From an uncultured Clostridia bacterium (GTDB taxonomy: Bacteria > Bacillota > Clostridia > Oscillospirales > CAG-272), in contig CALWJT010000033.1 in NCBI GenBank assembly GCA_944381075.1, positions 88,481-152,480 on the forward strand: 64,000 bases of DNA, written 5' to 3'. The first letter of the stretch is position 1. Each line of letters opens with the position of its first letter. A program made the translations under genes and the position numbers. Positions 1 through 64,000 of the stretch are shown here, one piece after another. The notes below the pieces were generated by a model. It made no database searches and was not told the origin of the DNA. It saw only the letters and a program-made list of their open reading frames with translations.

Positions 1-974
1 ATGCAAATGTGCAGCCGCACAGCGGTGCGCAGGCGAATATGGCGGTTTATTTTGCGCTGCTGAAGCCCGGCGATACCGTGCTCGGCATGAATCTCGCGCA
101 TGGCGGCCATTTGACGCATGGTTCGCCCGTCAACATGTCGGGCTCCTATTTCCACTTTGTTCCTTACGGCGTGGATACAGAGACAGGACGCATCGACTAC
201 GACAAGCTGCGCGAGACCGCGCTCGAAGCAAAGCCGAAGCTCATTGTCGCCGGCGCTTCCGCCTATCCGCGCATCATCGATTTTGAAAAAATCGCAGCCG
301 TCGCCAAGGAGGTTGGCGCCTACTTCATGGTAGACATGGCGCACATCGCGGGACTTGTCGCGGCGGGACTGCATCCAAATCCGGTGCCGTATGCCGACGT
401 CGTCACCACCACGACGCACAAAACGCTGCGCGGACCGCGCGGCGGCATGATCCTCTGCCGCGAGGAGCTGGCAAAGGCGATCGACAAGGCGATCTTTCCC
501 GGTACGCAGGGAGGACCGCTCATGCACATCATCGCCGCCAAGGCCGTATGCTTCGGCGAGGCGCTGCGTCCCGAATTCAAAACCTATCAGGAGCAGATCC
601 TCAAAAATGCCAAGGCGCTGGAAAGATCTCTGCTCGCCGAGGGCTTCGATCTTGTCTCCGGTGGGACCGACAACCACCTGCTGCTCGTCGATCTTCGTCC
701 GATGGGCATCACAGGCAAGGAGCTTGAGCACAGGCTCGACGAGGTCTATATCACAGTCAACAAAAACGCCATTCCGGACGATCCGCAGAGCCCGTTTATC
801 ACAAGCGGCATCCGTGTCGGCACGCCCGCCGTCACGACAAGAGGCTTTGTGGAAAGCGACCTCGATACCGTTGGACATCTCATTGGACGATGCGCCAAGG
901 ATTTTGAGGCAAGCGCTGACCACATTCGCGAGCAGGTAACGGAGCTATGTGCGAAATATCCGCTCTACCGCTGA
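1..974 (+). CDS. glyA: Serine hydroxymethyltransferase, C-terminal part (5' end outside window)
   Basis: PLP enzyme that converts serine and tetrahydrofolate to glycine and 5,10-methylene-THF, the main cytosolic source of one-carbon units. The reading frame is open to the left edge: the codons before the first possible GTG still read Ala-Asn-Val-Gln-Pro-His-Ser-Gly, the conserved SHMT stretch, so the gene starts before the window. The PLP-lysine motif [14 protein letters not shown] is present. About 323 of the usual ~410 residues are visible, ending at a TGA. The next gene, pncC, overlaps its last 28 bases. Family assignment is certain. It supplies the folate pool used by the purine operon further right, but it is on the other strand and not part of that operon. 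Confidence 0.97.
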
Positions 975-1486
975 AAATTCGGCAAAGCGCCGAGACGCTT
1001 CTGCGCCTCGGCGCCGCGCGCGGGATCACCTTCGGCACAGCGGAAAGCTGCACCGGCGGGCTGATTGCCGCATCCATCACGGATGTTCCGGGCGCGTCCT
1101 CGGTGTTCTGGGGCGGGATCGTTTCCTATGACAACCGCGTAAAGCATCGGGTTTTGGGCGTAAAAGAGCAGACTCTGCGCGACTTCGGCGCCGTTTGCGC
1201 ACAAACCGCAGAGGAAATGGCAAAGGGTGCTCTATGCGTTCTTGGGACGACCTTTGCCGTCTCCGTGACCGGCATCGCCGGTCCGGGCGGCGGCACGCCG
1301 GAAAAGCCGGTCGGTCTCGTCTATCTCGCCGCGGCGTCAAAAAGCGGAGAAGTTTTTTGCCGACGGAAGGAATTTCACGGCAATCGGATGGAGATCCGGC
1401 TGCAAACGGTCGCCGAGGCACTGGAGCTGCTGCGCTTTGCCGTCGAAAACGTCCGAAATCCGGAACCATTTGACTCCCATCCGTAA
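947..1486 (+). CDS. pncC: CinA C-terminal domain protein / nicotinamide-nucleotide amidohydrolase
   Basis: A 179-residue stand-alone CinA C-terminal (PncC) domain. In characterised members it deamidates nicotinamide mononucleotide to nicotinic acid mononucleotide, recycling the NMN left by NAD-dependent DNA ligase. The family motifs [11 protein letters not shown] near the N-terminus and [17 protein letters not shown] in the middle are intact. The N-terminal MoCF-like domain of full-length CinA is absent, as in PncC-type proteins. The ATG lies inside the end of glyA (28-base overlap), so translation is probably coupled. The call is secure at family level; the NMN activity is inferred from the family. 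Confidence 0.92.
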
Positions 1487-1489
1487 TTT

Positions 1490-1537
1490 TGTGGAAAACT
1501 CTGTGGAAATTGTTGAAAATTACAAATATTTCCACTT
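1490..1537 (+). promoter_or_regulatory. Possible DnaA-box-like repeats ahead of holA
   Basis: The 86-base gap before holA is AT-rich and holds TGTGGAAAA (1490-1498) and TGTGGAAAT (1502-1510), reverse complements of TTTTCCACA and ATTTCCACA, plus a TTTCCACTT in the other orientation near 1529. These are one or two mismatches from the DnaA box TTATCCACA. A TTGACA follows at 1545 but no good -10 is found before the ribosome binding site. DnaA binding is only a guess. Confidence 0.25.
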
Positions 1538-1572
1538 AATTTGTTTGACATTCATTTTTACAGGAGGCGGAC

Positions 1573-2673
1573 ATGCCGGCAAAACCAGATGCTCCCATGA
1601 GTGCAGAGACGTTTTCCGCTGCCGTCAAGCAGGGGATCTGCGGAGCCTTTGTATTTTTCGGGGAAGAGGACTATCTAAAAACCATTTGTCGTGAAAAAGC
1701 CTTTCGAGCGGTAATGTCCGAGGGGATGGACGTTTTCAATTTTTTTCCGATCTCCTTCTCTCCCGCGTCAGGAACGCGGGAGGCCGCGATGGAAAAGCTT
1801 TTTGACGCGGTGAATGCCGTTCCGGTCATGCAGGACAAAAAGCTTGTGGTCATCACCGATCTGGCTCCCGCAGCGCTGCCCAAGGACTTGCTCGAAAATC
1901 TCTGTCAGGCGCTCGCATCCGCCGCCCGATCGGACGATACGGTCCTTATTTTAGAGTGCCGAGCGGACGAGCTTGTTGCAGACTATAAGCTCGAAGCAAG
2001 CACTGTCTATAAAAAACTCGCCGCATGCGCGAAAATGGTCCGCTTCGACCTTCTGACCCGCGGAAAGCTGATCGCGTGGGCCAAGCGATGTTTCCGAGAG
2101 GAGGCCGTCATTCTCTCCGACGAAGCGGCAGGACTTCTCTGCGACCTGTGCGCCGGACGCATGCTGGCGCTCTCCGGCGAAATCCAAAAGCTTGTCTGTT
2201 ATGCAAAATACGTGAAAGGCGGAACTCCTCCCGCGCTGGATGATAAGGACGTCAGGGAGATCGTCTGCGCTTCGGCGCCGGACGAAATCCCCTTTGCCAT
2301 GCTGACGGCCGCCCAAAGCTGGCGGCTTTCTGAGATGCTGGAGGCGATGGATACCGCGCGCGAGCAGCGGGAAGAGCCGATCGTGGTGCTGGCAAAGCTT
2401 TCCCGCATCTATCTTGACATGCTGTTTATCAAAACGGCAAGCGAAAATAGGATGCCGCCCTCGGAAATCGCAAAGGCGCTGAAAATGAAGGATTTCCGAG
2501 TCGGCAAATATTTGGCCTCGATCGCAAAGGTCCCGATAAGCGTGATAGAAAACGCAGTCCGTCTCTCGTATGAAACAGACAAAAGACTCAAAAGCCTGCC
2601 ATCCGATCCCTGGGTGCTGCTCGATAAACTTATTGTGGAAATTTATGCGCCGAAATCGCTGCGGGTCCCGTGA
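1573..2673 (+). CDS. holA: DNA polymerase III subunit delta
   Basis: The clamp-loader subunit that opens the beta sliding clamp. At 366 residues it has the usual HolA length and layout: an N-terminal AAA+-like domain beginning with the motif FVFFGEEDYLK, a middle lid domain, and a helical C-terminal collar domain ending SDPWVLLDKLIVEIY. As is normal for delta, there is no functional Walker A. The ATG is preceded by a strong AGGAGG site (1562-1567). It follows glyA-pncC after an 86-base AT-rich gap and precedes rnmV by 87 bases on the same strand, so it may be the first gene of a short housekeeping transcript. Confidence 0.93.
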   Translation: MPAKPDAPMSAETFSAAVKQGICGAFVFFGEEDYLKTICREKAFRAVMSEGMDVFNFFPISFSPASGTREAAMEKLFDAVNAVPVMQDKKLVVITDLAPAALPKDLLENLCQALASAARSDDTVLILECRADELVADYKLEASTVYKKLAACAKMVRFDLLTRGKLIAWAKRCFREEAVILSDEAAGLLCDLCAGRMLALSGEIQKLVCYAKYVKGGTPPALDDKDVREIVCASAPDEIPFAMLTAAQSWRLSEMLEAMDTAREQREEPIVVLAKLSRIYLDMLFIKTASENRMPPSEIAKALKMKDFRVGKYLASIAKVPISVIENAVRLSYETDKRLKSLPSDPWVLLDKLIVEIYAPKSLRVP

Positions 2674-2760
2674 CAGAAAAAGGAAGGTGCGGCCGTCCTG
2701 TGTCCCGAAGGGGTCCCCGCAAATCGGCATCTGATATGAAAAAAGGGGAATCTATCCATC

Positions 2761-3363
2761 ATGCTGGTCATTTCCAAACCGATCATCGTGGAAGGAAAAT
2801 ACGATAAAATCAAGCTTTCCTCCATCGTGAAGGCCAACATCATCACGACGGAGGGCTTCGGTATTTTTTCCGCACCGGAAAAAACAGCGCTCATCCGAAG
2901 GCTTGCCGAAAAGGACGGCGTTATCGTTTTGACAGACAGCGACGGCGCGGGTTTTGTTATCCGGAACCACCTGAGAAATCATATTCCGAAGGACAAGCTC
3001 ATTCACCTGTATATCCCGCAGGTAAAAGGACGGGAAAAGCGAAAAATCGAGCCGTCTAAGGAGGGCTATCTCGGTGTCGAGGGCATCGAAAGAGAAACGC
3101 TCGAGGCGCTTCTCCTGCCATATGCCGACAGGAAGGAGCCGCAGGCGAGGATGTCGCTCTCCAAATCCGATTTCTATGCCCTGGGACTTTCCGGAAAGAC
3201 GGACAGCGCTGCGCTGCGCGGGAAGCTGGCAAAAGCGCTTGCCCTTCCGGAAAGCCTGTCGGCGAATGCACTGCTTGCAGCCGTCAATTTGCTGATTTCC
3301 CAAGAAGAATTCACGGCTGCGCTGGAAAAAATAAAAAATCAACGAAAAACGGAGGAGCCATAA
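2761..3363 (+). CDS. rnmV: Ribonuclease M5
   Basis: Endoribonuclease that matures 5S rRNA by cleaving both strands of the precursor helix, with L18 as cofactor; a Firmicute hallmark. It has 200 residues. The N-terminal TOPRIM domain shows the glutamate motif IIVEGKYDKIK and the acidic DxD motif in VLTDSDGAGF. The following stretch KGREKRKIEPSKEGYLGVEG and the C-terminal half also match RNase M5 rather than primase or topoisomerase. In many Firmicutes rnmV sits beside ksgA; here its neighbours are holA and gtrA. The stop codon is followed two bases later by the TTG start of the next gene, so the two are translationally linked. Confidence 0.93.
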   Translation: MLVISKPIIVEGKYDKIKLSSIVKANIITTEGFGIFSAPEKTALIRRLAEKDGVIVLTDSDGAGFVIRNHLRNHIPKDKLIHLYIPQVKGREKRKIEPSKEGYLGVEGIERETLEALLLPYADRKEPQARMSLSKSDFYALGLSGKTDSAALRGKLAKALALPESLSANALLAAVNLLISQEEFTAALEKIKNQRKTEEP

Positions 3364-3365
3364 AT

Positions 3366-3908
3366 TTGGAAAATTCCGAAAAAAAGCCAGAGTCGGGCGG
3401 CGCTTTTGTCCAGTTTCTGCATAAGCTCATCAATGCCGTGCTGAATTTCCTGCACTTATCCAAATACAAAGAACAGATCATGTACCTTATCGTCGGCGGC
3501 GGGACGACGGCCATCGACTGGATCGTATTCACTCTGCTTGTTTTTCTCCTGCCGGATCTCTCCGGACTGCCGTTTTTCGAGCAGTTCCCCAATGCGATCG
3601 AATATACGGTATCATGGGTCGCCGCCGTCCTGTTCGCTTATTGGGCAAGCAAATACTTTGTCTTTGAGTCCGCAAAAAAAGAGGGCTCCATCCAGTTTTT
3701 TAAATTTGTCGCCTCCCGGCTGCTTACCCTGATCCTGTCCCTTGCCGGTGATTTTGTCCTGACGGGGCTTCTCAAAATGAACGAATTTCTCGCGAAGCTG
3801 ATCATTTCCGTTCTGGTCGTGATCATCAATTATATTACAAGCAAGCTTTTTGTTTTCAATAAAAAGCTGGAAGAGGAAGAGACACATGACGGCACGAGAC
3901 ATCCATGA
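3366..3908 (+). CDS. GtrA-family membrane protein
   Basis: Small integral membrane protein of the GtrA/DPMS family (Pfam GtrA-like), usually linked to transport of lipid-linked sugars or to cell-wall polysaccharide synthesis. It has 180 residues: about 35 cytoplasmic residues, then four hydrophobic segments, starting with YLIVGGGTTAIDWIVFTLL, and ending with the family feature ITSKLFVF. The start is a TTG two bases after the rnmV stop, in range of the GGAGG at the end of rnmV. Its 3' end overlaps mrnC by 23 bases. The sugar substrate cannot be told from sequence. Confidence 0.85.
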   Translation: MENSEKKPESGGAFVQFLHKLINAVLNFLHLSKYKEQIMYLIVGGGTTAIDWIVFTLLVFLLPDLSGLPFFEQFPNAIEYTVSWVAAVLFAYWASKYFVFESAKKEGSIQFFKFVASRLLTLILSLAGDFVLTGLLKMNEFLAKLIISVLVVIINYITSKLFVFNKKLEEEETHDGTRHP

Positions 3909-4308
3909 TTACAATGGGGCAATGCTCGCCTATATCGGGGATGCCGTCATCGAGCTTCTCATCCGGGAAGCCTTGACCCTCACCGGCCTATCCAATACCG
4001 GGAAGCTCTCGGCAGCGGCTCAGAAGCTGGTCTGCGCCAAGGCGCAAAGCGAGATCGCCGAGCGGCTGCAGGATATGCTCACGCCGGAGGAAGAGGCTGC
4101 CTACCGGCTCGGACGCAACCATCATACCTCAGGAAAGCCCAAAAGCGCGACAGCGGCAGAATATAGCCGGGCTACCGGGCTGGAAGCTGTATTCGGATAT
4201 CTGTATATGACCGGAAACAAAGACCGGATCCGCACCTTGTTCGCGGCGGCATACGAGCCTCTTTTAAAAAAGCTGGAAGTTTTGGAAGGAAATAATTGGA
4301 TTCCGTAA
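3886..4308 (+). CDS. mrnC: Mini-ribonuclease 3
   Basis: A dimeric RNase III catalytic domain without a double-stranded RNA-binding domain, which in Bacillus matures 23S rRNA. The chosen ATG at 3886 gives 140 residues, the normal Mini-III length, and lies behind GAAGAGGAAGAG; a start 36 bases upstream is possible but adds nothing that aligns. The catalytic motif LAYIGDAVIELLIRE and the second conserved block GRNHHTSGKPKSAT with the following glutamate-containing helix are visible. The gene overlaps the end of gtrA by 23 bases and closes the housekeeping run. In other Firmicutes mrnC often lies next to cysS and rlmB. Confidence 0.93.
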   Translation: MTARDIHDYNGAMLAYIGDAVIELLIREALTLTGLSNTGKLSAAAQKLVCAKAQSEIAERLQDMLTPEEEAAYRLGRNHHTSGKPKSATAAEYSRATGLEAVFGYLYMTGNKDRIRTLFAAAYEPLLKKLEVLEGNNWIP

Positions 4309-4385
4309 AAATCCGAATCTGTTAAAAAATTTACAAATTTATCACATTCTCGCTATTTTCATGTACTTTATATTTCAAAAGGATA

Positions 4386-4415
4386 TTGACATATAACTCA
4401 AATCTGTGTTAGAAT
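4386..4415 (+). promoter_or_regulatory. Sigma-A promoter of the HTH gene
   Basis: TTGACA at 4386-4391 and TAGAAT at 4410-4415 are separated by 18 bases, 42 bases upstream of the start codon at 4457. The surrounding DNA is AT-rich. Confidence 0.75.
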
Positions 4416-4456
4416 AAAAGAGGAAAATATATAATTTTACGTTAGGAGACAGAAAA

Positions 4457-4798
4457 ATGAAGTACGACGCAAATATGGTGATTCCAACCAAAGAAGAAAT
4501 CAAGCAGTACAAAGAGACGCTTGCCGATAATCTCGTCGCTCTGCGCAAGATGCTTTATCTTTCTCAGACGGAGTTCGGCAACAGGACCGGAATCTCCCGC
4601 ATTCGTCTTTCGATGATCGAATGCGGCAAATATGAGATGACATGGTCCCAATTTACCTCGATCCTTTTTGTTTTCTTCATGAACCGAAGCACAAAGCAGA
4701 TCATTTTCAGAAAAAAGCTCTTCCCTGATAAGCTTTTCGCTTATTTGCAGTGCAAGCATGTGGACGAGGACTTAGACGGATTTTATAAAGTCATCTGA
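4457..4798 (+). CDS. Small helix-turn-helix (XRE-like) regulator
   Basis: A 113-residue protein. Residues ~25-65 form a Cro/C1-type HTH: the segment LRKMLYLSQTEFGNRTGIS is followed by a recognition-helix-like RIRLSMIECGK. The rest has no familiar domain. It has its own promoter, an AGGAG site, and a strong terminator behind it, so it is a single-gene unit. Its codon use is less GC-rich than that of its neighbours. The target is unknown. Its ribosome-binding leader (GTTAGGAGAC then A-rich) is almost the same as that of the second XRE gene at 55314-55562. Confidence 0.75.
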   Translation: MKYDANMVIPTKEEIKQYKETLADNLVALRKMLYLSQTEFGNRTGISRIRLSMIECGKYEMTWSQFTSILFVFFMNRSTKQIIFRKKLFPDKLFAYLQCKHVDEDLDGFYKVI

Positions 4799-4820
4799 TC
4801 TGTGGTCCTTACATAAGGAA

Positions 4821-4857
4821 AAAGAGGCTGTTTGAGATACAAACAGCCTCTTTTTCT
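4821..4857. terminator. Bidirectional intrinsic terminator
   Basis: Perfect 13-base arms (4821-4833 and 4841-4853) around a 7-base loop, with an A-run on the left and a T-run on the right. It serves the HTH gene from the left and the DUF896 gene from the right. Confidence 0.9.
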
Positions 4858-4864
4858 CTTTCGA

Positions 4865-5068
4865 TCATTCCCGATTCCGTTTTAATTTCCGAATATCGCC
4901 CTCCGGCGTTTCCACATAGGTATTTTCGAGCTGTGCTGTAAAATTTTTGCGGAAGGCCGCGCGGAATTCGTCCCGCAGCCGCTGCTGCTCTTTCTTTTCT
5001 TCGTCCGTCAGCCCCTCCGTCTTCGCTTTTCTCGCAAGCGCGTTCAGTCTGTCTGTCCTCTCGCTCAA
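4865..5068 (-). CDS. DUF896 (YnzC-like) small protein
   Basis: A 67-residue protein of the DUF896 family, a small helical protein common in Firmicutes; the Bacillus members YnzC/YneB-neighbour proteins are associated with the SOS region, but no enzymatic role is known. The signature is the helix pair RLNALARKAKTEGLTDEEK followed by EQQRLRDEFRAAFRKNF. I chose the TTG at 5068 because it lies 6 bases after a clear GGAAAGGAG site and gives the family length; a start further upstream would add about 50 residues that do not resemble the family. It ends just before the shared terminator at 4821-4857. Confidence 0.8.
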   Translation of the reverse strand: MSERTDRLNALARKAKTEGLTDEEKKEQQRLRDEFRAAFRKNFTAQLENTYVETPEGDIRKLKRNRE

Positions 5069-5118
5069 AGCATTCTCCTTTCCGGCATTGCGCCAAAATC
5101 CGCATTTTTTCATATTTC

Positions 5119-5147
5119 TTGATTTTATTGCCGTTCCTCCATATAAT
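5119..5147 (+). promoter_or_regulatory. Sigma-A promoter of the serine hydrolase gene
   Basis: TTGATT (5119-5124) and TATAAT (5142-5147) with a 17-base spacer, about 125 bases before the start codon at 5273. It overlaps the upstream region of the divergent DUF896 gene. Confidence 0.7.
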
Positions 5148-5272
5148 AAGGAAGAGAACACAAGTGCCGCGGTCCTTCGCCGGCCGTCAAAAGACAGATT
5201 TCCAAGCCATATCCGCAAGGCTCCCTGTCCTTCTTTATTTTAACATATTTCAAACAAAAAAGGAAGATATCC

Positions 5273-7012
5273 ATGGATATTATCATGTATAAAAAGGCTT
5301 TGGACTATGTTTCCAAACTATATGGGAACAGAGAATCCCTGCACCCCATCCCGCCAAAATGCAGGAAACCCGCCTGTTCTGCTCCTTCTCCTGTCCGCTA
5401 TCCGTTTGAAAGAGCCTCTGCTGAGGAGGTCGGCATCCGAACAGAAACCGTCATGGCATTTTTAAACGAGCTATCAGAAATGCCGGAGCTTCGTCCGCAT
5501 TCTCTTATGATAGCCAAAGACGATAAAATCATCTGCGAATGTGAATTTTATCCGTATCGCGCCGATATCTGGCATGTCGGTCATTCTCTATGCAAAAGCA
5601 TCACCGGACTCGCCGTAGGACTTCTCATCGACGACGGACTTTTGTCCCTCGATGACAAAATCACGGAGCTGTTTGCAAAACGCGCATTCAGCATCGATTT
5701 TGTAAGGCAAAAGGATATCACCATCCGGCATTTGCTTACCATGAGCGCCGGCGTCGCTTTCAACGAGCTTGGAAGCGTCACCTATGAGGACTGGGCGGAA
5801 GGATTTTTCAGCGCCGGTGTAAAATTTGAACCCGGCACGCAGTTCATGTACAACAGCATGAATTCCTACATGCTGTCGGCCGCCATCCGTGAGGTGACGG
5901 GACGGGATATGTTCGAGCTTTTATCAGAGCGCCTTTTTGCTCCCATGGGGATCTCCGATATTTTTTGGGAGACCTGTCCCCGCGGCATTACCAAAGGCGG
6001 CTGGGGCCTCTACGCGAAAATAGAGGACCTGATGAAATTCGGCAAATTGTTTTTGGACGGCGGCGTTTGGAGGGGAAAAAGACTCATTTCAAAAGAATGG
6101 CTCGCAGCTTCCACGGCAAAGCAGATCGAATCCTCTCCCGCCATGAACGATTATGGCTACGGCTACCACATCTGGCGCAGTATCCGGAACGGCTCCTATC
6201 AGTTCAACGGAATGCTCGGTCAAAATCTTCTGATATTTCCCGACCTCCATATGATAATCGCAACCTATTGCGGGAATGCAGAATTTTTCCCAAAATCAAA
6301 GCTGGTCTCCCTGATCGGCAAGTATTTCGGATCCGGATTCTGTGCGGAGCCCTCTCTCAAGCCGTCACGCAGAGCCGCCTCCCAGCTATCATCTGTATGC
6401 AGAAAATTCGGTCTGCCGCAGGTCCTCGGGCACGCGGAAAAGAATGCGGGACTTGGCGCATTGTCCCGCATCATCGGGAAGCGATATGAAATCGACGCAA
6501 AAGGGACCTCCCTTTCTCCGGTCGTGCTCAGCGTCATGCAGAACTGCTTCACAGACGGCATTCAAAGCATTTCCTTCCAGGCCAGCGGCGATACCGTCAC
6601 GGCATTTTTTGAAAAACGGGAAGGCCGCATCCCCGTCCCGTTCGCTGTTGACGGAAGCGCGACCTATTTTACGTTTTCCGAAGGCGGCGAAACCTTTTCC
6701 GCCGCCGCCATGGGGAAAATGACAAAAAACGAGGACGACGTTCCGGTATTCAAGCTTTCCCTTTACTTTTTGGAAATGACAAGCGTTCGGCATATCAAGA
6801 TCTTTTTCCACCACGCAAAAATCATCGTGCGTTTTTCCGAAGAACCGGATGCCGAGGAGCTGTCCGCCGGTTTTCGTCCTCTGCTTGAAGAATTTCTCGC
6901 CAAAAACAAAGCCCTGAAGGCCATCGCTTCCAAAGCGGACGGCGGACTTCTCGCCTACAATATGGAAAAGCTCTTTTCACCGGAATACACGGCCGTCGAG
7001 ACCTCCCTATAA
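5273..7012 (+). CDS. Beta-lactamase-fold serine hydrolase
   Basis: A 579-residue protein of the serine beta-lactamase / penicillin-binding-protein superfamily (class C / EstB / 6-aminohexanoate-dimer hydrolase type). Residues ~50-345 form the catalytic domain. The nucleophile motif SLCK has Ser105 and Lys108, and the tyrosine motif YNS begins at Tyr193 after PGTQFM. Residues ~360-579 are an extra C-terminal domain that I do not recognise. There is no signal peptide or membrane segment, so the protein is probably cytoplasmic. The substrate could be an ester, an amide or a D-amino-acid peptide; true beta-lactamase activity is not implied. It is a single-gene unit with its own promoter. Confidence 0.8.
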   Translation: MDIIMYKKALDYVSKLYGNRESLHPIPPKCRKPACSAPSPVRYPFERASAEEVGIRTETVMAFLNELSEMPELRPHSLMIAKDDKIICECEFYPYRADIWHVGHSLCKSITGLAVGLLIDDGLLSLDDKITELFAKRAFSIDFVRQKDITIRHLLTMSAGVAFNELGSVTYEDWAEGFFSAGVKFEPGTQFMYNSMNSYMLSAAIREVTGRDMFELLSERLFAPMGISDIFWETCPRGITKGGWGLYAKIEDLMKFGKLFLDGGVWRGKRLISKEWLAASTAKQIESSPAMNDYGYGYHIWRSIRNGSYQFNGMLGQNLLIFPDLHMIIATYCGNAEFFPKSKLVSLIGKYFGSGFCAEPSLKPSRRAASQLSSVCRKFGLPQVLGHAEKNAGLGALSRIIGKRYEIDAKGTSLSPVVLSVMQNCFTDGIQSISFQASGDTVTAFFEKREGRIPVPFAVDGSATYFTFSEGGETFSAAAMGKMTKNEDDVPVFKLSLYFLEMTSVRHIKIFFHHAKIIVRFSEEPDAEELSAGFRPLLEEFLAKNKALKAIASKADGGLLAYNMEKLFSPEYTAVETSL

Positions 7013-7410
7013 AGGGCAGGAGAATGTGCGCTCCAGCCTTCGGGACAAAGTCCGGATTTCCATGAGCCTGCGACCGGATCTGCAGGCAGAGCCTTGGATC
7101 ATCCTTGACGACCTGAATCGTTCTTTTGTGATTGGAAATATCTTCGGTCGTATTGCTCCTTATAAACAAAGCAAATCATGGCCCTTCTCTTTTGGATCGG
7201 CCAATCGGAAATCCTTAATTTCTTTCTTTACAGCGCTCTGCATTTTTTACCGTCGGGAGTTTGGTTCGAAAACCGATGCCGGCATCCGGCGGACAGCGCC
7301 TTTGGGTGCAAAAACTGCGCCGGATATGTCGGCCGGCGCGGGGAAGCCGCCGGCAGAAAGCAGCGGACGCGCGCCGTGCCGGGCGAAATCCCGCACTGTG
7401 AAAATATAAA
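7013..7410. other. Intergenic, no gene recognised
   Basis: About 400 bases between the serine hydrolase and the terminator of the purine operon. Several frames stay open by chance, but none has a ribosome binding site or a family-like sequence. I see no RNA gene or repeat. Confidence 0.5.
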
Positions 7411-7445
7411 AAAGGAGTCCTGCCATGGCAGGACTCCTTTTTTTA
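7411..7445. terminator. Terminator of the purine operon (bidirectional)
   Basis: A perfect 30-base palindrome (7411-7440) that folds into a stem of about 13 pairs with a CATG-like tip. On the minus strand it is followed by a T-rich tract, just after the purL stop codon; on the plus strand by TTTTT. Confidence 0.92.
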
Positions 7446-10400
7446 TGAGCGAAAATATTTGACTGCCGCACGGAACATTCCGATTTCGAAATCGCCCGGA
7501 ACATTCCGATAAAGTCCGGAGCCGACCCGTTCGGAATGGCCCATTTTGCCGAAGACTCGTCCGTCCGGAGAGGTAATGCCCTCCACAGCAAAAGCGGAAC
7601 CGTTGGGATTATAGCGGATGTCATAGGTCGGATTCCCGTCCATATCCACATACTGCGTCGCGATCTGTCCGCGCTCGGCAAGCGCGCGCACCGCGGCGTC
7701 AGAAGCAAGGAAGCGTCCTTCTCCATGGGAAATCGGGACCGTTATGATGTCCCCTACCCTCACCTCGGACAGCCATGGGGAAAGATTGGAGCATATCCTT
7801 GTCCGGACAAGCCTCGACTGGTGCCGCCCGATGACGTTATACGTCAGCGTCGGCGCCGTCTCGTCGGCATCGATGATTTTCCCGTATGGGACAAGTCCAA
7901 GCTTAATGAGCGCCTGAAATCCGTTGCAGATGCCTGCCATCAGTCCCGCACGGCGGTCAAGAAGCTCGCCTGTCGCCTCCCGCACGCCGGCATTGCGGAA
8001 AAATGCGGTGATGAACTTGCCGGAGCCGTCCGGCTCATCTCCGCCGGAGAAGCCGCCAGGAATGAAAATGATCTCGGACTCCGCGATCTTCTTCGCGAAC
8101 CGTTCGGCACTGCGGGAGATTCCCGCTGCCGTCAGATTGTTGACGACGAAGATTTCGGGCTCCGCGCCGGCGTCGGAAAACGCCTTGGCGCTGTCGTATT
8201 CGCAGTTGGTTCCCGGGAAAACCGGAATGAGGACCCTTGGCCTTGCCGTCCGAACGGCAGGCGCCGCAGGGCTGCCGCCTTCATAGGAGAACGCCGGGAT
8301 TTTCCCGTCCCGCTGCGGGATATTGCAGGGATAGACCGGCTCCAAAACCGCCTCGTACGCGCCGAGCAGCGAGCTCAAGGCGAGATTGCCGCCGTGATAG
8401 GAGATCACACGCTCGGGAATCGTCTCCCCAAGCGGGATGCCGATCTCCGCCGGCTCGGCAAGCTCTAAAATAAGAGAACCGTAGTGATAGCCGAACAGGT
8501 CCCTCATGGAAAGCGCCTCATCGTACCGGAAGCCGATCCCGTTGCCGAAGCACATCTTCATGACTGCCTCCGCAACGCCGCCCATTGTCGGCGTATAAGC
8601 GGCCAAGACCTTTCCTTCTCTCATCAGGGACGTTGCCCTGTCATATATCCGTACAAGAGATTCTGCCGTCGGAAGTCCGTTTTTGGCATACTCCGGACGC
8701 AGCCATACCGCATGGTGTCCCGCCGCCTTCCATTCGCCGGACAGGATATGCGCCGCCTTCTCCGTCGTAACGGCAAAGGAAACGAGCGTCGGCGGGACGT
8801 CGATATTCTCAAAGGAGCCGCTCATGGAGTCCTTGCCGCCGATGGCCGCGATGCCAAGATCCATTTGCGCCTTGAACGCGCCGAGCAGCGCCGCTGCCGG
8901 CTTTCCCCAGCGGTGCGCGTCATGCCCCGGTTTTTCAAAATATTCCTGGAACGTCAGATAAATGTCACGAAATTCCGCGCCGGACGCGATCAGCTTGGAA
9001 ACGGATTCCACAACGGCAAGATATGCTCCATGATACGGACTTTTTTCCGAAATCATCGGATTATAGCCCCACGCCATGACGGAACAGTCGTCCGTATGCC
9101 CTTTTTCCACAGGGAGCTTGTGCGCCATCGCCTGGATCGGCGTCAGCTGATATTTGCCGCCGAACGGCATGAGCACGGTTCCGGCGCCGATGGTCGAATC
9201 AAAACGCTCGGAAAGGCCCCGCCTTGAGCAGAGGTTGAGATCGCGCGCAAGCTTTCCGTATTCCGCGGCGAAATCTGTCCCGATCTCTTTTTCAAAGGCA
9301 AGAGGCGCAGCGGTCACGATCTCGATGTGCTTTTCCGCGCCGTTGGAGTTCAAAAAGGCGCGGGAAAGATCGACGATATCCGTTCCCCTCCAACGCATGA
9401 CAAGCCGCGGCTCCGCTGTTACCCTTGCCACAACGGTTGCCTCTAAATTCTCTGCGTCGGCAAGCGCCTGAAAATGCGCCGCATCCTCAGCAGAAACGAC
9501 GACCGCCATACGCTCCTGCGATTCGCTGATGGCAAGCTCCGTGCCGTCAAGACCCTCATATTTCTTCGGCACGGCGTCGAGATCGATGAAAAGCCCGTCC
9601 GCAAGCTCGCCGATGGCGACCGATACGCCCCCAGCGCCGAAGTCGTTGCACCGCTTGATGAGCCGGCTCGCCTCGGGATTGCGGAACAGACGCTGGAGCT
9701 TGCGCTCCTCCGGCGCATTTCCCTTCTGCACCTCCGCACCGCAACTCTCAAGAGATGAAAGATTATGAGATTTGGAAGAACCGGTAGCGCCGCCGCAGCC
9801 GTCGCGCCCCGTCCTTCCGCCGAGCAGGATCACGACGTCGCCCGGCGCCGGACATTCGCGCCTGACGTTTTCTGCCGGCGCCGCGCCAAGCACCGCTCCG
9901 ATCTCCATGTGCTTTGCGACGTATCCGGGATGATAGATCTCGTCGACCTGTCCCGTCGCAAGCCCGATCTGGTTCCCATAGGAGGAGTAACCGGCCGCAG
10001 CCGTCGTCACGATCTTTCTTTGCGGCAGCTTTCCTGGGATCGTCTGCGACACCGGAACAGTCGGGTTGGACGCGCCCGTCACCCGCATCGCCGCATAGAC
10101 GTAGGAGCGGCCGGACAGCGGGTCGCGGATGGCGCCGCCGATGCAGGTGGCGGCCCCTCCGAACGGTTCGATCTCCGTCGGATGGTTGTGCGTCTCATTT
10201 TTGAAAAGCAGAAGCCACGGCTCTGTTTTCCCGTCGATTTCCACGTCGATCTTCACGGTGCAGGCATTGATCTCGTCGGATTCGTCGAGCTTTTCAAGCT
10301 TTCCTGCCTTTTTCAGCGCCTTTGCCGCAAGTGTCGCGATATCCATTAGACAAATAGGCTTGGTCCTGCCAAGCGCCTCTCTTGTTTTCCGGTATTCCTC

Positions 10401-11135
10401 ATAAGCGGCGGCAAGCTCCGCGTCCGCAAAGCTTATCTTGTCGATGGTCGTGAGAAACGTGGTATGGCGGCAGTGGTCGGACCAATACGTATCGATCATC
10501 TTGATTTCCGTAATGGTAGGATCTCTGCCCTCTTCTCTGAAATAATCCCGGCAGAACCGGATGTCTCCTTCATCCATCGCGAGCCCGCGCTCGCGGATGA
10601 AAGCGGCGAGCCCCTCCTCGTCGAGTCCGGTAAAGCCCTCTAAAATCTCGACATCGGACGGAACAGCCACATCCGGCGTCAGCGTTTTCGGAAGCGCAAG
10701 GGAGGCCTCGCGGCATTCCACAGGATTGATGACATACTTTTTGACGCGATCGATATCCGCCGCCGTGAGCGTCCCGTAGAGAAGATAGACCTTTGCCGTC
10801 CGGACGGCGGGGCGCTCGCCCTCCGAAAGGATCTGGATGCACTGCGCCGCAGAATCCGCGCGCTGGTCGAACTGCCCCGGCAAATATTCCACCGCGAAGA
10901 CCGCAGCGTCCCCGGAATCGATCTCATCCCGCACGATATCGAGCTGCGGCTCTGCAAAAACCGTCCTCTTGCAGGCTTCAAACAGGGCGGCATCGATGTT
11001 TTCCACATCGTATCGGTTCAATATCCGAAGCCCTGTCAGGTTCTCCATATCGAGAAGCCCCGTAAGGTCGGCGAGCAGAGAGGACGCCTCGTGCGCGAGC
11101 TGCGGCTTTTTTTCCACATAAACTCTATATACCAT
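7443..11135 (-). CDS. purL: Phosphoribosylformylglycinamidine synthase (one-chain)
   Basis: Step 4 of purine synthesis: FGAR + glutamine + ATP gives FGAM. At 1230 residues this is the long single-chain form of many Clostridia (clade II), not the PurS/PurL/PurQ set of Bacillus. In order it has a PurS-like N-terminal domain, a linker, a duplicated AIRS-like synthase core (with SDHCRHTTFLT and the ATP/Mg segment KNETHNHPTEIEPFGGAAT), and a C-terminal class I glutaminase from about residue 970. The glutaminase nucleophile is the Cys of GICNGFQ and its His/Glu pair lies in SHGEGRF. AAGGAG precedes the ATG. It is the last gene of the purine operon, 11 bases after purD and ending on the terminator. 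Confidence 0.98.
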   Translation of the reverse strand: MVYRVYVEKKPQLAHEASSLLADLTGLLDMENLTGLRILNRYDVENIDAALFEACKRTVFAEPQLDIVRDEIDSGDAAVFAVEYLPGQFDQRADSAAQCIQILSEGERPAVRTAKVYLLYGTLTAADIDRVKKYVINPVECREASLALPKTLTPDVAVPSDVEILEGFTGLDEEGLAAFIRERGLAMDEGDIRFCRDYFREEGRDPTITEIKMIDTYWSDHCRHTTFLTTIDKISFADAELAAAYEEYRKTREALGRTKPICLMDIATLAAKALKKAGKLEKLDESDEINACTVKIDVEIDGKTEPWLLLFKNETHNHPTEIEPFGGAATCIGGAIRDPLSGRSYVYAAMRVTGASNPTVPVSQTIPGKLPQRKIVTTAAAGYSSYGNQIGLATGQVDEIYHPGYVAKHMEIGAVLGAAPAENVRRECPAPGDVVILLGGRTGRDGCGGATGSSKSHNLSSLESCGAEVQKGNAPEERKLQRLFRNPEASRLIKRCNDFGAGGVSVAIGELADGLFIDLDAVPKKYEGLDGTELAISESQERMAVVVSAEDAAHFQALADAENLEATVVARVTAEPRLVMRWRGTDIVDLSRAFLNSNGAEKHIEIVTAAPLAFEKEIGTDFAAEYGKLARDLNLCSRRGLSERFDSTIGAGTVLMPFGGKYQLTPIQAMAHKLPVEKGHTDDCSVMAWGYNPMISEKSPYHGAYLAVVESVSKLIASGAEFRDIYLTFQEYFEKPGHDAHRWGKPAAALLGAFKAQMDLGIAAIGGKDSMSGSFENIDVPPTLVSFAVTTEKAAHILSGEWKAAGHHAVWLRPEYAKNGLPTAESLVRIYDRATSLMREGKVLAAYTPTMGGVAEAVMKMCFGNGIGFRYDEALSMRDLFGYHYGSLILELAEPAEIGIPLGETIPERVISYHGGNLALSSLLGAYEAVLEPVYPCNIPQRDGKIPAFSYEGGSPAAPAVRTARPRVLIPVFPGTNCEYDSAKAFSDAGAEPEIFVVNNLTAAGISRSAERFAKKIAESEIIFIPGGFSGGDEPDGSGKFITAFFRNAGVREATGELLDRRAGLMAGICNGFQALIKLGLVPYGKIIDADETAPTLTYNVIGRHQSRLVRTRICSNLSPWLSEVRVGDIITVPISHGEGRFLASDAAVRALAERGQIATQYVDMDGNPTYDIRYNPNGSAFAVEGITSPDGRVFGKMGHSERVGSGLYRNVPGDFEIGMFRAAVKYFRS

Positions 11136-11146
11136 GGTTTTTCTCC

Positions 11147-12415
11147 TTATCCCAGCGCCGCAAGCGCGCGTGCGCCGATATCTTTTCTGTAAAAACCGTT
11201 TTCCAGCTTGACTTTTTCCACCTTCCGATAGGCTGCCTCCACCGCCTGCGGCAGGGTATCCGCAACGGCGGTCACGCCAAGTACACGACCTCCGGCGCTG
11301 ACAAGGCCGTCCTCCGTCCTTTTCGCGCCGGCGACATAAATGACGCCATCGTCTCCGTCGGCGGGATAAGAGAGCGGATAGCCGCTTTCATATTTCACCG
11401 GATAGCCCTTGGAGGCCACAATGACGCAGCAGGCGGATTTCTCACGGAATCGGACAGGCACCTCGGAAAGCCTGCCCGCCGCCGTCGCCATCATGATAGT
11501 GAGAAGATCGCCCTCCAGCAGCGGCAGTACGACCTGCGTTTCGGGGTCGCCGAACCGGCAGTTGTATTCGATGACCCGCGGTCCGGCCGGCGTCAGCATC
11601 AGCCCAAAATACAAGCAGCCGCGGAACGGACGCCCTTCCGCCTTCATCGCACGGATGGTAGGCAGAAAAATCGTCTCCATACAGCGCGCGGCGATCTCCG
11701 GCGTGTAATACGGATTCGGCGCTATCGTACCCATGCCGCCGGTGTTCGGACCCGTATCCCCGTCTCCCGCGCGCTTATGGTCCATGGAGGAGACCATCGG
11801 CACAAGCGTCTCCCCGTCCGTAAAGGAAAGCACCGAGACCTCAGGCCCCGTCAGGTATTCTTCTATGACGACCCGCGCGCCCGACTCGCCGAAAATCTTA
11901 TCCGCCATCATAGCGCGGACCGCCGATTTTGCCGCCTCGCGGGTCTCGGCGATGACAACACCCTTGCCGAGAGCCAGACCGTCCGCCTTGACGACGGCCG
12001 GAAGCGGCGCCGTATCGAGATAGGCAAGCGCCGCCGTCATATCGTCGAACACCTCGTAGGCGGCCGTCGGAATGCCGTATTTTTTCATCAGATCTTTGGC
12101 AAAAACCTTGCTGCCCTCCAAAATCGCGGCGTTTTTCCGCGGACCGAAGCAGGAAATGCCCTCGGCCTCCAGCGCGTCCACCACGCCGAGCACGAGCGGA
12201 TCGTCCGGCGCCACGACAGCGAAATCGATCCCCTTTTCTTTGGCAAAGGCGACGATGCCCTCGATATCCTTTGCGCCGATATCCACGCAGACCGCATCCG
12301 CGGCGATCCCGCCGTTGCCGGGGAGGGCATAAATGACCTCCACCGCCGGATTTTCCTTTAACTTTTTGATGATCGCATGCTCGCGGCCGCCGCCGCCGAC
12401 TACCATCAGCTTCAT
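11147..12415 (-). CDS. purD: Phosphoribosylamine-glycine ligase
   Basis: Step 2 of purine synthesis: phosphoribosylamine + glycine + ATP gives GAR. It has 422 residues, the normal length, with an ATP-grasp fold. The N-terminal GGGGREHAI, the loop DHKRAGDGDTGPNTGGMG and the metal-binding segment IEYNCRFGDPE are all present. The start is the ATG at 12415, behind GGGGAGGA; the frame stays open far upstream, but that part is only the shadow of purH. A 415-base gap without a gene separates it from purH, unusual in this otherwise tight operon. purL follows after 11 bases. Confidence 0.97.
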   Translation of the reverse strand: MKLMVVGGGGREHAIIKKLKENPAVEVIYALPGNGGIAADAVCVDIGAKDIEGIVAFAKEKGIDFAVVAPDDPLVLGVVDALEAEGISCFGPRKNAAILEGSKVFAKDLMKKYGIPTAAYEVFDDMTAALAYLDTAPLPAVVKADGLALGKGVVIAETREAAKSAVRAMMADKIFGESGARVVIEEYLTGPEVSVLSFTDGETLVPMVSSMDHKRAGDGDTGPNTGGMGTIAPNPYYTPEIAARCMETIFLPTIRAMKAEGRPFRGCLYFGLMLTPAGPRVIEYNCRFGDPETQVVLPLLEGDLLTIMMATAAGRLSEVPVRFREKSACCVIVASKGYPVKYESGYPLSYPADGDDGVIYVAGAKRTEDGLVSAGGRVLGVTAVADTLPQAVEAAYRKVEKVKLENGFYRKDIGARALAALG

Positions 12416-12830
12416 ATTGGTATCCTCCCCGCGCCGCCTTCTCCGGCCGCGCGCTGTATTTTCATTTGTCCATCGCTCCCCCTTCCAGAAGGGAATCGAG
12501 AAAGATTTCCACAGGCTATACCAGCAGGCAGCGCCGCCCCTCTCGGGGCATCCGCTCCGCCCGTAAACCTCTAAGCATTTTTTGATCAGAAAGCGGCGCC
12601 ACATGACCGTCCGTCCGCGGCGTGACCATAGGCGATATGAGGCCCGAACGCCGGTGCAGAAAATCTTCCCGCCTGACTTTCTCAAGCACCTTTTCCATCC
12701 GAATCCGGCGATTCCGCAAGACAGGAACAGACACATTTTCCCGGTCTTTCTCCGGAAAATCCGGTCTCGCATTTTATCCGATAAAAACGGCGGAAGCCGG
12801 CTCTCTTTCAGCCGGCATACCGTATAGGGA
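12416..12830 (-). other. Unusual 415-base gap inside the purine operon
   Basis: Between purH and purD I find no convincing gene. Read on the minus strand, it begins with a hairpin (12796-12816: 7-base arms GCCGGCT/AGCCGGC around a 7-base loop), followed after a few bases by GTTTTTATC. This could be a weak terminator that lowers expression of purD and purL. The remainder shows scattered short inverted repeats and no recognisable riboswitch or promoter. Confidence 0.4.
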
Positions 12831-14015
12831 TCAATGATGGAAAAGACGCATTCCCGTGAACGCCATCGCGATGCCGTACTTGTCGCAGCATTCGATGACA
12901 AGGTCGTCCCGCACGGAGCCGCCCGGCTCGGCGATATAGGATACGCCGCTCTTTTTCGCGCGCTCGATGTTGTCTCCGAACGGGAAAAACGCATCGGACC
13001 CGAGAGAAACGCCCGAAATCCCGGCAAGATAGTCCGCCGCTTCCTTTTCCGTGAGCGGCTCGGGACGGTGCGTGAAATATTTCTGCCAAACGCCGTCGGC
13101 GCAGACGTCCTCTTCGTTTTTATTGATATATCCGTCGATGACGTTGTCGCGGTCCGGTCTGCCGAGCGTAGACAAAAACGGAAGGGCAAGCACCTTCTCA
13201 TGACGGCGGAGCTGCCATGTATCCGCCTTATTTCCCGCAAGGCGCGTGCAGTGGATCCTCGACTGCTGTCCGGCGCCCACGCCGATGGCCTGTCCGTCCA
13301 CGGCGTAGCAGACGGAATTGGACTGCGTATATTTCAGCGTGATAAGCGAAATGACAAGGTCTCTCTTTGCGCTCTCCGGCAGCGACTTGTTTTTGGTGAC
13401 GACGTTCGAGAGCAGCGCCTCGTTTATTTCAAAATTGTTGCGTCCCTGCTCAAAGGTGATGCCGAATACTTCCTTTGTCTCAATCGGATCCGGAACATAG
13501 GAAGGGTCGATCTTTACGATGTTATAGTTCCCTTTCCGTTTGGTTTTCAGAATCTCCAGCGCCTCAGGCGTATAGCCGGGCGCGATGATCCCATCCGAGA
13601 CCTCGCGCTTGATGAGCAGCGCCGTCGTCTTGTCGCATACGTCGGAAAGGGCGATCCAGTCGCCGAAGGACGACATCCGGTCCGTTCCCCGCGCACGGGC
13701 ATAGGCGCAGGCGAGAGGGGAATCGTCCAGTCCCTCGATATCCTCCACAAAGCAGGCGGCCTTGAGCTCGCGGGAAAGCGGATTTGCCACAGCGGCGGAG
13801 GTCGGGCTCACGTGCTTGAACGAGGTCGCCGAGGGCATTCCGGTCGCGGCGGAAAGCTCATGGACAAGCTGCCAAGAATTAAAGGCATCCAGAAAATTGA
13901 TATAGCCGGGACGTCCCGAAAGGATCTCGATCGGCAGTTCTCCCCCATCCCTCATATAGATTTTCGCCGGCTTCTGATTGGGATTGCAGCCGTATTTCAG
14001 TTCAAATTCTTTCAT
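12831..14015 (-). CDS. purH: AICAR transformylase without cyclohydrolase domain
   Basis: Step 9 of purine synthesis: 10-formyl-THF + AICAR gives FAICAR. It has 394 residues and consists only of the AICARFT half of PurH; the ~200-residue N-terminal MGS-like IMP cyclohydrolase domain is missing. The catalytic Lys-His is in SFKHVSPTSAAV, and the motif GVGAGQQSRIHCTRLAG is intact. A separate cyclohydrolase, purO, lies 16 bases upstream in the same operon and completes the step to IMP. The protein ends in the usual FTGMRLFHH. The ATG is behind GGAAAGACAT. Its activity depends on the same formyl-folate pool as purN. Confidence 0.95.
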   Translation of the reverse strand: MKEFELKYGCNPNQKPAKIYMRDGGELPIEILSGRPGYINFLDAFNSWQLVHELSAATGMPSATSFKHVSPTSAAVANPLSRELKAACFVEDIEGLDDSPLACAYARARGTDRMSSFGDWIALSDVCDKTTALLIKREVSDGIIAPGYTPEALEILKTKRKGNYNIVKIDPSYVPDPIETKEVFGITFEQGRNNFEINEALLSNVVTKNKSLPESAKRDLVISLITLKYTQSNSVCYAVDGQAIGVGAGQQSRIHCTRLAGNKADTWQLRRHEKVLALPFLSTLGRPDRDNVIDGYINKNEEDVCADGVWQKYFTHRPEPLTEKEAADYLAGISGVSLGSDAFFPFGDNIERAKKSGVSYIAEPGGSVRDDLVIECCDKYGIAMAFTGMRLFHH

Positions 14016-14031
14016 ATGTCTTTCCTCCGTA

Positions 14032-14751
14032 TCACTTGTTTTTGTTGATCATGCGGTTCTGCACCGTACCGTCCGCAAGATCGATATAGCGGACGTACAG
14101 GGAAATCCGGTTGTCCGCGTCGAGCGCGCTCCAAAGAGAATCCGTAAAGGAATCGATGTCGTCCGGGATCTCCGTGCGCTCCGGTTCGCCCGTAAAGGTC
14201 GGGATGGGATTTCCGTCGCAGCGATATGTGTGGATAAAATGGCCGACTCCCGCAAGCGCCGGATACCGGAACAGATATCTTGCGCAGGCAGTACCTTCCC
14301 TGTCCGCACTTTTGAGGATACTCATCTCATAGGTAAAGTCTCCGTCCGCGATATGAAGGATGCCGCTGATGCGGGGCGTGAAATTCGGTGCGTCCGGCTC
14401 AAATTCGCGCGTTTCAAGCGCCTCGCCAAACGTCCTCCCTTCCTTGATAAAATCATAGATCGTGTCGGTCTGGTCGCCGTTTGTGACGATAACGTCTCCC
14501 CCGATGCGGCGGACCGGCGAATAAATGATGAGAGAGGGATCCTTCACCTTGGAAGCGTCGAACGGATGGATGATCACCTCATCGCCGCACTCTACAAAAA
14601 TCCGGTTGCGGCTGTTCTCGCTGCGTCCCATGATGAAATAGGCAAAAGCCGCCTTTTTCCCGTCCGCGCTCTTGCCGATGACGATGCCGCGGCCGACGTA
14701 GGAATTGCCGCGGACAAGAGAAGCCATGGACTGCGTTTGATAAATATCCAT
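14032..14751 (-). CDS. purO: PurO-type IMP cyclohydrolase
   Basis: Last step of purine synthesis: ring closure of FAICAR to IMP. The 239-residue protein matches the archaeal-type PurO/IMP_cyclohyd family (Ntn-hydrolase-like fold) rather than PurH. Family stretches include LVRGNSYVGRGIVIG at the N-terminus, AYFIMGRSENSRNR, and later TPRISGILHI. Position supports this: it lies directly before the AICARFT-only purH (16-base gap), which lacks this activity. The gap to purN upstream is 101 bases and contains a small hairpin. I identify the family by recall of these motifs; a profile search against PurO would confirm it. Confidence 0.85.
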   Translation of the reverse strand: MDIYQTQSMASLVRGNSYVGRGIVIGKSADGKKAAFAYFIMGRSENSRNRIFVECGDEVIIHPFDASKVKDPSLIIYSPVRRIGGDVIVTNGDQTDTIYDFIKEGRTFGEALETREFEPDAPNFTPRISGILHIADGDFTYEMSILKSADREGTACARYLFRYPALAGVGHFIHTYRCDGNPIPTFTGEPERTEIPDDIDSFTDSLWSALDADNRISLYVRYIDLADGTVQNRMINKNK

Positions 14752-14829
14752 TTTTATAAAATCCTTTCTTCACGCCAAAGAAAGACGTGTCATATATTTG
14801 GCAGTATCGTTACAGAAAAGAAAATTTTC

Positions 14830-14847
14830 CTCCCGTGCCGGCGGGAG
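14830..14847 (-). terminator. Possible weak intra-operon attenuator between purN and purO
   Basis: Six-base arms CTCCCG/CGGGAG with a 6-base loop, followed on the minus strand by GAAAATTTTCTTTT. The stem is short, so full termination is unlikely; it may adjust expression of the distal genes or stabilise mRNA ends. Confidence 0.3.
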
Positions 14848-14852
14848 CCTTT

Positions 14853-15470
14853 TTACCTCTGCCCCGCTCTTCGGATGTCCGCCGAAACCAGCTCCGCCGC
14901 CGCAGGCAGCAGCTTCCACTCAGCCTCCTCCATCACGCGGCGCTGCAGGACTTCCGGCGTGTCGCCGTCCCGCACCTCCACCGCCTTCTGAAGAATGATC
15001 TTTCCCCCGTCCGGCACCTCGTTGACAAAGTGTACCGTCGCGCCCGTCACCTTGACGCCGTAGGCAAGCGCCGCTTCATGAACGCGAAGTCCGTAAAAGC
15101 CCTTGCCGCAGAACGACGGGATCAGCGACGGGTGTACATTGAGGATCCGGTTCGGATAGGCGGCGGTAAAATCCGCCGAGAGTATGCTCATAAAGCCCGC
15201 AAGGACGATAAGCTCGATGCCGTATTCCCGCAAAAGCTTTAGGATTTGCTCTTCAAAAGTTTTCTGAGAGCCGCACGCCGCCCTCGTTACCACATGGGAA
15301 GGAATACCGGCGCGCGCCGCGCGCTCCAGCGCAAAGGCGCCCTCCCTGCTGGAGATCACAAGGGAAAGCCTGCCGGAATGCAGCGCTCCCGACGCCTCCG
15401 CGTCGATGAGCGCCTGCAGATTGGTTCCGCCGCCCGAAACGAGTACGGCGATCTTAACGGGATCTGTCAT
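14853..15470 (-). CDS. purN: Phosphoribosylglycinamide formyltransferase
   Basis: Step 3 of purine synthesis: transfers formyl from 10-formyl-THF to GAR. It has 205 residues and a Rossmann-like fold. The N-terminal phosphate-binding motif VLVSGGGTNLQALIDA is present. The catalytic Asn and His are in NVHPSLIPSFCGKGFYG, and the conserved Asp in VPDGGKII. Here the usual Asp-Gly-Gly-Pro-Ile variant reads DGGKII, which is common. It follows the FNT channel gene by 32 bases, and with purH it is one of two formyl-folate consumers in the operon. Confidence 0.96.
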   Translation of the reverse strand: MTDPVKIAVLVSGGGTNLQALIDAEASGALHSGRLSLVISSREGAFALERAARAGIPSHVVTRAACGSQKTFEEQILKLLREYGIELIVLAGFMSILSADFTAAYPNRILNVHPSLIPSFCGKGFYGLRVHEAALAYGVKVTGATVHFVNEVPDGGKIILQKAVEVRDGDTPEVLQRRVMEEAEWKLLPAAAELVSADIRRAGQR

Positions 15471-15502
15471 TTTTCAGCTTCCTCTCTGCCCGTTTTCGGG
15501 CG

Positions 15503-16174
15503 TCATGGTATCAGATGCTCGGTCTTGGAGGCCGCCTCCTCCGGCTTCGAAGTCGGATGCTCTTTCGGCGGTGTTTCGCGGCACAAAAGGAGCAGGGACG
15601 TCATCAGCACAGCGCCCGCCGCATTCCCAAGGATCACGATCCACAGATAGAAGAACGCTTCCATACTCACGATGCCGGACGCGGAAAAATAGAACATGTT
15701 GGCGATCGAATGCTCGAAGCCGCTGAGAATAAAGACCGGCACACAGAAAAAAATCCCCCAGACGGACTGGTTTTTTCGGTAGATGACGACGGCGAGGTAC
15801 ATCAGGATGCCGCAGAAGAGCGCACGGAGAAAGGTTTCCGGCGCCGTCTGCGCGAGCTTTCCCTCGCAAAGCGTCAGCGCCTTCTCACCAAGGGACGGCA
15901 TGGCGTACCGGATAGCAGCGCCGGCGGCAAAGGTGCCGATAAGGTTGCCGAGCAAAGACAAAAGCAGCGCCGAGACGTCCGCCCTCGTATGCGCCTCCAC
16001 GATAAAGCCGACTTTGCCGGTAAAGAGCGCAAAGCCGCGCATGCAGATACAGAGCAGCGCTACGGAAAAAAGCACCGCGCCTACATATTTGTTATCACAG
16101 GAAAGATAGACGCTGCCGCCGATCCCGATCAAAATACCGGCAAGGATGCCAAGCGTAAGATCCCGCCTCAGCAT
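15503..16174 (-). CDS. Formate/nitrite-transporter (FNT) family channel within the purine operon
   Basis: A 223-residue membrane protein with six hydrophobic segments. It carries the FNT signature GFEHSIANM, in which His155 corresponds to the central pore histidine of FocA, and a broken-helix segment [16 protein letters not shown] proteins are pentameric channels for formate, nitrite, hydrosulfide or lactate. The N-terminal cytoplasmic helix of FocA is missing: the first membrane segment starts almost at the Met. The ATG overlaps the purM stop by 7 bases, so the gene is translationally coupled into the operon, directly before purN. Its place beside formyl-transfer enzymes under a ZTP riboswitch points to formate as the substrate; that is inference. 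Confidence 0.88.
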
Positions 16175-17208
16175 AGCGTCACCCGCTCGTCCGAGGCCGT
16201 GATCTCGCCGAGGACATAGGCGTCCTCCCCTGCCCCGCGCAGGATAGAAAGGGCCGCATCCGCATCGGTCCCCGAAACGACGACGCACATGCCGACGCCC
16301 ATATTGAAGGTGTTGTACATATCCCGCTCCGGGATGCCGCCCGCCTTTGCGATCATATCGAAGATCGGCAGGACGCGCACGGCCTTCTTCTCGATCCTGG
16401 CGCCGAGTCCCTGCGGGATGCTGCGCGGAATATTTTCATAAAAGCCGCCGCCCGTGATATGAGAGATGCCCTTGACCGGGATTTTTTCAAGCAGAGCAAG
16501 GACTGGCTTTACATAGATTTTCGTCGGAGTAAGCAGCGTCTCACCGATGGACGTGCCGCCAAGCTCCGCGACAGGCATCCTGAGGTCCGCTTTCTCCACG
16601 TCGAATACGCGGCGCACAAGGGAAAAGCCGTTGGAATGCACGCCGGAGGACGGAAGCGCCAAAATGACGTCGCCCGCACGCATCGTCCCGTTGTCAATGA
16701 TGTCCTCCTTGTTGACGGCGCCGACGGAAAAGCCCGCAAGATCATATTCGTCCACGGGATAGAAGCCGGGCATCTCGGCCGTTTCGCCGCCGATGAGCGC
16801 GCAGCCCGCCTGCACGCAGCCCTCCGCCACGCCGGAAACGATGGCGGCGATCTTTTCGGGCACATTTTTCCCGCATGCGATATAATCGAGGAAAAAGAGC
16901 GGACGCGCGCCGCTGCAAATGATATCGTTGACGCACATGGCGACGCAGTCGATGCCGACGGTGTCATGCTTGTCCATCAGAAAGGCAAGCTTCAGCTTGG
17001 TTCCAACGCCGTCCGTACCGCTCACCAGCACCGGATGGCGGAATTCCCCAAGGTCCAGCGCAAAAAGCCCGCCGAAGCCGCCGATATCGGATACGACCCC
17101 GGGCGTCATCGTTCTTGCAATGTGCGCCTTCATCAGTTCGACGGCGCGATAACCGGCGGTGATATCCACGCCTGCCGCCGCATAGCTTTCTGACCTTGAA
17201 TTCTGCAT
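16168..17208 (-). CDS. purM: Phosphoribosylformylglycinamidine cyclo-ligase (AIR synthetase)
   Basis: Step 5 of purine synthesis: ATP-driven closure of FGAM to AIR. It has 346 residues, the normal length. The ATP-binding motif [13 protein letters not shown] and the following [19 protein letters not shown] are intact, as are [13 protein letters not shown] and the C-terminal MGVGMCVVV. The ATG lies behind GGAGAGAAGAT. It is preceded by the PurF paralogue (142-base gap) and overlaps the FNT gene by 7 bases at its 3' end. Confidence 0.97.
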
Positions 17209-17350
17209 ATCTTCTCTCCATTCTGCCGCTGTGCGGCCTGTTGTTATAGGATAAGGAGTTTATTTTAGATCTATGACCAAACCGGACTTACGCATACCGG
17301 CTTTTTCTGCATGACATCTTGTTGCCGGCCGGCAAAACAGCGGGAACGGC

Positions 17351-18775
17351 TCACTCCTTCCCGTCCCAGCAATAGGTGCAAAGCTTGCACGGATCGAGCC
17401 CGATGGCCTTGACGATCCCCTCCAGCGACTGAAATTCCAGCGATGCGAAGTGGAATTTTTCGCAGATGGTCTGTCTCAGCTTTTTTCCCCTCTCGGTCGT
17501 CCCGTCGCTGTATTCCTCGATGTGCTGGAAGCCCTCTTCTCCCTCAAGCTCCATGATGACGCGCCTTGCAATGAGCTCCATGTCGCTCGTCCCTCTGGAA
17601 AAATTGAGGTATTTGCAGCTATACATAATAGGCGGGCAGGCGGAGCGCATATGCACCGCCTTCGCGCCGTTGTCATACAGGAATTCCACGGTTTCGCGCA
17701 GCTGTGTTCCCCGCACGATCGAATCGTCGACAAACAGAAGGCTCTTGTCCTGAATCAGCTCATGAACGGGAACGAGCTTCATTTTCGCAACCTTGTTGCG
17801 TTCCGTCTGCTTTGGCGGCATGAAGCTGCGCGGCCATGTCGGCGTATATTTAATGAACGGACGTGCAAAAGGCACCCCGCTTTTGTTCGCATAGCCGATG
17901 GCATGCGGTGTTCCGGAATCCGGCACGCCTCCCACATAATCGATGTCGCGGGCGCTGCCGGTCTCCTTATCCTGCTGCGCCATGATCGCGCCGTTGCGGT
18001 AGCGCATGGCCTCCACGTTGATCCCTTCATAGCTGGAGGTCGGATATCCGTAATAGGACCACAAAAAGGCGCAGATCTTCATCTCTCCGCCAGGCGCGGC
18101 AAGCTGCCGTATCCCCTCGGCGGTCACCTCTACGATCTCGCCCGGTCCGAGCTCTCTCTCGTCCCGATAGCCAAGCTTTTGATAGGCGAAGGATTCAAAC
18201 GTGACGCAGAAGCCGTCCTCCCCGCGGCCGAGCACCACCGGCAGGCGCCCCACCTTGTCGCGCGCCGCAATAATGGCACCGTCGTCCCGGAGGATCAAAA
18301 TCGACGCGGTGCCCTCGATGACGCTCTGTGCGAACCGAATGCCCTCGGCAAAATCCTCCCTTTGGTTGATGAGCGCCGCGGCAAGCTCCGTCGCGTTGAC
18401 CGCTCCGCCGGTCATCGCGTTGAAATGTCCGCCGCCGCGGGTAAAGAATTTTTCCGTCAGCGCCTCGGCGTTGTTTATGATGCCGACGATACAGATCGCG
18501 TATGTACCCAGCTTGGAACGGATGAGAAGCGGCTGCGGGTCGCTGTCGCTGATACATCCGATGGCCGAGGTCCCCTTCATTTCTTCAAAAACATGCTCGA
18601 ATTTCGTCCGGAAGGGCGAATTTCCTATATTATGGATGACCCTTTGCAGACCGATTTCCCTATCATATGCAGCAAGTCCCCCGCAGCGCGTGCCGAGATG
18701 CGAATGATAATCCGTCCCGAAAAAAACATCGGCGAGGCACTCCCGCCTTGACGCGATCCCAAAAAATCCACCCAT
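17351..18775 (-). CDS. PurF paralogue with inactive glutaminase domain
   Basis: A 474-residue homologue of glutamine-PRPP amidotransferase. The N-terminus reads MGGFFGI where PurF has a free Cys (CGVFGV), so the glutaminase nucleophile is absent. HVRYGTTG and AHNGN, which position glutamine in true PurF, are also lost (the latter region reads VGIINNAEAL), as is the Asp of the TSDTE motif. The phosphoribosyltransferase half is kept, with the PRPP loop VDDSIVRGT at 349-357. Cysteines at 235, 387 and 463/466/469 correspond to the Fe-S ligands of Bacillus PurF. It lies between purF and purM. It may be an ammonia-dependent PRPP amidotransferase, a regulatory partner of PurF, or a different phosphoribosyltransferase. 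Confidence 0.85.
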   Translation of the reverse strand: MGGFFGIASRRECLADVFFGTDYHSHLGTRCGGLAAYDREIGLQRVIHNIGNSPFRTKFEHVFEEMKGTSAIGCISDSDPQPLLIRSKLGTYAICIVGIINNAEALTEKFFTRGGGHFNAMTGGAVNATELAAALINQREDFAEGIRFAQSVIEGTASILILRDDGAIIAARDKVGRLPVVLGRGEDGFCVTFESFAYQKLGYRDERELGPGEIVEVTAEGIRQLAAPGGEMKICAFLWSYYGYPTSSYEGINVEAMRYRNGAIMAQQDKETGSARDIDYVGGVPDSGTPHAIGYANKSGVPFARPFIKYTPTWPRSFMPPKQTERNKVAKMKLVPVHELIQDKSLLFVDDSIVRGTQLRETVEFLYDNGAKAVHMRSACPPIMYSCKYLNFSRGTSDMELIARRVIMELEGEEGFQHIEEYSDGTTERGKKLRQTICEKFHFASLEFQSLEGIVKAIGLDPCKLCTYCWDGKE

Positions 18776-18895
18776 ATCTTTGCTATCCTGCCTTCTTTCA
18801 AATAAATCATATACGACGGGAAAGCCCCGTCCTCGTCAAGAAATCCAACCCCCGCCGCCGGAAAGGCTCCAAGCCCCTCCCTGCGGAGTCTGCCG

Positions 18896-20335
18896 TTATC
18901 TTGGCTTCCGTCCCGCCGAAATTTTTCCCTCGAACCGGTCTTTTTCCGTATGCGCCGGCACCTCGGTCGGATAAGCGCCGTCAAAGCACGCGGTGCAGTA
19001 CCCGTCTCCATAAACGCCGTCGGCGATCTTCTTTGCGCCATCAATGCTCAAAAAGCCAAGAGAATCAACGCCGATGATCCGCGCGATCTGCTCTACCGTA
19101 TGATGGCAGGCGATCAGATTTTCACGGGAATCGATATCCGTTCCATAATAGCAGGGATTGAGGAACGGCGGTGCGGAAACACGCATATGGATCTCCTTCG
19201 CGCCTGCCTCGCGAAGCAGCTTCACGATCCGGGCGCTGGTCGTGCCGCGCACGATGGAATCATCGATCATCACGACCCGCCGTCCGCGCACGGTATCCGC
19301 AATCGGATTGAGCTTGATGCGCACCTTGTCCTCGCGGCTTTTTTGCCCGGGCGCGATGAACGTGCGTCCGATATATTTGTTTTTGATAAAGCCGATCCCA
19401 TATGGGATGCCGGACGCCCGGGAAAAGCCCAGCGCCGCGTCAAGGCCGGAATCCGGCACGCCGACGACGACGTCCGCGCACACGGGATGCTCCGCTGCAA
19501 GATATTCTCCTGCGCGTACACGGGCGGCATGGACAGAGCAGCCGTCTATCACCGAATCCGGCCGTGCAAAATAAATATATTCAAAGACACAAAGAGACCG
19601 CTTCGCCTTGCCGCAGTACGTGCGGATGCTGCGCACGCCTCCCTTTTCAAACACCAGGATCTCACCCGGCTCCACATCACGGATAAACGCCGCGCCGACG
19701 GCATCGAGCGCGCAGCTTTCCGAGGCGATGACATAGCGTCCGTCCGGCGTGCGGCCAAAGCAAAGCGGACGGAAGCCGTGCACATCCCTTACGGCGATCA
19801 GCTTGGAGGGGGACATGAGGATGAGAGAGTACGCGCCGTGAAGCCGCGGCATGGCACGCTCGACCGCCTGCTCGATCGAAGAGGCGGAAAGACGCTCCTT
19901 CGTGATGAGATAGGAGATCACCTCCGTATCGCTCGTCGTATGGAAGATCGAGCCGGCAAGCTCCAGCTCCGAGCGCAGCTCATAGGAATTGACAAGGTTC
20001 CCGTTGTGGGCGATCGCCATACGCCCCTTGATATGGTTGACGACAATCGGCTGGGCATTGTTCCGGTCGCTCGCGCCCGTCGTTCCGTAACGAACATGCC
20101 CGACCGCCATATTGCCCAGTCCCAGACCCGCCATCGCTTCAGGAGTGAACACATCGTTGACAAGCCCCGTATCCTTATAGGTGCGGAAAATCCCGTCATC
20201 GCCGACCACGATTCCGCAGCTCTCCTGCCCTCTGTGCTGGAGAGCGAACAGGCCGTAATACGTCATATGCGCGACATCATAGGGCTCCTCGCAGAAAACG
20301 CCGAAGACGCCGCATTCCTCCCGGATTTCACTCAT
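18896..20335 (-). CDS. purF: Glutamine-PRPP amidotransferase
   Basis: Committed step of purine synthesis: PRPP + glutamine gives phosphoribosylamine. It has 479 residues from the ATG at 20335 (AAAGGAAG site upstream); an ATG 24 bases earlier has no site. The propeptide MSEIREE precedes Cys8, the nucleophile exposed by self-cleavage. The glutaminase motifs HVRYGTTG, AHNGNLVN and TSDTEV and the PRPP loop MIDDSIVRGTTS are present. The Fe-S cluster cysteines of the Bacillus type are seen in SLCVFEY, NPCYYG and YCTACF, so the enzyme is probably oxygen-sensitive. Followed after 120 bases by its degenerate paralogue; purC is 28 bases upstream. Confidence 0.98.
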   Translation of the reverse strand: MSEIREECGVFGVFCEEPYDVAHMTYYGLFALQHRGQESCGIVVGDDGIFRTYKDTGLVNDVFTPEAMAGLGLGNMAVGHVRYGTTGASDRNNAQPIVVNHIKGRMAIAHNGNLVNSYELRSELELAGSIFHTTSDTEVISYLITKERLSASSIEQAVERAMPRLHGAYSLILMSPSKLIAVRDVHGFRPLCFGRTPDGRYVIASESCALDAVGAAFIRDVEPGEILVFEKGGVRSIRTYCGKAKRSLCVFEYIYFARPDSVIDGCSVHAARVRAGEYLAAEHPVCADVVVGVPDSGLDAALGFSRASGIPYGIGFIKNKYIGRTFIAPGQKSREDKVRIKLNPIADTVRGRRVVMIDDSIVRGTTSARIVKLLREAGAKEIHMRVSAPPFLNPCYYGTDIDSRENLIACHHTVEQIARIIGVDSLGFLSIDGAKKIADGVYGDGYCTACFDGAYPTEVPAHTEKDRFEGKISAGRKPR

Positions 20336-20363
20336 GGTATCGCTTCCTTTCCGGAACACAGGA

Positions 20364-21074
20364 TCATTTCAGCCCGACCCGGCGCATCATCTCCTGGTAG
20401 GCATCCTCCACGCCGCCGAGATCGCGGCGGAAGCGGTCCTTATCCAGCTTTTCATTGGTCTTTGCGTCCCAGAAGCGGCAGGTGTCAGGAGAGATCTCGT
20501 CCGCAAGGACGATCCTGCCGTCCGGAAGCCTGCCGAATTCCAGCTTGAAATCGACGAGCTTTACGCCCAGCCCCGCAAAATATTCCTTGAGGACGCGGTT
20601 GACGGTGAACGCCATCTGCTTGATCGTTTCGATCTCCTCACGGGTCGCGAGCTTCAGGGCGATCGCATGGTAGCTGTTGATGAGCGGATCATGCAGGTCA
20701 TCGTTTTTATAGGAAAATTCAATGGTCGGCTCGTCGAATACGATCCCCTCCTCCACGCCGTAGCGCTTGGCAAAGGAACCGGCGGAAATATTCCGGATGA
20801 TGACCTCCAGCGGTACGATGGAAACTTTCTTGACCACCGTATCCCGCTCGGAAAGCTCCTTTACAAAATGCGTCGGGACGCCGCGGCTCTCCAGAAGCTG
20901 CATCAAAAGATTAGACATCCGGTTGTTGACGGCGCCCTTGCCGGAAATCGTCCCCTTTTTCATCCCATCGAACGCCGTCGCGTCGTCTTTATACGAAACG
21001 ATGACAAGCGAGGGATCCTCCGTCGCATAAACCTTCTTTGCTTTTCCCTCGTAAAGCTGTTCTTTCTTTTCCAT
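20364..21074 (-). CDS. purC: SAICAR synthetase
   Basis: Step 7 of purine synthesis: CAIR + aspartate + ATP gives SAICAR. It has 236 residues. The N-terminus [16 protein letters not shown] is the classical PurC start, and [14 protein letters not shown] and VDFKLEFGR are the other conserved blocks. I chose the ATG at 21074 because it follows AGGAG at the right distance and matches the family start; the open frame further upstream is a shadow of purE. It is 46 bases after purE and 28 bases before purF. Confidence 0.97.
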
Positions 21075-21120
21075 ATATTTTTCGCTCCTATCCGCCGCCA
21101 TGCGGCAGGTTATTTTTCTA

Positions 21121-21615
21121 TCAAACGTTATAGGTCTCTTCGATCGCCTTATTTTTCGCCAGCACCTTTGCCCTGCCCTCTGCGCGCGCTGACGCAAGCT
21201 TATCGGCAAGCGCCGCATCCTCGACGGCGAGGATCTCGATACAGAGAAGCGCGGCATTGGCGGCGCCGTCGACAGCGACGGTCGCCACCGGGATCCCCGA
21301 GGGCATCTGCACGGTGGAAAGAAGCGCGTCCATGCCGTCAAAAACCGACGATTTCACCGGCACTCCCACGACGGGGAGCGTCGTATTCGCGGCAAGAGCG
21401 CCCGCAAGATGCGCCGCCATGCCGGCAAGCGCGATGACGGCGCCGAACCCGTTTTCTCGTGCGTCCTCGGCAAACGACCTCGCTTCGTCCGGCGTCCTGT
21501 GCGCGGAAAAAACATGCACCTCGAAGGGGACGCCATACGCCCTCAGCACCCCGATCGCCTTTTCCGCAACGGGAAGGTCGCTGTCGCTGCCCATAACAAT
21601 TGCAATTTTTTTCAT
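21121..21615 (-). CDS. purE: AIR carboxylase / N5-CAIR mutase
   Basis: Step 6 of purine synthesis. It has 164 residues from the ATG at 21615, preceded by GGAGAGGG; an ATG 15 bases upstream lies within that site. [16 protein letters not shown] and [20 protein letters not shown] are typical of class I PurE. No purK is found in the operon or the window, although class I enzymes normally need the N5-CAIR made by PurK. The loop AGMAAHLAG also differs from the usual AGGAAHLPG. The cell may have purK elsewhere, or this enzyme may use AIR and CO2 directly. First gene of the operon, behind the ZTP-type leader. Confidence 0.95.
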
Positions 21616-21661
21616 TGGTTCCCTCTCCATTCTGGAATGATTTTACAAAAGGCCAGCCCAT

Positions 21662-21705
21662 CAAAACAAAATGGGCAGTCCTATCCTTCTCGATAGGATC
21701 GCCCA
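21662..21705 (-). terminator. Riboswitch-controlled intrinsic terminator in the purE leader
   Basis: On the minus strand TGGGC (21705-21701) pairs with GCCCA (21676-21672), enclosing an inner stem CCTATC/GATAGG (21697-21692 with 21685-21680), followed by TTTTGTTTT. The outer arm TGGGC is part of the conserved 3' motif of the ZTP aptamer, so aptamer and terminator exclude each other. Confidence 0.85.
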
Positions 21706-21782
21706 GACGGTCGGCCGGATTCTTCTCCCCGTTCCCCTGTGGTGCTCCACATTCCGTCGGTTGCGGGAAATCCTGAATTTAC
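21701..21782 (-). promoter_or_regulatory. ZTP (pfl-type) riboswitch aptamer
   Basis: The leader between the promoter and purE fits the pfl/ZTP architecture. P1 is formed by GGATT (21773-21769) with AATCC (21721-21717). A small hairpin GTGG-AGCA-CCAC (21750-21739) follows, then the conserved AGGGGAAC, and finally CCGACCGTCTGGGC (ending 21701), close to the invariant CCGCCUGGGC block. In known cases ZTP or ZMP, which build up when 10-formyl-THF is low, stabilise this fold and prevent the overlapping terminator, turning genes on. Assigned by eye; an Rfam RF01750 covariance search would settle it. Confidence 0.87.
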
Positions 21783-21788
21783 GACAAT

Positions 21789-21817
21789 ATTATATCGTTT
21801 TTCAGCATTGTTGTCAA
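21789..21817 (-). promoter_or_regulatory. Consensus promoter of the purine operon
   Basis: On the minus strand a perfect TTGACA (21817-21812), a 17-base spacer and a perfect TATAAT (21794-21789). Transcription should start near 21782, exactly at the 5' edge of the riboswitch. A promoter this strong makes sense if control lies in the leader RNA. Confidence 0.93.
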
Positions 21818-21891
21818 GTATGAGTTTGACGATAATTCCGCATTTCCTGCCGGAAAAACCGACAAATTCCACAAGAGGGCCCGCCATGGCG

Positions 21892-22653
21892 TCAAAGCGC
21901 AGGCTTGACCGCTCTTGTCGCCCAGAACGTAGGAAGGTTCAGCTCCTGCAGAAGCCCCTCTCCGTTCGTGTCGCCGTACAGGTCCGTCAGCAAAAATCCC
22001 GCCTTCAGCTGTCCGCCGATCTGCTCTTCGATGGTATGAGAGAACTGGATGCCGTCGTCGCGCGCGAGGGACGCTTCATACGCCTTTTTATCCTTCAGGG
22101 GATTGAACGGAAGCGGGAAGCGGAGCGCCTCCTTCTCCTCGTCCCACGCATAATTTAAGCCGTTGTCCAGTCCGGAGAGCAGGATGCCTCCCCTTTTCAG
22201 CACGCGGAAGCATTCCCTCCAGACCGGCAGGACATCCTCGATATAGCAGTTGGAAACCGGATGGAAGATCAAATCGAAGCTTTCATCCTCAAATGGCAGC
22301 GGCTTTGTCATATCCGCCCTCACAAGACGGACCGCGTAGCCCTCGCGCGCCGCGACCATGCGCTCGCTCTCCAGCTGCCGCTCGGAATAGTCCAGCACGG
22401 TGCAGTCCGCGCCCAGCGCCGCAAAAACAGGGATCTGCTGTCCGCCGCCAGAGGCAAGTCCCAAGATCCTCGCGCCGGACATCCGGCAGAACCATTCGCG
22501 CGGAACCGGCTTCGTCGGCGTCAGAAGCACCTGAAAGTTTCCTTTCTCAGCCTCGGCATAGACCTCATGGGAGATCGGCCTTCCCCACTCCCAGCCGGAG
22601 GCGGCCCACCGGTCGATCGTTTCGGCATTGATATCGGTATAAGATTTTTCCAT
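21892..22653 (-). CDS. SAM-dependent methyltransferase
   Basis: A 253-residue class I methyltransferase. The SAM-binding motif ILGLASGGGQQIPVFAALGA is followed by the acidic VLDYSERQLE and the motif-IV region DESFDLIFHPVSNCY. The order matches UbiE/Methyltransf_11-like enzymes of Firmicutes often named only class I SAM methyltransferase. I chose the ATG at 22653 (GAAAGGAAAATGAA upstream), because the open frame further upstream does not look like protein. It follows the ABC permease gene by 138 bases on the same strand. Its stop lies near the start region of the purine promoter, but it is upstream of and independent of that promoter. Substrate unknown. Confidence 0.85.
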   Translation of the reverse strand: MEKSYTDINAETIDRWAASGWEWGRPISHEVYAEAEKGNFQVLLTPTKPVPREWFCRMSGARILGLASGGGQQIPVFAALGADCTVLDYSERQLESERMVAAREGYAVRLVRADMTKPLPFEDESFDLIFHPVSNCYIEDVLPVWRECFRVLKRGGILLSGLDNGLNYAWDEEKEALRFPLPFNPLKDKKAYEASLARDDGIQFSHTIEEQIGGQLKAGFLLTDLYGDTNGEGLLQELNLPTFWATRAVKPAL

Positions 22654-22791
22654 TTCATTTTCCTTTCTCAAAAAAACTGTCATGAACGTCTTTTTGTTCC
22701 GCCATTTGCCTCCGCCCTTCTCGTTCGATTCTGATTCCGCCAAGCCGAAGCAGGCGATTTTCCATCACGGACATCCAGCCAAAGCCGTTTT

Positions 22792-24363
22792 TCAAGAGCG
22801 AAGCCGAAACGTTTTCGGCGCCAGCTTGTAGACGAGGATACAGGCGGCAGCGCAGTACAGAACGCAGAACGCGATGCAGAGAACGCCGAAAAGAAGAATT
22901 TCCATGCGAAGCTGCATGATGACAAAACAAACAAGATAGGTGACGGAAAGCACCAGCGGATAGGTGCCGCTTTTCATTTCCGTCCCGGCGTTGTACGGCT
23001 GAAGCAGATAATAGATCGTCAGATAATGCACGGAGAAAAACATGCTCATGCAGAGGATAGAAACGATGAGCACAGCATAGTCGAGCGGATTTTCCGTACC
23101 GCCCGAGGCCCACAGCAGAAGAGCGAGGCCTGCACCGATGACAAAAGCCGGCACAAGATTGATCTTCATGATCTCCCGCAGGCGGATGGAGAACAGCTTC
23201 AACACCATTTTGGGCTGCTTATAGAAGGAATAGGTCAGAAGGCTGTGGTCACAGTTGAAGAACAGCGCCTTGGTAAAGCCGGTTCCTCTGTTGATCGCAT
23301 ACATGATAAAGACAAAATACGGCAGGAAGGTCATAACGATCTCATTTGTCGCCTCCTTTGCCTGCGGCTCGAGCCAAAGAACGAGCAGGACGATAAAAAG
23401 AAGGGCAAGACAAACCGCCGCGATCCGCAGAGAGGACTTCCAAAGGATTTTCCGATGCCGCTTGACGAACAGCTCATTGAGGTATTCAAAGCCCTTTTTC
23501 CGGCTTACAATGGCGGCGTCGGCGGAAATGAGGTTCTCGGCCGCCTGCTTTGCCGCGCCGCGCGCGGCATCCATCTGACTGAAAAGCTGCGATAAGATCC
23601 TCTGGAGCATGGGGCGGTAGCCGGAAAAGCGCACGATCCGACATGCCGAAACGGCGCCGGTGACAAGAGAAGCCGCAAAGACGGCGGCGACCGCCGCAGG
23701 CGGGATGACGACGCCCAGCGCCGGAAGCCCGTACGCCGCGGCAAGAAGGATGCCGGCTCCCGCCCAGATCCATTTTCCAAGCCGGTTCTCATTGTAGGCG
23801 ACCCCTCTTCTTTCATAATCCCAAAGGTATCCCGCAGCGACCGTGAGCTTCATGCCTGCGGCGGCAAACGGGATGAGCAGGCAAAGCGGGAGCGACACGC
23901 CGCGCGCAAGCCCGAAGAAAAGCGTACACGGCAGAAATCCTATGATCCCCTTCAAAATAGTATAGCCGTAATCGACAAGCGCAAACTCTCTCGCATCCAT
24001 GCGCATGAGGATCACCGCATAATATTTGTCCCTCGTGGGATTGAACATGCCGGTATTGAGAAACGCGCCGATCACGGTCAGAAGCAGAAGGATATGCAAA
24101 AAGACTCTGTCCTGCGGCACTTTCTCGTAAAGCGCGCCCATTCCGCAGACCATGGTGGCAAAATAAAGAATTTTCCACAAAAACATGGAAAGGATTTCCC
24201 AAAGGATAGAAAGGACATTTGCGAAGCGCTTCAGTCCGCGCACCCGGTAAAGAGAGGCGGGAAGAAGCTTTTTGACAAGAGGAATCTGCTTTAAGGCATA
24301 GAGGATGCTGTTCACGCGGTAGGTGTTTTTCAGGGAAAATGAGATCCGAAGCGTCTTATTCAT
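22792..24363 (-). CDS. ABC transporter permease
   Basis: A 523-residue membrane protein with about 10-12 hydrophobic segments in two groups (residues ~60-270 and ~340-520), separated by a charged loop (ARGAAKQAAENLISADAA and following). It has no ATPase motif. Its ATG overlaps the stop of the ATPase gene by 8 bases (ATGAATAA), so the two form one transporter of the ABC-2-like kind. The first helix-rich part begins after MNKTLRISFSLKN. The organisation resembles lantibiotic- or peptide-type or multidrug exporters, but the substrate cannot be read from sequence. Confidence 0.8.
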   Translation of the reverse strand: MNKTLRISFSLKNTYRVNSILYALKQIPLVKKLLPASLYRVRGLKRFANVLSILWEILSMFLWKILYFATMVCGMGALYEKVPQDRVFLHILLLLTVIGAFLNTGMFNPTRDKYYAVILMRMDAREFALVDYGYTILKGIIGFLPCTLFFGLARGVSLPLCLLIPFAAAGMKLTVAAGYLWDYERRGVAYNENRLGKWIWAGAGILLAAAYGLPALGVVIPPAAVAAVFAASLVTGAVSACRIVRFSGYRPMLQRILSQLFSQMDAARGAAKQAAENLISADAAIVSRKKGFEYLNELFVKRHRKILWKSSLRIAAVCLALLFIVLLVLWLEPQAKEATNEIVMTFLPYFVFIMYAINRGTGFTKALFFNCDHSLLTYSFYKQPKMVLKLFSIRLREIMKINLVPAFVIGAGLALLLWASGGTENPLDYAVLIVSILCMSMFFSVHYLTIYYLLQPYNAGTEMKSGTYPLVLSVTYLVCFVIMQLRMEILLFGVLCIAFCVLYCAAACILVYKLAPKTFRLRS

Positions 24364-25063
24364 GCCCGTCCTCCCGCAGCGCCGCGATGATCTTCTCCCG
24401 GAAGGCCTCGTCGTCCAGGTCGGACTTGTCCACCGCCTCCAGCCGGCCGCCGGAAAGCAGTACGATCTCATCGCACAAGTCAAGGGCAAGGTCCATGAGA
24501 TGCGTGGAAAAAATCGTGATCCGATCCTTTTTCAGGGAGCGGAGAAGCTGCTTCATTTCCTCCGCTACCACGACGTCGAGCGAGGTCAGCGGCTCGTCGA
24601 GAAGCAGCAGCGCCGGCTCGGCGATGATGTTCACAAGCATCTGCATCTTGTTTTTCATGCCGTGGGAATAGTCCTTGAGCAGCTTGTCCCTGTCCTCCGG
24701 CACGATGCTCATCTCGTCGAAATATTCGTCGATGGTCCTCGGATGCTTCACCGTTTTTTCATTGATATCGAGGAAAAATTTCAAAAATTCGCGTCCCGTG
24801 AGGAACTCCGGCACAGTAGGCGTGGAAAGGACGTATCCGATATCCTCGGCGCGGACCTCGCGCCGGACGCCGTCCTCTTCCAAATAGAAGCTGCCGGCGT
24901 CCGCCTTGATATCGCGGTTCAGGCAATTAAACAGCGTCGTCTTGCCCGCGCCGTTGCGTCCCAGAAGCCCGTAGATCTTCCCGCTTTCAAAGGTGAAGTC
25001 GATATCCCGCAGGACCTCCTTTTTTTCAAAATGCTTTTCCAAATGCGCAATGACAAATTTCAT
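24356..25063 (-). CDS. ABC transporter ATP-binding protein
   Basis: A 235-residue ABC ATPase. Walker A is GLLGRNGAGKTT, Walker B is LLLLDEPLTSLD, and the switch histidine is in FSTHLMD. The signature region reads YSHGMKNKM instead of the usual LSGGQ, a degenerate form common in drug/bacteriocin-type exporters. It drives the permease encoded directly downstream with an 8-base overlap. A promoter with TTGCCA/TACAAT lies just upstream. Confidence 0.92.
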   Translation of the reverse strand: MKFVIAHLEKHFEKKEVLRDIDFTFESGKIYGLLGRNGAGKTTLFNCLNRDIKADAGSFYLEEDGVRREVRAEDIGYVLSTPTVPEFLTGREFLKFFLDINEKTVKHPRTIDEYFDEMSIVPEDRDKLLKDYSHGMKNKMQMLVNIIAEPALLLLDEPLTSLDVVVAEEMKQLLRSLKKDRITIFSTHLMDLALDLCDEIVLLSGGRLEAVDKSDLDDEAFREKIIAALREDGHE

Positions 25064-25101
25064 GGACTTCCCCCGTCGTTTTCAATTTCAAAGTATTTTT
25101 T

Positions 25102-25130
25102 ATTGTAGCATACGGAAAGCCGTTTGGCAA
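25102..25130 (-). promoter_or_regulatory. Promoter of the ABC transporter operon
   Basis: On the minus strand TTGCCA (25130-25125), a 17-base spacer and TACAAT (25107-25102), about 40 bases before the ATPase start. Confidence 0.65.
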
Positions 25131-25170
25131 GAAAAAAATAAAAGGAGGGTATTTCCCGCATGGGCAAGAC

Positions 25171-25205
25171 AAAAAGCAGGCGCCCATCTCAAGAGGGACG
25201 CCTGC
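25171..25205 (-). terminator. Intrinsic terminator, minus strand
   Basis: Arms GCAGGCG/CGCCTGC (25176-25182 and 25199-25205), with an inner CCC/GGG pair, followed on the minus strand by TTTTTGTCTTG. It would end a transcript coming from the superoxide dismutase gene, which stops about 370 bases earlier. Confidence 0.7.
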
Positions 25206-25575
25206 AAGGCTGAGCGCATGAATTTTCAGCCCTCTCCAAGGGGGACGGCATCGCCCGCCGTCTTTTGCTCCTGTCAAAGCGAAAACCGGCAAGGCGGCCG
25301 TTTTCATGTCACAGCATGGAAGAATCCGCCTCATATAGCCGACATTGAGCGGCGCTTCCTCATCGAAGCAAAAGCCAAATCGAGCCGCGGTTCCGCACCG
25401 AGCGGCCGTCGCGCACAGATGCGCGGCATCCGCAGGGCAGGGCTTTTCCATAGACTTTCCGGCAGCCTTCCTGTTATATAGAATAAAAGCCTGCTTCTGC
25501 CGTTCCGCGGTCCGATGGATGCCCCCTTTACAGGCATCGGCGGGAGGCCGCAGATCTCCGCCGGCCGCGGCGCCC
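25206..25575. other. Intergenic, 3' untranslated region of sodC
   Basis: About 370 bases between the sodC stop and the next minus-strand terminator. No frame has a ribosome binding site with family-like sequence, and I recognise no RNA gene. It is probably a long 3' untranslated region or decayed DNA. Confidence 0.4.
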
Positions 25576-26076
25576 TTATCTTCTTGCCCTCACAATTTCC
25601 CCGCACGCGATCTTCGCGCCGGAATTGCCCGACGGCTGTGTGAGAAAGTCATCCGGGAAGCCATGAATGATGGCGGTCCGTCCAATGATCTCTTCTGCCG
25701 TGAAGCGGTTTGTCAGAACGGCAGAAAACGCGTTTCCGTCCGCGCCAAGCAAAGGCGTCAGATCGCCTGCGTGATAGGGGTGCGGACAGCCGTACGGATT
25801 GTAATGCGTCCCGACGTCGGCAAAGGGATCGCCTTCATTTCCCGTACAAGAGCTTCCCTCGTGGATATGAAAGGCAAAAATCGGGCTGCCGCAGGCATCA
25901 TAAAAAGTCGGAAGCCCCGTCACCTCCGTCACGACCAAAACGCCGTACGCTGTCTGATAAAAGCGCACCATGCCTTCCACATCAGGATATTGGCCGCTGC
26001 CGTGCAAGGCGGCTACCGCCGTCGGGCGCCCTTTAAACAAGCCTGCAAAGTTCGGTCTCGCGTGATTTTGATACAT
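25576..26076 (-). CDS. sodC: Cu/Zn-type superoxide dismutase without signal peptide
   Basis: A 166-residue Cu/Zn SOD-family protein. All metal ligands can be placed: copper His70, His72, His91 and His138 (in AFHIHEG, GTHYNP and AIIHGF) and zinc His91, His99, His102 and Asp105 (in HYNPYGCPHPYHAGDL). Cys77 and Cys158 can form the usual disulfide, and DDFLTQPSGNSGAKIACG is the standard C-terminal block. The zinc loop is six residues shorter than in the animal enzyme, as in other bacterial short forms. No signal peptide is visible, so the protein is probably cytoplasmic, unlike typical exported SodC. AGGAGGTG precedes the ATG. Activity depends on copper supply. Confidence 0.88.
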   Translation of the reverse strand: MYQNHARPNFAGLFKGRPTAVAALHGSGQYPDVEGMVRFYQTAYGVLVVTEVTGLPTFYDACGSPIFAFHIHEGSSCTGNEGDPFADVGTHYNPYGCPHPYHAGDLTPLLGADGNAFSAVLTNRFTAEEIIGRTAIIHGFPDDFLTQPSGNSGAKIACGEIVRARR

Positions 26077-26376
26077 AAAGCACCTCCTGTAGCATTTTCC
26101 CTTTTATCATATGCGAAATGAGAATTTCTGCATCGAAAAGACTGCCAAACGGCGCATCCCATATTTGCCGGCGGTATCCCCCGCCCGTCCGCGCGTCAAG
26201 TCAAAAGGGTTCCTGAAAACTGCCGAAACCGAAAATTGGGCTTAGGATCCTCCTCATTTCTGTCTATTTAAAAGCCGCACAAAGCTTCAACGAATTTCCA
26301 TATTAGGAAAAATGAAGCCGAATTATTCGCAAATAAAAACGTTTTTCCTTTCTTTTTTCAGATTTTCAAACATATT
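26077..26376. other. Divergent intergenic region
   Basis: The region between the divergent sodC and abrB-like genes. It is AT-rich on the right side, with T-runs near 26341-26360. A TATGAT-like box about 35 bases before the sodC start on the minus strand lacks a good -35. No gene or structured RNA recognised. Confidence 0.4.
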
Positions 26377-26405
26377 GTGACATTTTTTTACATCCATTCT
26401 ATGAT
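26377..26405 (+). promoter_or_regulatory. Promoter of the AbrB-like gene
   Basis: GTGACA (26377-26382) and TATGAT (26400-26405) with a 17-base spacer, 80 bases before the start codon, inside an AT-rich tract. Confidence 0.6.
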
Positions 26406-26484
26406 ATACTGAGGAAGCAAAGCATGACATACGCCGCTGTCGTACCACTGCTTTGAATTCCATAACAAAAGAAAGGGACCAAAC

Positions 26485-26733
26485 ATGATAAGCTACAAGC
26501 GATCCATTGACAAGTTAGGCAGGCTAGTCATTCCGAAAGAGCTCCGAGAACAATACGGCTTCAGCGCAAATACCCCTGTCGAAATCACGCCGGTCATGAG
26601 AAACGTTCTTACCGTAAAGCTGATAAACAACTGTTGTTTATTCTGTAAAGGCGAGGATGACTTGATAGAATTTCACGGCACATTCGTTTGCCGCAGCTGT
26701 ATCCGCCAAATGAAAACCAGACACCGATCCTAA
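26485..26733 (+). CDS. AbrB/SpoVT-family transcriptional regulator with C-terminal zinc knuckle
   Basis: An 82-residue transition-state-type DNA-binding protein. The N-terminal swapped-hairpin beta-barrel is clear: the stretch KRSIDKLGRLVIPKELRE is the AbrB signature. Instead of the AbrB C-terminal multimerisation domain, the tail has a paired-cysteine module CLFC ... CRSC (residues ~54-74) that probably binds zinc, as in several clostridial AbrB-like proteins. AAAGGGACC precedes the ATG. It is a single-gene unit, with promoter and terminator. Targets unknown; such proteins often tune stationary-phase genes. Confidence 0.9.
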   Translation: MISYKRSIDKLGRLVIPKELREQYGFSANTPVEITPVMRNVLTVKLINNCCLFCKGEDDLIEFHGTFVCRSCIRQMKTRHRS

Positions 26734-26743
26734 TCGTTTCCAT

Positions 26744-26772
26744 AAAAAGACGGTCGCGAACCGTCTTTTTTC
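26744..26772 (+). terminator. Terminator of the AbrB-like gene
   Basis: Arms AAAAAGACGGT/ACCGTCTTTTT (26744-26754 and 26760-26770) with a 5-base loop and a T-run. Confidence 0.9.
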
Positions 26773-27044
26773 ATGAAAAATACATCTCGCCGCAGCACGG
26801 GGCGCAGGATCGCTTTTTCTTCGCAGCCTCTTTCTTTTTCCCGCTTTTTATGTTAGGATGGGAAAATAGGAATCTGAAACCTTCCCGCAGCAAAAAAGGC
26901 CGTCCGGTGAGGGCGCGAAAAGCGGCCGCAGGCGGACCGAAGCCATACGCTTTCCCTTTCTTCAAAAATTTTAAAAAATTTTTGTCTCCATGAAATAAAA
27001 CCGTTTTCTGAATCATTATTCTTATGAAAGGCGGTGACACCGCG

Positions 27045-27617
27045 ATGATCCTCAACAAGACGCCGGCAAAGGAATCCGCGCTGCGTCCGGATGCCTCAAG
27101 GCTGGAAGACTGTATCGTCCGAATCGCAGAAAATGACCGCGAGGCCTTTGCCGTGCTGTATGAACAGACCCGCGTATGTATATATGGATTCGCTCTTTCC
27201 ATTCTGAAAAATCCTCATGACGCGGAGGATGTTCTGCACGACTGCTACCTGTCCGTCATCTCTTCTGCCAGAAGCTATCGTTCATGCGGCAAGCCGATGG
27301 CATGGATTCTCACCATCGCCCGCAATCTTTCCTTCATGAAGCTGCGGGAATATCAGCGCAAAGGCGAGCTTCCTGCCGAAGAGCTTGAGGCGCAGCTCTC
27401 TGAAAAGGAATCCATCTCTCCCGATGACAAGCTGATCCTGTCCGAATGTATGTACACGCTTTCCGACGAGGAAAGGCAGATCGTCGTTCTGCATACGGTA
27501 GGCGGCTTCAAGCACCGGGAGATCGCCGGCATCCTGAAGCTGCCGCTGCCCACGGTCCTCTCCAAGCACAGCCGCGCGTTAAAGAAACTGAGATCCAGCA
27601 TAACAAAGGGGGAATAA
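27045..27617 (+). CDS. ECF-like RNA polymerase sigma factor
   Basis: A 190-residue sigma factor with regions 2 and 4 only. Region 2 spans about residues 15-90, with KNPHDAEDVLHDCYLSV and the DNA-melting helix KPMAWILTIARN. Region 4 spans about residues 130-188, with LSDEERQIVVLHTVGGFKHREIA. I prefer the ATG at 27045 because AAAGGCGGTG lies 8 bases before it; an ATG 21 bases upstream has no site. The next gene starts two bases after the stop and encodes its membrane-bound partner, the classical sigma/anti-sigma layout. The target promoter is not visible, though the operon may control itself. Confidence 0.9.
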   Translation: MILNKTPAKESALRPDASRLEDCIVRIAENDREAFAVLYEQTRVCIYGFALSILKNPHDAEDVLHDCYLSVISSARSYRSCGKPMAWILTIARNLSFMKLREYQRKGELPAEELEAQLSEKESISPDDKLILSECMYTLSDEERQIVVLHTVGGFKHREIAGILKLPLPTVLSKHSRALKKLRSSITKGE

Positions 27618-27619
27618 AT

Positions 27620-29098
27620 TTGGAAAACAAGGAACTTCGCGAGAAAATCAAAAGCGCCTTTACAAACGCCGCGCCGAACGATCCGGACGCCGTTCTCTCT
27701 CTCTATGAAAAGAAGAAAGGAAACATTATGATTACAACCGAAACCAGAAAAAGAAACACATGGGTCCGCAAGCTTTCTGCCGTCGCCGCCGTATTCGTCC
27801 TGCTGGCGGCCGGCTGCTTCGGTTTTTTGTATTACAACGGCAACTATGCCGTAGCCTCCACCGTGTCCCTCGACATCAATCCCAGCATTGAGATCCGCGT
27901 CAACCGCAAGGAGCGCGTCCTTGACGTCGTCCCGCTCAACGAGGACGGACGCATCGTGGTCGGCGACATGGATTTCTCCGGCAGCGACCTTGACGTCGCC
28001 GTCAACGCGCTCGTCGGCTCCATGCTGCGGAACGGATATCTAAATGAGCTCTCGAATTCGATCCTCATAAGCGTCGACGGCGGCGATACAGCCAAAAGCA
28101 GCCAGCTCCAGGAAAAGCTGTCCGCCAAAATCAGCAGTCTGCTTGAGACCGACGCCTTCTCCGGCGCGGTGCTGAGCCAGACCGTCACGGCGGATGATGA
28201 GCTCCGCCGTCTCGCACAGACCTACGGCATCACCGTAGGAAAAGCGCAGCTCGTACAGCAGATCATGAACGCATCCCCGCTCTATACATTTGAAGCTCTC
28301 GCCGGACTTTCCATCAATGAACTGAATCTGTTATTAGAAAGCCACAGCACGCCGGAAAATTCCGTAAATTCCGTCGGGACTGCCAGCGACAAGGCTTACA
28401 TCGGTACGGACGCCGCCGCGAACGCCGCGCTCTCTCACGCCGGACTTTCCGCAGACAAGGCCACGATGTTAAAAACGGAGCTCGACTTCGAAGACGGGGT
28501 CATGGTTTATGAGGTAGAATTCGTCGCCGACGGCTATGAATATGAATATGAGATCGACGCCGCGGACGGCACGGTCCGTAAAAGCGAAAGAGAACGGGAC
28601 GACGGCAGGCGGCCGTCCGGACAGAGTCCTTCCTCGTCCGGAGAATACCTCACCGCAGACAAGGCAAAGCAGATCGCCTGCGAGCACGCGGACGTCCCTT
28701 TCGACGGCGTCTGGGACTACAGCATCGATTTCGAGCGGGACGACGGCTGGTCGATCTACGAAATCGAATTCAAGTACGATGGGTATGAATACGACTATGA
28801 AATCAACGCCTTCACGGGAGACATCTTAAAAAGCGAACGGGAATATGACGGCAGCAGCCGTCCCTCCGGCAGCGGGACGGAGGAGGGCGGGATCCTTTCC
28901 GCCGACAAGGCAAAGCAGGCGGCTCTCCAGCATGCCGGTCTTGCGGCAGAGGATGTGCGCGCCGTCTGGGCGGAGCTCGACTACGACGACGGCCGCATGG
29001 TATATGAAGTCGAATTCCGCTCAGGCGGCTATGAGTATGATTACGAAATCGACGCCGCAAGCGGCGCCGTCCTCAAAGCAGAAAAGGAACGCGACTGA
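27620..29098 (+). CDS. Membrane anti-sigma factor with RsgI-like site and three PepSY repeats
   Basis: A 492-residue single-pass membrane protein starting at a TTG two bases after the sigma gene (AAAGGGGGAATAAAT upstream). Residues 1-50 form a cytoplasmic segment that should hold the sigma factor, and 52-72 a membrane helix. Outside, VSLDINPSIEIRV around Asn87-Pro88 matches the RsgI-type domain, where characterised anti-sigma-I factors cut themselves at the Asn-Pro bond. Residues ~262-326, 343-408 and 425-492 are three PepSY-like repeats with recurring YEVEF and YEYDYEID strands, joined by Ser/Gly/Pro linkers. The role is inferred: an extracellular signal, perhaps polysaccharide or cell-wall stress, frees the sigma factor. 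The ligand is unknown. Confidence 0.82.
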   Translation: MENKELREKIKSAFTNAAPNDPDAVLSLYEKKKGNIMITTETRKRNTWVRKLSAVAAVFVLLAAGCFGFLYYNGNYAVASTVSLDINPSIEIRVNRKERVLDVVPLNEDGRIVVGDMDFSGSDLDVAVNALVGSMLRNGYLNELSNSILISVDGGDTAKSSQLQEKLSAKISSLLETDAFSGAVLSQTVTADDELRRLAQTYGITVGKAQLVQQIMNASPLYTFEALAGLSINELNLLLESHSTPENSVNSVGTASDKAYIGTDAAANAALSHAGLSADKATMLKTELDFEDGVMVYEVEFVADGYEYEYEIDAADGTVRKSERERDDGRRPSGQSPSSSGEYLTADKAKQIACEHADVPFDGVWDYSIDFERDDGWSIYEIEFKYDGYEYDYEINAFTGDILKSEREYDGSSRPSGSGTEEGGILSADKAKQAALQHAGLAAEDVRAVWAELDYDDGRMVYEVEFRSGGYEYDYEIDAASGAVLKAEKERD

Positions 29099-29129
29099 CG
29101 GAAGGCTTTCCTTCTGCGCCGGAATATAA

Positions 29130-29165
29130 GAAGCGGGGACCGCAAGAAAAAGCGGTCCCCGCTTC
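29130..29165 (+). terminator. Strong hairpin after the sigma/anti-sigma operon
   Basis: Perfect 14-base GC-rich arms (29130-29143 and 29152-29165) with an 8-base loop. It lacks a T-run, so it may stop polymerase poorly and rather protect the mRNA 3' end. Confidence 0.6.
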
Positions 29166-29236
29166 CGGTCGTTCCACAAAAATATTTTCATTGAAAACAA
29201 AAGCACATCGGTTTTCCGCTTTTTTCGTCATGGCTC

Positions 29237-29265
29237 TTGTATTTCCGCTTTCTCTGCGCTATAAT
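29237..29265 (+). promoter_or_regulatory. Promoter of the asnS operon
   Basis: TTGTAT (29237-29242), a 17-base spacer and TATAAT (29260-29265). The leader to the ATG is only about 50 bases, too short for a T-box element. Confidence 0.75.
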
Positions 29266-29320
29266 GATACTATATCGTTTTATTTTGACCATAATTTTTG
29301 GAACGGAAGGAAGAGCAATC

Positions 29321-30715
29321 ATGAAAAGAACCACCGTAAGGGAGCTTTATGAGTCCGCGCAGGCGTTCGACGGGAAAGACATCACCGTTGCCGGCTGGGT
29401 CCGGACCATGCGTACAAGCAATGCGTTCGGCTTTATCGAGCTTGCGGACGGCAGCGCGTTTCCGAGGCTGCAGATCGTAATGGAGGCGAATACGCTGCCC
29501 AACTACGAGGAGATCGCAAAGCAGAACGTCGGCGCCGCTCTTGTCGCGCGCGGGACGCTCGTGCTGACGCCCGGCGCCAAGCAGCCCTTTGAGCTGAAGG
29601 CAAAGGCCATCGAAGTCGAGGGGGCATCCACGCCCGACTTTCCGCTCCAGAAGAAAAAAACATCGCTGGAATTCCTGCGCACCATCCCGCACCTGAGAGC
29701 GCGGACCAACACCTTTCAGGCGGTGTTCCGCGTGCGCTCGGAAGCGGCGTTCGCCATCCATCAGTTTTTCCATGACAGAGGCTTTGTCTATGTCAATACG
29801 CCCCTCATCACGGTTTCGGACTGCGAGGGGGCGGGAGAGATGTTCCGCGTGACGGCGCTCGATATGGAAAATCTTCCGAAAACGGACGACGGAAAAGTCG
29901 ACTACAGGGAGGACTTCTTCGGCAAGGCTGCAAGCCTTACCGTTTCCGGTCAGCTCAACGGCGAATGCTTCGCGCAGGCTTTTTCCAAAATCTATACGTT
30001 CGGTCCGACCTTCCGCGCCGAGCGCTCCAACACCCAGCGCCATGCCGCAGAATTCTGGATGATCGAGCCGGAGATCGCCTTTTCCGATCTTGCGGACGAC
30101 ATGGACCTTGCCGAGGCAATGACAAAATCCGTCGTCGCGCACGTGATAAAGACCTGTCCAAGCGAGCTCCAGTTCTTCAACCAATTCGTTGACGGCACGC
30201 TTCTCGAACGCCTGCATACGATAGTGGAGAGCGACTTTATCCGCATTTCCTATACGGACGCTGTCAAGATCCTTACAGAAAGCGGCAGGGAATTTGAATA
30301 CAAGCCCTTCTGGGGCTGCGATCTGCAGACAGAGCACGAGCGGTATCTCTGCGAGGAGGTCTTCCGCAAGCCGGTCTTCGTCATGGATTATCCGAAGGAA
30401 ATCAAGGCTTTCTACATGCGGCTCAACGACGACGGGAAAACGGTCGCCGCCGCGGATATGCTGGTCCCCGGCGTCGGGGAGCTCATCGGCGGCAGCCAGC
30501 GCGAGGAGCGTCTTGACATGCTGGAGGCGGCTTACCGGCGCTGCGGGCTTCGCGCCGAGGATTACTGGTGGTATACCGAGCTCAGACGCTACGGCAGCAC
30601 CAAGCATGCGGGCTTCGGGCTCGGCTTTGAGAGACTCATCATGTATATCACGGGGATCTCCAACATCCGCGATGTCGAAGCATTCCCGAGAACAACGGGA
30701 AACGCCGATATTTAA
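29321..30715 (+). CDS. asnS: Asparaginyl-tRNA synthetase
   Basis: Charges tRNA-Asn with asparagine. It has 464 residues, a class IIb synthetase. The N-terminal OB-fold anticodon-binding domain contains [19 protein letters not shown]. In the catalytic core, motif 2 is [25 protein letters not shown] and motif 3 [12 protein letters not shown]. The [16 protein letters not shown] stretch separates AsnRS from AspRS. ATG at 29321 behind GGAAGGAAGAG. It begins a transcript that continues with an aspartate aminotransferase and purB. Confidence 0.97.
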
Positions 30716-30750
30716 CCATTCTACGAAGATAAAGTGAGGTTCACGCGATC

Positions 30751-32046
30751 GTGTCATGCGAATTTTGTAATCTGCCGCAGGAGGCGCTGCGGGAAGAGCT
30801 CTTGACTCTTGCCCGTCAGTACGGACAAATCCGGGGGATGGGGCTTTCCCTCGATATGTCGAGAGGAAAGCCAAGCCCCGTGCAGCTCGGCTTCTCCGAC
30901 GAAATGCTCCGTGTCATCTCCCGCGGGGACGACTGCTTCACCGAGGAAGGCTTCGATACACGCAACTATGGGCTTGCGGACGGCGTTCCCGAGCTTCGCC
31001 GCATCTTTGCGGCGCTGCTCGGCGTAAACGAGGAGGAGATCCTGCTCGGCGGGAACTCCAGCTTAACCCTGATGTACGACGCGGTCTGCCGCGCCATGCT
31101 CTTCGGCACAGGCGGCGGCGCTTTGCCGTGGAAGGATCAGGGGAACATCAAATTTCTCTGCCCCTCCCCCGGCTATGACCGGCATTTTGCCATTTCCGAG
31201 CGGTTCGGCATCGAAATGATCCCCATCCGCATGACGGGCAAGGGGCCCGACATGGACGAGGTCGAGGCGTATGCGGCCGGCGATAAAAGCGTCAAGGGCA
31301 TGTGGTGCGTGCCGAAATATTCCAATCCGACAGGAGAGACCTACAGTCCCGAAACGGTGCGCCGCATCGCCGCGCTGCGTCCCGCGGCGCCGGACTTCCG
31401 CATTTTCTGGGACATGGCATATGCGCTCCACGACCTCGACGATACGCCGGATGCGCTCGAAAACATCTTCCATCTTGTCCGCGGCACCGCAGGGGAAAAC
31501 ATGGTGCTCGGATTTTTCTCCACCTCAAAAATTACATACGCGGGAGCAGGGGTCGCCGCCATCGTCAGCAGCGCGGAAAATATCCGCCGCGCAAAAGCGG
31601 AAATCGCCTATCAGACCATCTCTCCCGACAAGCTCAATCAGCTGCGGCATGCAAAATATCTGAAAAGCGCGGAGAACGTGCGCGCCATGATGCGCCGGCA
31701 TGCAGAGGTCCTGAAGCCGAAATTCGACGAGGTCGTCCGTATTTTCCAAAAAGAACTGGGAAGCTGCGGCTTTGCCTCTTGGACAGAGCCGCACGGCGGT
31801 TATTTCATCTCGCTCGACGTTCTGCCCGGCACGGCAAAACGGACCGTCGAGCTTTGCGCAGGCGCAGGCGTTACGCTGACGCCCGCAGGCGCTACTTATC
31901 CTTACGGAAAAGATCCGGAGGATAAAAACATCCGCATCGCACCGTCGTATCCGGACATTCCGGAGCTTCGCACGGCAATGGGAATCGTCTGCGCCTGCGC
32001 AAAGCTCGCAGCCGCGGAAAAGCTTACGGGACAAACGGCGGTCTGA
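30751..32046 (+). CDS. Aspartate aminotransferase, subfamily Ic type
   Basis: A 431-residue PLP enzyme of fold type I, related to the MocR-like/Ic aspartate aminotransferases first found in Actinobacteria. The PLP lysine is in FFSTSKITYAGAG, the segment MWCVPKYSNPTGETYS is the substrate-domain motif, and FWDMAYALHDLDD carries the PLP-binding Asp and Tyr. The start is a GTG with a weak GTGAGG site. It lies 36 bases after asnS and 68 bases before purB, which points to aspartate supply (for asparagine, SAICAR and adenylosuccinate). Aspartate as substrate is family-based inference. Confidence 0.82.
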   Translation: MSCEFCNLPQEALREELLTLARQYGQIRGMGLSLDMSRGKPSPVQLGFSDEMLRVISRGDDCFTEEGFDTRNYGLADGVPELRRIFAALLGVNEEEILLGGNSSLTLMYDAVCRAMLFGTGGGALPWKDQGNIKFLCPSPGYDRHFAISERFGIEMIPIRMTGKGPDMDEVEAYAAGDKSVKGMWCVPKYSNPTGETYSPETVRRIAALRPAAPDFRIFWDMAYALHDLDDTPDALENIFHLVRGTAGENMVLGFFSTSKITYAGAGVAAIVSSAENIRRAKAEIAYQTISPDKLNQLRHAKYLKSAENVRAMMRRHAEVLKPKFDEVVRIFQKELGSCGFASWTEPHGGYFISLDVLPGTAKRTVELCAGAGVTLTPAGATYPYGKDPEDKNIRIAPSYPDIPELRTAMGIVCACAKLAAAEKLTGQTAV

Positions 32047-32114
32047 ACGTCCTCTCATCAGAACACGGAACGCCGGCACTGCTTATCCCGAAATAGAAAA
32101 AACGGAGGTCTAAA

Positions 32115-33542
32115 ATGGAACGAAACCGCTATGAAAGCGCCTTTTCGGGACGATATGCAAGTCCCGAGATGCAGTATCTCTTCTCGCAGGATATGAAATT
32201 TTCGACATGGAGGCGTCTGTGGATCTCTCTTGCCAAGGCGGAAAAGGCGATGGGACTCGATATCACGGACGAACAGATCGCCGAGCTCGAGGCCCATAAG
32301 GACGACATCAATTACGCCGCCGCCGAGGAATATGAAAAAAAGCTGCGCCACGACGTGATGGCACACATCCATGCCTACGGCGATCTCTGCCCGCACGCGC
32401 GCGGGATCATCCATCTCGGCGCGACCTCCTGCTATGTCGGCGACAACACCGACATGATCATTATGAAAAAAGCGCTCGCGCTCGTGCGCGAGAAGCTGCT
32501 CGCCGTCATTGAGAATCTGCGGAATTTCGCAGATACCTATAAGGACCTGCCGGCGCTCGCCTATACGCATCTGCAGCCGGCACAGCTCACGACCGTCGGC
32601 AAGCGCGCCTGCCTTTGGCTGTATGAGCTGACCCTTGACCTTCACGATCTCGATTACGTGTCGGACTCCTTAGCGCTGCTGGGGCAAAAGGGCACCACCG
32701 GAACACAGGCGAGCTTCATGGAGCTGTTCGAGGGAGATACGGAGAAGATCGACAAGCTGGAGGCGATGATCGCCGCGGACTTCGGCTTCGACAAGGTGGT
32801 CCCCGTTTCCGGGCAGACCTATTCGCGGAAATTCGACAGCCGTGTCATGAACGTGCTCTCCGGCATCGCGCAGAGCGCCTATAAATTTGCAAACGACATG
32901 CGCATCCTGCAGTCCTTCAAGGAAATGGAAGAGCCTTTTGAAAAAAACCAGATCGGCTCCTCCGCCATGCCCTACAAGCGCAATCCCATGCGCAGCGAAC
33001 GCATCTGCGCGCTTGCACGGTACGTCATCTCGGACTCAATCAATCCCGCCGTCACCGCGTCCACGCAGTGGTTCGAGCGCACGCTCGACGACTCCGCGAA
33101 CAAGCGCATCGCCATGAGCGAAGCTTTCCTTGCGGCCGACGCCATTCTGAATATCTACATTAACGTGACCTCCGGCCTTGTCGTCTACCCAAAGGTCATC
33201 GAGACGCGCGTCATGCGTGAGCTGCCATTCATCGCAAGTGAAAACATCATGATGGACCTCGTCAAGGCCGGCGGCGACCGGCAGGAGATCCATGAAAAGA
33301 TCCGCATCCACTCCATTGCCGCCGGCAAGCGCGTCAAGGAGGAGGGAGGGGAAAACGACATGCTGGAGCGCATCTGCGCCGATCCTTCTCTGAACGTCAC
33401 CATGGAGCAGCTGAAGAAAATCCTTGTGCCCTCCAAATACATCGGACGCTGCGTCGAGCAGGTCGAACGATTCCTTGAAAACGATGTGGATCCGCTGCTC
33501 GCGGACGGCGACCACACCATGAAGGTGGAGCTTTCCGTCTGA
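32115..33542 (+). CDS. purB: Adenylosuccinate lyase
   Basis: Removes fumarate from SAICAR (step 8) and from adenylosuccinate on the way to AMP. It has 475 residues. The signature loop GSSAMPYKRNPMRSE holds the catalytic Ser, TYTHLQPAQLTTVGKR-like segment is AYTHLQPAQLTTVGKRA, and HLGATSCYVGDNTD is the third family block. It is not in the main purine operon but between an aspartate aminotransferase and ddl. It therefore lacks direct control by the ZTP leader. CGGAGG precedes the ATG. Confidence 0.98.
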   Translation: MERNRYESAFSGRYASPEMQYLFSQDMKFSTWRRLWISLAKAEKAMGLDITDEQIAELEAHKDDINYAAAEEYEKKLRHDVMAHIHAYGDLCPHARGIIHLGATSCYVGDNTDMIIMKKALALVREKLLAVIENLRNFADTYKDLPALAYTHLQPAQLTTVGKRACLWLYELTLDLHDLDYVSDSLALLGQKGTTGTQASFMELFEGDTEKIDKLEAMIAADFGFDKVVPVSGQTYSRKFDSRVMNVLSGIAQSAYKFANDMRILQSFKEMEEPFEKNQIGSSAMPYKRNPMRSERICALARYVISDSINPAVTASTQWFERTLDDSANKRIAMSEAFLAADAILNIYINVTSGLVVYPKVIETRVMRELPFIASENIMMDLVKAGGDRQEIHEKIRIHSIAAGKRVKEEGGENDMLERICADPSLNVTMEQLKKILVPSKYIGRCVEQVERFLENDVDPLLADGDHTMKVELSV

Positions 33543-33626
33543 GTGCGAACGGATTTTCAAAGAAACGGCCGTGAACCTTCCCAAAGCCATTACAGCCGCC
33601 GCACGGCGGCAGAACGGAGCCATTCT

Positions 33627-34652
33627 ATGAAAATAACCGTACTTGCCGGAGGCTACTCGCCGGAGCGCGACGTATCCCTGCTTTCCGGCGCTCTCATCGC
33701 CAATTCTCTTTGCCGCAGCGGACACCGTGTGGCGCTGGCAGACGTATTTTTCCCCTATCGCGGGGTCCTCACCGACGAGGCGTTCACCTCGGACGGAAAT
33801 TTCATGCACACCATCCCGCCCGTGCCGCCGGATCTCAAGGGGCTGCGGGCCGAGGTGCCCGGGAATGCGCTTATCGGGGAGGGCGTGCTCGCGCTCTGCC
33901 GTCTTTCCGACGTGGTTTTTCTCGCTCTGCACGGCGGCATGGGCGAGGACGGCAGGATCCAGGCGGTCCTCTCCTCGATGGGGATCCCGTATACGGGAAG
34001 CAGTTTCTCCGCTTGCCTTACCGCAATGGACAAATCGCTCTCCAAGCTTATTTTCCGTGCGCACGGCATCCCGACCGCCGCTTTCTCCCTTCTCAAGAAG
34101 GGAGAAAAGCCAAAAGAGGGGCCTATCCCGCTCCCATGTGTCGTCAAGCCCTGCTCCTGCGGCTCGTCGGTCGGCGTTTCCATCGTCGATACGGAAGCGG
34201 AGCTGGAAACGGCGCTCGATGCCGCATGGAAATACGAAGACAAGCTCCTTGTCGAGGATAAGATCGAGGGAAGAGAGTTTTCCGTCGGCATCCTCGGCAG
34301 ACGTGCGCTGCCGGCCATCGAAATCCGTCCGAAGAACGGCTTTTACGATTACGAGCGCAAATATCAGTCCGGCATGACGGAGGAGATCTGTCCGGCGCCG
34401 CTGCCGCAGGACGAAGCCGAACGGCTCGGCGCGCTCGCGCTGAAGGTCCACCGCGTGCTGGGACTCGGCAGCTACAGCCGCATCGATTTTATTCGAGAAG
34501 AAAAAACGGGAAAATTCATTTGTCTGGAGGCCAACACGCTGCCCGGCATGACACCGATGAGCCTGCTGCCGCAGGAGGCCGCCGCCGCAGGGATCGGATA
34601 TGACGAGCTTTGTCTTGCGGTTGCAGAGATGGCATTCAAGGACAAAGCCTGA
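33627..34652 (+). CDS. ddl: D-alanine-D-alanine ligase
   Basis: Makes the D-Ala-D-Ala end of peptidoglycan precursors. It has 341 residues and an ATP-grasp fold. The N-terminal AGGYSPERDVSLLSG contains the substrate-binding Glu, VVKPCSCGSSVGVS the ATP loop, and LEANTLPGMTPMSLLP the metal/D-Ala binding segment. The ATG at 33627 follows CGGAG; the frame extends upstream but without a site. The 84-base gap to purB contains a GCCGCC/GGCGGC hairpin directly before the site (33595-33610), which could limit translation. No sign of a vancomycin-type lactate-specific enzyme. Confidence 0.9.
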   Translation: MKITVLAGGYSPERDVSLLSGALIANSLCRSGHRVALADVFFPYRGVLTDEAFTSDGNFMHTIPPVPPDLKGLRAEVPGNALIGEGVLALCRLSDVVFLALHGGMGEDGRIQAVLSSMGIPYTGSSFSACLTAMDKSLSKLIFRAHGIPTAAFSLLKKGEKPKEGPIPLPCVVKPCSCGSSVGVSIVDTEAELETALDAAWKYEDKLLVEDKIEGREFSVGILGRRALPAIEIRPKNGFYDYERKYQSGMTEEICPAPLPQDEAERLGALALKVHRVLGLGSYSRIDFIREEKTGKFICLEANTLPGMTPMSLLPQEAAAAGIGYDELCLAVAEMAFKDKA

Positions 34653-34852
34653 TCCGCCCGATTCCTGCGCAGGCTCGGACGAAACCATTAAGATCGACGC
34701 CGCGCTGCATAGCATCGGCAAACCACGGAAAAACGGCCGCCGGCAACGGATTCCGTCCGATACGCGTCGGGGAAAGCGCAGAGCAGGACCGTTGCCGGCG
34801 GTCTGCAAGGATAAATAAAAGTCGACGGGCATCCCGTCGGGAAAGGGACATG
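34653..34852 (+). promoter_or_regulatory. Structured leader of coaW, unknown RNA element
   Basis: The 200-base gap before coaW holds a perfect 13-base inverted repeat (34737-34749 and 34789-34801) enclosing a smaller CCGA/TCGG hairpin. A second hairpin CGACGGG/CCCGTCG (34823-34839) with a 3-base loop follows, only a few bases before the ribosome binding site. I cannot match this to a known riboswitch. It could be a regulatory RNA or a remnant; there is no obvious promoter. Confidence 0.4.
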
Positions 34853-35668
34853 ATGAAAGCGATTATCGGGATCGATGTAGGAGGGAGCACCACAAAAATC
34901 GTCGGCTTCCGGAACGGAGCCATGATCTCCCCGCAGTTTGTGCAGGCGACGGACCCGCTCACCTCCCTGTATGGCGCATTCGGCAAATTCACCGCAGAAA
35001 ACGGGATCGAGCTTTCCGGGATCGACAAGGTCATCCTAACCGGCGTCGGCTCCTCCTATGTGACGAAGCCGCTTTACGGGCTCTCCTGCGAGAACGCCGG
35101 CGAATTCGACTGCGTCGGGCGCGGCGGACTCTATCTCTCAGAGCTGGAGGAGGCCATCGTCATCAGCATGGGAACCGGTACGGCGCTCGTCCATGCCAAA
35201 CGGAACGGACAGATGAAATATCTCGGCGGGACCGGCGTCGGCGGCGGGACGCTTGTCGGACTTTCCAAAAAGATGCTCGGCATCGAGCGCATCGAGCATA
35301 TCGTCGAGCTTGCAGAAGACGGCTCGCTCGAGAACGTCGACCTCAAGATCGGGGACATCTCAGGGAATCGGTCCTCCCTGTCCCTGCCGGTCAACATGAC
35401 CGCCTCCAACTTCGGCAAGCTTTCGGACATCGCCACCTCCGGCGACATCGCGCTCGCCATTCTCAACATGGTATTCGAGACCGCCGGCATGCTCGGCATT
35501 TTCGCCGCACGGGACAAGGGACTGCACGACATCGTTTTGACCGGCAACCTTGCCACCATCCCGCAGGCAAAAAAAATCTTTGAAAATCTGAACGCCATCT
35601 TCAACATCCGTTTCCTGATCCCGGAAAATACGCAGTTCGCAACGGCGATCGGCGCGGCGCTGGCTTAA
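34853..35668 (+). CDS. coaW: Type II pantothenate kinase
   Basis: First step of coenzyme A synthesis: pantothenate phosphorylation. It has 271 residues and belongs to the eukaryote/staphylococcal type II group (ASKHA fold), not the CoaA or CoaX groups. The phosphate-1 loop GIDVGGSTTKIVGF, the VSMGTGTA-like segment IVISMGTGTALV, and GGTGVGGGTLVGLSKKML are intact. I chose the second of two adjacent ATGs because its distance to AAAGGG is better. Type II enzymes of Staphylococcus are not inhibited by CoA; regulation may instead lie in the structured leader upstream. Confidence 0.92.
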   Translation: MKAIIGIDVGGSTTKIVGFRNGAMISPQFVQATDPLTSLYGAFGKFTAENGIELSGIDKVILTGVGSSYVTKPLYGLSCENAGEFDCVGRGGLYLSELEEAIVISMGTGTALVHAKRNGQMKYLGGTGVGGGTLVGLSKKMLGIERIEHIVELAEDGSLENVDLKIGDISGNRSSLSLPVNMTASNFGKLSDIATSGDIALAILNMVFETAGMLGIFAARDKGLHDIVLTGNLATIPQAKKIFENLNAIFNIRFLIPENTQFATAIGAALA

Positions 35669-36154
35669 AGGGGCCTGCCGCCAGAAAAGCCCCGGGAAAA
35701 TATACAAAAGGAACGCGGCGCCGCTTCCCCGTGTATTCTGTCCGGTCCCGCCGCCTCATTTCCCCTCTTGAAAAAGCCAGAGAAAGAGACCGCGCGGCGG
35801 CGGAACGCCTGCGGCCTCTTTGCGGAGGAAGGAAACGATTTCGCAAAAAAAGAGCCTCCCTTTCCTGCCGGCGGCACAGCGCGAAGCTCTCCTGCCGGCG
35901 TGGGACAGGAAACGGGATTCGGAACCCGAAAGGAAGCACCTGCCTGAAAAGGAATAAGGGGAGACGGCGCGCCGTCTCCCCTTTGCTCCTTCTGTCTCCC
36001 GCTCAGCCATGGAAAAGACCGGGCTCGTTTTCCGTTTTGATAAGGGATGCCGACCGACGTTTTCAGAAGGATCCCGCCCGGGATATACTGCCGTCATGAA
36101 ACGGAGCCCCCTCCCCGGCCGATCGGCATAGGAAAACAGAGCGCCGGAAAATCC
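35669..36154. other. Intergenic, no gene recognised
   Basis: About 490 bases between coaW and the pepF terminator. It holds a GGGGC/GCCCC repeat shortly after coaW and a strong hairpin (listed separately). Open frames on both strands look random and have no ribosome binding site. Confidence 0.45.
35956..35983. terminator. Terminator-like hairpin
   Basis: Perfect 13-base arms (35956-35968 and 35971-35983) with a CGCG-like tip, followed by only TTTGC. It may be the end of the asnS-coaW transcript, 290 bases after coaW. Confidence 0.6.
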
Positions 36155-36202
36155 GATCAAAAGCGAGCCGAAGCCCCGAAGGGCTTCGGCTCGCTTTTGA
36201 TC
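36155..36202 (-). terminator. Long hairpin terminator of pepF
   Basis: Perfect 22-base arms (36155-36176 and 36181-36202) with a CGAA (minus strand TTCG) tetraloop, 28 bases after the pepF stop. The arm itself ends with TTTT on either strand. Confidence 0.88.
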
Positions 36203-36230
36203 CGCTGCGGACCTCCCGCAACGGATGCGT

Positions 36231-37919
36231 TCAAATCGGATGCTCCGAGAGCCATCCGGTGAGCGCAGCCCCGATTTGCTTCATCGTGCCCGCCTCATAC
36301 GGAAGCCTCAGTCCCGCCTCCCTCACAAGCTCCTGAAAGGTCTTCGTTCCCGCTTTATCCACAAAGGAAAGATAATTTTTCCACGCCGCCTCTCGATTTT
36401 CAAGAGAGGCAAGCCAAAACTGGAACGCGACCGTCTGCGCCATACAGTAATCGATATAATAAAGCGGATACATATAAATATGAAGCTGGCGCTGCCATCC
36501 CGCGCCGCGCGCATAAAACGGAAGCCCGTCAAAGTCGAGATATGGACGGTACTTTTTCTCCAGAGACAGCCAGACTGCATGGCGCTCTTCCGGAGAGAGC
36601 GACGGCTCCTCATACATGCGGTGCTGGAATTCATCCACCATGCAGCCATAGGGGATGAAAATAGCAGCGTCCTCGCAGTGAGAAAGCTCATATTTTTCCG
36701 TGTCATCCCCGAAAAACAGCTCATGATACGGCGCCGTCAGAAATTCCATGCTCATGGAATGGCATTCGCACGCTTCCATCGTCGGACTGCGAAGATCGGA
36801 GAGCTTTATCTGCCTTGCCGCCCGATAGAAGGCGAACGCATGGCCTGCCTCATGGGTCAGGACGTCCACATCGCCCGAGGTCCCGTTGAAATTGGAGAAG
36901 ATAAACGGCGCACCGTAATCCTCGAATTCCGTACAGTAGCCGCCCGGCGCCTTGCCCTGCTTCGCCAGTACGTCGAACAGCTCATTGTCGTACATGAAGT
37001 CTATGAACTCCGCGGTCTCCGGCGACAGCGCATGATACATGCGGCGGCCGGCGGCAAGGATCTGCTCCGCCGTGCCGTGCGGCCGCGCGTTCCCGTCCGG
37101 GAACATAAAGACATCGTCATAAAATTTCAGCCGATCCACACCGATTCTCTTTTCCTGGATCCGCTTGATCTTTTCTACCACAGGGACAAAATCCGCCGCG
37201 ATCTGATCGCGGAAGGCAGCGACGTCGCGGCTGTCATAGCAGTTTCTGCCAAGTCTGTCATAGCCGAGACCGATATAAGTTTCATAGCCGAGCGCTCTCG
37301 CCTGCGCCGTGCGGTTTTTCACAAGCTTGTCATAGAGAGAATCCAGCGCCTCCCTATGGGAATCGAAGCATTCCCCCTCCGCCGTATACGCCGCCTTTCG
37401 GACTGCACGGTCAGTGCTTTGCTTGTAGGGAGAAAGCTTTGTCAGCGGCAGGGTCTTTCCGTCGAACTCTACCGTCATGGACGCATAAAGCGCCTGATAT
37501 TCGGACGTGAGCGCATTTTCCTCCTGGATAAGGCCGATGATCTCCGGCTTGAAGGTACGTGCCGAGATCTCAAGATTCCGGAAAAACAGCTCGCCGAAAT
37601 GTGCGCAAAGCTCCGTACGGAACGGCGAAGAAAGCAGCTTCTCCTGGATCGCCTGAGCCTTTTCCTGCACCAGAGGCGCGTTTTCATCCATGAAGTCGTT
37701 TTCCGCCGCATAGAACTCGTCCCGCGTATCGATGGTATGGCGCACGGAAGCGAGCGAGGCCATAGTCGAAAAATGCTCTCCCAGAGCGTCCGCCTCCTCA
37801 TAAGCGGAAATCTGCTCCTGCGCCGTTTTCGCATCCGAAAGCTTTTGCAGGATCTTATCAAATTCCGCAAGCGTTTTTTCCATATCCGGACGCTCATATG
37901 GCATATCCGTAAATTTCAT
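36231..37919 (-). CDS. pepF: M3-family oligoendopeptidase
   Basis: A 562-residue cytoplasmic zinc metallopeptidase of the M3 (thimet/PepF) family that trims oligopeptides. The zinc motif HEAGH is at residues 356-360, and the third ligand lies in the downstream helix PTMEACECHSMSMEFL. It is a little shorter than Lactococcus PepF (about 600) and resembles the clostridial M3 branch. AGGAGG is just before the ATG. A palindrome CCGCTGCG/CGCAGCGG (37936-37951) lies just upstream of the ribosome binding site. Single-gene unit ending at the 22-base hairpin. Confidence 0.93.
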   Translation of the reverse strand: MKFTDMPYERPDMEKTLAEFDKILQKLSDAKTAQEQISAYEEADALGEHFSTMASLASVRHTIDTRDEFYAAENDFMDENAPLVQEKAQAIQEKLLSSPFRTELCAHFGELFFRNLEISARTFKPEIIGLIQEENALTSEYQALYASMTVEFDGKTLPLTKLSPYKQSTDRAVRKAAYTAEGECFDSHREALDSLYDKLVKNRTAQARALGYETYIGLGYDRLGRNCYDSRDVAAFRDQIAADFVPVVEKIKRIQEKRIGVDRLKFYDDVFMFPDGNARPHGTAEQILAAGRRMYHALSPETAEFIDFMYDNELFDVLAKQGKAPGGYCTEFEDYGAPFIFSNFNGTSGDVDVLTHEAGHAFAFYRAARQIKLSDLRSPTMEACECHSMSMEFLTAPYHELFFGDDTEKYELSHCEDAAIFIPYGCMVDEFQHRMYEEPSLSPEERHAVWLSLEKKYRPYLDFDGLPFYARGAGWQRQLHIYMYPLYYIDYCMAQTVAFQFWLASLENREAAWKNYLSFVDKAGTKTFQELVREAGLRLPYEAGTMKQIGAALTGWLSEHPI

Positions 37920-38305
37920 ATTTCCTCCTTGAAAACCGCTGCGCGCAGCGGATATTTTTTTGCTTTGCAGAAGCGGGAAGACGACCGCAGCTTTTTCTGC
38001 CCAAAGCCGCAGCGCTCATTGCCGGCCGGTCTTTTCCGGCCATGACGGACAAGGCCGCGTCTGTCATAGAATCCGTTTTCGGTCTGGTCTTTGCCGTTCT
38101 TCTCCGCCGGCGGGCGGCAAGGACCAGACCTTGCCTTCACCCCAAGCCATGCAATAACGGACAAACCCTGCGGATCTCATCCGGAAAACGGCGATTTGAC
38201 GTACACAAGCCGGCAACGGCACGGTCATGACAGGATTTTTTGGAAAATGCAGGATATCTGCCGCCGACGGCCTCCCCCTTTCCAGCCGCCTCACAGCTCC
38301 GTCTC
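37920..38305. other. Intergenic, no gene recognised
   Basis: About 385 bases between pepF and the SGNH hydrolase gene. It contains the palindrome at 37936-37951, which on the plus strand is followed by ATATTTTTTT, and several GCCGGC-type short repeats. No good promoter for pepF can be pointed out. Confidence 0.45.
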
Positions 38306-38983
38306 CTAACTGGAGAATACAGGGGTCTCGTATCCGAAAATCTCCTTTGTATACCGGAAAAACTGTCCGGCAATGAGCGCGTGTCCCGCCTCCGTCGGAT
38401 GCGTGCCGTCCCAGATCCAGTATGCCGGCTCGCGGCGCGTCATCGCCCTGTCAAACTCCTCCTGCAGCGGTACGAAGACCGCGCCGAATTCCGCGGCAAG
38501 GCAACGGACGATCTTCTGCTCCTGCTTCAGGATGGCCTCGCGCACGACCGCCGGCGCCGCGGCATTTTTCTGCCCCGCGATATGAGCGAACGGCTCCAAC
38601 AGGATGATTTTCAGCGCGGGATTTTTCTCTTTTGACAGCGTGAGGATGCGCCGGTAATTGCGTTCGTAGTCAGCGGCGGAAAGATCCCAGACGCCGGCGC
38701 TGCCGTGGAACAGGCAGTCGTTGATCCCCACCAGCACCGAAAGCACATCGGGATCCGGCGCAAGCGCATCCTCCTCCCAGCGCGCAAGCAGATTTTCCGT
38801 CTGGCTCCCGCTGACGCCGCGGTTGACAAATTCATAATGCCGCTCCGGAAAGGCGAGCCCGAGAAGTCCCGTTACGATATAAGCATAGCTGTGTCCGATC
38901 TGGTGGTTTTTATCCCACTCAGAGGCGCGGCTCTTATAACGGTTGCCGTCGGTAATGGAGTCGCCTTGAAATAAGATTTTCAT
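38306..38983 (-). CDS. SGNH/GDSL hydrolase
   Basis: A 225-residue SGNH-fold esterase or acyl-hydrolase. Block I is FQGDSITDG with the nucleophile Ser9, block II has GVSGSQTENLL, block III VGINDC, and block V the Asp/His pair in DGTHPTEAGH. There is no signal peptide, so it acts inside the cell. Similar proteins of gut Firmicutes remove acetyl groups from carbohydrates or act as lysophospholipases. The ATG at 38983 follows AGAGGAAAAG; the upstream extension has no site. It has its own consensus promoter. Confidence 0.9.
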   Translation of the reverse strand: MKILFQGDSITDGNRYKSRASEWDKNHQIGHSYAYIVTGLLGLAFPERHYEFVNRGVSGSQTENLLARWEEDALAPDPDVLSVLVGINDCLFHGSAGVWDLSAADYERNYRRILTLSKEKNPALKIILLEPFAHIAGQKNAAAPAVVREAILKQEQKIVRCLAAEFGAVFVPLQEEFDRAMTRREPAYWIWDGTHPTEAGHALIAGQFFRYTKEIFGYETPVFSS

Positions 38984-39019
38984 ATTCTTTTCCTCTTCGC
39001 TTCTATTTTCTTTTCTTGT

Positions 39020-39048
39020 ATTATACAATATTTGGAAAGAGAAGTCAA
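39020..39048 (-). promoter_or_regulatory. Promoter of the SGNH hydrolase gene
   Basis: On the minus strand TTGACT (39048-39043), a 17-base spacer and TATAAT (39025-39020). Confidence 0.85.
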
Positions 39049-39096
39049 TCCGTCCAAAAAAGATTGCGCCGTATGACAGTTTGCATGGATATACAC

Positions 39097-39125
39097 TTGA
39101 TTTTTAGGGAAAAACAGGTTATAAT
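39097..39125 (+). promoter_or_regulatory. Promoter of the lipid kinase gene
   Basis: TTGATT (39097-39102), a 17-base spacer and TATAAT (39120-39125). It is divergent from and 50 bases away from the SGNH hydrolase promoter. Confidence 0.8.
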
Positions 39126-39194
39126 AGACAGTATCCTGCGCATGCACTCCAAAAATACGTCTGTTCAGCCAGTCAAGAGAGGAGCGTTCGATCC

Positions 39195-40079
39195 GTGGAA
39201 CAAAATGTTTTGCTCATCATCAATCCGAATTCCGGCGACGGCGAGGCGAAACGATGGGTTTACGATATGACGGCGGGGCTTCTGTCCCGTTTTGATTTCG
39301 TCACCGTTTATTTTTCCAAATGCGCCGGCGACATCATGCGCGTCGTGCGGGAAAAGTCCGCGTCGTACGACGCCGTTGTCTGCTGCGGCGGCGACGGGAC
39401 GCTCAACGAGACCATCTCGGGGCTTTATCTCGCAGGCACATCCCCCATGCTCGGCTATATCCCGACGGGGACAGTCAACGATTTCGCGACCAGCCATAAG
39501 ATCCCGAAGGGAATCAAGGGAGCCATCGAAAAAATCGTCGCCGGCACGCCGGTAGAATACGACGTCGGGCTGCTCGGCGACCGCCCGTTTTCCTATGTTG
39601 CGGCATTCGGCGCCTTTACGGACGTCGCTTACCTTACGCCGCAGGAAATCAAGGCGTCGTTCGGACGCACCGCCTACATCGCGGAGGCGGCAAAGCGGCT
39701 TTTCTCCTTAACCCCCATCGAGGTCTCGTTCACCCACGAGGGCAAGCAGATCACGGACAAATTTATTTACGGGATGGTCGCAAACTCCAAGACCGTCGGC
39801 GGGATCCGGTTTTTTGAGGGGAATTCCGCGGATTCGCTTCGCGACGGAAAGCTCGAGGTGCTGCTCATCCGTTTTCCCGACACGGCGGGACAGCTCCAGC
39901 AGGCGCTGTCCGGCATCCTCACGCAGAAGGCGAACGATTTCGTTTATAAATTCACAGCACCGGAAATCACATTCCGGTTCGGCGGGAGCGCGCCGTGGAC
40001 GCTCGACGGCGAGTACGGCGGCGATTATCCCGAGGTCACCGTCAAATGTCTGCCCTCCCGCATCCGCGTAATCGAATAA
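39195..40079 (+). CDS. DagK/YegS-family lipid kinase
   Basis: A 294-residue cytoplasmic protein of the diacylglycerol/sphingosine-kinase-like family. LLIINPNSGDG begins the catalytic domain, and CCGGDGTLNETISGL is the nucleotide-binding loop with the catalytic Asp. PTGTVNDFATS is the usual following motif. In Gram-positive bacteria DgkB-type members return diacylglycerol to phospholipid synthesis after lipoteichoic-acid production. The start is GTG behind AGAGGAG. It lies 120 bases before the ABC-Gld cassette and may be on the same transcript. Confidence 0.93.
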   Translation: MEQNVLLIINPNSGDGEAKRWVYDMTAGLLSRFDFVTVYFSKCAGDIMRVVREKSASYDAVVCCGGDGTLNETISGLYLAGTSPMLGYIPTGTVNDFATSHKIPKGIKGAIEKIVAGTPVEYDVGLLGDRPFSYVAAFGAFTDVAYLTPQEIKASFGRTAYIAEAAKRLFSLTPIEVSFTHEGKQITDKFIYGMVANSKTVGGIRFFEGNSADSLRDGKLEVLLIRFPDTAGQLQQALSGILTQKANDFVYKFTAPEITFRFGGSAPWTLDGEYGGDYPEVTVKCLPSRIRVIE

Positions 40080-40198
40080 AAGCGCACAAAATATGAACGC
40101 GCATTTTCAGACGGTTCAAAGTTTGTTTACATGTATGTTATATACTATTGATAACTGTCCGGACAAGCCGGGCAAAATCGGAAGGGGTACCGGAAACT

Positions 40199-41173
40199 AT
40201 GATTAAAGTTGAACACCTAACCAAGAAATACGGCGACAGATATGCCGTAAACGACATCAGCTTCGAGGTGGAAAAGGGAGAAATCGTCGGATTCCTCGGG
40301 CCGAACGGCGCGGGCAAATCCACGACGATGAACATCCTCACGGGATATCTTTCCTCGACATCGGGCAAGGCCATGATCGACGGTCTGGACATTCTTGAGC
40401 ATCCGCTGGAGGTCAAAAAGAAGATCGGCTTTCTGCCGGAAATGCCGCCGCTTTATCTCGAAATGACCGTCAAGGAGTATCTTTATTTCATCTACGACCT
40501 GAAAAGATGCTCCCTCAACCGCAAAGAGCACATTGAGGAGATCTGTCAGGTGGTGAAAATCGAGGACGTCTTCGACCGAATGATCAAAAACCTGTCCAAG
40601 GGCTACCGGCAGAGGGTCGGCATCGCGGGCGCCATCGTCGGGAATCCGGACGTCATCATCTTCGACGAGCCGACGAACGGCCTTGACCCCAAGCAGATCA
40701 TCGACATCCGGAACCTGATTCGTGAGCTGGGAAAAGAACGCACCATCATTCTCAGCACGCACATCCTCTCCGAGGTCAAAGCCGTCTGCGACCGGATCCT
40801 CATCATCAACGAGGGCAAGATCGTCGCGAACGAAAAAACGGAAAACATCGAAAGCGCCCTGCGCGGGAACCGCCGAATCGTCATCCGCATCGACGGGCCC
40901 TCGGCGAGCGTGCTTTCCTCCCTCAAGAAAATAAACGGCGTCGTCTATGCGGAGATCTCGCAGAAATTCGAGGACGGCTCCGCCGTTTATATCGTCGAAA
41001 GCGGAAACGCCGTCGACGTGCGCAAGCCCATTTTCTATATGCTCGCCCAGAATTCGTGGCCCATTCTGTCGCTTGAATTTGCCGGAGCCAACCTTGAGGA
41101 TATCTTTATCTCCGTGGTTGACGAAGCGGAAGCGGAAGAGTCTGCCGCAAAGCACGGCAAAACATCGGCATAA
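40199..41173 (+). CDS. GldA-like ABC transporter ATP-binding protein
   Basis: A 324-residue ABC ATPase of the CcmA/GldA branch. Walker A is LGPNGAGKST, the signature LSKGYRQRVG, Walker B VIIFDEPTNGLDP, and the switch His is in LSTHIL. After residue ~230 it has the DUF4162-like C-terminal extension typical of export ATPases of this branch. ATG at 40199 preceded by GGAAGGGG at slightly long distance. It opens a cassette with a GldF-like permease, a GldG-like protein and a DUF4340 protein, all within a few bases of each other. Confidence 0.95.
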   Translation: MIKVEHLTKKYGDRYAVNDISFEVEKGEIVGFLGPNGAGKSTTMNILTGYLSSTSGKAMIDGLDILEHPLEVKKKIGFLPEMPPLYLEMTVKEYLYFIYDLKRCSLNRKEHIEEICQVVKIEDVFDRMIKNLSKGYRQRVGIAGAIVGNPDVIIFDEPTNGLDPKQIIDIRNLIRELGKERTIILSTHILSEVKAVCDRILIINEGKIVANEKTENIESALRGNRRIVIRIDGPSASVLSSLKKINGVVYAEISQKFEDGSAVYIVESGNAVDVRKPIFYMLAQNSWPILSLEFAGANLEDIFISVVDEAEAEESAAKHGKTSA

Positions 41174-41187
41174 GGAGGTAATCGAAT

Positions 41188-41904
41188 ATGCTCGCGATCT
41201 ACAAGCGCGAAATGCGCTCTTACTTTACATCTCCGGTAGGATATATGTTCTACGCAATCTTTTTTGCGGTCAGCGCGTTCCTTTTCATGACCTATACCGT
41301 ACAGGCAGGCGAAAACAGCAGCTTCCCTTCCTACTTTTCAGTCCTGCTGTTTCTGTTCATCGTCATCATCCCGCTCATTACCATGAAGCTTGTCAGTGAA
41401 GAGCGGAAAATGAAGACGGACCAGCTCATCATGACGGCACCCGTCACGCTTGCCGGCATCGTTATCGGCAAATACCTTGCCGCTCTCACCATTTTCGGCA
41501 GCGCGTTCCTCGTTTCTTCCATCGTATACTACATTCCCCTCGCACTATATGGAGAGCCGAACACCGCCATGTACGCCGGCTGTGTGATCGGCGTGCTGCT
41601 GGTCGGAAGCGCTTTCATCTCCATCGGGATCTTCATCTCTTCCCTGACGGAAAACCAGTTCATCTCCGCGCTCGGCACCATCTGCGCCATCATCCTCCTG
41701 CTTTTCATCAGCTCGCTGAACAGCTACATCAACAACGAATTCATCCGCGGCATCCTTTCTGGGATCTCCATTACGAGCCGGTACGCCTACTTTGCCAACG
41801 GAATTTTCAGCTACGATGCCCTTCTCTATTTCCTATCGCTGTCCGCCGTGTTCCTTTTCTTCACGGTCAGAGTCTTTGAAAAACGCCGCTGGGCAAAATC
41901 GTAA
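41188..41904 (+). CDS. GldF-like ABC-2 permease
   Basis: A 238-residue membrane protein with six hydrophobic segments. It begins with the typical ABC-2 stretch YKREMRSYFTSPVGYMFY and has the helix-linking motif SEERKMKTDQLIMTAPV, which marks the GldF/ABC-2 subtype. AAGGAGG precedes the ATG, and the gap to the ATPase gene is 14 bases. In Bacteroidetes the homologues support gliding; in Firmicutes the same genes occur without gliding and the exported substrate is unknown. Confidence 0.92.
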   Translation: MLAIYKREMRSYFTSPVGYMFYAIFFAVSAFLFMTYTVQAGENSSFPSYFSVLLFLFIVIIPLITMKLVSEERKMKTDQLIMTAPVTLAGIVIGKYLAALTIFGSAFLVSSIVYYIPLALYGEPNTAMYAGCVIGVLLVGSAFISIGIFISSLTENQFISALGTICAIILLLFISSLNSYINNEFIRGILSGISITSRYAYFANGIFSYDALLYFLSLSAVFLFFTVRVFEKRRWAKS

Positions 41905-41922
41905 GCAGGGAGGACGGAAATC

Positions 41923-43536
41923 ATGGCTAAAAACACCAACAAAACCCCACAGAACACAGCGCAGACCGCAGCAAAGCGTCCGTCTGACAAACGAAATCTC
42001 AAATACGGGACGCTTTCCATTGTCGTCACCGTCATTTTCGTCGTCCTCGCTCTGGTCGTCAACGGCATCGCGACTTCTCTATCCTCCGTTTACGGCTGGT
42101 ATACGGACATGACGGCCTCCGGCATCTTCTCGCTATCCGACGCCTTCCGTGAAAAAATGGACGACCTGTTAAGCACAGAGGACGGAGAGCCCGTTTATCT
42201 CAATATCGTTCTCATGTCGGAAGAAGACTATTTCAGCAGTATGAATTCCCTGACGAATATGGTCTATCAGACCCTCAAGGAAGTGACAGCAGAATATGAC
42301 AACATCGAGCTTATCGCCTATAATACGACCGTCCATCCGGAGCTTGCCGAAAAATACATGATGACGGCACTGGATACGCCTCAGCTCTCCGACGTCGTCA
42401 TCGAGCTCGCCGATGAAAATCATAACGCCATCGACAATGTGCCCGCCAAGAAATACAGCATCGACTCCTTCTTTACGGCGGATTCCTCAAGCGGGAGCTA
42501 TATCGGCTACAACGCAGAGGCAAGGCTCCTTTCCGCGGTAGCGCAGCTCACCGGACAATCGGAAAAGCCCGTCGCCTACTATTTGCAGGGACACGGGGAG
42601 CCGACGCTTGCCGAGGCCTCGGACTGGCAGGAGGTCTTAGAGCTTGCAGGCTTTGAAATCAAGGAGCTCAATCTCTCTACGGAAGACTTCCCGGTGCCGG
42701 AGGACGGAGACTGCGGCAACGATATCGTCATCATCAACAGCCCTAAATACGATCTTCTGTCCACCCAGGAAATTTCTGAGGTGAAAAAAATCCGGACCTT
42801 CCTCGGCACAAACTACGGAAACATGATCGTGGTAGAGGATGCTTCCTCTCCGACGCTTCCAGCGCTCGAGGGCCTGCTTTCCGAATGGGGGCTCGGCTAC
42901 GGCGGCTCCGTGACGGATGACCAGCATTCCGTTTCCTCTTCGGGCGCGGCCAAGGTCATCGCCGATTATGCCCAGACGTATCAGCCGAGCGAGAGCTCTC
43001 CGTCAATGGCGACTCAGATCCTGAGCAGGACCTTCGGCGGTTCGGACCCGGGCAATACAACGACGATTTTTGGCACGCCGAAGGAGGTGCTCATCCTTGA
43101 CAATTCCCAAATCGTGCAGGGGATGAACGGCTCCGCTTCTTCGTTCTCACTTTTGAAAACGTATGACACCGCCCGTACAAGAAGGACGGACGGAGAAACC
43201 ATCACGGGCTCCGCCACCATGCTCGGCGTTTCGAGAATGGTTTGGGAGCTGAATTCAAACGATGTCAGCTTTGTCGTGGCGATCGGTTCTGCAGATTTTC
43301 TCTCCAGCGAATACGAGGGCTCCTGCGCCAACAGAAGCATCATGTATGCGCTTCTCAACCTCATGTGGGACAATGTCATGACCTTTGAAGGAATCGATTA
43401 TAAAGCGTTTGATAGTTCCTCGCTCACCGTGCCGACCTCCGCGGCTACCACATGGACCGTGGTCTGCGTTGTGGCAATTCCGGTGCTGATAGCAGGACTT
43501 GGAGCCTATGTTTATATAAGGAGACGCCATTCATGA
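41923..43536 (+). CDS. GldG-like ABC transporter auxiliary protein
   Basis: A 537-residue protein with an N-terminal membrane helix (about residues 27-50), a large outer domain and a C-terminal membrane helix (about 510-532) ending in RRRHS. The outer part belongs to the ABC_transp_aux/GldG family: note FSLSDAFREKMDDLL after the first helix, PVAYYLQGHGEPTL, and later DIVIINSPKYDLLSTQE. Families like this sit beside GldA/GldF. Its stop overlaps the ATG of the DUF4340 gene by 4 bases, indicating coupled translation. Exact role unknown. Confidence 0.88.
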   Translation: MAKNTNKTPQNTAQTAAKRPSDKRNLKYGTLSIVVTVIFVVLALVVNGIATSLSSVYGWYTDMTASGIFSLSDAFREKMDDLLSTEDGEPVYLNIVLMSEEDYFSSMNSLTNMVYQTLKEVTAEYDNIELIAYNTTVHPELAEKYMMTALDTPQLSDVVIELADENHNAIDNVPAKKYSIDSFFTADSSSGSYIGYNAEARLLSAVAQLTGQSEKPVAYYLQGHGEPTLAEASDWQEVLELAGFEIKELNLSTEDFPVPEDGDCGNDIVIINSPKYDLLSTQEISEVKKIRTFLGTNYGNMIVVEDASSPTLPALEGLLSEWGLGYGGSVTDDQHSVSSSGAAKVIADYAQTYQPSESSPSMATQILSRTFGGSDPGNTTTIFGTPKEVLILDNSQIVQGMNGSASSFSLLKTYDTARTRRTDGETITGSATMLGVSRMVWELNSNDVSFVVAIGSADFLSSEYEGSCANRSIMYALLNLMWDNVMTFEGIDYKAFDSSSLTVPTSAATTWTVVCVVAIPVLIAGLGAYVYIRRRHS

Positions 43537-45728
43537 AAACATTTTGGCAAAAAATCAAAGCGCTTTTTACAAAGAGCGACGTCGAGAAGACGTCGCTTCA
43601 GAAAACTGCAAAAATTTCCATCCTGCTCGGCGGGATCGTGCTCGTCTGCGCGATCGTCTATTTCGCGGCGATAGCCCCCCTGCTGAAAGCAGAAACAAAC
43701 TACGTACCCGAGCTTTATGACGGCGAGGTCTATTCAAACGGCTTGATCTATATCCTTCGTCAATATGAGCGCTCGGAGATCCAGTCCATTGAAATCAAGA
43801 ATGAAACCGAGCATTACAAGCTCAATGCTTATGGAGAAGAGGACAATATCCAGTTCAACATCGAGGGCAGCGAGCACATCGCGCTCTCCTATGAAAATGT
43901 AGCGAGCCTGCTTGGGGATGTAAGAGTACTCGCGACCAATTCGCCTGCGGGACAGGACCGGGCCAACGAAATGGCAACCGCAGAGGATCTTGCACATTAC
44001 GGGCTGGATGCGGCCTCGGATCCCTCCTGGTTTGAAGTAACGCTGACCGACGGTTCCTCCTACCGGATCTACATCGGCAACGCGCTGACCACCTCCAGCG
44101 GCTATTACGTTCTTCTTGACGGACGGAAAAACGTCGTGACAAACGAGGACGGAACGACAACGGAATACGATATCGTCTATGTTCTCCAGTCGAGACTGGG
44201 CGATACCGTGCTTGCCAACAGCGCTTTCCTCGTCTCCCCTGAAATTGCGCCGTCTTACGGAAACAGTATCTTCGATGTCTCAAACTTCTCGATTCTCCGG
44301 TATACCGGAGGGGAGGAAAGAGAGCTGATCGTCCAGGTGGGACTTGCTGAAGAAACAGGTGTTTCCGCGTCCAGTCTGGTATATCAAATGCTCTATCCAA
44401 GCGCCTATGTGATCAACGAATCCGCCTATGAGGAATCGGTCCTTTCCGCGCTCTCCAGCGTTACGGCAGACAGCATCGTCGCCTACGGCGATGCCATCTA
44501 TGATCCCGAGGTATATGAGAAATACGGCCTCGACATCGATAAGGACCGCATTGAAAATGTAACGGACGGCAATTATGCGCTGCTGCTCTATAACTGCGCC
44601 GATCCGGAAGCGGAAGATTACGACGAGCAGGCGACGATTCTCTACTTCAGCAAAAAAATCACCGATCTCGACGGGCTGGATTACTACTATGTCTATGCGC
44701 CGGCGCTCGAGGTCATTGGCAAGGTCAGCGCAGAGACCTTCTCGTTTATCGAATGGGACGTCGCAAACTTCACAAATCCTTATATGTACTACGAATATTT
44801 CACGAGCGCGGAATATTTCGAGCTGATTTCCGAGCGCGATGGAATCGATCTGCGCTTTACCCTTTCCGGAAAAGAAAGGACCCGTCATGTCGATGTAACG
44901 ACATCGGGAGACAACGGAGCTATCGTATACCGGGAAACCGCGGAAGGAGCAAAGATCCCGCTGGTCTATGACGTTTCCTATAAAACCGTAGGATCGGGCG
45001 TTCAGTATGAGGGAGAATTTGAAATTTTCCGTGATCTCTATTATGTCCTCATCACGCGAAAGCTCGCTCTTTATGCGGAGGTCGACGAGGATATGACAAG
45101 CGTAGATTCCACGCCGGCGCGGATCATACGGGTCAAGACGCTGCCCAAGGATCACAGCATTTCCTATTATCAGTACAATGAAAACGGCGTGGCTGTCACT
45201 ACGCTGCGCGATCAGGGAGGGAATATCGTCTGTCACGATGTGATCGTAACCACGACGGCTTCAGACGGCACAACGAGGGAGATCACCTATGACACCGCTT
45301 ATTATGACGAAGAGGCCGGACGCTTTTTCCTCAAATCGACTGATACCAACGACGGCATTGAGAAACCAAGCAGCTTTGAGGACGATGGGAACGGCCTTGT
45401 CAAGGTAACGGTCTATCTCCCCGAAAGCGCCTCCGGCGTATATGAGGAAACGATTTACGAATATGAGATCTATGACATGTACGACGAATACACCGATATC
45501 GACGGAAATCCCGTAAAACAGCTGAATCCGACGTATATGTACGTCATCCCCACCATCACGACGAACACCTACCGCATCACCTCGGGCGGGGAAAAAGAGC
45601 TGCTCGATACGGAAGTAAACCGCGCAGAAGAAGGCGTGTATATCCGCACTGCGACAATCGACAAGCTGTTCTCGGATACGCACAAGCTTCTCGCCGGCGA
45701 AGAGATCGATACAATGGGCGTCAATTAA
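43533..45728 (+). CDS. DUF4340 membrane-anchored protein
   Basis: A 731-residue protein with one N-terminal membrane helix (about residues 29-50) and a long extracytoplasmic part with several copies of a beta-rich DUF4340-like unit (e.g. SSYRIYIGNALTTSSGYYV). It is very acidic and tyrosine-rich. ATG at 43533 behind AAGGAGACG. It always tends to accompany GldG in this type of cassette, and probably forms the outer arm of the exporter. Function unknown. Confidence 0.85.
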   Translation: MKTFWQKIKALFTKSDVEKTSLQKTAKISILLGGIVLVCAIVYFAAIAPLLKAETNYVPELYDGEVYSNGLIYILRQYERSEIQSIEIKNETEHYKLNAYGEEDNIQFNIEGSEHIALSYENVASLLGDVRVLATNSPAGQDRANEMATAEDLAHYGLDAASDPSWFEVTLTDGSSYRIYIGNALTTSSGYYVLLDGRKNVVTNEDGTTTEYDIVYVLQSRLGDTVLANSAFLVSPEIAPSYGNSIFDVSNFSILRYTGGEERELIVQVGLAEETGVSASSLVYQMLYPSAYVINESAYEESVLSALSSVTADSIVAYGDAIYDPEVYEKYGLDIDKDRIENVTDGNYALLLYNCADPEAEDYDEQATILYFSKKITDLDGLDYYYVYAPALEVIGKVSAETFSFIEWDVANFTNPYMYYEYFTSAEYFELISERDGIDLRFTLSGKERTRHVDVTTSGDNGAIVYRETAEGAKIPLVYDVSYKTVGSGVQYEGEFEIFRDLYYVLITRKLALYAEVDEDMTSVDSTPARIIRVKTLPKDHSISYYQYNENGVAVTTLRDQGGNIVCHDVIVTTTASDGTTREITYDTAYYDEEAGRFFLKSTDTNDGIEKPSSFEDDGNGLVKVTVYLPESASGVYEETIYEYEIYDMYDEYTDIDGNPVKQLNPTYMYVIPTITTNTYRITSGGEKELLDTEVNRAEEGVYIRTATIDKLFSDTHKLLAGEEIDTMGVN

Positions 45729-45731
45729 AGA

Positions 45732-45763
45732 AAAAAACAGGGATCGAACGATCCCTGTTTTTT
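45732..45763. terminator. Bidirectional terminator
   Basis: Perfect 15-base arms (45732-45746 and 45749-45763) with A and T runs in the arms. It ends the Gld cassette from the left and rhaM from the right; the rhaM stop lies within its edge. Confidence 0.93.
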
Positions 45764-46091
45764 AATTTTTCTTTTTCCCCTCAAAGAGAAAGACCTGTTC
45801 CATTCTTGGCTGCGCTCCCGTTATCGGGTCCGGCTCCATGCGCATGACGTCCTTCATATAGGCATCCCATTTTTTCACAACGGGACTTTCGGACTGGACG
45901 CGCGCCGCCGTCTCGACACTGTCGCATTCATAGTAGCCGAACAGATCCCGTCCGCTCACCCATATGGTATAGTTGCGGATGCCCGCCGCCGCAAGGACCT
46001 CCTGCATTTCCGGCCAAAGCGCATCATGACGCCGCCGGTATTCCTCCAGCATGCCGGGCAGGACCTCGGCTCTCCATGCGTATCGTTCCAC
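45762..46091 (-). CDS. rhaM: L-rhamnose mutarotase
   Basis: A 109-residue member of the RhaM/DUF718 family that interconverts alpha and beta anomers of L-rhamnose (and possibly related sugars). Family stretches: EEYRRRHDALWPEM near the start, IRNYTIWVSGRDLFGYYEC in the middle, and the C-terminal PMEQVF-like segment PRMEQVFLF. The start is GTG behind AAGGAGGGG. No rhaA, rhaB or rhaD is found here, so it is an orphan in this window. Its own promoter lies 24 bases upstream. Confidence 0.92.
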   Translation of the reverse strand: MERYAWRAEVLPGMLEEYRRRHDALWPEMQEVLAAAGIRNYTIWVSGRDLFGYYECDSVETAARVQSESPVVKKWDAYMKDVMRMEPDPITGAQPRMEQVFLFEGKKKN

Positions 46092-46114
46092 CCAAATCCC
46101 CTCCTTTTTTCTCC

Positions 46115-46143
46115 ATTATAGCGTATCCGGATCGGCAAGTCAA
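46115..46143 (-). promoter_or_regulatory. Promoter of rhaM
   Basis: On the minus strand TTGACT (46143-46138), a 17-base spacer and TATAAT (46120-46115). Confidence 0.85.
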
Positions 46144-46176
46144 GACGCCGATCTTTTCAAGACTAAAAAACTGTAC

Positions 46177-46205
46177 TTGTATTCCTTCCATTTATATGAT
46201 AGAAT
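46177..46205 (+). promoter_or_regulatory. Promoter of the alpha/beta hydrolase gene
   Basis: TTGTAT (46177-46182), a 17-base spacer and TAGAAT (46200-46205). It is divergent from the rhaM promoter 34 bases away, so the two units could share a regulator. Confidence 0.7.
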
Positions 46206-46245
46206 AAAGCCATAAATTTTTATTATTGCAAAGAGGATATCTGCC

Positions 46246-47082
46246 ATGTCTACCGAAACCGTTGTACAAACCATAAATTTAATAGAAGGACGGCCCAATG
46301 TGACGCTTACGAGCTACATCGCCGGCGCATCTCCGGATCTTCCCTTCAACGAAAAAAGAAAAGCGATCCTCATCATTCCAGGGGGCGCCTATGCCTACTG
46401 CTCCGACCGCGAAGCCGAGCCGATCGCGCACGTCTACCTTGCTATGGGCTTCAATGCGTTCGTACTGCGCTATTCCGTCTACAGAACAGGGGATCCCGCA
46501 TGGCCGAATCCGCTGATCGACGCTTCTGCGGCGATGAAGTATATCCGCGACCATGCGCAAACGCTTCATGTGGACCCCGACTACGTTTTTGTTATCGGTT
46601 TTTCCGCCGGCGGGCATCTCGCCGCCGCTCTTGGCACGCTCTGGGACAACGACGAAATCGAAAAACAGCTTGGTTTTACCAAGGGCTACAATCGTCCGAC
46701 CGGCATGGTCCTCGCCTATGCCGTTCTCTCCGGACTGGAATACGCCCATCGCGGCTCCATCGACAACATCCTCAAAGAGCGCAGGGAGGACGACGAAGCG
46801 AGAAGGTCCGTCTCCCTTGAATTGCACGTCTCGGAAAAGACCTGCCCCGCCTTTCTCTGGTCCACCGTTACCGATACGACAGTTCCCGTCCAGAATTCCC
46901 TGCTCTTCGCAAAGGCACTTTCCGACCATAAAATCCCATATGAAATGCACCTGTATCCGGAGGGCGGCCACGGCGCGTCTCTCGGCAATGCCATTGTCGG
47001 CAGCCACCTGCCCGGCATCGCCTCATGGGTGACCGACTCCGCGCGCTGGATGCATTCCATCCGTGCAGGCAAGGAAAGCTGA
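46246..47082 (+). CDS. Alpha/beta-hydrolase, acetyl-xylan-esterase-like
   Basis: A 278-residue alpha/beta-hydrolase of the Abhydrolase_3/carbohydrate-esterase branch (Aes- and CE7/10-like). The oxyanion loop is IPGGAYAYC, the nucleophile elbow GFSAGGH, and the catalytic Asp and His lie in VTDTTVPV and GGHGAS. No signal peptide, so it acts inside the cell, probably on acetylated oligosaccharides taken up from outside. It is followed 120 bases later by a sugar-isomerase-like gene on the same strand. AAAGAGGAT precedes the ATG. Confidence 0.88.
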   Translation: MSTETVVQTINLIEGRPNVTLTSYIAGASPDLPFNEKRKAILIIPGGAYAYCSDREAEPIAHVYLAMGFNAFVLRYSVYRTGDPAWPNPLIDASAAMKYIRDHAQTLHVDPDYVFVIGFSAGGHLAAALGTLWDNDEIEKQLGFTKGYNRPTGMVLAYAVLSGLEYAHRGSIDNILKERREDDEARRSVSLELHVSEKTCPAFLWSTVTDTTVPVQNSLLFAKALSDHKIPYEMHLYPEGGHGASLGNAIVGSHLPGIASWVTDSARWMHSIRAGKES

Positions 47083-47201
47083 GTCCCTGTCCCTCTGGGC
47101 AAAACGCCTTCCATAAAATTTGTTTTGCCAATGTGATCTTCCGCGCACCGGCCCTGCCGCCGGCGGCGAGGAGCTTTTCCGTCACGAAAAGGAGTTTTGA
47201 T

Positions 47202-48092
47202 ATGGATCCGAAATCGGAGCAGCCGGCAGTTCCTGCAAAGAGGAGCTGCCCTGACAGCGGCAGAGATCCGAAAGGCCGCGATTGTACCCGTCATCCCGCG
47301 GAAGCGTCCCCTTCCCTCCCGCGGGACCGATTTCCTGCCGGGATGACGAGCGTCACATTCCGTGAAAAAAGCATTCCCGAAATTACGGCGATCGCGCATG
47401 CCGCAGGGCTTTCTTTGATCGAATGGGGAGCGGACCGCCACGTCCGGCCCGGCGACCGGAGCGCCGTCTCTCAAGCGCTTTCCTGCATGGAACGATGCGG
47501 GATTTCCTGCCCGTCATACGGCTCCTACTATCGCGTCGGGGACGGCGCGCCCGACGAATTCCGCACGATCTGTGAAACGGCAGCCGCACTGGGTGCAGGA
47601 ACAGTCCGCACATGGCTCGGCAGAAAATCCAGCGCGGCACTGACAAAGCAGGAGCGGCAGGCCCTTCTGCGGGAGACACGGGAGCTCGCCGAAATCGCCG
47701 AGGAGCATGGGCTCTTACTCGCTTTTGAGTTTCACGGCGGGACGCTCAACGACAGCGGCGAAGCCTCGGTGCAGTTTCTCGCGGATTGCGGACGGGAAAA
47801 CGTCAAAACCTATTGGCAGCCGCTTGCCTTCGGGAACAGCGAAGAGAACCTGCGCGCCGTGCTGCCTTGGCTCTGTACCGTCCACGTTTTCAACTGGGAT
47901 ACGGAAAATCGGCGATATCCGCTCTCGCTTGCAAAAGCCCACTGGCAGGCTTATGCGGATATCGTCCGCGCGGCAAAGCCCTTCTTCTCCTCCTCCTCTT
48001 GTCCGTTTCTTCTGGAATTTGTGCCGGAGGACAGCGACGCACAGTTTCTCGAGGACGCGGCCGTCCTGAAGCAGATCCTAACCAAAGCCTGA
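47202..48092 (+). CDS. Sugar phosphate isomerase/epimerase-like TIM barrel
   Basis: A 296-residue protein of the xylose-isomerase-like/AP-endonuclease-2 TIM-barrel family. The barrel begins at MTSVTFREKSIPEIT (about residue 48), with GLSLIEWGAD as the first strand/loop; metal-site residues are likely in LLAFEFHGGT and LEFVPE. The start at 47202 has a clear AAAAGGAG site but adds about 47 polar residues that the family normally lacks; the internal ATG at 47343 fits the family but has no site. Substrate unknown; the carbohydrate context favours a sugar. Confidence 0.82.
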   Translation: MDPKSEQPAVPAKRSCPDSGRDPKGRDCTRHPAEASPSLPRDRFPAGMTSVTFREKSIPEITAIAHAAGLSLIEWGADRHVRPGDRSAVSQALSCMERCGISCPSYGSYYRVGDGAPDEFRTICETAAALGAGTVRTWLGRKSSAALTKQERQALLRETRELAEIAEEHGLLLAFEFHGGTLNDSGEASVQFLADCGRENVKTYWQPLAFGNSEENLRAVLPWLCTVHVFNWDTENRRYPLSLAKAHWQAYADIVRAAKPFFSSSSCPFLLEFVPEDSDAQFLEDAAVLKQILTKA

Positions 48093-48095
48093 CAA

Positions 48096-48126
48096 AAAGC
48101 GTCCCGCCTTTTCGGCGGGACGCTTT
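48096..48126. terminator. Terminator after the TIM-barrel gene
   Basis: Perfect 13-base arms (48096-48108 and 48114-48126) with a 5-base loop, followed by TTT and a T-rich stretch; works in both directions. Confidence 0.9.
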
Positions 48127-48188
48127 CCCTTATTTTTTTACTGCGCAGACGGAGATGAATTTTTAGGTGATAAAAATCCCCCAGAATT

Positions 48189-49556
48189 TCACGGCACGGA
48201 GAGAACTTCCTCCTTCTTCGTTCCGGACGCCGTGCTTTCATGCGTCTTTTCCTCTTTCTGCCGTTCGCGGGCGTTGGCCAGCATCAGCTTCAGGCGGTTC
48301 TCCTGATTGATCTTGGTCGCGCCGGCGTCGTAATCGATGGCGACGATATTGGCACCGGGATTCTTTTCCTTCATCGGCTTCATCATGCCCTTGCCGATGA
48401 TATGGTTCGGCAGGCAGCCGAACGGCTGCACCACGACGACGTTCGGGATACCGCCCTGCAAAAGCTCCGCCATTTCAGCGGGAAGAAGCCACCCCTCTCC
48501 CATCTTGGTGCCGTATCCGATATAGCCCCGCACAGCGCTTACCGTTTGCCGGAAGGCAGGCGGCGCGCGGAAAACGCCCTGCTCCCGCACGGCGCGGATC
48601 ATATCGTCCTGCCGCTTTGTCATATAGCGACTCGCCGCGCGTGCCGCGCCGGCAGCAAGCGCGCCGGTGCCGTAAAGCGTATGGTCCATCCCGATATTGA
48701 AAAGGATATAAAGAAGAAAGTCGCAGAGTCCGCCCATCGTGGTCTCAGCGCCCTCGGAAATCAGGAACTCTTCCAGATTGTTGTTGCCGAGCGGTGAATA
48801 CTTGACAAAAATCTCCCCGACGATCCCTACCAGCACCCGCTTTTCCTTCCGGCGGGGCAGAGCGGCAAAATCCGCAAGCATTGCGCGGTAATTTTCCTTC
48901 ACCTGCGCATACCGGATCCTTCCCTGCTGTCCGTGCGTCAGCCTTTCGACCCATTTTTCCGCCAGCGCCTGCGTGCTTCCCTTTTCCGTCTCATAGGGCT
49001 GGCACTGCGCGACAAGCGTCATCAAAAGATCCCCGTAAAGCAGCGCATATACAGCGCGGTGCAGCATCGGAAGCGTAATATGAAAGCCCGGATTTTTCTC
49101 GATCCCTGAAAAATTGAGTGAAATCACGGGAATAAAACCGTATCCCGCCTTTTTCAGCGCCTTGCGCAGAAGCGGAAGATAATTCGAGGCACGGCAGCCG
49201 CCGCAGGTCTGAAAGAGCATCAGAGCCGTCTTATGCACGTCATATTCCCCGCTGTCCAGCGCGTCGATGAACTGCCCGATGACAAGCGCCGCCGGATAGC
49301 AGGTATCGTTGTGGACATATTTCAGGCCGGCATCGATGATCCGCTGAATGTCTCCATGTGTGCCGTTTTCCAGAAGCCTCGTCTGATATCCATAATCGTT
49401 GAAGATCTTTGAGATCAGACGAAAATGCATGGGCAGCATCGTCGGGAACAGGATGGTATGGGTCTTCTTCATCTCTTTTGTAAAAAGGACCCGTCCCGCT
49501 TCCTCCTTTGCCGATATTCCGCAGGCCGCGCAGGACCCTTCCGTACACTGCTTCAT
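48189..49556 (-). CDS. 2-hydroxyacyl-CoA dehydratase-like partner protein
   Basis: A 455-residue protein of the HGD-D / CoA_enzyme_activase-associated family (the C-terminal module of large fused activase proteins of other Clostridia). Conserved cysteines are in HNDTCYPAALVIGQF and FQTCGGCRASNYLPLL and near the N-terminus (TEGSCAACGIS); they are candidates for Fe-S ligands. Its ATG overlaps the stop of the activase gene by 4 bases, so the two are made together. Proteins of this set relate to 2-hydroxyacyl-CoA dehydratases and to double-cubane-cluster reductases. The real substrate is unknown. Confidence 0.8.
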   Translation of the reverse strand: MKQCTEGSCAACGISAKEEAGRVLFTKEMKKTHTILFPTMLPMHFRLISKIFNDYGYQTRLLENGTHGDIQRIIDAGLKYVHNDTCYPAALVIGQFIDALDSGEYDVHKTALMLFQTCGGCRASNYLPLLRKALKKAGYGFIPVISLNFSGIEKNPGFHITLPMLHRAVYALLYGDLLMTLVAQCQPYETEKGSTQALAEKWVERLTHGQQGRIRYAQVKENYRAMLADFAALPRRKEKRVLVGIVGEIFVKYSPLGNNNLEEFLISEGAETTMGGLCDFLLYILFNIGMDHTLYGTGALAAGAARAASRYMTKRQDDMIRAVREQGVFRAPPAFRQTVSAVRGYIGYGTKMGEGWLLPAEMAELLQGGIPNVVVVQPFGCLPNHIIGKGMMKPMKEKNPGANIVAIDYDAGATKINQENRLKLMLANARERQKEEKTHESTASGTKKEEVLSVP

Positions 49557-52500
49557 CCGGCTTTTCCTCCTTTTCTGCGTTCTCTGTCTGAAAGCTCCAG
49601 CGCGCCGAGCAGGCTGCGCAGGCGTATGGTGACAGCGCCGAGATTGGTGATCTCGTCGATTTTGATCTGCGTATACAGCTTTCCGTGCTCCTCCAGGATC
49701 GAACGGACCTCGTCCGTCGTAATGGCATCCAGCCCGCAGCCGAAGGAAACAAGCTGGACAAGCTCCGTATCCTCATGCGCCGCCGCATACTTTGCGGCAT
49801 TATACAGTCTTGCGTGATAGGTCCACTGGTTGAGGACGTTCACATGCGCCGGCTCCGCAAGGCCGGCAACGCTGTCCTCGCTCACCACCACAAAGCCGAG
49901 CGAAGATGCAAGCTTATCGATGCCGTGCCCGATTTCCGGATCGACATGATACGGCCTGCCGGCAAGGATCATGATGCGTTTCCCGTGCTCTCTTGCATAG
50001 CGGATCGCACGCTCCCCCTCGCGGCGGATATCCGCCATCCATTTCTCATACGCCGCAAAGCCGGCAGCCACAGCGCGCCGGACGTCCGCAGGGCGGAAAT
50101 GTCCAAACCATCCCTCTACCATTTCCAAAATCTGCTCTGATAATTTCTTCGGGTCGTTGATATGCAGATACGGATAAAGGAACGTCACCTTTTTCAGGGC
50201 TTCCATATTCCCCGCCAAAAGCTCAGAGTAATAGGCGACGATGGGACAGTTGAAATGGTTGTCCGCGATTTTCTCATCGACATTATACGTCAGGCACGGA
50301 TAGAAGATCGCATCCGGCTTTTCAGCGATCAGCGTTTCGATATGCCCGTGCATCAGCTTCGCCGGATAGCACGCCGTGTCCGACGGAATGGAGTATTGCC
50401 CCAGCGTATACATCTCCCGAGAAGAAAATCCAGAAAAAATCACGCGGATGCCAAGCTCGGTAAAAAGCGCATGCCAAAGCGGCGCAAGCTCCATCATGCC
50501 AAGCGCCGCCGGAAGCCCGATCGTCCCGCGGGGATGCGCCGGCCCCGGCGAGCGGAACAGCGCGAGAAGCCGCTCCTGCTTGAAACGGTAAAGATTCGGC
50601 AGCTCTTCTCTTTTTCCGGCGGGAAGCCCCGCCCCTTTTTCGCATTTTGCGCCGGATATGTATTTTTCCGTCCCGCGGAAGAGATTGACGGTCAGGTGGC
50701 AGTGATTTCCGCATCCGCCGCACACCGTCGCGGTCGAACGATAGGTAAAGGCGGCAAGCTCCGATGCTCCGAGCATGGAGGATGCCTGCTCTTCACAGGC
50801 GTCCTTTGCGTACAGCGCCGCGCCGTATGCTCCCATCAGGCCGGCGATCGCAGGACGAATCACATTCTTTCCCATCAGCATCTCAAAGCTGCGGAGCACC
50901 GCATCGTTGCAGAAGGTCCCGCCCTGTACGACGATCTTTTCCCCCAGCTCGTCGGGCGAGGCGGCGCGGATGACCTTGTAGATCGCATTGCGCACAACGG
51001 AAAGAGAGATCCCCGCCGAAATGTCGTCTACACCTGCGCCGTCCTTCTGCGCCTGCTTGACGGAGGAATTCATAAAAACCGTGCAGCGGGAGCCAAGGTC
51101 AGCGGGCGCTCTCGCAAAAAGTCCGAGCCTTGCGAATTCCTCGACGCCATAGCCCAGCGAACGAGCAAACGTTTCGATGAACGAGCCGCAGCCGGACGAG
51201 CACGCTTCATTGAGCATGATGCTGTCGATCGCTCCCCTGCGGATCTTGAAGCACTTGATGTCCTGCCCGCCGATATCGAGGATAAAATCGACATCCGGCT
51301 CAAAATATTTCGCCGCCGTAAAATGCGCTACGGTCTCGACGATACCGAAGTCCACATGGAACGCATGGCGGATCAGCTCCTCGCCGTAGCCCGTGACTGC
51401 GCCTGCGCGGATGCGGATGCGTTCCCCGCAAAGCGCGTAAATCTTCAAAAGCTGCTCCTTTACGATCTCAACCGGATTCCCGCGGTTGGAATCATAGTAA
51501 GAATAAAGGAGCTCACAGTCCTCTCCGATCAGCGCAAGCTTGGTCGTCGTGGAGCCGCAGTCGATGCCGAGATAGGCATCGCCCGCATAGGCGGCAATAT
51601 CCGCATGCAAAACGGCGGCTTTCGCATGCCTTTCGGCAAAGTGCCGGTATTCCTCCTCATTTTCAAACAGAGGCGGGAGCGTGGATACCGTCGCCTTCTC
51701 CGACGCCGCGCGCAGGACTGCCTCCTCCAGCTCTTCGTATGGATACGCTTTTATCTCTCTGTCAGCGTAAAGCGCCGCCCCCAGTGCGACGGCATACAGG
51801 GCATAATCCGGAAAAACCGCATGCTCGGCGTCCAGATGCAAGCTTTCCATAAAGCTTTTCTGAAGTCCCTTTAAAAAGTGCAGCGGACCGCCGAGGAACA
51901 TGACCTTTCCCTCGATCTTTCGTCCCTGCGCCAATCCTGAGATCGTTTGATTCACCACGGCGTGATAGATGCTGGCAACAATATTTTCCTTTGCCGCACC
52001 TTGATTGAGAAGCGGCTGAATATCCGATTTCGCAAAAACGCCGCAGCGCGACGCGATCGGATAAACTCGCGTCGCAGAAAGGCTCATTTTGTCCATCTCG
52101 TCCGTCGTAACGTCGAGAAGCGTCGCCATCTGGTCAATGAAGGCGCCGGTGCCGCCCGCACAGGAGCCGTTCATACGCTCGTCGAGGCCGCCCTCAAAGA
52201 AAATGACCTTGGCATCCTCGCCTCCAAGCTCGATAACGGCCGAGGTATCCGGCTCCAGCGAACGCACGGCCTCACCCGTGGCAAAAACCTCCTGTACAAA
52301 GGGAAGCCCTGCCGCCTTCGCCATTCCGAGCCCTGCGGAGCCGGATACGGCGCAGCGAATCTCGGCATCCGTGCCAAAAAGCCCGCGCACACGCCGGAGA
52401 AGCTCCAGCACCTTTGTGCGGACCTTGGCAAAATGTCTCTCATAGCAATGATAGACAACCTCGCCGTCCTTTATGACAACCAGCTTCGCCGTGGTAGACC

Positions 52501-52570
52501 CGAGGTCGATCCCGACGTCGACAGGACTCTTCGTATTCAGCTTCCGTGAAAGTATCTTGTTTTCGCCCAT
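49553..52570 (-). CDS. Fused double acyl-CoA dehydratase activase (BcrAD/HgdC-like) with DUF2229
   Basis: A 1005-residue protein. Two ASKHA-type ATPase halves follow each other: the first begins DVGIDLGSTTAKLVVI near residue 18, the second LGIDCGSTTTKLALIG near residue 335. Each keeps its own pair of cluster cysteines (GSCAGGTGAF and ASRCGVFAK; SSGCGSFIE and GSRCTVFMNSS), so one chain may mimic the activase dimer that holds a shared [4Fe-4S]. The C-terminal third is DUF2229-like with SDTACYPAKLMHGH. Such activases inject low-potential electrons using ATP. Start at 52570 behind GAAGGAAAAC. Operon with the dehydratase-like partner downstream. Confidence 0.9.
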   Translation of the reverse strand: MGENKILSRKLNTKSPVDVGIDLGSTTAKLVVIKDGEVVYHCYERHFAKVRTKVLELLRRVRGLFGTDAEIRCAVSGSAGLGMAKAAGLPFVQEVFATGEAVRSLEPDTSAVIELGGEDAKVIFFEGGLDERMNGSCAGGTGAFIDQMATLLDVTTDEMDKMSLSATRVYPIASRCGVFAKSDIQPLLNQGAAKENIVASIYHAVVNQTISGLAQGRKIEGKVMFLGGPLHFLKGLQKSFMESLHLDAEHAVFPDYALYAVALGAALYADREIKAYPYEELEEAVLRAASEKATVSTLPPLFENEEEYRHFAERHAKAAVLHADIAAYAGDAYLGIDCGSTTTKLALIGEDCELLYSYYDSNRGNPVEIVKEQLLKIYALCGERIRIRAGAVTGYGEELIRHAFHVDFGIVETVAHFTAAKYFEPDVDFILDIGGQDIKCFKIRRGAIDSIMLNEACSSGCGSFIETFARSLGYGVEEFARLGLFARAPADLGSRCTVFMNSSVKQAQKDGAGVDDISAGISLSVVRNAIYKVIRAASPDELGEKIVVQGGTFCNDAVLRSFEMLMGKNVIRPAIAGLMGAYGAALYAKDACEEQASSMLGASELAAFTYRSTATVCGGCGNHCHLTVNLFRGTEKYISGAKCEKGAGLPAGKREELPNLYRFKQERLLALFRSPGPAHPRGTIGLPAALGMMELAPLWHALFTELGIRVIFSGFSSREMYTLGQYSIPSDTACYPAKLMHGHIETLIAEKPDAIFYPCLTYNVDEKIADNHFNCPIVAYYSELLAGNMEALKKVTFLYPYLHINDPKKLSEQILEMVEGWFGHFRPADVRRAVAAGFAAYEKWMADIRREGERAIRYAREHGKRIMILAGRPYHVDPEIGHGIDKLASSLGFVVVSEDSVAGLAEPAHVNVLNQWTYHARLYNAAKYAAAHEDTELVQLVSFGCGLDAITTDEVRSILEEHGKLYTQIKIDEITNLGAVTIRLRSLLGALELSDRERRKGGKAG

Positions 52571-52675
52571 GGTTTTCCTTCTTCTTTTGAATTGCACTCC
52601 TCTGCTTCTGTCCGGCCGGCCCGCACAGCCTGTTTTCCTGCCGGCACCGCCGCTTTTCCTTGAAAAGATTATTAT

Positions 52676-52705
52676 ATTATACCATAAAAAAGAAAGGAAA
52701 GTCAA
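52676..52705 (-). promoter_or_regulatory. Promoter of the activase operon
   Basis: On the minus strand TTGACT (52705-52700), an 18-base spacer and TATAAT (52681-52676). Confidence 0.8.
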
Positions 52706-52796
52706 GGCTCCGGCAGGATAAATCTCTGGAAAAGGAAGCTTCCCGATGACAAACGTTCCCTTTAAGCGAAGGATATGCCGCGCCCCGATCCAGACG

Positions 52797-53321
52797 TCAG
52801 TACATGGCCAAAACTCGGTTTTGACGCTCTATTTCACGCCAAAAGGCTTCAAATTCGTCGGCGTCTATCGTGCCGCCGCAGACAAGGATCCGATAGCGTT
52901 CTCCCCTCCAGTCGTAGACGACCTCGGATTCCGTATATCCGGCCCGCAGGTAGAAATCCCGGCGGCGTCTTCGCTGGACGGCATTCGCCGCCTCGCGAAC
53001 CTCTTCGATATCCGCGATGAGCCGATATCCGCGCTTTTCATCCCGCAGCAGCGAAAGCGCCGCCGTTCCATAGCCTTTGCCGCGCAGCGAATCGCACACA
53101 GCAAAATAAATCAGATGGGAAATATCCCAAACGCTGAGCAGGCAGGCAAATCCGACAAACGTTTCCTCCTCGAAAAATGCAAACACCTCGCCGCATCCCG
53201 AGCGGTCGGAAAGCAGGGGAGCCAGCGGTCTTCGTTCATTTGCAGGGAAAGCGTTCCGGCAAAGCCGCTCGATTTTCTCTCTTATCTCTGAGTTTTCATC
53301 GATTTTCTTCATGTACAGCAT
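52797..53321 (-). CDS. GNAT-family N-acetyltransferase
   Basis: A 174-residue GNAT protein. The acetyl-CoA-binding motif is in the segment CDSLRGKGYGTAALSLL (R/Q-x-x-G-x-G/A), and motif B contains RDFYLRAGYTESE. I chose the ATG at 53321 because GGAGGA lies 5 bases before it. The start overlaps the end of the MATE gene by 26 bases, so it is the third gene of the marR-MATE operon. The substrate is unknown; a role in modifying a drug or peptide removed by the MATE pump is possible. Confidence 0.88.
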   Translation of the reverse strand: MLYMKKIDENSEIREKIERLCRNAFPANERRPLAPLLSDRSGCGEVFAFFEEETFVGFACLLSVWDISHLIYFAVCDSLRGKGYGTAALSLLRDEKRGYRLIADIEEVREAANAVQRRRRRDFYLRAGYTESEVVYDWRGERYRILVCGGTIDADEFEAFWREIERQNRVLAMY

Positions 53322-54708
53322 ACCGATCCTCCGAATCAACTCTCTCCTGTGCCGCTATGCGTCTTTTCATTTCCCTATGGAACCGCAGAAGGACAAACAG
53401 TGAAAGGATGCCCGACAGCACCGCAGTCCCCGCGAAATTGAGCCAGAGTCCCCGCAGTCCCAGCGGCCACAGCGCCGCAATCAGCAGCACCGGAAAGACA
53501 AGCGCCGTGGAAACGGAAATCATCGAAGCAGCAAGCGGCTTTTCCACCGCAAGCATATAGCTCTGCGCGGCAAACGAAAACCATCTTGTCACATAGGTAA
53601 AGGCAAACAGCCGCAAAGCAAGCACCGCTTCGCCTGCGAATGCAGCATCCGCCTCCTCCATGAAAAGAGAAGCGATCTGAGATGGGAACAAAAGGATCAC
53701 AAAGACAGACAGCAAGGAGATCACGGCGCTGCCTGCAAAACAATATCTTTCAATGGCTCTCACGCGTGAATATTTTCCCGCGCCCCAGTTGCAGCCGACT
53801 GCCGGCTGAAGCGAATCGCAGGTACCGTAAAGCAGCGGCTGGATAAAGCCCTCCACATACATCAGGATCCCGTAAATGGATACCGCAGCCTCCCCGCCGA
53901 TGCCGGACGCCGTTCCCAGCCGGACAAGCAGGAAATTCATCAAAATCGAAGTAATGCGTCCCGCGATGTTGTTGAGAAAGTTCGGACTTCCGCAGGCGAC
54001 GATCTCCCGGATCATGGAAAGACGGAACCGCGGCCGCCGAAACCGGAGCTGCATGCGTCCGCAAAAGAACGGCACAAGTGCGGCCAGCGCACAGACGCAC
54101 ATGCCAAGGCAGGTCCCGAGCGCCGCGCCCGCAATGCCCCATTCCAAAACGAAAAGGAACAAGAACTCAAGTCCCGCGCTGAGAACGGACATAAGAATAT
54201 TGAGGAACATGCTCACGCCGACCTTCCCGCAGATGCGAAGATAATTATCCATCGCAAAAACGATCGTGGTGACGGGCGAGCAGATCGCATATACGCGCAG
54301 ATACTGCACGGCATATTCGGCAAACGCGCCCTCCGCGCCCATGGCCATCATGAAGAGCGGCGCCAGCGCGTAAAGCAAAATGCCCATAAGAATACCTGTG
54401 CCTACAATCATCAGACAGGCGCAGGTAAAAATTTGATTCGCTTTTTCGTCCTCCTTCTTTCCCAGCGCAACGGATATGGGAACGGAAGAACCGACGCCGA
54501 TCAGATCGGCAAGCGCAAAATTGATAATGACGAACGGCATGGCGAGATTGAGCGCCGCAAATGCCGTTTCTCCGAGGAACTGCCCGACAAAAATGCCGTC
54601 GACAAGCTGGTACAGCGCCGACGCCAGCATACTGACAGCACCCGGGATCGCCGCAAAAAAGAAAAGCTTATGCGGCGGCTTTCTGGTAAACAATGCGTGG
54701 GAATTCAT
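53296..54708 (-). CDS. MATE-family efflux protein
   Basis: A 470-residue, 12-helix MATE transporter. The first half starts with IPGAVSMLASALYQLVDGIFVGQFLG, the usual MATE helix 1-2 region shown here in part, and the second half repeats the fold (SPNFLNNIAG, GCNWGAGKYSRV). It belongs to the DinF/VmrA-like Na+- or H+-coupled branch. The gene lies 6 bases after marR under the same promoter, so expression should rise when the MarR ligand is present. The likely substrates are cationic or aromatic toxic compounds. Confidence 0.92.
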   Translation of the reverse strand: MNSHALFTRKPPHKLFFFAAIPGAVSMLASALYQLVDGIFVGQFLGETAFAALNLAMPFVIINFALADLIGVGSSVPISVALGKKEDEKANQIFTCACLMIVGTGILMGILLYALAPLFMMAMGAEGAFAEYAVQYLRVYAICSPVTTIVFAMDNYLRICGKVGVSMFLNILMSVLSAGLEFLFLFVLEWGIAGAALGTCLGMCVCALAALVPFFCGRMQLRFRRPRFRLSMIREIVACGSPNFLNNIAGRITSILMNFLLVRLGTASGIGGEAAVSIYGILMYVEGFIQPLLYGTCDSLQPAVGCNWGAGKYSRVRAIERYCFAGSAVISLLSVFVILLFPSQIASLFMEEADAAFAGEAVLALRLFAFTYVTRWFSFAAQSYMLAVEKPLAASMISVSTALVFPVLLIAALWPLGLRGLWLNFAGTAVLSGILSLFVLLRFHREMKRRIAAQERVDSEDRYAVHEENR

Positions 54709-54714
54709 AAAACC

Positions 54715-55170
54715 CTAATCATGACCTTCCTTTGACAACCGATTTCGGAATTCGTCGCGGATACATTCGGCAAAATAGTCGACAGCTTCGGCAAATTCAG
54801 GGGAATAAGCCTCAAGCGTGCGCTCCATCGCCGCCCGCTCCGATTCGTAAACGCATTTCATGATGCGCTCGGTGTAAAGCCTTCCCTCCTCGGTAAGCAC
54901 GATCGTTTTCTCCCGTGTCCCCGCTCCGGCAAGCAGACGGACATAGCCGCTGTCCACAAGCTCTCCTACACAGGTGTTGACGGTCGTTTTCGGGATCAGC
55001 CAGTCCTCTCCGATCTGCTTTTGCGTGTGAGGCTTGCCGTCGTCAAGCGCATACAGCACCGTGAGAATATGCTCCTTCATGCCAAGTTTTCTTGCAAACA
55101 GGTAATATGCGCCGTCGATCTTCGTCGTTGCAAGAACGACCTTCCGTGCCATCTCTTCTGCCTTTTTCAT
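54715..55170 (-). CDS. MarR-family transcriptional regulator
   Basis: A 151-residue winged-helix regulator. The HTH lies around KPHTQKQIGEDWLIPKTTVN and the wing around GAGTREKTIVLTEEG. I chose the ATG at 55170, which has AAGGGGG upstream and gives the normal MarR length. It is the first gene of an operon with a MATE pump and a GNAT enzyme. Two palindromes over its own promoter (see next entry) show that it most likely represses itself and the pump, as is usual for MarR proteins. Confidence 0.92.
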   Translation of the reverse strand: MKKAEEMARKVVLATTKIDGAYYLFARKLGMKEHILTVLYALDDGKPHTQKQIGEDWLIPKTTVNTCVGELVDSGYVRLLAGAGTREKTIVLTEEGRLYTERIMKCVYESERAAMERTLEAYSPEFAEAVDYFAECIRDEFRNRLSKEGHD

Positions 55171-55182
55171 CCCGACCCCCTT

Positions 55183-55232
55183 AGTACGAATCCGTACTTT
55201 AATAGTATAATACGAATTCGTACCATTGTCAA
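55183..55232 (-). promoter_or_regulatory. marR promoter with two palindromic operators
   Basis: On the minus strand TTGACA (55232-55227) and TATACT (55209-55204) with a 17-base spacer. The spacer contains the perfect palindrome TACGAATTCGTA (55211-55222). A second site AGTACGAATCCGTACT (55183-55198, plus-strand reading) with 6-base arms lies just past the start of transcription. Both share the TACGAAT-CGTA core, the pattern expected for MarR autorepression. Confidence 0.85.
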
Positions 55233-55313
55233 GCGATTTTTCTCTATCATATGCGAACTTTTTTAAGGAAGTCAAGGTCATTTCCGAGCACAGTCCTATG
55301 AATAGCCGTTTTT

Positions 55314-55562
55314 TTACTCAGAGGTCAGCCCGAGCAGATATTCGACCGAAACGTTTAAAACCCTTGCGAAATACGGCAGCTCATAATCCGGAACGATCCT
55401 GTCGCCTGTCTCAATTCTGCTGATCGTCTTTTGCGTGACATTCAGGCCGATGAGTTGAAGCCTGATTGCCAGATCGTTTTGAGAATATCCGAGCTCCAGC
55501 CGTTTTTCATGAATACGCACGCCGCAGGAATTTGCCCTGCCCTTTTCTCCTGAAATTTTCAT
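55314..55562 (-). CDS. XRE-family HTH regulator
   Basis: An 82-residue Cro/C1-type DNA-binding protein that is nearly all HTH domain: GVRIHEKRLELGYSQNDLAIRL, shown in part, then VTQKTISRIETGDRIVPDYEL and the capping helix VLNVSVEYLLGL. No sensing domain, so it may act with a partner. TTAGGAGAC precedes the ATG. It is less GC-rich than nearby genes. It is a lone gene between marR and tRNA-Gln. Confidence 0.88.
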   Translation of the reverse strand: MKISGEKGRANSCGVRIHEKRLELGYSQNDLAIRLQLIGLNVTQKTISRIETGDRIVPDYELPYFARVLNVSVEYLLGLTSE

Positions 55563-55770
55563 TTTTACCGTCTCCTAACTGATATAACATAGATTTACAT
55601 TACTATATCGGATAGGATACGGGTTAGAAATCCCAAAGGTGACTAAAAATGCAAAGAACAAAAAAATCGTCGAAACCCGCGGGGTTCGACGACAAATTTT
55701 CCGATTCCATGCTGTCTGCCGCAAAAAGCAAGGGATTTCAGCCTGAAGGGGACTGCCGACGGCTCCAACG

Positions 55771-55817
55771 AAAAACACCGGCAGAGCAGACAGCCGTCTT
55801 ACTGTCTGCTCTGCCGG
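55771..55817 (-). terminator. Terminator of tRNA-Gln
   Basis: Perfect 16-base arms (55778-55793 and 55802-55817) with an 8-base loop, followed on the minus strand by GTTTTTCG, directly after the tRNA gene. Confidence 0.9.
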
Positions 55818-55823
55818 CTCGAT

Positions 55824-55901
55824 TGGCTGGGATAGCTGGACTCGAACCAGCGGAATGCAAGAGTCAAAGTCTTGTGCCTTAACCAACTTGGCTATATCCC
55901 A
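55824..55901 (-). tRNA. trnQ: tRNA-Gln (anticodon TTG)
   Basis: On the minus strand the gene folds into a standard cloverleaf. The acceptor stem is TGGGATA/TATCCCA, and the anticodon arm CAAGA-CTTTGAC-TCTTG carries TTG. The T-arm GCTGG-TTCGAGT-CCAGC is normal, and the 3' CCA is encoded. It has its own promoter and terminator. Confidence 0.97.
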
Positions 55902-55923
55902 ATACAAGTATGCAGGTAAATTT

Positions 55924-55953
55924 ATTATAGCATGCGGCAAATCCTCTTGTCAA
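55924..55953 (-). promoter_or_regulatory. Promoter of tRNA-Gln
   Basis: On the minus strand TTGACA (55953-55948) and TATAAT (55929-55924) with an 18-base spacer, 23 bases before the mature tRNA. Confidence 0.9.
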
Positions 55954-55965
55954 GAATATTGCAAG

Positions 55966-55999
55966 AAAAAACGGGAAATCTAACGATTTCCCGTTTTTT
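55966..55999. terminator. Terminator of the SLH protein gene
   Basis: Perfect 15-base arms (55966-55980 and 55985-55999) with a 4-base loop and A/T runs, 10 bases after the stop codon of the minus-strand SLH gene. Confidence 0.93.
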
Positions 56000-56008
56000 C
56001 GCCGAGCC

Positions 56009-57262
56009 TTACTGCATACAGGTCAGCGTATAGAGAAGAGAGACCGCATCCGCCCGTGTCAGCGCGGCGTCTCTGTCCTCAGAGGCGGCAAGTCCGACGG
56101 ACGCTAACATCGCATAGCCGTCATCGGATATTTCGTCATCCGTCCCGACGGACGCATAAACGGCATCGCCGAAGGAAAGCCCCTCCAGCGCGGCAATTCG
56201 GCTGATTACCGTCGCCGCCTGCGCGGACGTGATGGTCTCGTTCGGCAGGAAGCATCTGCCCTGCTCCGTATCGACTCCGACGACAATCCCCAGTCCCTGC
56301 GCGGCAGAAATATACTCGTTCTGATACTCTGTAAATTCGGCACTGTCGGCAAAGCCGGATTCATCCGCTGCAAACAGAGAAGGATCGATCCCCATCGCGT
56401 TCATCGCCATGATAAGGAAGTCCGCTCGGGAAACCGTTTTATCCGGATAAAAGTACTGCTCCTCTCCGATCTGCTCGCCTACGATCACGCCCATTTCCGC
56501 CATAGCGACGGCCGGAAGCTGATATTCGCTCCCGATAAGATCGGTATAGACGATCCCCGTCTTATTTTCCGTCGTCGTAATGCTCACCGTCGCCGGTTCA
56601 GACTGATTGCCGTATGAATCCACCGCCACATAGGTGAAGCTGTCTCTGCCATGAGAACCCTCGTCGGCTGTATAGCAATAGGCGCCCGTTTTTTTATCCG
56701 TAAGCTTCAGCGTCCCTTTTTTCGGCTTTTCCACGATCCTGTACGTCACGGCATCGCCCTCAGGATCCTCTGCGGAAAGGGAAGCATAAACCGGAATGGC
56801 TTCCTTTGCGTCAAGCTCCGCGGCGACTGCGGTCGGTGCAAAATTCAGTGCGTCCAGCATACAGACCGTACATTCAAACGAATTTTCATAACGGTCCCCG
56901 TACGGCTTGAACTGGAACGATGCGACCGCGCCTTCCTCCGCCGGGACAAACCGGAGTGCCGCGAGCGCGTCGTACGAAATCAGCTGGCCCGGCGTCACGT
57001 CCACGGCGCCAAGCTTCAGAACGCCGTCCGATACCTCCGGCAGCTCCGTGATCTCTATGGCGAGAAAGTCCTCATCGCCGAGAAGCTCTGCAAAATCCTC
57101 CGCGTCAAAGGATACCGTATTGGTTCCCACGCCCGTTTTGATCATTACCGTATCTTCCTGCATCACCGAAATGGCAGGCGACAAAAGTCCGGCAGCGTTT
57201 GCCGAGATGCTAAGACAAAGAAGCAGGCATAAAATGAAAAATGTGATTCCGACTTTTTTCAT
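56009..57262 (-). CDS. Secreted S-layer-homology protein with cadherin-like domain
   Basis: A 417-residue exported protein. The signal peptide MKKVGITFFILCLLLCLSIS is followed by ANAA. Residues ~30-145 are beta-rich and unassigned; ~150-225 form a cadherin/Big_9-like unit (EDPEGDAVTYRIVEKPKKG ... FTYVAVDSYGN). Residues ~245-417 contain two to three degenerate SLH repeats (e.g. FYPDKTVSRADFLIMAMNAMG, shown in part, and ETITSAQAATVISRIA), which anchor proteins to pyruvylated cell-wall polymers. Start at 57262 behind AAAGGAATT. Probably a structural or adhesive cell-surface protein; no catalytic motif. Confidence 0.85.
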   Translation of the reverse strand: MKKVGITFFILCLLLCLSISANAAGLLSPAISVMQEDTVMIKTGVGTNTVSFDAEDFAELLGDEDFLAIEITELPEVSDGVLKLGAVDVTPGQLISYDALAALRFVPAEEGAVASFQFKPYGDRYENSFECTVCMLDALNFAPTAVAAELDAKEAIPVYASLSAEDPEGDAVTYRIVEKPKKGTLKLTDKKTGAYCYTADEGSHGRDSFTYVAVDSYGNQSEPATVSITTTENKTGIVYTDLIGSEYQLPAVAMAEMGVIVGEQIGEEQYFYPDKTVSRADFLIMAMNAMGIDPSLFAADESGFADSAEFTEYQNEYISAAQGLGIVVGVDTEQGRCFLPNETITSAQAATVISRIAALEGLSFGDAVYASVGTDDEISDDGYAMLASVGLAASEDRDAALTRADAVSLLYTLTCMQ

Positions 57263-57851
57263 AATCGCAATTCCTTTCTTTTTTCGATATGGATATTTTG
57301 TCCAGAGCAGGATAAAGTTATACAAGCATGGGTTTTTAAATATGTATGAACATAAATCTTAGAATTATGGGTAAATTATGAACAAAATATCAAATTTTAG
57401 ATAAAAAATTCGTTCCGGCCCTGCTATTTCCGGATGGAAAAGGCAACTTCCTCTCCGCAGCGGAAATCCTTGATATCTCAGAAGGCATCGCTCACAAATT
57501 TTCCGCATCCCCTCCCGCCGGCAGCAAGCTTCAGGCCTGATTTCGATGGAAGGAGAAGAAACATCCAAGCTCCCTTTGTTTTCTTATAACAGGAAGCACG
57601 GGCATTCATATGCGTCCCTCAGCAATCACGGCCCCTGCACTTGCCTTAGGGAGGCATGCGCCGCTGAAATCATATTTAAAGCCGGAAGGGAAAGATACCG
57701 CGCGCAGCCCTTCACAGACGGGATATCGTTTCAAGAGCCGAGCAGCCCTCCTCGCCGGAATCTTGGCCCCAAGGAGCCGCCTTCTGAAAATAGGAAGTGT
57801 GCGCGCAGGACGCCTCCTTCTCCTCAAAGCAAATCATTCTGTGTAAAATCC
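57263..57851. other. Intergenic, no gene recognised
   Basis: About 590 bases upstream of the divergent SLH and deacetylase genes. The first ~150 bases are AT-rich and should hold the SLH promoter (no clear boxes). The rest is GC-rich; open frames there lack a ribosome binding site and read as arginine/proline-rich noise. Confidence 0.4.
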
Positions 57852-57880
57852 TTGACATCCCCGATAAAACAGGATAGAAT
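57852..57880 (+). promoter_or_regulatory. Sigma-A promoter far upstream of the deacetylase gene
   Basis: TTGACA (57852-57857), a 17-base spacer and TAGAAT (57875-57880), 270 bases before the next start codon. Confidence 0.75.
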
Positions 57881-58149
57881 ATACAGGAAAAGGGCCTGCG
57901 GCGCGAGCAATTCGAGGCCGCAGCCTCAGCGGAGCGTCCCGGAGTCCAGAAGAGCAGCGGCGGCCGGCGCTTATGCCTGTAAAAAAGAAGCGCCGGCAAA
58001 TGCAAAAACCGCGGATAGTCGGTCCGATGAATTGATAGAATATACATATACAGAAAAGCGGGACGGCAAGCTGCCGGCCTGCATCGGAGGGAAAGGCGGT
58101 ACGCTACCGGTCCTCCATTTCGGAAAGGATCGTACCCAAACAAAATCCA
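57881..58149 (+). promoter_or_regulatory. Long structured leader or unassigned RNA
   Basis: The 270 bases between the promoter and the deacetylase gene contain a CTGCGGC/GCCGCAG stem (57896-57902 with 57917-57923) and a 10-base stem GCCGGCGCTT/AAGCGCCGGC (57963-57972 with 57988-57997). The loop of the second stem has CCTGT, complementary to ACAGG at 57883-57887. No terminator or known riboswitch class is seen. It could be a leader RNA or a separate small RNA. Confidence 0.35.
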
Positions 58150-58986
58150 ATGAACCATAACTTAGTTTGCTGTCAGCAGAAGACAGAAGCATCTGAAACT
58201 GTGAAAAAAAGAAATACGGCGCTCCCGCGGAGCGTCTCCCGTGCGCGCGCCATTACGCTTGCGTCGCTGATCGCCGCCATTTTCATCACGATCGGCATCT
58301 TTTTCTTTACCGGAGTCTTTGGCGGAAAGCCTTATACCTACACGGACAACACCAAGGTCCTTCTTTATCATTTGGTATCCGACGAAACCTATGGACCCAA
58401 CGAATATCTCTTTGTACGGGTCGCCGATTTTGAAGCGCAGCTCGCTGAAATCCAGCGTCTCGGCTATAAGACCATATTTGCGGACGAGCTCGTCCGCACG
58501 CACGGTGAGCCGTGCGTGGTCATCACCTTCGACGACGGCTACGCGGACAATTATACCAATGTTTTGCCCCTGCTTGAAAAATATGATATGAAAGCGACGA
58601 TTTTTCTCATTTCCGATTTCATCGGCGCCGAGGGGCATTTGAATGAAGAACAGATCCGCGAAATGCAGCAGAGCGGACATGTCCGTTTTGCGAGCCATAC
58701 CAAGTCGCATGAAAAGCTGACCTCGCTGGACGAGGAAGGAATCCGGCTTGAGCTTACCGAATCCCGAAGACGGATCGAGTCTCTGACCGGAGAGTCGGTA
58801 TGTGCGCTCGCTTACCCCAACGGGGCGTACAACAGCACAGTAGAACTTGTCGCTGCGGAATGCGGATATGAATACTGCTACACGACGGACCGTCCGAGCG
58901 AAGAGCATTATCCCAATACCCGTCTGCCCCGCAGCTACGTCGTGCGGGATATGGCAATGTCGGATTTTCTCGCCATCCTTGAATAA
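58150..58986 (+). CDS. Membrane-anchored polysaccharide deacetylase (NodB family)
   Basis: A 278-residue protein with a cytoplasmic basic tail, one membrane helix (about residues 36-57) and an outer NodB-homology domain. Motif 1 is VITFDDGYADN, with the catalytic Asp pair, and motif 2 is SHTKSH, with the metal histidines. It is related to peptidoglycan N-acetylglucosamine deacetylases and PdaA/IcaB-like enzymes (carbohydrate esterase 4). The ATG has no strong ribosome binding site; a GTG at 58201 just before KKRNTALP is an alternative. A long leader precedes it. Confidence 0.85.
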   Translation: MNHNLVCCQQKTEASETVKKRNTALPRSVSRARAITLASLIAAIFITIGIFFFTGVFGGKPYTYTDNTKVLLYHLVSDETYGPNEYLFVRVADFEAQLAEIQRLGYKTIFADELVRTHGEPCVVITFDDGYADNYTNVLPLLEKYDMKATIFLISDFIGAEGHLNEEQIREMQQSGHVRFASHTKSHEKLTSLDEEGIRLELTESRRRIESLTGESVCALAYPNGAYNSTVELVAAECGYEYCYTTDRPSEEHYPNTRLPRSYVVRDMAMSDFLAILE

Positions 58987-59085
58987 GAGAGACCGCCGAG
59001 CTTCGGCCATATATATGGCGCCCTGTCATATATTTTACCATACAGCAGCTCCCTTCCGGCAGAGCTGTCGAGAAAAGAGGAAAAT

Positions 59086-60156
59086 ATGAGCTTTTATACG
59101 CTGCCCACTGACATTTATACCGGAAAATGGCGCGAAGGCCACATTCAGGGCATCGCCGTCGACCTGGAGGGAGGATACATCTACTGTTCCTTTACCACGA
59201 TTCTGATAAAGCTCGATATGTCGGGAAAGCTCGTCGGCTCCGTGCGCGGCTTTACCGGGCATCTCGGATGCCTTGCCTATAACCGCGCAGACGGGCGCAT
59301 CTACGCTTCTCTGGAATACAAAAACGATGTCATCGGCAAGGGGATTTTGAAGAGCCTCGGCCTTGACGGACAAATAAAAAATGCTTTTTATATTGCGATC
59401 TTTGACGGAGAAAAAATCATCCGTCCGGATATGAGTGCCGAGGGGGACAACGTTATGACGACCGTCTGGCTTAAAGAGGCAGTCGAAGATTACCTGGCCG
59501 TCTTGGAGGATCACGGAAAACCGATAGAACATCGTTTCGGCTGTTCCGGCATCGACGGGATCACCTTCGCTCCCGTTCCCGGGACCGGGGAGCGGCGGCT
59601 GCTCGTCGCATACGGGATCTACGGCGACAAAACCCGTACCGACAACGATTATCAGGTCCTTCTGTCGTATCGGCCGGAAACGCTTTTCCCATACGAAACG
59701 GTCCTGACTTCCGAAAATATCCACGCGGCAGGTCCCGAACATTGTGATGCGCGTTATTTTGTCCGCACGGGAAACACGGAATTCGGCGTCCAGAACCTGG
59801 AATACGACCCCTATACAGGGGATATCTTCATGGCGGTCTATCGCGGACGCAAGGAGCAGTATCCCAACTATTCCCTGTTCGTCATCGACGGAAAGCAGCC
59901 GCCGCAAAAAAAGGCGCTTGTCGGTCATGCCGGCATGACGGGCGAAGTGCTGTCCCTAAAGCAAGCGGGGCTTTTTGATAAGAGCTCCGGGATTTACGGC
60001 TATGAATTCCGGTATGGAAGCACCGGCATGGCCTCTCTTGGAGACGGACGCTTCTACTTCTCCGAGGATCACGGACAAAATGGAGAATTTGATTCCCATC
60101 TCTGCCTTTACCGTTACACGGGGGCAATTCCGGCTCCATTTGAAAAAATAGAATAA
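59086..60156 (+). CDS. Uncharacterised protein, probable beta-propeller
   Basis: A 356-residue protein that I cannot assign to a named family. Repeated patterns of hydrophobic strand, turn with Asp-Gly, and strand (HIQGIAVDLEGGYIYCSF; LGCLAYNRADGRIYASL; NLEYDPYTGDIFMAVY; GMASLGDGRFYFSED) are what a beta-propeller of SMP-30/YncE type looks like. No signal peptide or membrane helix. The middle contains a stretch rich in acidic and basic residues (about 125-160). AGAGGAAAAT precedes the ATG. It follows the deacetylase by 100 bases on the same strand. A binding or lyase role on a small molecule is possible. Confidence 0.7.
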   Translation: MSFYTLPTDIYTGKWREGHIQGIAVDLEGGYIYCSFTTILIKLDMSGKLVGSVRGFTGHLGCLAYNRADGRIYASLEYKNDVIGKGILKSLGLDGQIKNAFYIAIFDGEKIIRPDMSAEGDNVMTTVWLKEAVEDYLAVLEDHGKPIEHRFGCSGIDGITFAPVPGTGERRLLVAYGIYGDKTRTDNDYQVLLSYRPETLFPYETVLTSENIHAAGPEHCDARYFVRTGNTEFGVQNLEYDPYTGDIFMAVYRGRKEQYPNYSLFVIDGKQPPQKKALVGHAGMTGEVLSLKQAGLFDKSSGIYGYEFRYGSTGMASLGDGRFYFSEDHGQNGEFDSHLCLYRYTGAIPAPFEKIE

Positions 60157-60508
60157 TACAAAAATTTCCTTCTTAAAAGCGAAGGGTACGGGCTTTTTCG
60201 CAAAATCCCGGTCCACGCCGTCCGCTTCCCTTTGGGGAGAACAAAGCGATATTTCCGTCGAAACACTCTTTCGAGCCCATGCATTTCTGCTACGAAATAA
60301 AGGGAAAGAAAGCGATGCAACCCGCGTGTCCTAGCCTCGAAAGTGCAAAAGATCAGCCAAGCTTTTCGAAATGGTTTTTGCATGAGTAGCAGACGGAAAA
60401 ATATTAAAACGAGGAGCCCCCCTGCAAGAACTCCGGCAAATAGCCATTATACCCGCCCGAAATAGGATAAAGATTTCACCCTTTGAAAACGCCATCGCAA
60501 AACCACCT
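60157..60508. other. Intergenic, no gene recognised
   Basis: About 350 bases, AT-richer than average, between the propeller-like gene and the AT-rich orphan. A weak CCTTC/GAAGG hairpin lies just after the upstream stop. No promoter, RNA gene or repeat stands out. Confidence 0.4.
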
Positions 60509-61051
60509 GTGATATGCCGAGTGACGCTCTCAAAAATCCGACCGATTAAATTTGGGGAGGTGAGAAAAATCGTTTATGGTGCCATCCATCAAAAGGGCCA
60601 AAAGTATCATATCGACCTTAAAAAGGCACTTGATTCTATTGGCAGCAAGCAAACAAAATACAACTGGTTCATAACTGACTGTGTTTGTTATTCCAAATAT
60701 TCCAAAACCGATGCCATGCTAAACAGAGAATATTGCTGGATAAGCGATGAAGATCTTACCAGCCTTATTTGTACAGAGAATTTTCAATGGATTTGGGCAG
60801 TTTTATGTGGCTTCGATAAAACCATTTCTTTATCCGAAATCCTGAAATACGGTCGGCCCTATGCGGACGGTTATGAAGGCTTTTGGAAGCTTCCTTTAAC
60901 GATGCAGCATCCACTTGCAGAGATTGAAATTGTTCTGTGGGACAGTTCGTTTGTTTTGATTTTCAGCAAAAACAAAGATATCGTCGATAATTTTAGGCGA
61001 ATCTTTCCTAAAAGCGAGAATTTAGAGGATTACATCAGAAAATTTGAATGA
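60509..61051 (+). CDS. Hypothetical protein, AT-rich orphan
   Basis: A frame of 180 residues, visibly richer in A and T than its neighbours and with AT-ending codons, which suggests horizontal acquisition. The sequence is protein-like: YNWFITDCVCYSK and EIEIVLWDSSFVLIFSK look like beta strands and turns. Tryptophan- and aromatic-rich composition is as in small cytosolic DUF2691-like or immunity-type proteins, but this is only a resemblance. The start is doubtful: the GTG at 60509 has no ribosome binding site, and a GGGGAGG lies inside the frame, so the gene may be truncated at its 5' end. Function unknown. Confidence 0.55.
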   Translation: MICRVTLSKIRPIKFGEVRKIVYGAIHQKGQKYHIDLKKALDSIGSKQTKYNWFITDCVCYSKYSKTDAMLNREYCWISDEDLTSLICTENFQWIWAVLCGFDKTISLSEILKYGRPYADGYEGFWKLPLTMQHPLAEIEIVLWDSSFVLIFSKNKDIVDNFRRIFPKSENLEDYIRKFE

Positions 61052-61187
61052 AAAAGATCTGTTTGACTTCAACTTAAAAATGTAAAAATGCTTTGTGCCG
61101 ACAAAATGGCAGCTTGTTTAGATGATTGCAAAAGTAAAGATCAGTCAAAAGCCCTATCCTCCTGTGTACACTGTTCCCGAAAAAAGG

Positions 61188-61228
61188 AAAACCCGACGGT
61201 CTTTGAAACAAAGGATCCGCCGGGTTTT
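61188..61228 (-). terminator. Terminator of the DUF378 gene
   Basis: Twelve-base arms with one mismatch (61188-61199 and 61217-61228), followed on the minus strand by CCTTTTTTCG, just past the DUF378 stop. Confidence 0.8.
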
Positions 61229-61244
61229 CCCTGAATATGGCGCT

Positions 61245-61463
61245 TTATCTGACGTCGCCCGTAATTTCTTCCGTATCGCGTTCACGGAAAAGAAGAGAAA
61301 TACACCAGATCCCCGCAAGGGCTACGATCGTATATACGATCCGGCTGACCAGAGCATCCTGACCGCCGAAGATCCACGCGACGATATCGAAGCGGAAAAG
61401 ACCGATGCTTCCCCAGTTGAGCGCGCCTATGATAGTAAGAATAAGCGCAATTCTGTCGAGCAT
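61245..61463 (-). CDS. DUF378 (YuzA-like) membrane protein
   Basis: A 72-residue protein of the DUF378 family with two membrane helices. The signature is the first-helix segment LTIIGALNWGSIGLF followed by VYTIVALAGIWCI. Function unknown; homologues are widely present in Firmicutes as tiny membrane proteins. GGAGGTTAATATT precedes the ATG. Single-gene unit with promoter and terminator. Confidence 0.93.
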   Translation of the reverse strand: MLDRIALILTIIGALNWGSIGLFRFDIVAWIFGGQDALVSRIVYTIVALAGIWCISLLFRERDTEEITGDVR

Positions 61464-61509
61464 AATATTAACCTCCGATTCTCATTCAAAACGTCCGTCT
61501 TACGGTACG

Positions 61510-61537
61510 TTTTTATCATTTCATGATTATCTGTCAA
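61510..61537 (-). promoter_or_regulatory. Promoter of the DUF378 gene
   Basis: On the minus strand TTGACA (61537-61532), a 16-base spacer and TAAAAA (61515-61510). Confidence 0.55.
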
Positions 61538-61731
61538 TGTTTTTATCTTTCGACATTCCCTATTTTCTCCGGATCCCCGGATTTTATTCACGAAACAAAA
61601 AAGCGGTTTCTCTTTTTTAGGTCCATATCTTTTCTACAGGCCTATTTTTTCAAAGCCTGCCGGATTTTATTTTTCTTCTATGGAAAGCGGCCGCAAAACG
61701 CCGTTTAGGATAGAAAATTTCCGCCGCAGAC

Positions 61732-61760
61732 TTGCATGCCGGCGTTTTATATGATAAAAT
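61732..61760 (+). promoter_or_regulatory. Promoter of trmB
   Basis: TTGCAT (61732-61737), a 17-base spacer and TAAAAT (61755-61760), 56 bases before the start. Confidence 0.65.
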
Positions 61761-61816
61761 AGCTTCGGCCGAATTCGACGGCTTTTTCAAATCTCACTTT
61801 TCAGAGAGGTATGACC

Positions 61817-62485
61817 ATGCGGGTACGAAAACGAAAAAACGGAGAATCTCGACGTGCGGCATGCAGCGGACTTTTCCTGCCGTTTGACAAAACGGCGCCG
61901 GAGCCGGTCTCCCTTCCGGAAATTTGTCCGGAAGCATCGGAGTTCCGTCTGGAAATCGGCTGCGGCAAGGGGACATTTATTACAACGCTCGCCCAAAGAA
62001 ATCCGCAGATAAGCTTTCTTGCCGTGGAACGGGTAGGAGACGTCATCCTTCTCGCCGCAGAAAAAGCCAAGACGCTGCAGCTCGACAACGTAAAATTTCT
62101 CTGCTGTGACGCAGAGTATCTTCCCCGCCTGCTTCCGGCGCGCTGTGCTTCCCGTCTCTATCTCAATTTCTGCGACCCCTGGCCCAAAGCACGTCACGCA
62201 AAAAGGCGGCTTACTCACAGAGAATCGCTGATGCGCCTTTCCAAGCTCCTTTCCCCAGGGGCAGTGGTCGAATTTAAGACTGATAATTCCGAATTGTTTG
62301 ATTTTTCCATATCTGAATTTGAATCGGCCGGATTCCAAATCCGCAGCCTTACGAGAGATCTTCACGCAAGCGAGTGGGCAAAGGACAACATCATGACGGA
62401 ATATGAAAGGAATTTCTCGGGCAAGGGCTTCAAAATCAACCGGCTGGAAGCCTTTCTGCCGGAAAATATGGCGCTTCCAGAATAA
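61817..62485 (+). CDS. trmB: tRNA (guanine-N7-)-methyltransferase
   Basis: Makes m7G46 in tRNA variable loops using SAM. It has 222 residues. The SAM motif LEIGCGKGTFITTLA, the acidic AVERVG (with the usual Glu), the catalytic segment LNFCDPWPKARHAKRRLTH, and the C-terminal TEYERNFSGKG are all standard for TrmB. I chose the ATG at 61817 because the AGAGAGGT site is 7 bases before it; an ATG 6 bases earlier is too close to the site. Single-gene unit. Confidence 0.96.
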   Translation: MRVRKRKNGESRRAACSGLFLPFDKTAPEPVSLPEICPEASEFRLEIGCGKGTFITTLAQRNPQISFLAVERVGDVILLAAEKAKTLQLDNVKFLCCDAEYLPRLLPARCASRLYLNFCDPWPKARHAKRRLTHRESLMRLSKLLSPGAVVEFKTDNSELFDFSISEFESAGFQIRSLTRDLHASEWAKDNIMTEYERNFSGKGFKINRLEAFLPENMALPE

Positions 62486-62523
62486 ATATTTTAGGGAAAG
62501 ACCGCCAGAAAAGAAAAAAACAC

Positions 62524-62552
62524 TTGATTTTTCGGAAAAGCTATGCTATAAT
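62524..62552 (+). promoter_or_regulatory. Promoter of rpmB
   Basis: TTGATT (62524-62529), a 17-base spacer and TATAAT (62547-62552). Confidence 0.85.
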
Positions 62553-62638
62553 AAAGAACACTGCGTTATGATGACTCATAAACGGAGCTTTATCCGTTTG
62601 TTTGAGATAATCCAAACATTCGAGGGAGGTGCAGGAAG

Positions 62639-62824
62639 ATGGCAAAATGTATGTACTGCGGAAAGGGCGTCACGTTCGGCAATAACGTCTCCCACTCCAA
62701 CCGCAAAACAAGCAGAACGTGGAAGCCCAATATCAGAAAGGTCAGCGCCGTAGTAAACGGAACTCACAAAACTGTTACGGTCTGCTCGCGTTGTCTGCGT
62801 GCCGGCAAAGTCGAGAGAATCTGA
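62639..62824 (+). CDS. rpmB: 50S ribosomal protein L28
   Basis: A 61-residue L28. It starts MAKCMYCGKGV and contains the conserved HSNRKTSRTWKPNI. Four cysteines in two CxxC pairs (CMYC and CSRC) form a zinc ribbon, the C+ version. Such bacteria often keep a second zinc-free copy for zinc limitation, but none is in this window. GGGAGGTG precedes the ATG. Single-gene unit with promoter and terminator. Confidence 0.98.
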   Translation: MAKCMYCGKGVTFGNNVSHSNRKTSRTWKPNIRKVSAVVNGTHKTVTVCSRCLRAGKVERI

Positions 62825-62846
62825 TTTCGGATTTGGAAAAAGCTTG

Positions 62847-62876
62847 GTCCTTTCCCTCTTTCGGGAAAGGACTTTT
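62847..62876 (+). terminator. Terminator of rpmB
   Basis: Perfect 10-base arms (62847-62856 and 62863-62872) with a 6-base loop and TTTT. Confidence 0.9.
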
Positions 62877-62890
62877 GCATGTTCTCACTT

Positions 62891-62939
62891 AAAAAGAAGG
62901 GAGAGAGGACGCAAAAGGCGTCCTCTCTCCCTTCTTTTT
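62891..62939. terminator. Long bidirectional terminator
   Basis: Perfect 22-base arms (62891-62912 and 62918-62939) with A and T runs at the ends, between rpmB and the convergent lipoprotein gene. Confidence 0.92.
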
Positions 62940-62984
62940 ATTTATTTTGAGCGCTCTTCGCGTCCCTTAGGAAAGGGCAAAAGA

Positions 62985-63983
62985 TTATGGTGCTTGCGTC
63001 GTATAAATCAGCTCACCGTATTTGTCATAAAGCCGCATCCGCCCGTCTTCCGTGATCTCCACATGAAAATTCGGATTGTTCGGCGAGACTGTGATTTCTG
63101 TTAAAAAGCTCGGTAACGACTCCTTGTCGATTCGGACAACCGAGGCAGGAATATCAAGCTTTCGGATGGACGAGCAGTAGGTTAGGGCATGTTCCTTGAT
63201 AGCAAGCAGCCCTTCCGGCAGAATCAAATTTTTCAGGGACATATCCGAACAGGCATATGAATAAAGGACGCGTACGCCGTCCGGCACCGTGTAGGTTTCC
63301 GTGCCCATATTCTCCGGCGCTTTCAGCAGAATGGACATATCCTTTGTGAAGAGCACGCCATCCACATCGCAGTACCAGGGGTTCGCGTCATCGACGTAAA
63401 TCCCTTTCTTTACAGAAAGCAGATTTCCGAGAAAGTCCTCACCATTCTCATATCCGGTGCCAAGAATCTGCAGAGATGCCGGCAGATACAGCTCCTCTAA
63501 GTTGGCCTGCAAGGAAGGCGGAAAATTCGGATCCAACCATTCAATGCCCTCGCTGAGTACAAGCTTTTTTACAGCCACAAGATACGTGAGCGCGGAGGAA
63601 GAAAGTCTGGATATTCGCCAATACTGAAATTCGTCTTCAAATCCGGCAGGAACAATGACCGTCTCCTTTTCCGAATAAATATCAAAAAGCGTCGTTTCCT
63701 TAGTGGCAAGATCATATTGAAACGAATACTCGACACCATCCTCTGTGAAAGTTATTACATAAGGTCTTAACGGATCCGTGTGCGGCGGTTCCGTGGTTAC
63801 CTGTGAATCACCAGACGAAGAAGACGTTTCTGTTCCTTCCGAAGCAGAAGTATCCGTACTGGGCAACGTCGATTCGGTCGAGAAAGAGTCTGTTGTTGGT
63901 TCCGATACGGTGCCGCATCCCGCTAAGAAGCATATGGAAACAAACGCCATACACACCGCAAAAGAAATGATACGTTTACACAT
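62985..63983 (-). CDS. Lipoprotein with BspA-like leucine-rich repeats
   Basis: A 332-residue surface lipoprotein. The signal peptide ends in the lipobox LAGC at about residue 23, followed by a Ser/Thr-rich spacer (about 25-65). Residues ~75-330 contain LRR_5/BspA-type units with the usual spacing (e.g. KLVLSEGIEWLDPNF, LEELYLPASLQILG, LKNLILPEGLLAIKEHA, IRKLDIPASVVRIDKES). Such proteins often bind host or cell-wall components. AAAGGAG precedes the ATG, close to the right edge. Nothing upstream can be seen. Confidence 0.9.
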   Translation of the reverse strand: MCKRIISFAVCMAFVSICFLAGCGTVSEPTTDSFSTESTLPSTDTSASEGTETSSSSGDSQVTTEPPHTDPLRPYVITFTEDGVEYSFQYDLATKETTLFDIYSEKETVIVPAGFEDEFQYWRISRLSSSALTYLVAVKKLVLSEGIEWLDPNFPPSLQANLEELYLPASLQILGTGYENGEDFLGNLLSVKKGIYVDDANPWYCDVDGVLFTKDMSILLKAPENMGTETYTVPDGVRVLYSYACSDMSLKNLILPEGLLAIKEHALTYCSSIRKLDIPASVVRIDKESLPSFLTEITVSPNNPNFHVEITEDGRMRLYDKYGELIYTTQAP

Positions 63984-64000
63984 AGAAATTTCTCCTTTCT

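Follow-up and report, generated by a model that had tools for sequence, protein, structure and literature searches.

A short channel gene of the FNT family lies within the purine operon of an uncultured Clostridia bacterium, and its product probably imports formate for the synthesis of 10-formyl-THF when ZTP signals a shortage. Formate import to refill the one-carbon pool had been proposed by a sequence-only reading of this DNA, and it is now supported by a conserved gene context and by a near-exclusion between FNT and PFL among the genomes of the same family. Formate as the substrate, the inward direction of transport, a single operon transcript and sensing in vivo are what we infer.

The window (the whole stretch of DNA that was analysed, 64,000 nt) carries the purine operon on its minus strand, in the order promoter, ZTP aptamer, purE, purC, purF, purF paralogue, purM, FNT, purN, IMP cyclohydrolase, AICAR formyltransferase, purD and purL. 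The features are as follows:

21789..21817, minus strand: sigma-70 type promoter TTGACA-17-TATAAT (12/12, consensus match only)
21694..21774, minus strand: ZTP/ZMP riboswitch aptamer RF01750, operon leader (covariance model 55.7 bits, gathering 39)
21646..21716, minus strand: possible terminator hairpin using the 3' part of the aptamer, then UUUU (predicted fold)
21121..21630, minus strand: purE (TIGR01162, 187.8 bits)
20364..21074, minus strand: purC, start MEKKEQ (TIGR00081, 254.4 bits)
18896..20335, minus strand: purF, cysteine type, start MSEIREE (TIGR01134, 525.4 bits)
17351..18775, minus strand: second PurF-like gene without N-terminal cysteine, begins MGGFFG (TIGR01134, 175.3 bits, below the cut-off of 350)
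16168..17208, minus strand: purM (TIGR00878, 441.3 bits)
15503..16174, minus strand: FNT-family channel gene, 223 aa (PF01226 Form_Nir_trans, E 2.2e-29)
14853..15470, minus strand: purN, 10-formyl-THF-dependent by family (TIGR00639, 192.6 bits)
14032..14751, minus strand: IMP cyclohydrolase PF07826 (213.9 bits; below NCBIfam archaeal PurO cut-offs)
12831..14015, minus strand: stand-alone AICAR formyltransferase (NF005492, 675.2 bits)
11147..12415, minus strand: purD, start MKLMVV (translation reading and same-order homologues in relatives)
7443..11135, minus strand: purL (translation reading and same-order homologues in relatives)

The start of the FNT gene overlaps the end of purM by 7 nt, the TGA of purM lying within the shared ATGCTGA, and a gap of 32 nt separates it from purN downstream. 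This arrangement had been read from the letters, and it was confirmed by the coordinates and by the Pfam match (PF01226, 103 bits, curated cut-off 34.6), which places the open reading frame in the FNT superfamily. Six promoter matches were found in 11000-22100 (4.8 expected by chance, both strands), and the sole minus-strand one precedes the aptamer, which fits one transcript without proving it. A single pur transcript is not certain because terminator-like sites occur between the genes; 22 were found in the same interval (12.5 expected), 11 of them on the minus strand and some in the gaps around the second purF and before purM. It has been reported that for the ZTP (pfl) RNA class more ligand likely raises expression (PMC2864571) and that ZTP is a signal of 10-formyl-THF deficiency (PMC7266159). 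In the predicted fold, the 3' part of the aptamer with the hairpin and UUUU appears to have the layout of an ON-switch expression platform; the fold of 21625-21785 had a z of -1.67, and 12 of 200 shuffles were as good.

In this operon PurH is replaced by the stand-alone AICAR formyltransferase and the PF07826 IMP cyclohydrolase (12831-14751, minus strand), which is common to many relatives. An AICAR formyltransferase with a separate IMP cyclohydrolase is the archaeal-style split. The second PurF-like gene also belongs to a wider type: all 49 PurF2-type matches that begin at residue 1 (loci L031-L161) start with MGGFFG, MGGYFG or MSGFFG (41, 6 and 2), with no N-terminal nucleophilic cysteine. 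Among these loci a match to the cysteine-type PurF was found in L053 and L091 only, and the window carries both types. The cysteine-less paralogue may use ammonia or a partner glutaminase.

The AlphaFold model of the FNT protein had a mean pLDDT of 82.3, with the C-terminal residues 201-223 below 50. Its nine helical elements may be read as the six membrane helices of known FNTs, of which two are broken. A Foldseek search with this model returned FNT channels for nearly all of the 50 best-listed solved structures, and HSC, FocA and NirC were all matched. Among the matches listed, the HSC of C. difficile came first (TM 0.78 by query, 26% identity, E 5.3e-8) and FocA next (E 3.2e-7), and LciA (9v2a), a bicarbonate transporter with the FNT fold, was also present. 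H155 aligns with the pore histidine of V. cholerae FocA, and we take it as the equivalent of H209 in E. coli FocA. The pore histidine and six helices recognized earlier were thus both recovered, the former in the alignment and the latter in our reading of the model. H155, L50, T52 and N184 (the pore His, the Omega-loop Leu and Thr, and the TM6 Asn) are shared by the window protein and 73/73 FNTs linked to one-carbon genes; the pore histidine is also retained in 47/48 unlinked sequences, with rows shorter than 170 aa left out of these counts. The pore histidine matters for uptake, because the H209N variant of FocA was efflux-only in vivo (PMC12559229).

The protein scored far below the equivalog cut-offs for FocA (TIGR04060, 59.7 bits vs 290.1) and NirC (NF008595, 38.7 bits vs 293). 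The pore positions were mapped manually onto the published subgroups (PMC5525234), using our own alignment with V. cholerae FocA. Glu208 is as in FocA, NirC and HSC; a basic residue at 167 is as in NirC-alpha, NirC-beta and HSC; Gly at 172 and an aromatic residue at 254 are as in YfdC; and Lys/Arg at 93 is as in none of the subgroups described in the available text. The window protein is best called a member of an unassigned short FNT subgroup (median length 204 aa in the linked set, as extracted), whose pore residues appear to fit no single one of the eight subgroups in the available text of that survey. The pore residues alone would not predict formate; neither they nor the fold single out a substrate, and both partly resemble nitrite and hydrosulfide channels.

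The FNT/purM/purN neighbourhood, for which a survey had been suggested, proved to be conserved across genomes; the refutation foreseen for a neighbourhood that relatives do not share thus fails, although the six congeners searched lack the gene. In the GTDB genomes scanned, 50 loci were found to encode an FNT relative, and their neighbours were assigned by tblastn with the purine proteins of the window and an Fhs of the family. The order purM-FNT-purN was found in 26 of these loci; 2 had FNT behind purM where the contig ends, 2 had it beside purO, 4 had the order FNT-glyA-fhs, and 16 were unlinked. In the GTDB family of the window, 76/196 genomes had an FNT match (G140 was scored positive from a match under the family cut-off), and 32 of these 76, the window's own genome counted, had purM-FNT-purN; in G116 this order is split across two contigs (L155, L159). 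The scan loci and the family genomes partly overlap, and one identical purM-FNT-purN protein was merged. Because the same order recurs in dozens of genomes, chance adjacency of FNT to pur genes was rejected. The junction itself is also conserved. Among 57 purM-FNT junctions, window excluded, 32 show the same overlap of BLAST matches as the window (4 nt between match ends, 7 nt including the stop codon), and in 50 the FNT match is no farther than 30 nt from where the purM match ends.

Several other contexts tie FNT to one-carbon metabolism. The order FNT-purO-fhs was found in three genomes (G048, G146 and G188; loci L100, L132 and L136), FNT-fhs in two (G062 and G114; L133 and L139), AICARFT-FNT-purD in one (G168; L091) and FNT-glyA-fhs in L061-L064, where fhs was assigned by tblastn, and SHMT by Pfam in L061 and by clustering with L061 in the other three. 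No such linkage was seen in 35/76 FNT genomes. That the FNT gene belongs to a ZTP-led pur operon, as had been claimed, holds for the window, with its aptamer of 55.7 bits, and for nearly all comparable loci. FNT stands behind purM in 60 loci, and in 47 of them the sequence includes purE and over 300 nt of its upstream flank. A same-strand ZTP riboswitch precedes the purE match by 29-299 nt in 46 of the 47, and in the remaining locus, L118, none was found before purE. The search model was built from 24 aptamers, of which 17 are among the 46 matched, and the other 29 are independent. In L061-L064 and in genomes G048, G125, G146, G166 and G188 the riboswitch stands straight before FNT, at 59-104 nt from the match in at least 5 FNT genomes. 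The ZTP counts in the family (at least 35/90, at least 5 and at least 31/76) are lower bounds, and distances run to the profile match rather than to the start codon.

The distribution of PFL carries most of the argument for import. In the window's own genome (93.6% complete), no match was found to PF02901 or to TIGR01255 (E ≤1e-130 for the latter); congeners G001, G003, G005 and G006, the only ones in the PFL sample, all have PFL. Over the 196 family genomes, 10 had both FNT and PFL, 66 FNT only, 80 PFL only and 40 neither (Fisher p 4.5e-14). When FNT was shuffled within genera, on average 18.5 genomes had both, and none of 20000 shuffles reached 10 or fewer. In the 18 genera mixed for PFL, FNT was commoner in the PFL-less members in 13, rarer in 0 and tied in 5 (sign test p 0.0002). 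When completeness of at least 90% and contamination of no more than 5% were required, the counts became 8/35/51/22 (both/FNT only/PFL only/neither; p 1e-7), a table hand-typed from the completeness columns and tallies. By gene context, PFL is present in 2/41 genomes with one-carbon-linked FNT, 8/35 with unlinked FNT and 80/120 without FNT, and within-genus shuffles of the linked set gave p 0.0008. This set of 41 genomes was hand-assembled; it takes in G116 and leaves G030, whose FNT is divergent from purE (L154), unlinked. All 32 genomes in which purM-FNT-purN is intact lacked a PFL match, and the split-contig G116 is PFL-positive.

The FNT-PFL rule is shown for the family of the window only, because among 196 genomes sampled across the class 13/20 with the short FNT type were without PFL, compared with 82/176 of those lacking the short type (p 0.16). 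A class-wide rule was thus not upheld for the long (p 0.12) or the short type and was weak for all FNTs pooled (p 0.02), the two types being our own division by bit score. At least 35/90 PFL genomes of the family also have a ZTP riboswitch upstream of pflB, 26-141 nt from the match. Therefore, the same switch heads either the formate-making gene or the channel.

In 9 genomes the PFL match stops near model position 665, including the linked genomes G116 and G146, and the idea that PFL is dead in these two was rejected. Both remain PFL-positive because they hold a split PFL with an adjoining 80-aa glycyl-radical subunit. This form was seen in 7/7 fetched loci whose match ends near that position (L185, L186, L187, L188, L189, L190 and L193) and not in the 2 full-length ones fetched. 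Its large subunit, of about 700 aa, has a short tail containing Cys and lacks a glycyl-radical motif; after it come the 80-aa subunit with RVSGYAV and, further on, a radical-SAM activase-like gene (by eye).

Other genes of formate and one-carbon metabolism were also located. The own genome carries fhs away from the purine operon (G000:C11:85355-87167, minus strand), preceded by its own ZTP riboswitch at about 69 nt from the match; fhs was found in 171/196 family genomes and FolD in 183/196, the own genome included in both. Since FolD is present, serine is an alternative source of 10-formyl-THF. Formate dehydrogenase of the TIGR01591 type was rejected as a formate source, its alpha subunit (E ≤1e-80) being found in 1/196 genomes. 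For a carrier without PFL and without detected Fdh no major source of formate is known, although such a carrier retains Fhs, which consumes formate. In the proposed mechanism, a fall in 10-formyl-THF would raise ZMP/ZTP, and the riboswitch at 21694-21774 would switch the operon on, so that the channel would be made together with PurN and AICAR formyltransferase, the enzymes needing its product. Formate would enter through the channel together with a proton, and it would be drawn from the surroundings because the cell has no detectable PFL. Fhs, headed elsewhere in the genome by the second ZTP riboswitch, would couple it to tetrahydrofolate to give 10-formyl-THF for PurN and AICAR formyltransferase. 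This circuit had been called feed-forward; feedback is the better term, because the channel would relieve the very shortage that is signalled by ZTP.

Three other explanations were weighed against import. The FNT could export formate, as FocA does in fermenting enterobacteria, with formate arising from reverse Fhs or minor reactions and the place in the operon being only regulatory. FocA is bidirectional (PMC12559229), and with Fhs and FolD both present serine-derived formate is conceivable. However, an exporter of PFL-made formate predicts FNT together with PFL, and the family shows the opposite, FNT occurring mostly where PFL is missing; loss of formate during a ZTP-signalled shortage of 10-formyl-THF would be counterproductive, and the pore histidine needed for uptake is kept in 73/73 linked sequences. 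We therefore favour import and regard export as very improbable. Even less credible is that the FNT gene just rides along in the operon and has nothing to do with purine synthesis. Its absence from the six congeners searched and from 120/196 family genomes would agree with this, but the conserved overlap with purM, the several other one-carbon contexts and the within-genus PFL pattern speak against it.

Transport of another small anion, such as hydrosulfide, nitrite, or bicarbonate for the PurE carboxylation step, is the least improbable of the three, though still unlikely. The closest fold among the Foldseek matches listed is HSC, and the bicarbonate transporter LciA (9v2a) is among them. However, repeated linkage to fhs, glyA and ZTP riboswitches points to formate, as does the exclusion of PFL, for which we see no reason with other anions. 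The hydrosulfide channel HSC has its gene context in sulfite reduction. The FNT of the window, although best matched by C. difficile HSC among the structures listed, has its context in one-carbon metabolism. Formate import itself has observations against it: 40/196 genomes do without FNT and PFL alike, 10 carry the two together, FolD offers a route from serine, HSC was ranked first by Foldseek among the matches listed, and FNT is missing in six congeners.

The window-type channel shares with the FocA/PflB system of Escherichia coli the FNT fold, the pore His and Thr and the FFHA central constriction, and it is shorter than FocA. FocA is linked to PFL (PMC5525234; PMC12559229), whereas the window-type FNT is found chiefly in PFL-less genomes and is associated with genes that consume formate. 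The known ZTP (pfl) riboswitch regulon includes purH, fhs, pfl, glyA and folD (PMC2864571). The window has the same riboswitch, which would likewise serve to restore 10-formyl-THF, and it differs by the proposed import of formate where PFL is missing; the available text of that report mentions no FNT gene. The nearest physiological precedent found is the proto-cooperation in yoghurt, where formate from Streptococcus thermophilus feeds the PFL-less Lactobacillus bulgaricus (PMC4672519). Like the FNT carriers, this PFL-less organism is thought to use its partner's formate for purine metabolism, but the available text describes no purine-operon channel. The main text of the FNT survey PMC5525234 has 0 occurrences of 'purine' and 'tetrahydrofolate'. 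The earlier remark that no such circuit had been seen described agrees with our search, in which no open-licence title or abstract start listed described a purine-operon FNT gene or one controlled by a ZTP riboswitch; supplementary gene lists could hold an unremarked entry.

That many gut and rumen bacteria without PFL carry FNT in, or wired to, their purine genes suggests that they import formate from neighbours. In a broader reading, which we find plausible with somewhat less confidence than import itself, ZTP riboswitches in this family would govern formate supply in two interchangeable ways, by making it with pflB or by importing it with FNT. Lineages that lose PFL would repeatedly acquire or keep FNT in a purine or fhs operon and become formate-dependent partners, forming in gut and rumen communities a genetically marked guild that lives on cross-fed formate for its purines, with the short FNT subgroup as the channel. 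If so, a transporter would be added to the ZTP riboswitch regulon, and import would be predicted for channels of a family known chiefly for releasing formate. The gene would also mark bacteria whose purine synthesis may require formate from a neighbour, a dependence known mainly from yoghurt (PMC4672519), and the near-exclusion of FNT and PFL makes this dependence directly testable.

FNT was not found in the six congeners searched, three of them at least 90% complete, so that the window's genome is the only one of seven in its genus with FNT. Among 22 FNT-less genomes from FNT-holding genera, 20 had a purM match, and in 20/20 purN follows without an FNT match; the empty site is therefore visible. 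The FNT of the window is nearest to that of G187 (71%). Its PurN and PurE are 76-80% and 77-79% identical to those of genus mates and 62% and 66% to those of G187; PurM and PurO gave no distinction between genus mates and G187. Wholesale transfer of the operon into this genome is thus not favoured, PurN and PurE being closer to genus mates than to G187. The comparison does not separate a gain of only the FNT gene from its loss by the congeners. A tree of 119 distinct FNT sequences was built by a quick method from rows of at least 150 aa, without FocA, NirC or HSC references; 42/116 inner branches are open, several branches are long, and gain and loss are not separable by it. Linked copies cluster in this tree, and purM-FNT-purN requires 12 changes, compared with 39.9 when shuffled.

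In genus g6 (L090, L102 and L114), the FNT gene is followed by a gene of the beta-eliminating-lyase family (PF01212), possibly a threonine aldolase yielding glycine.
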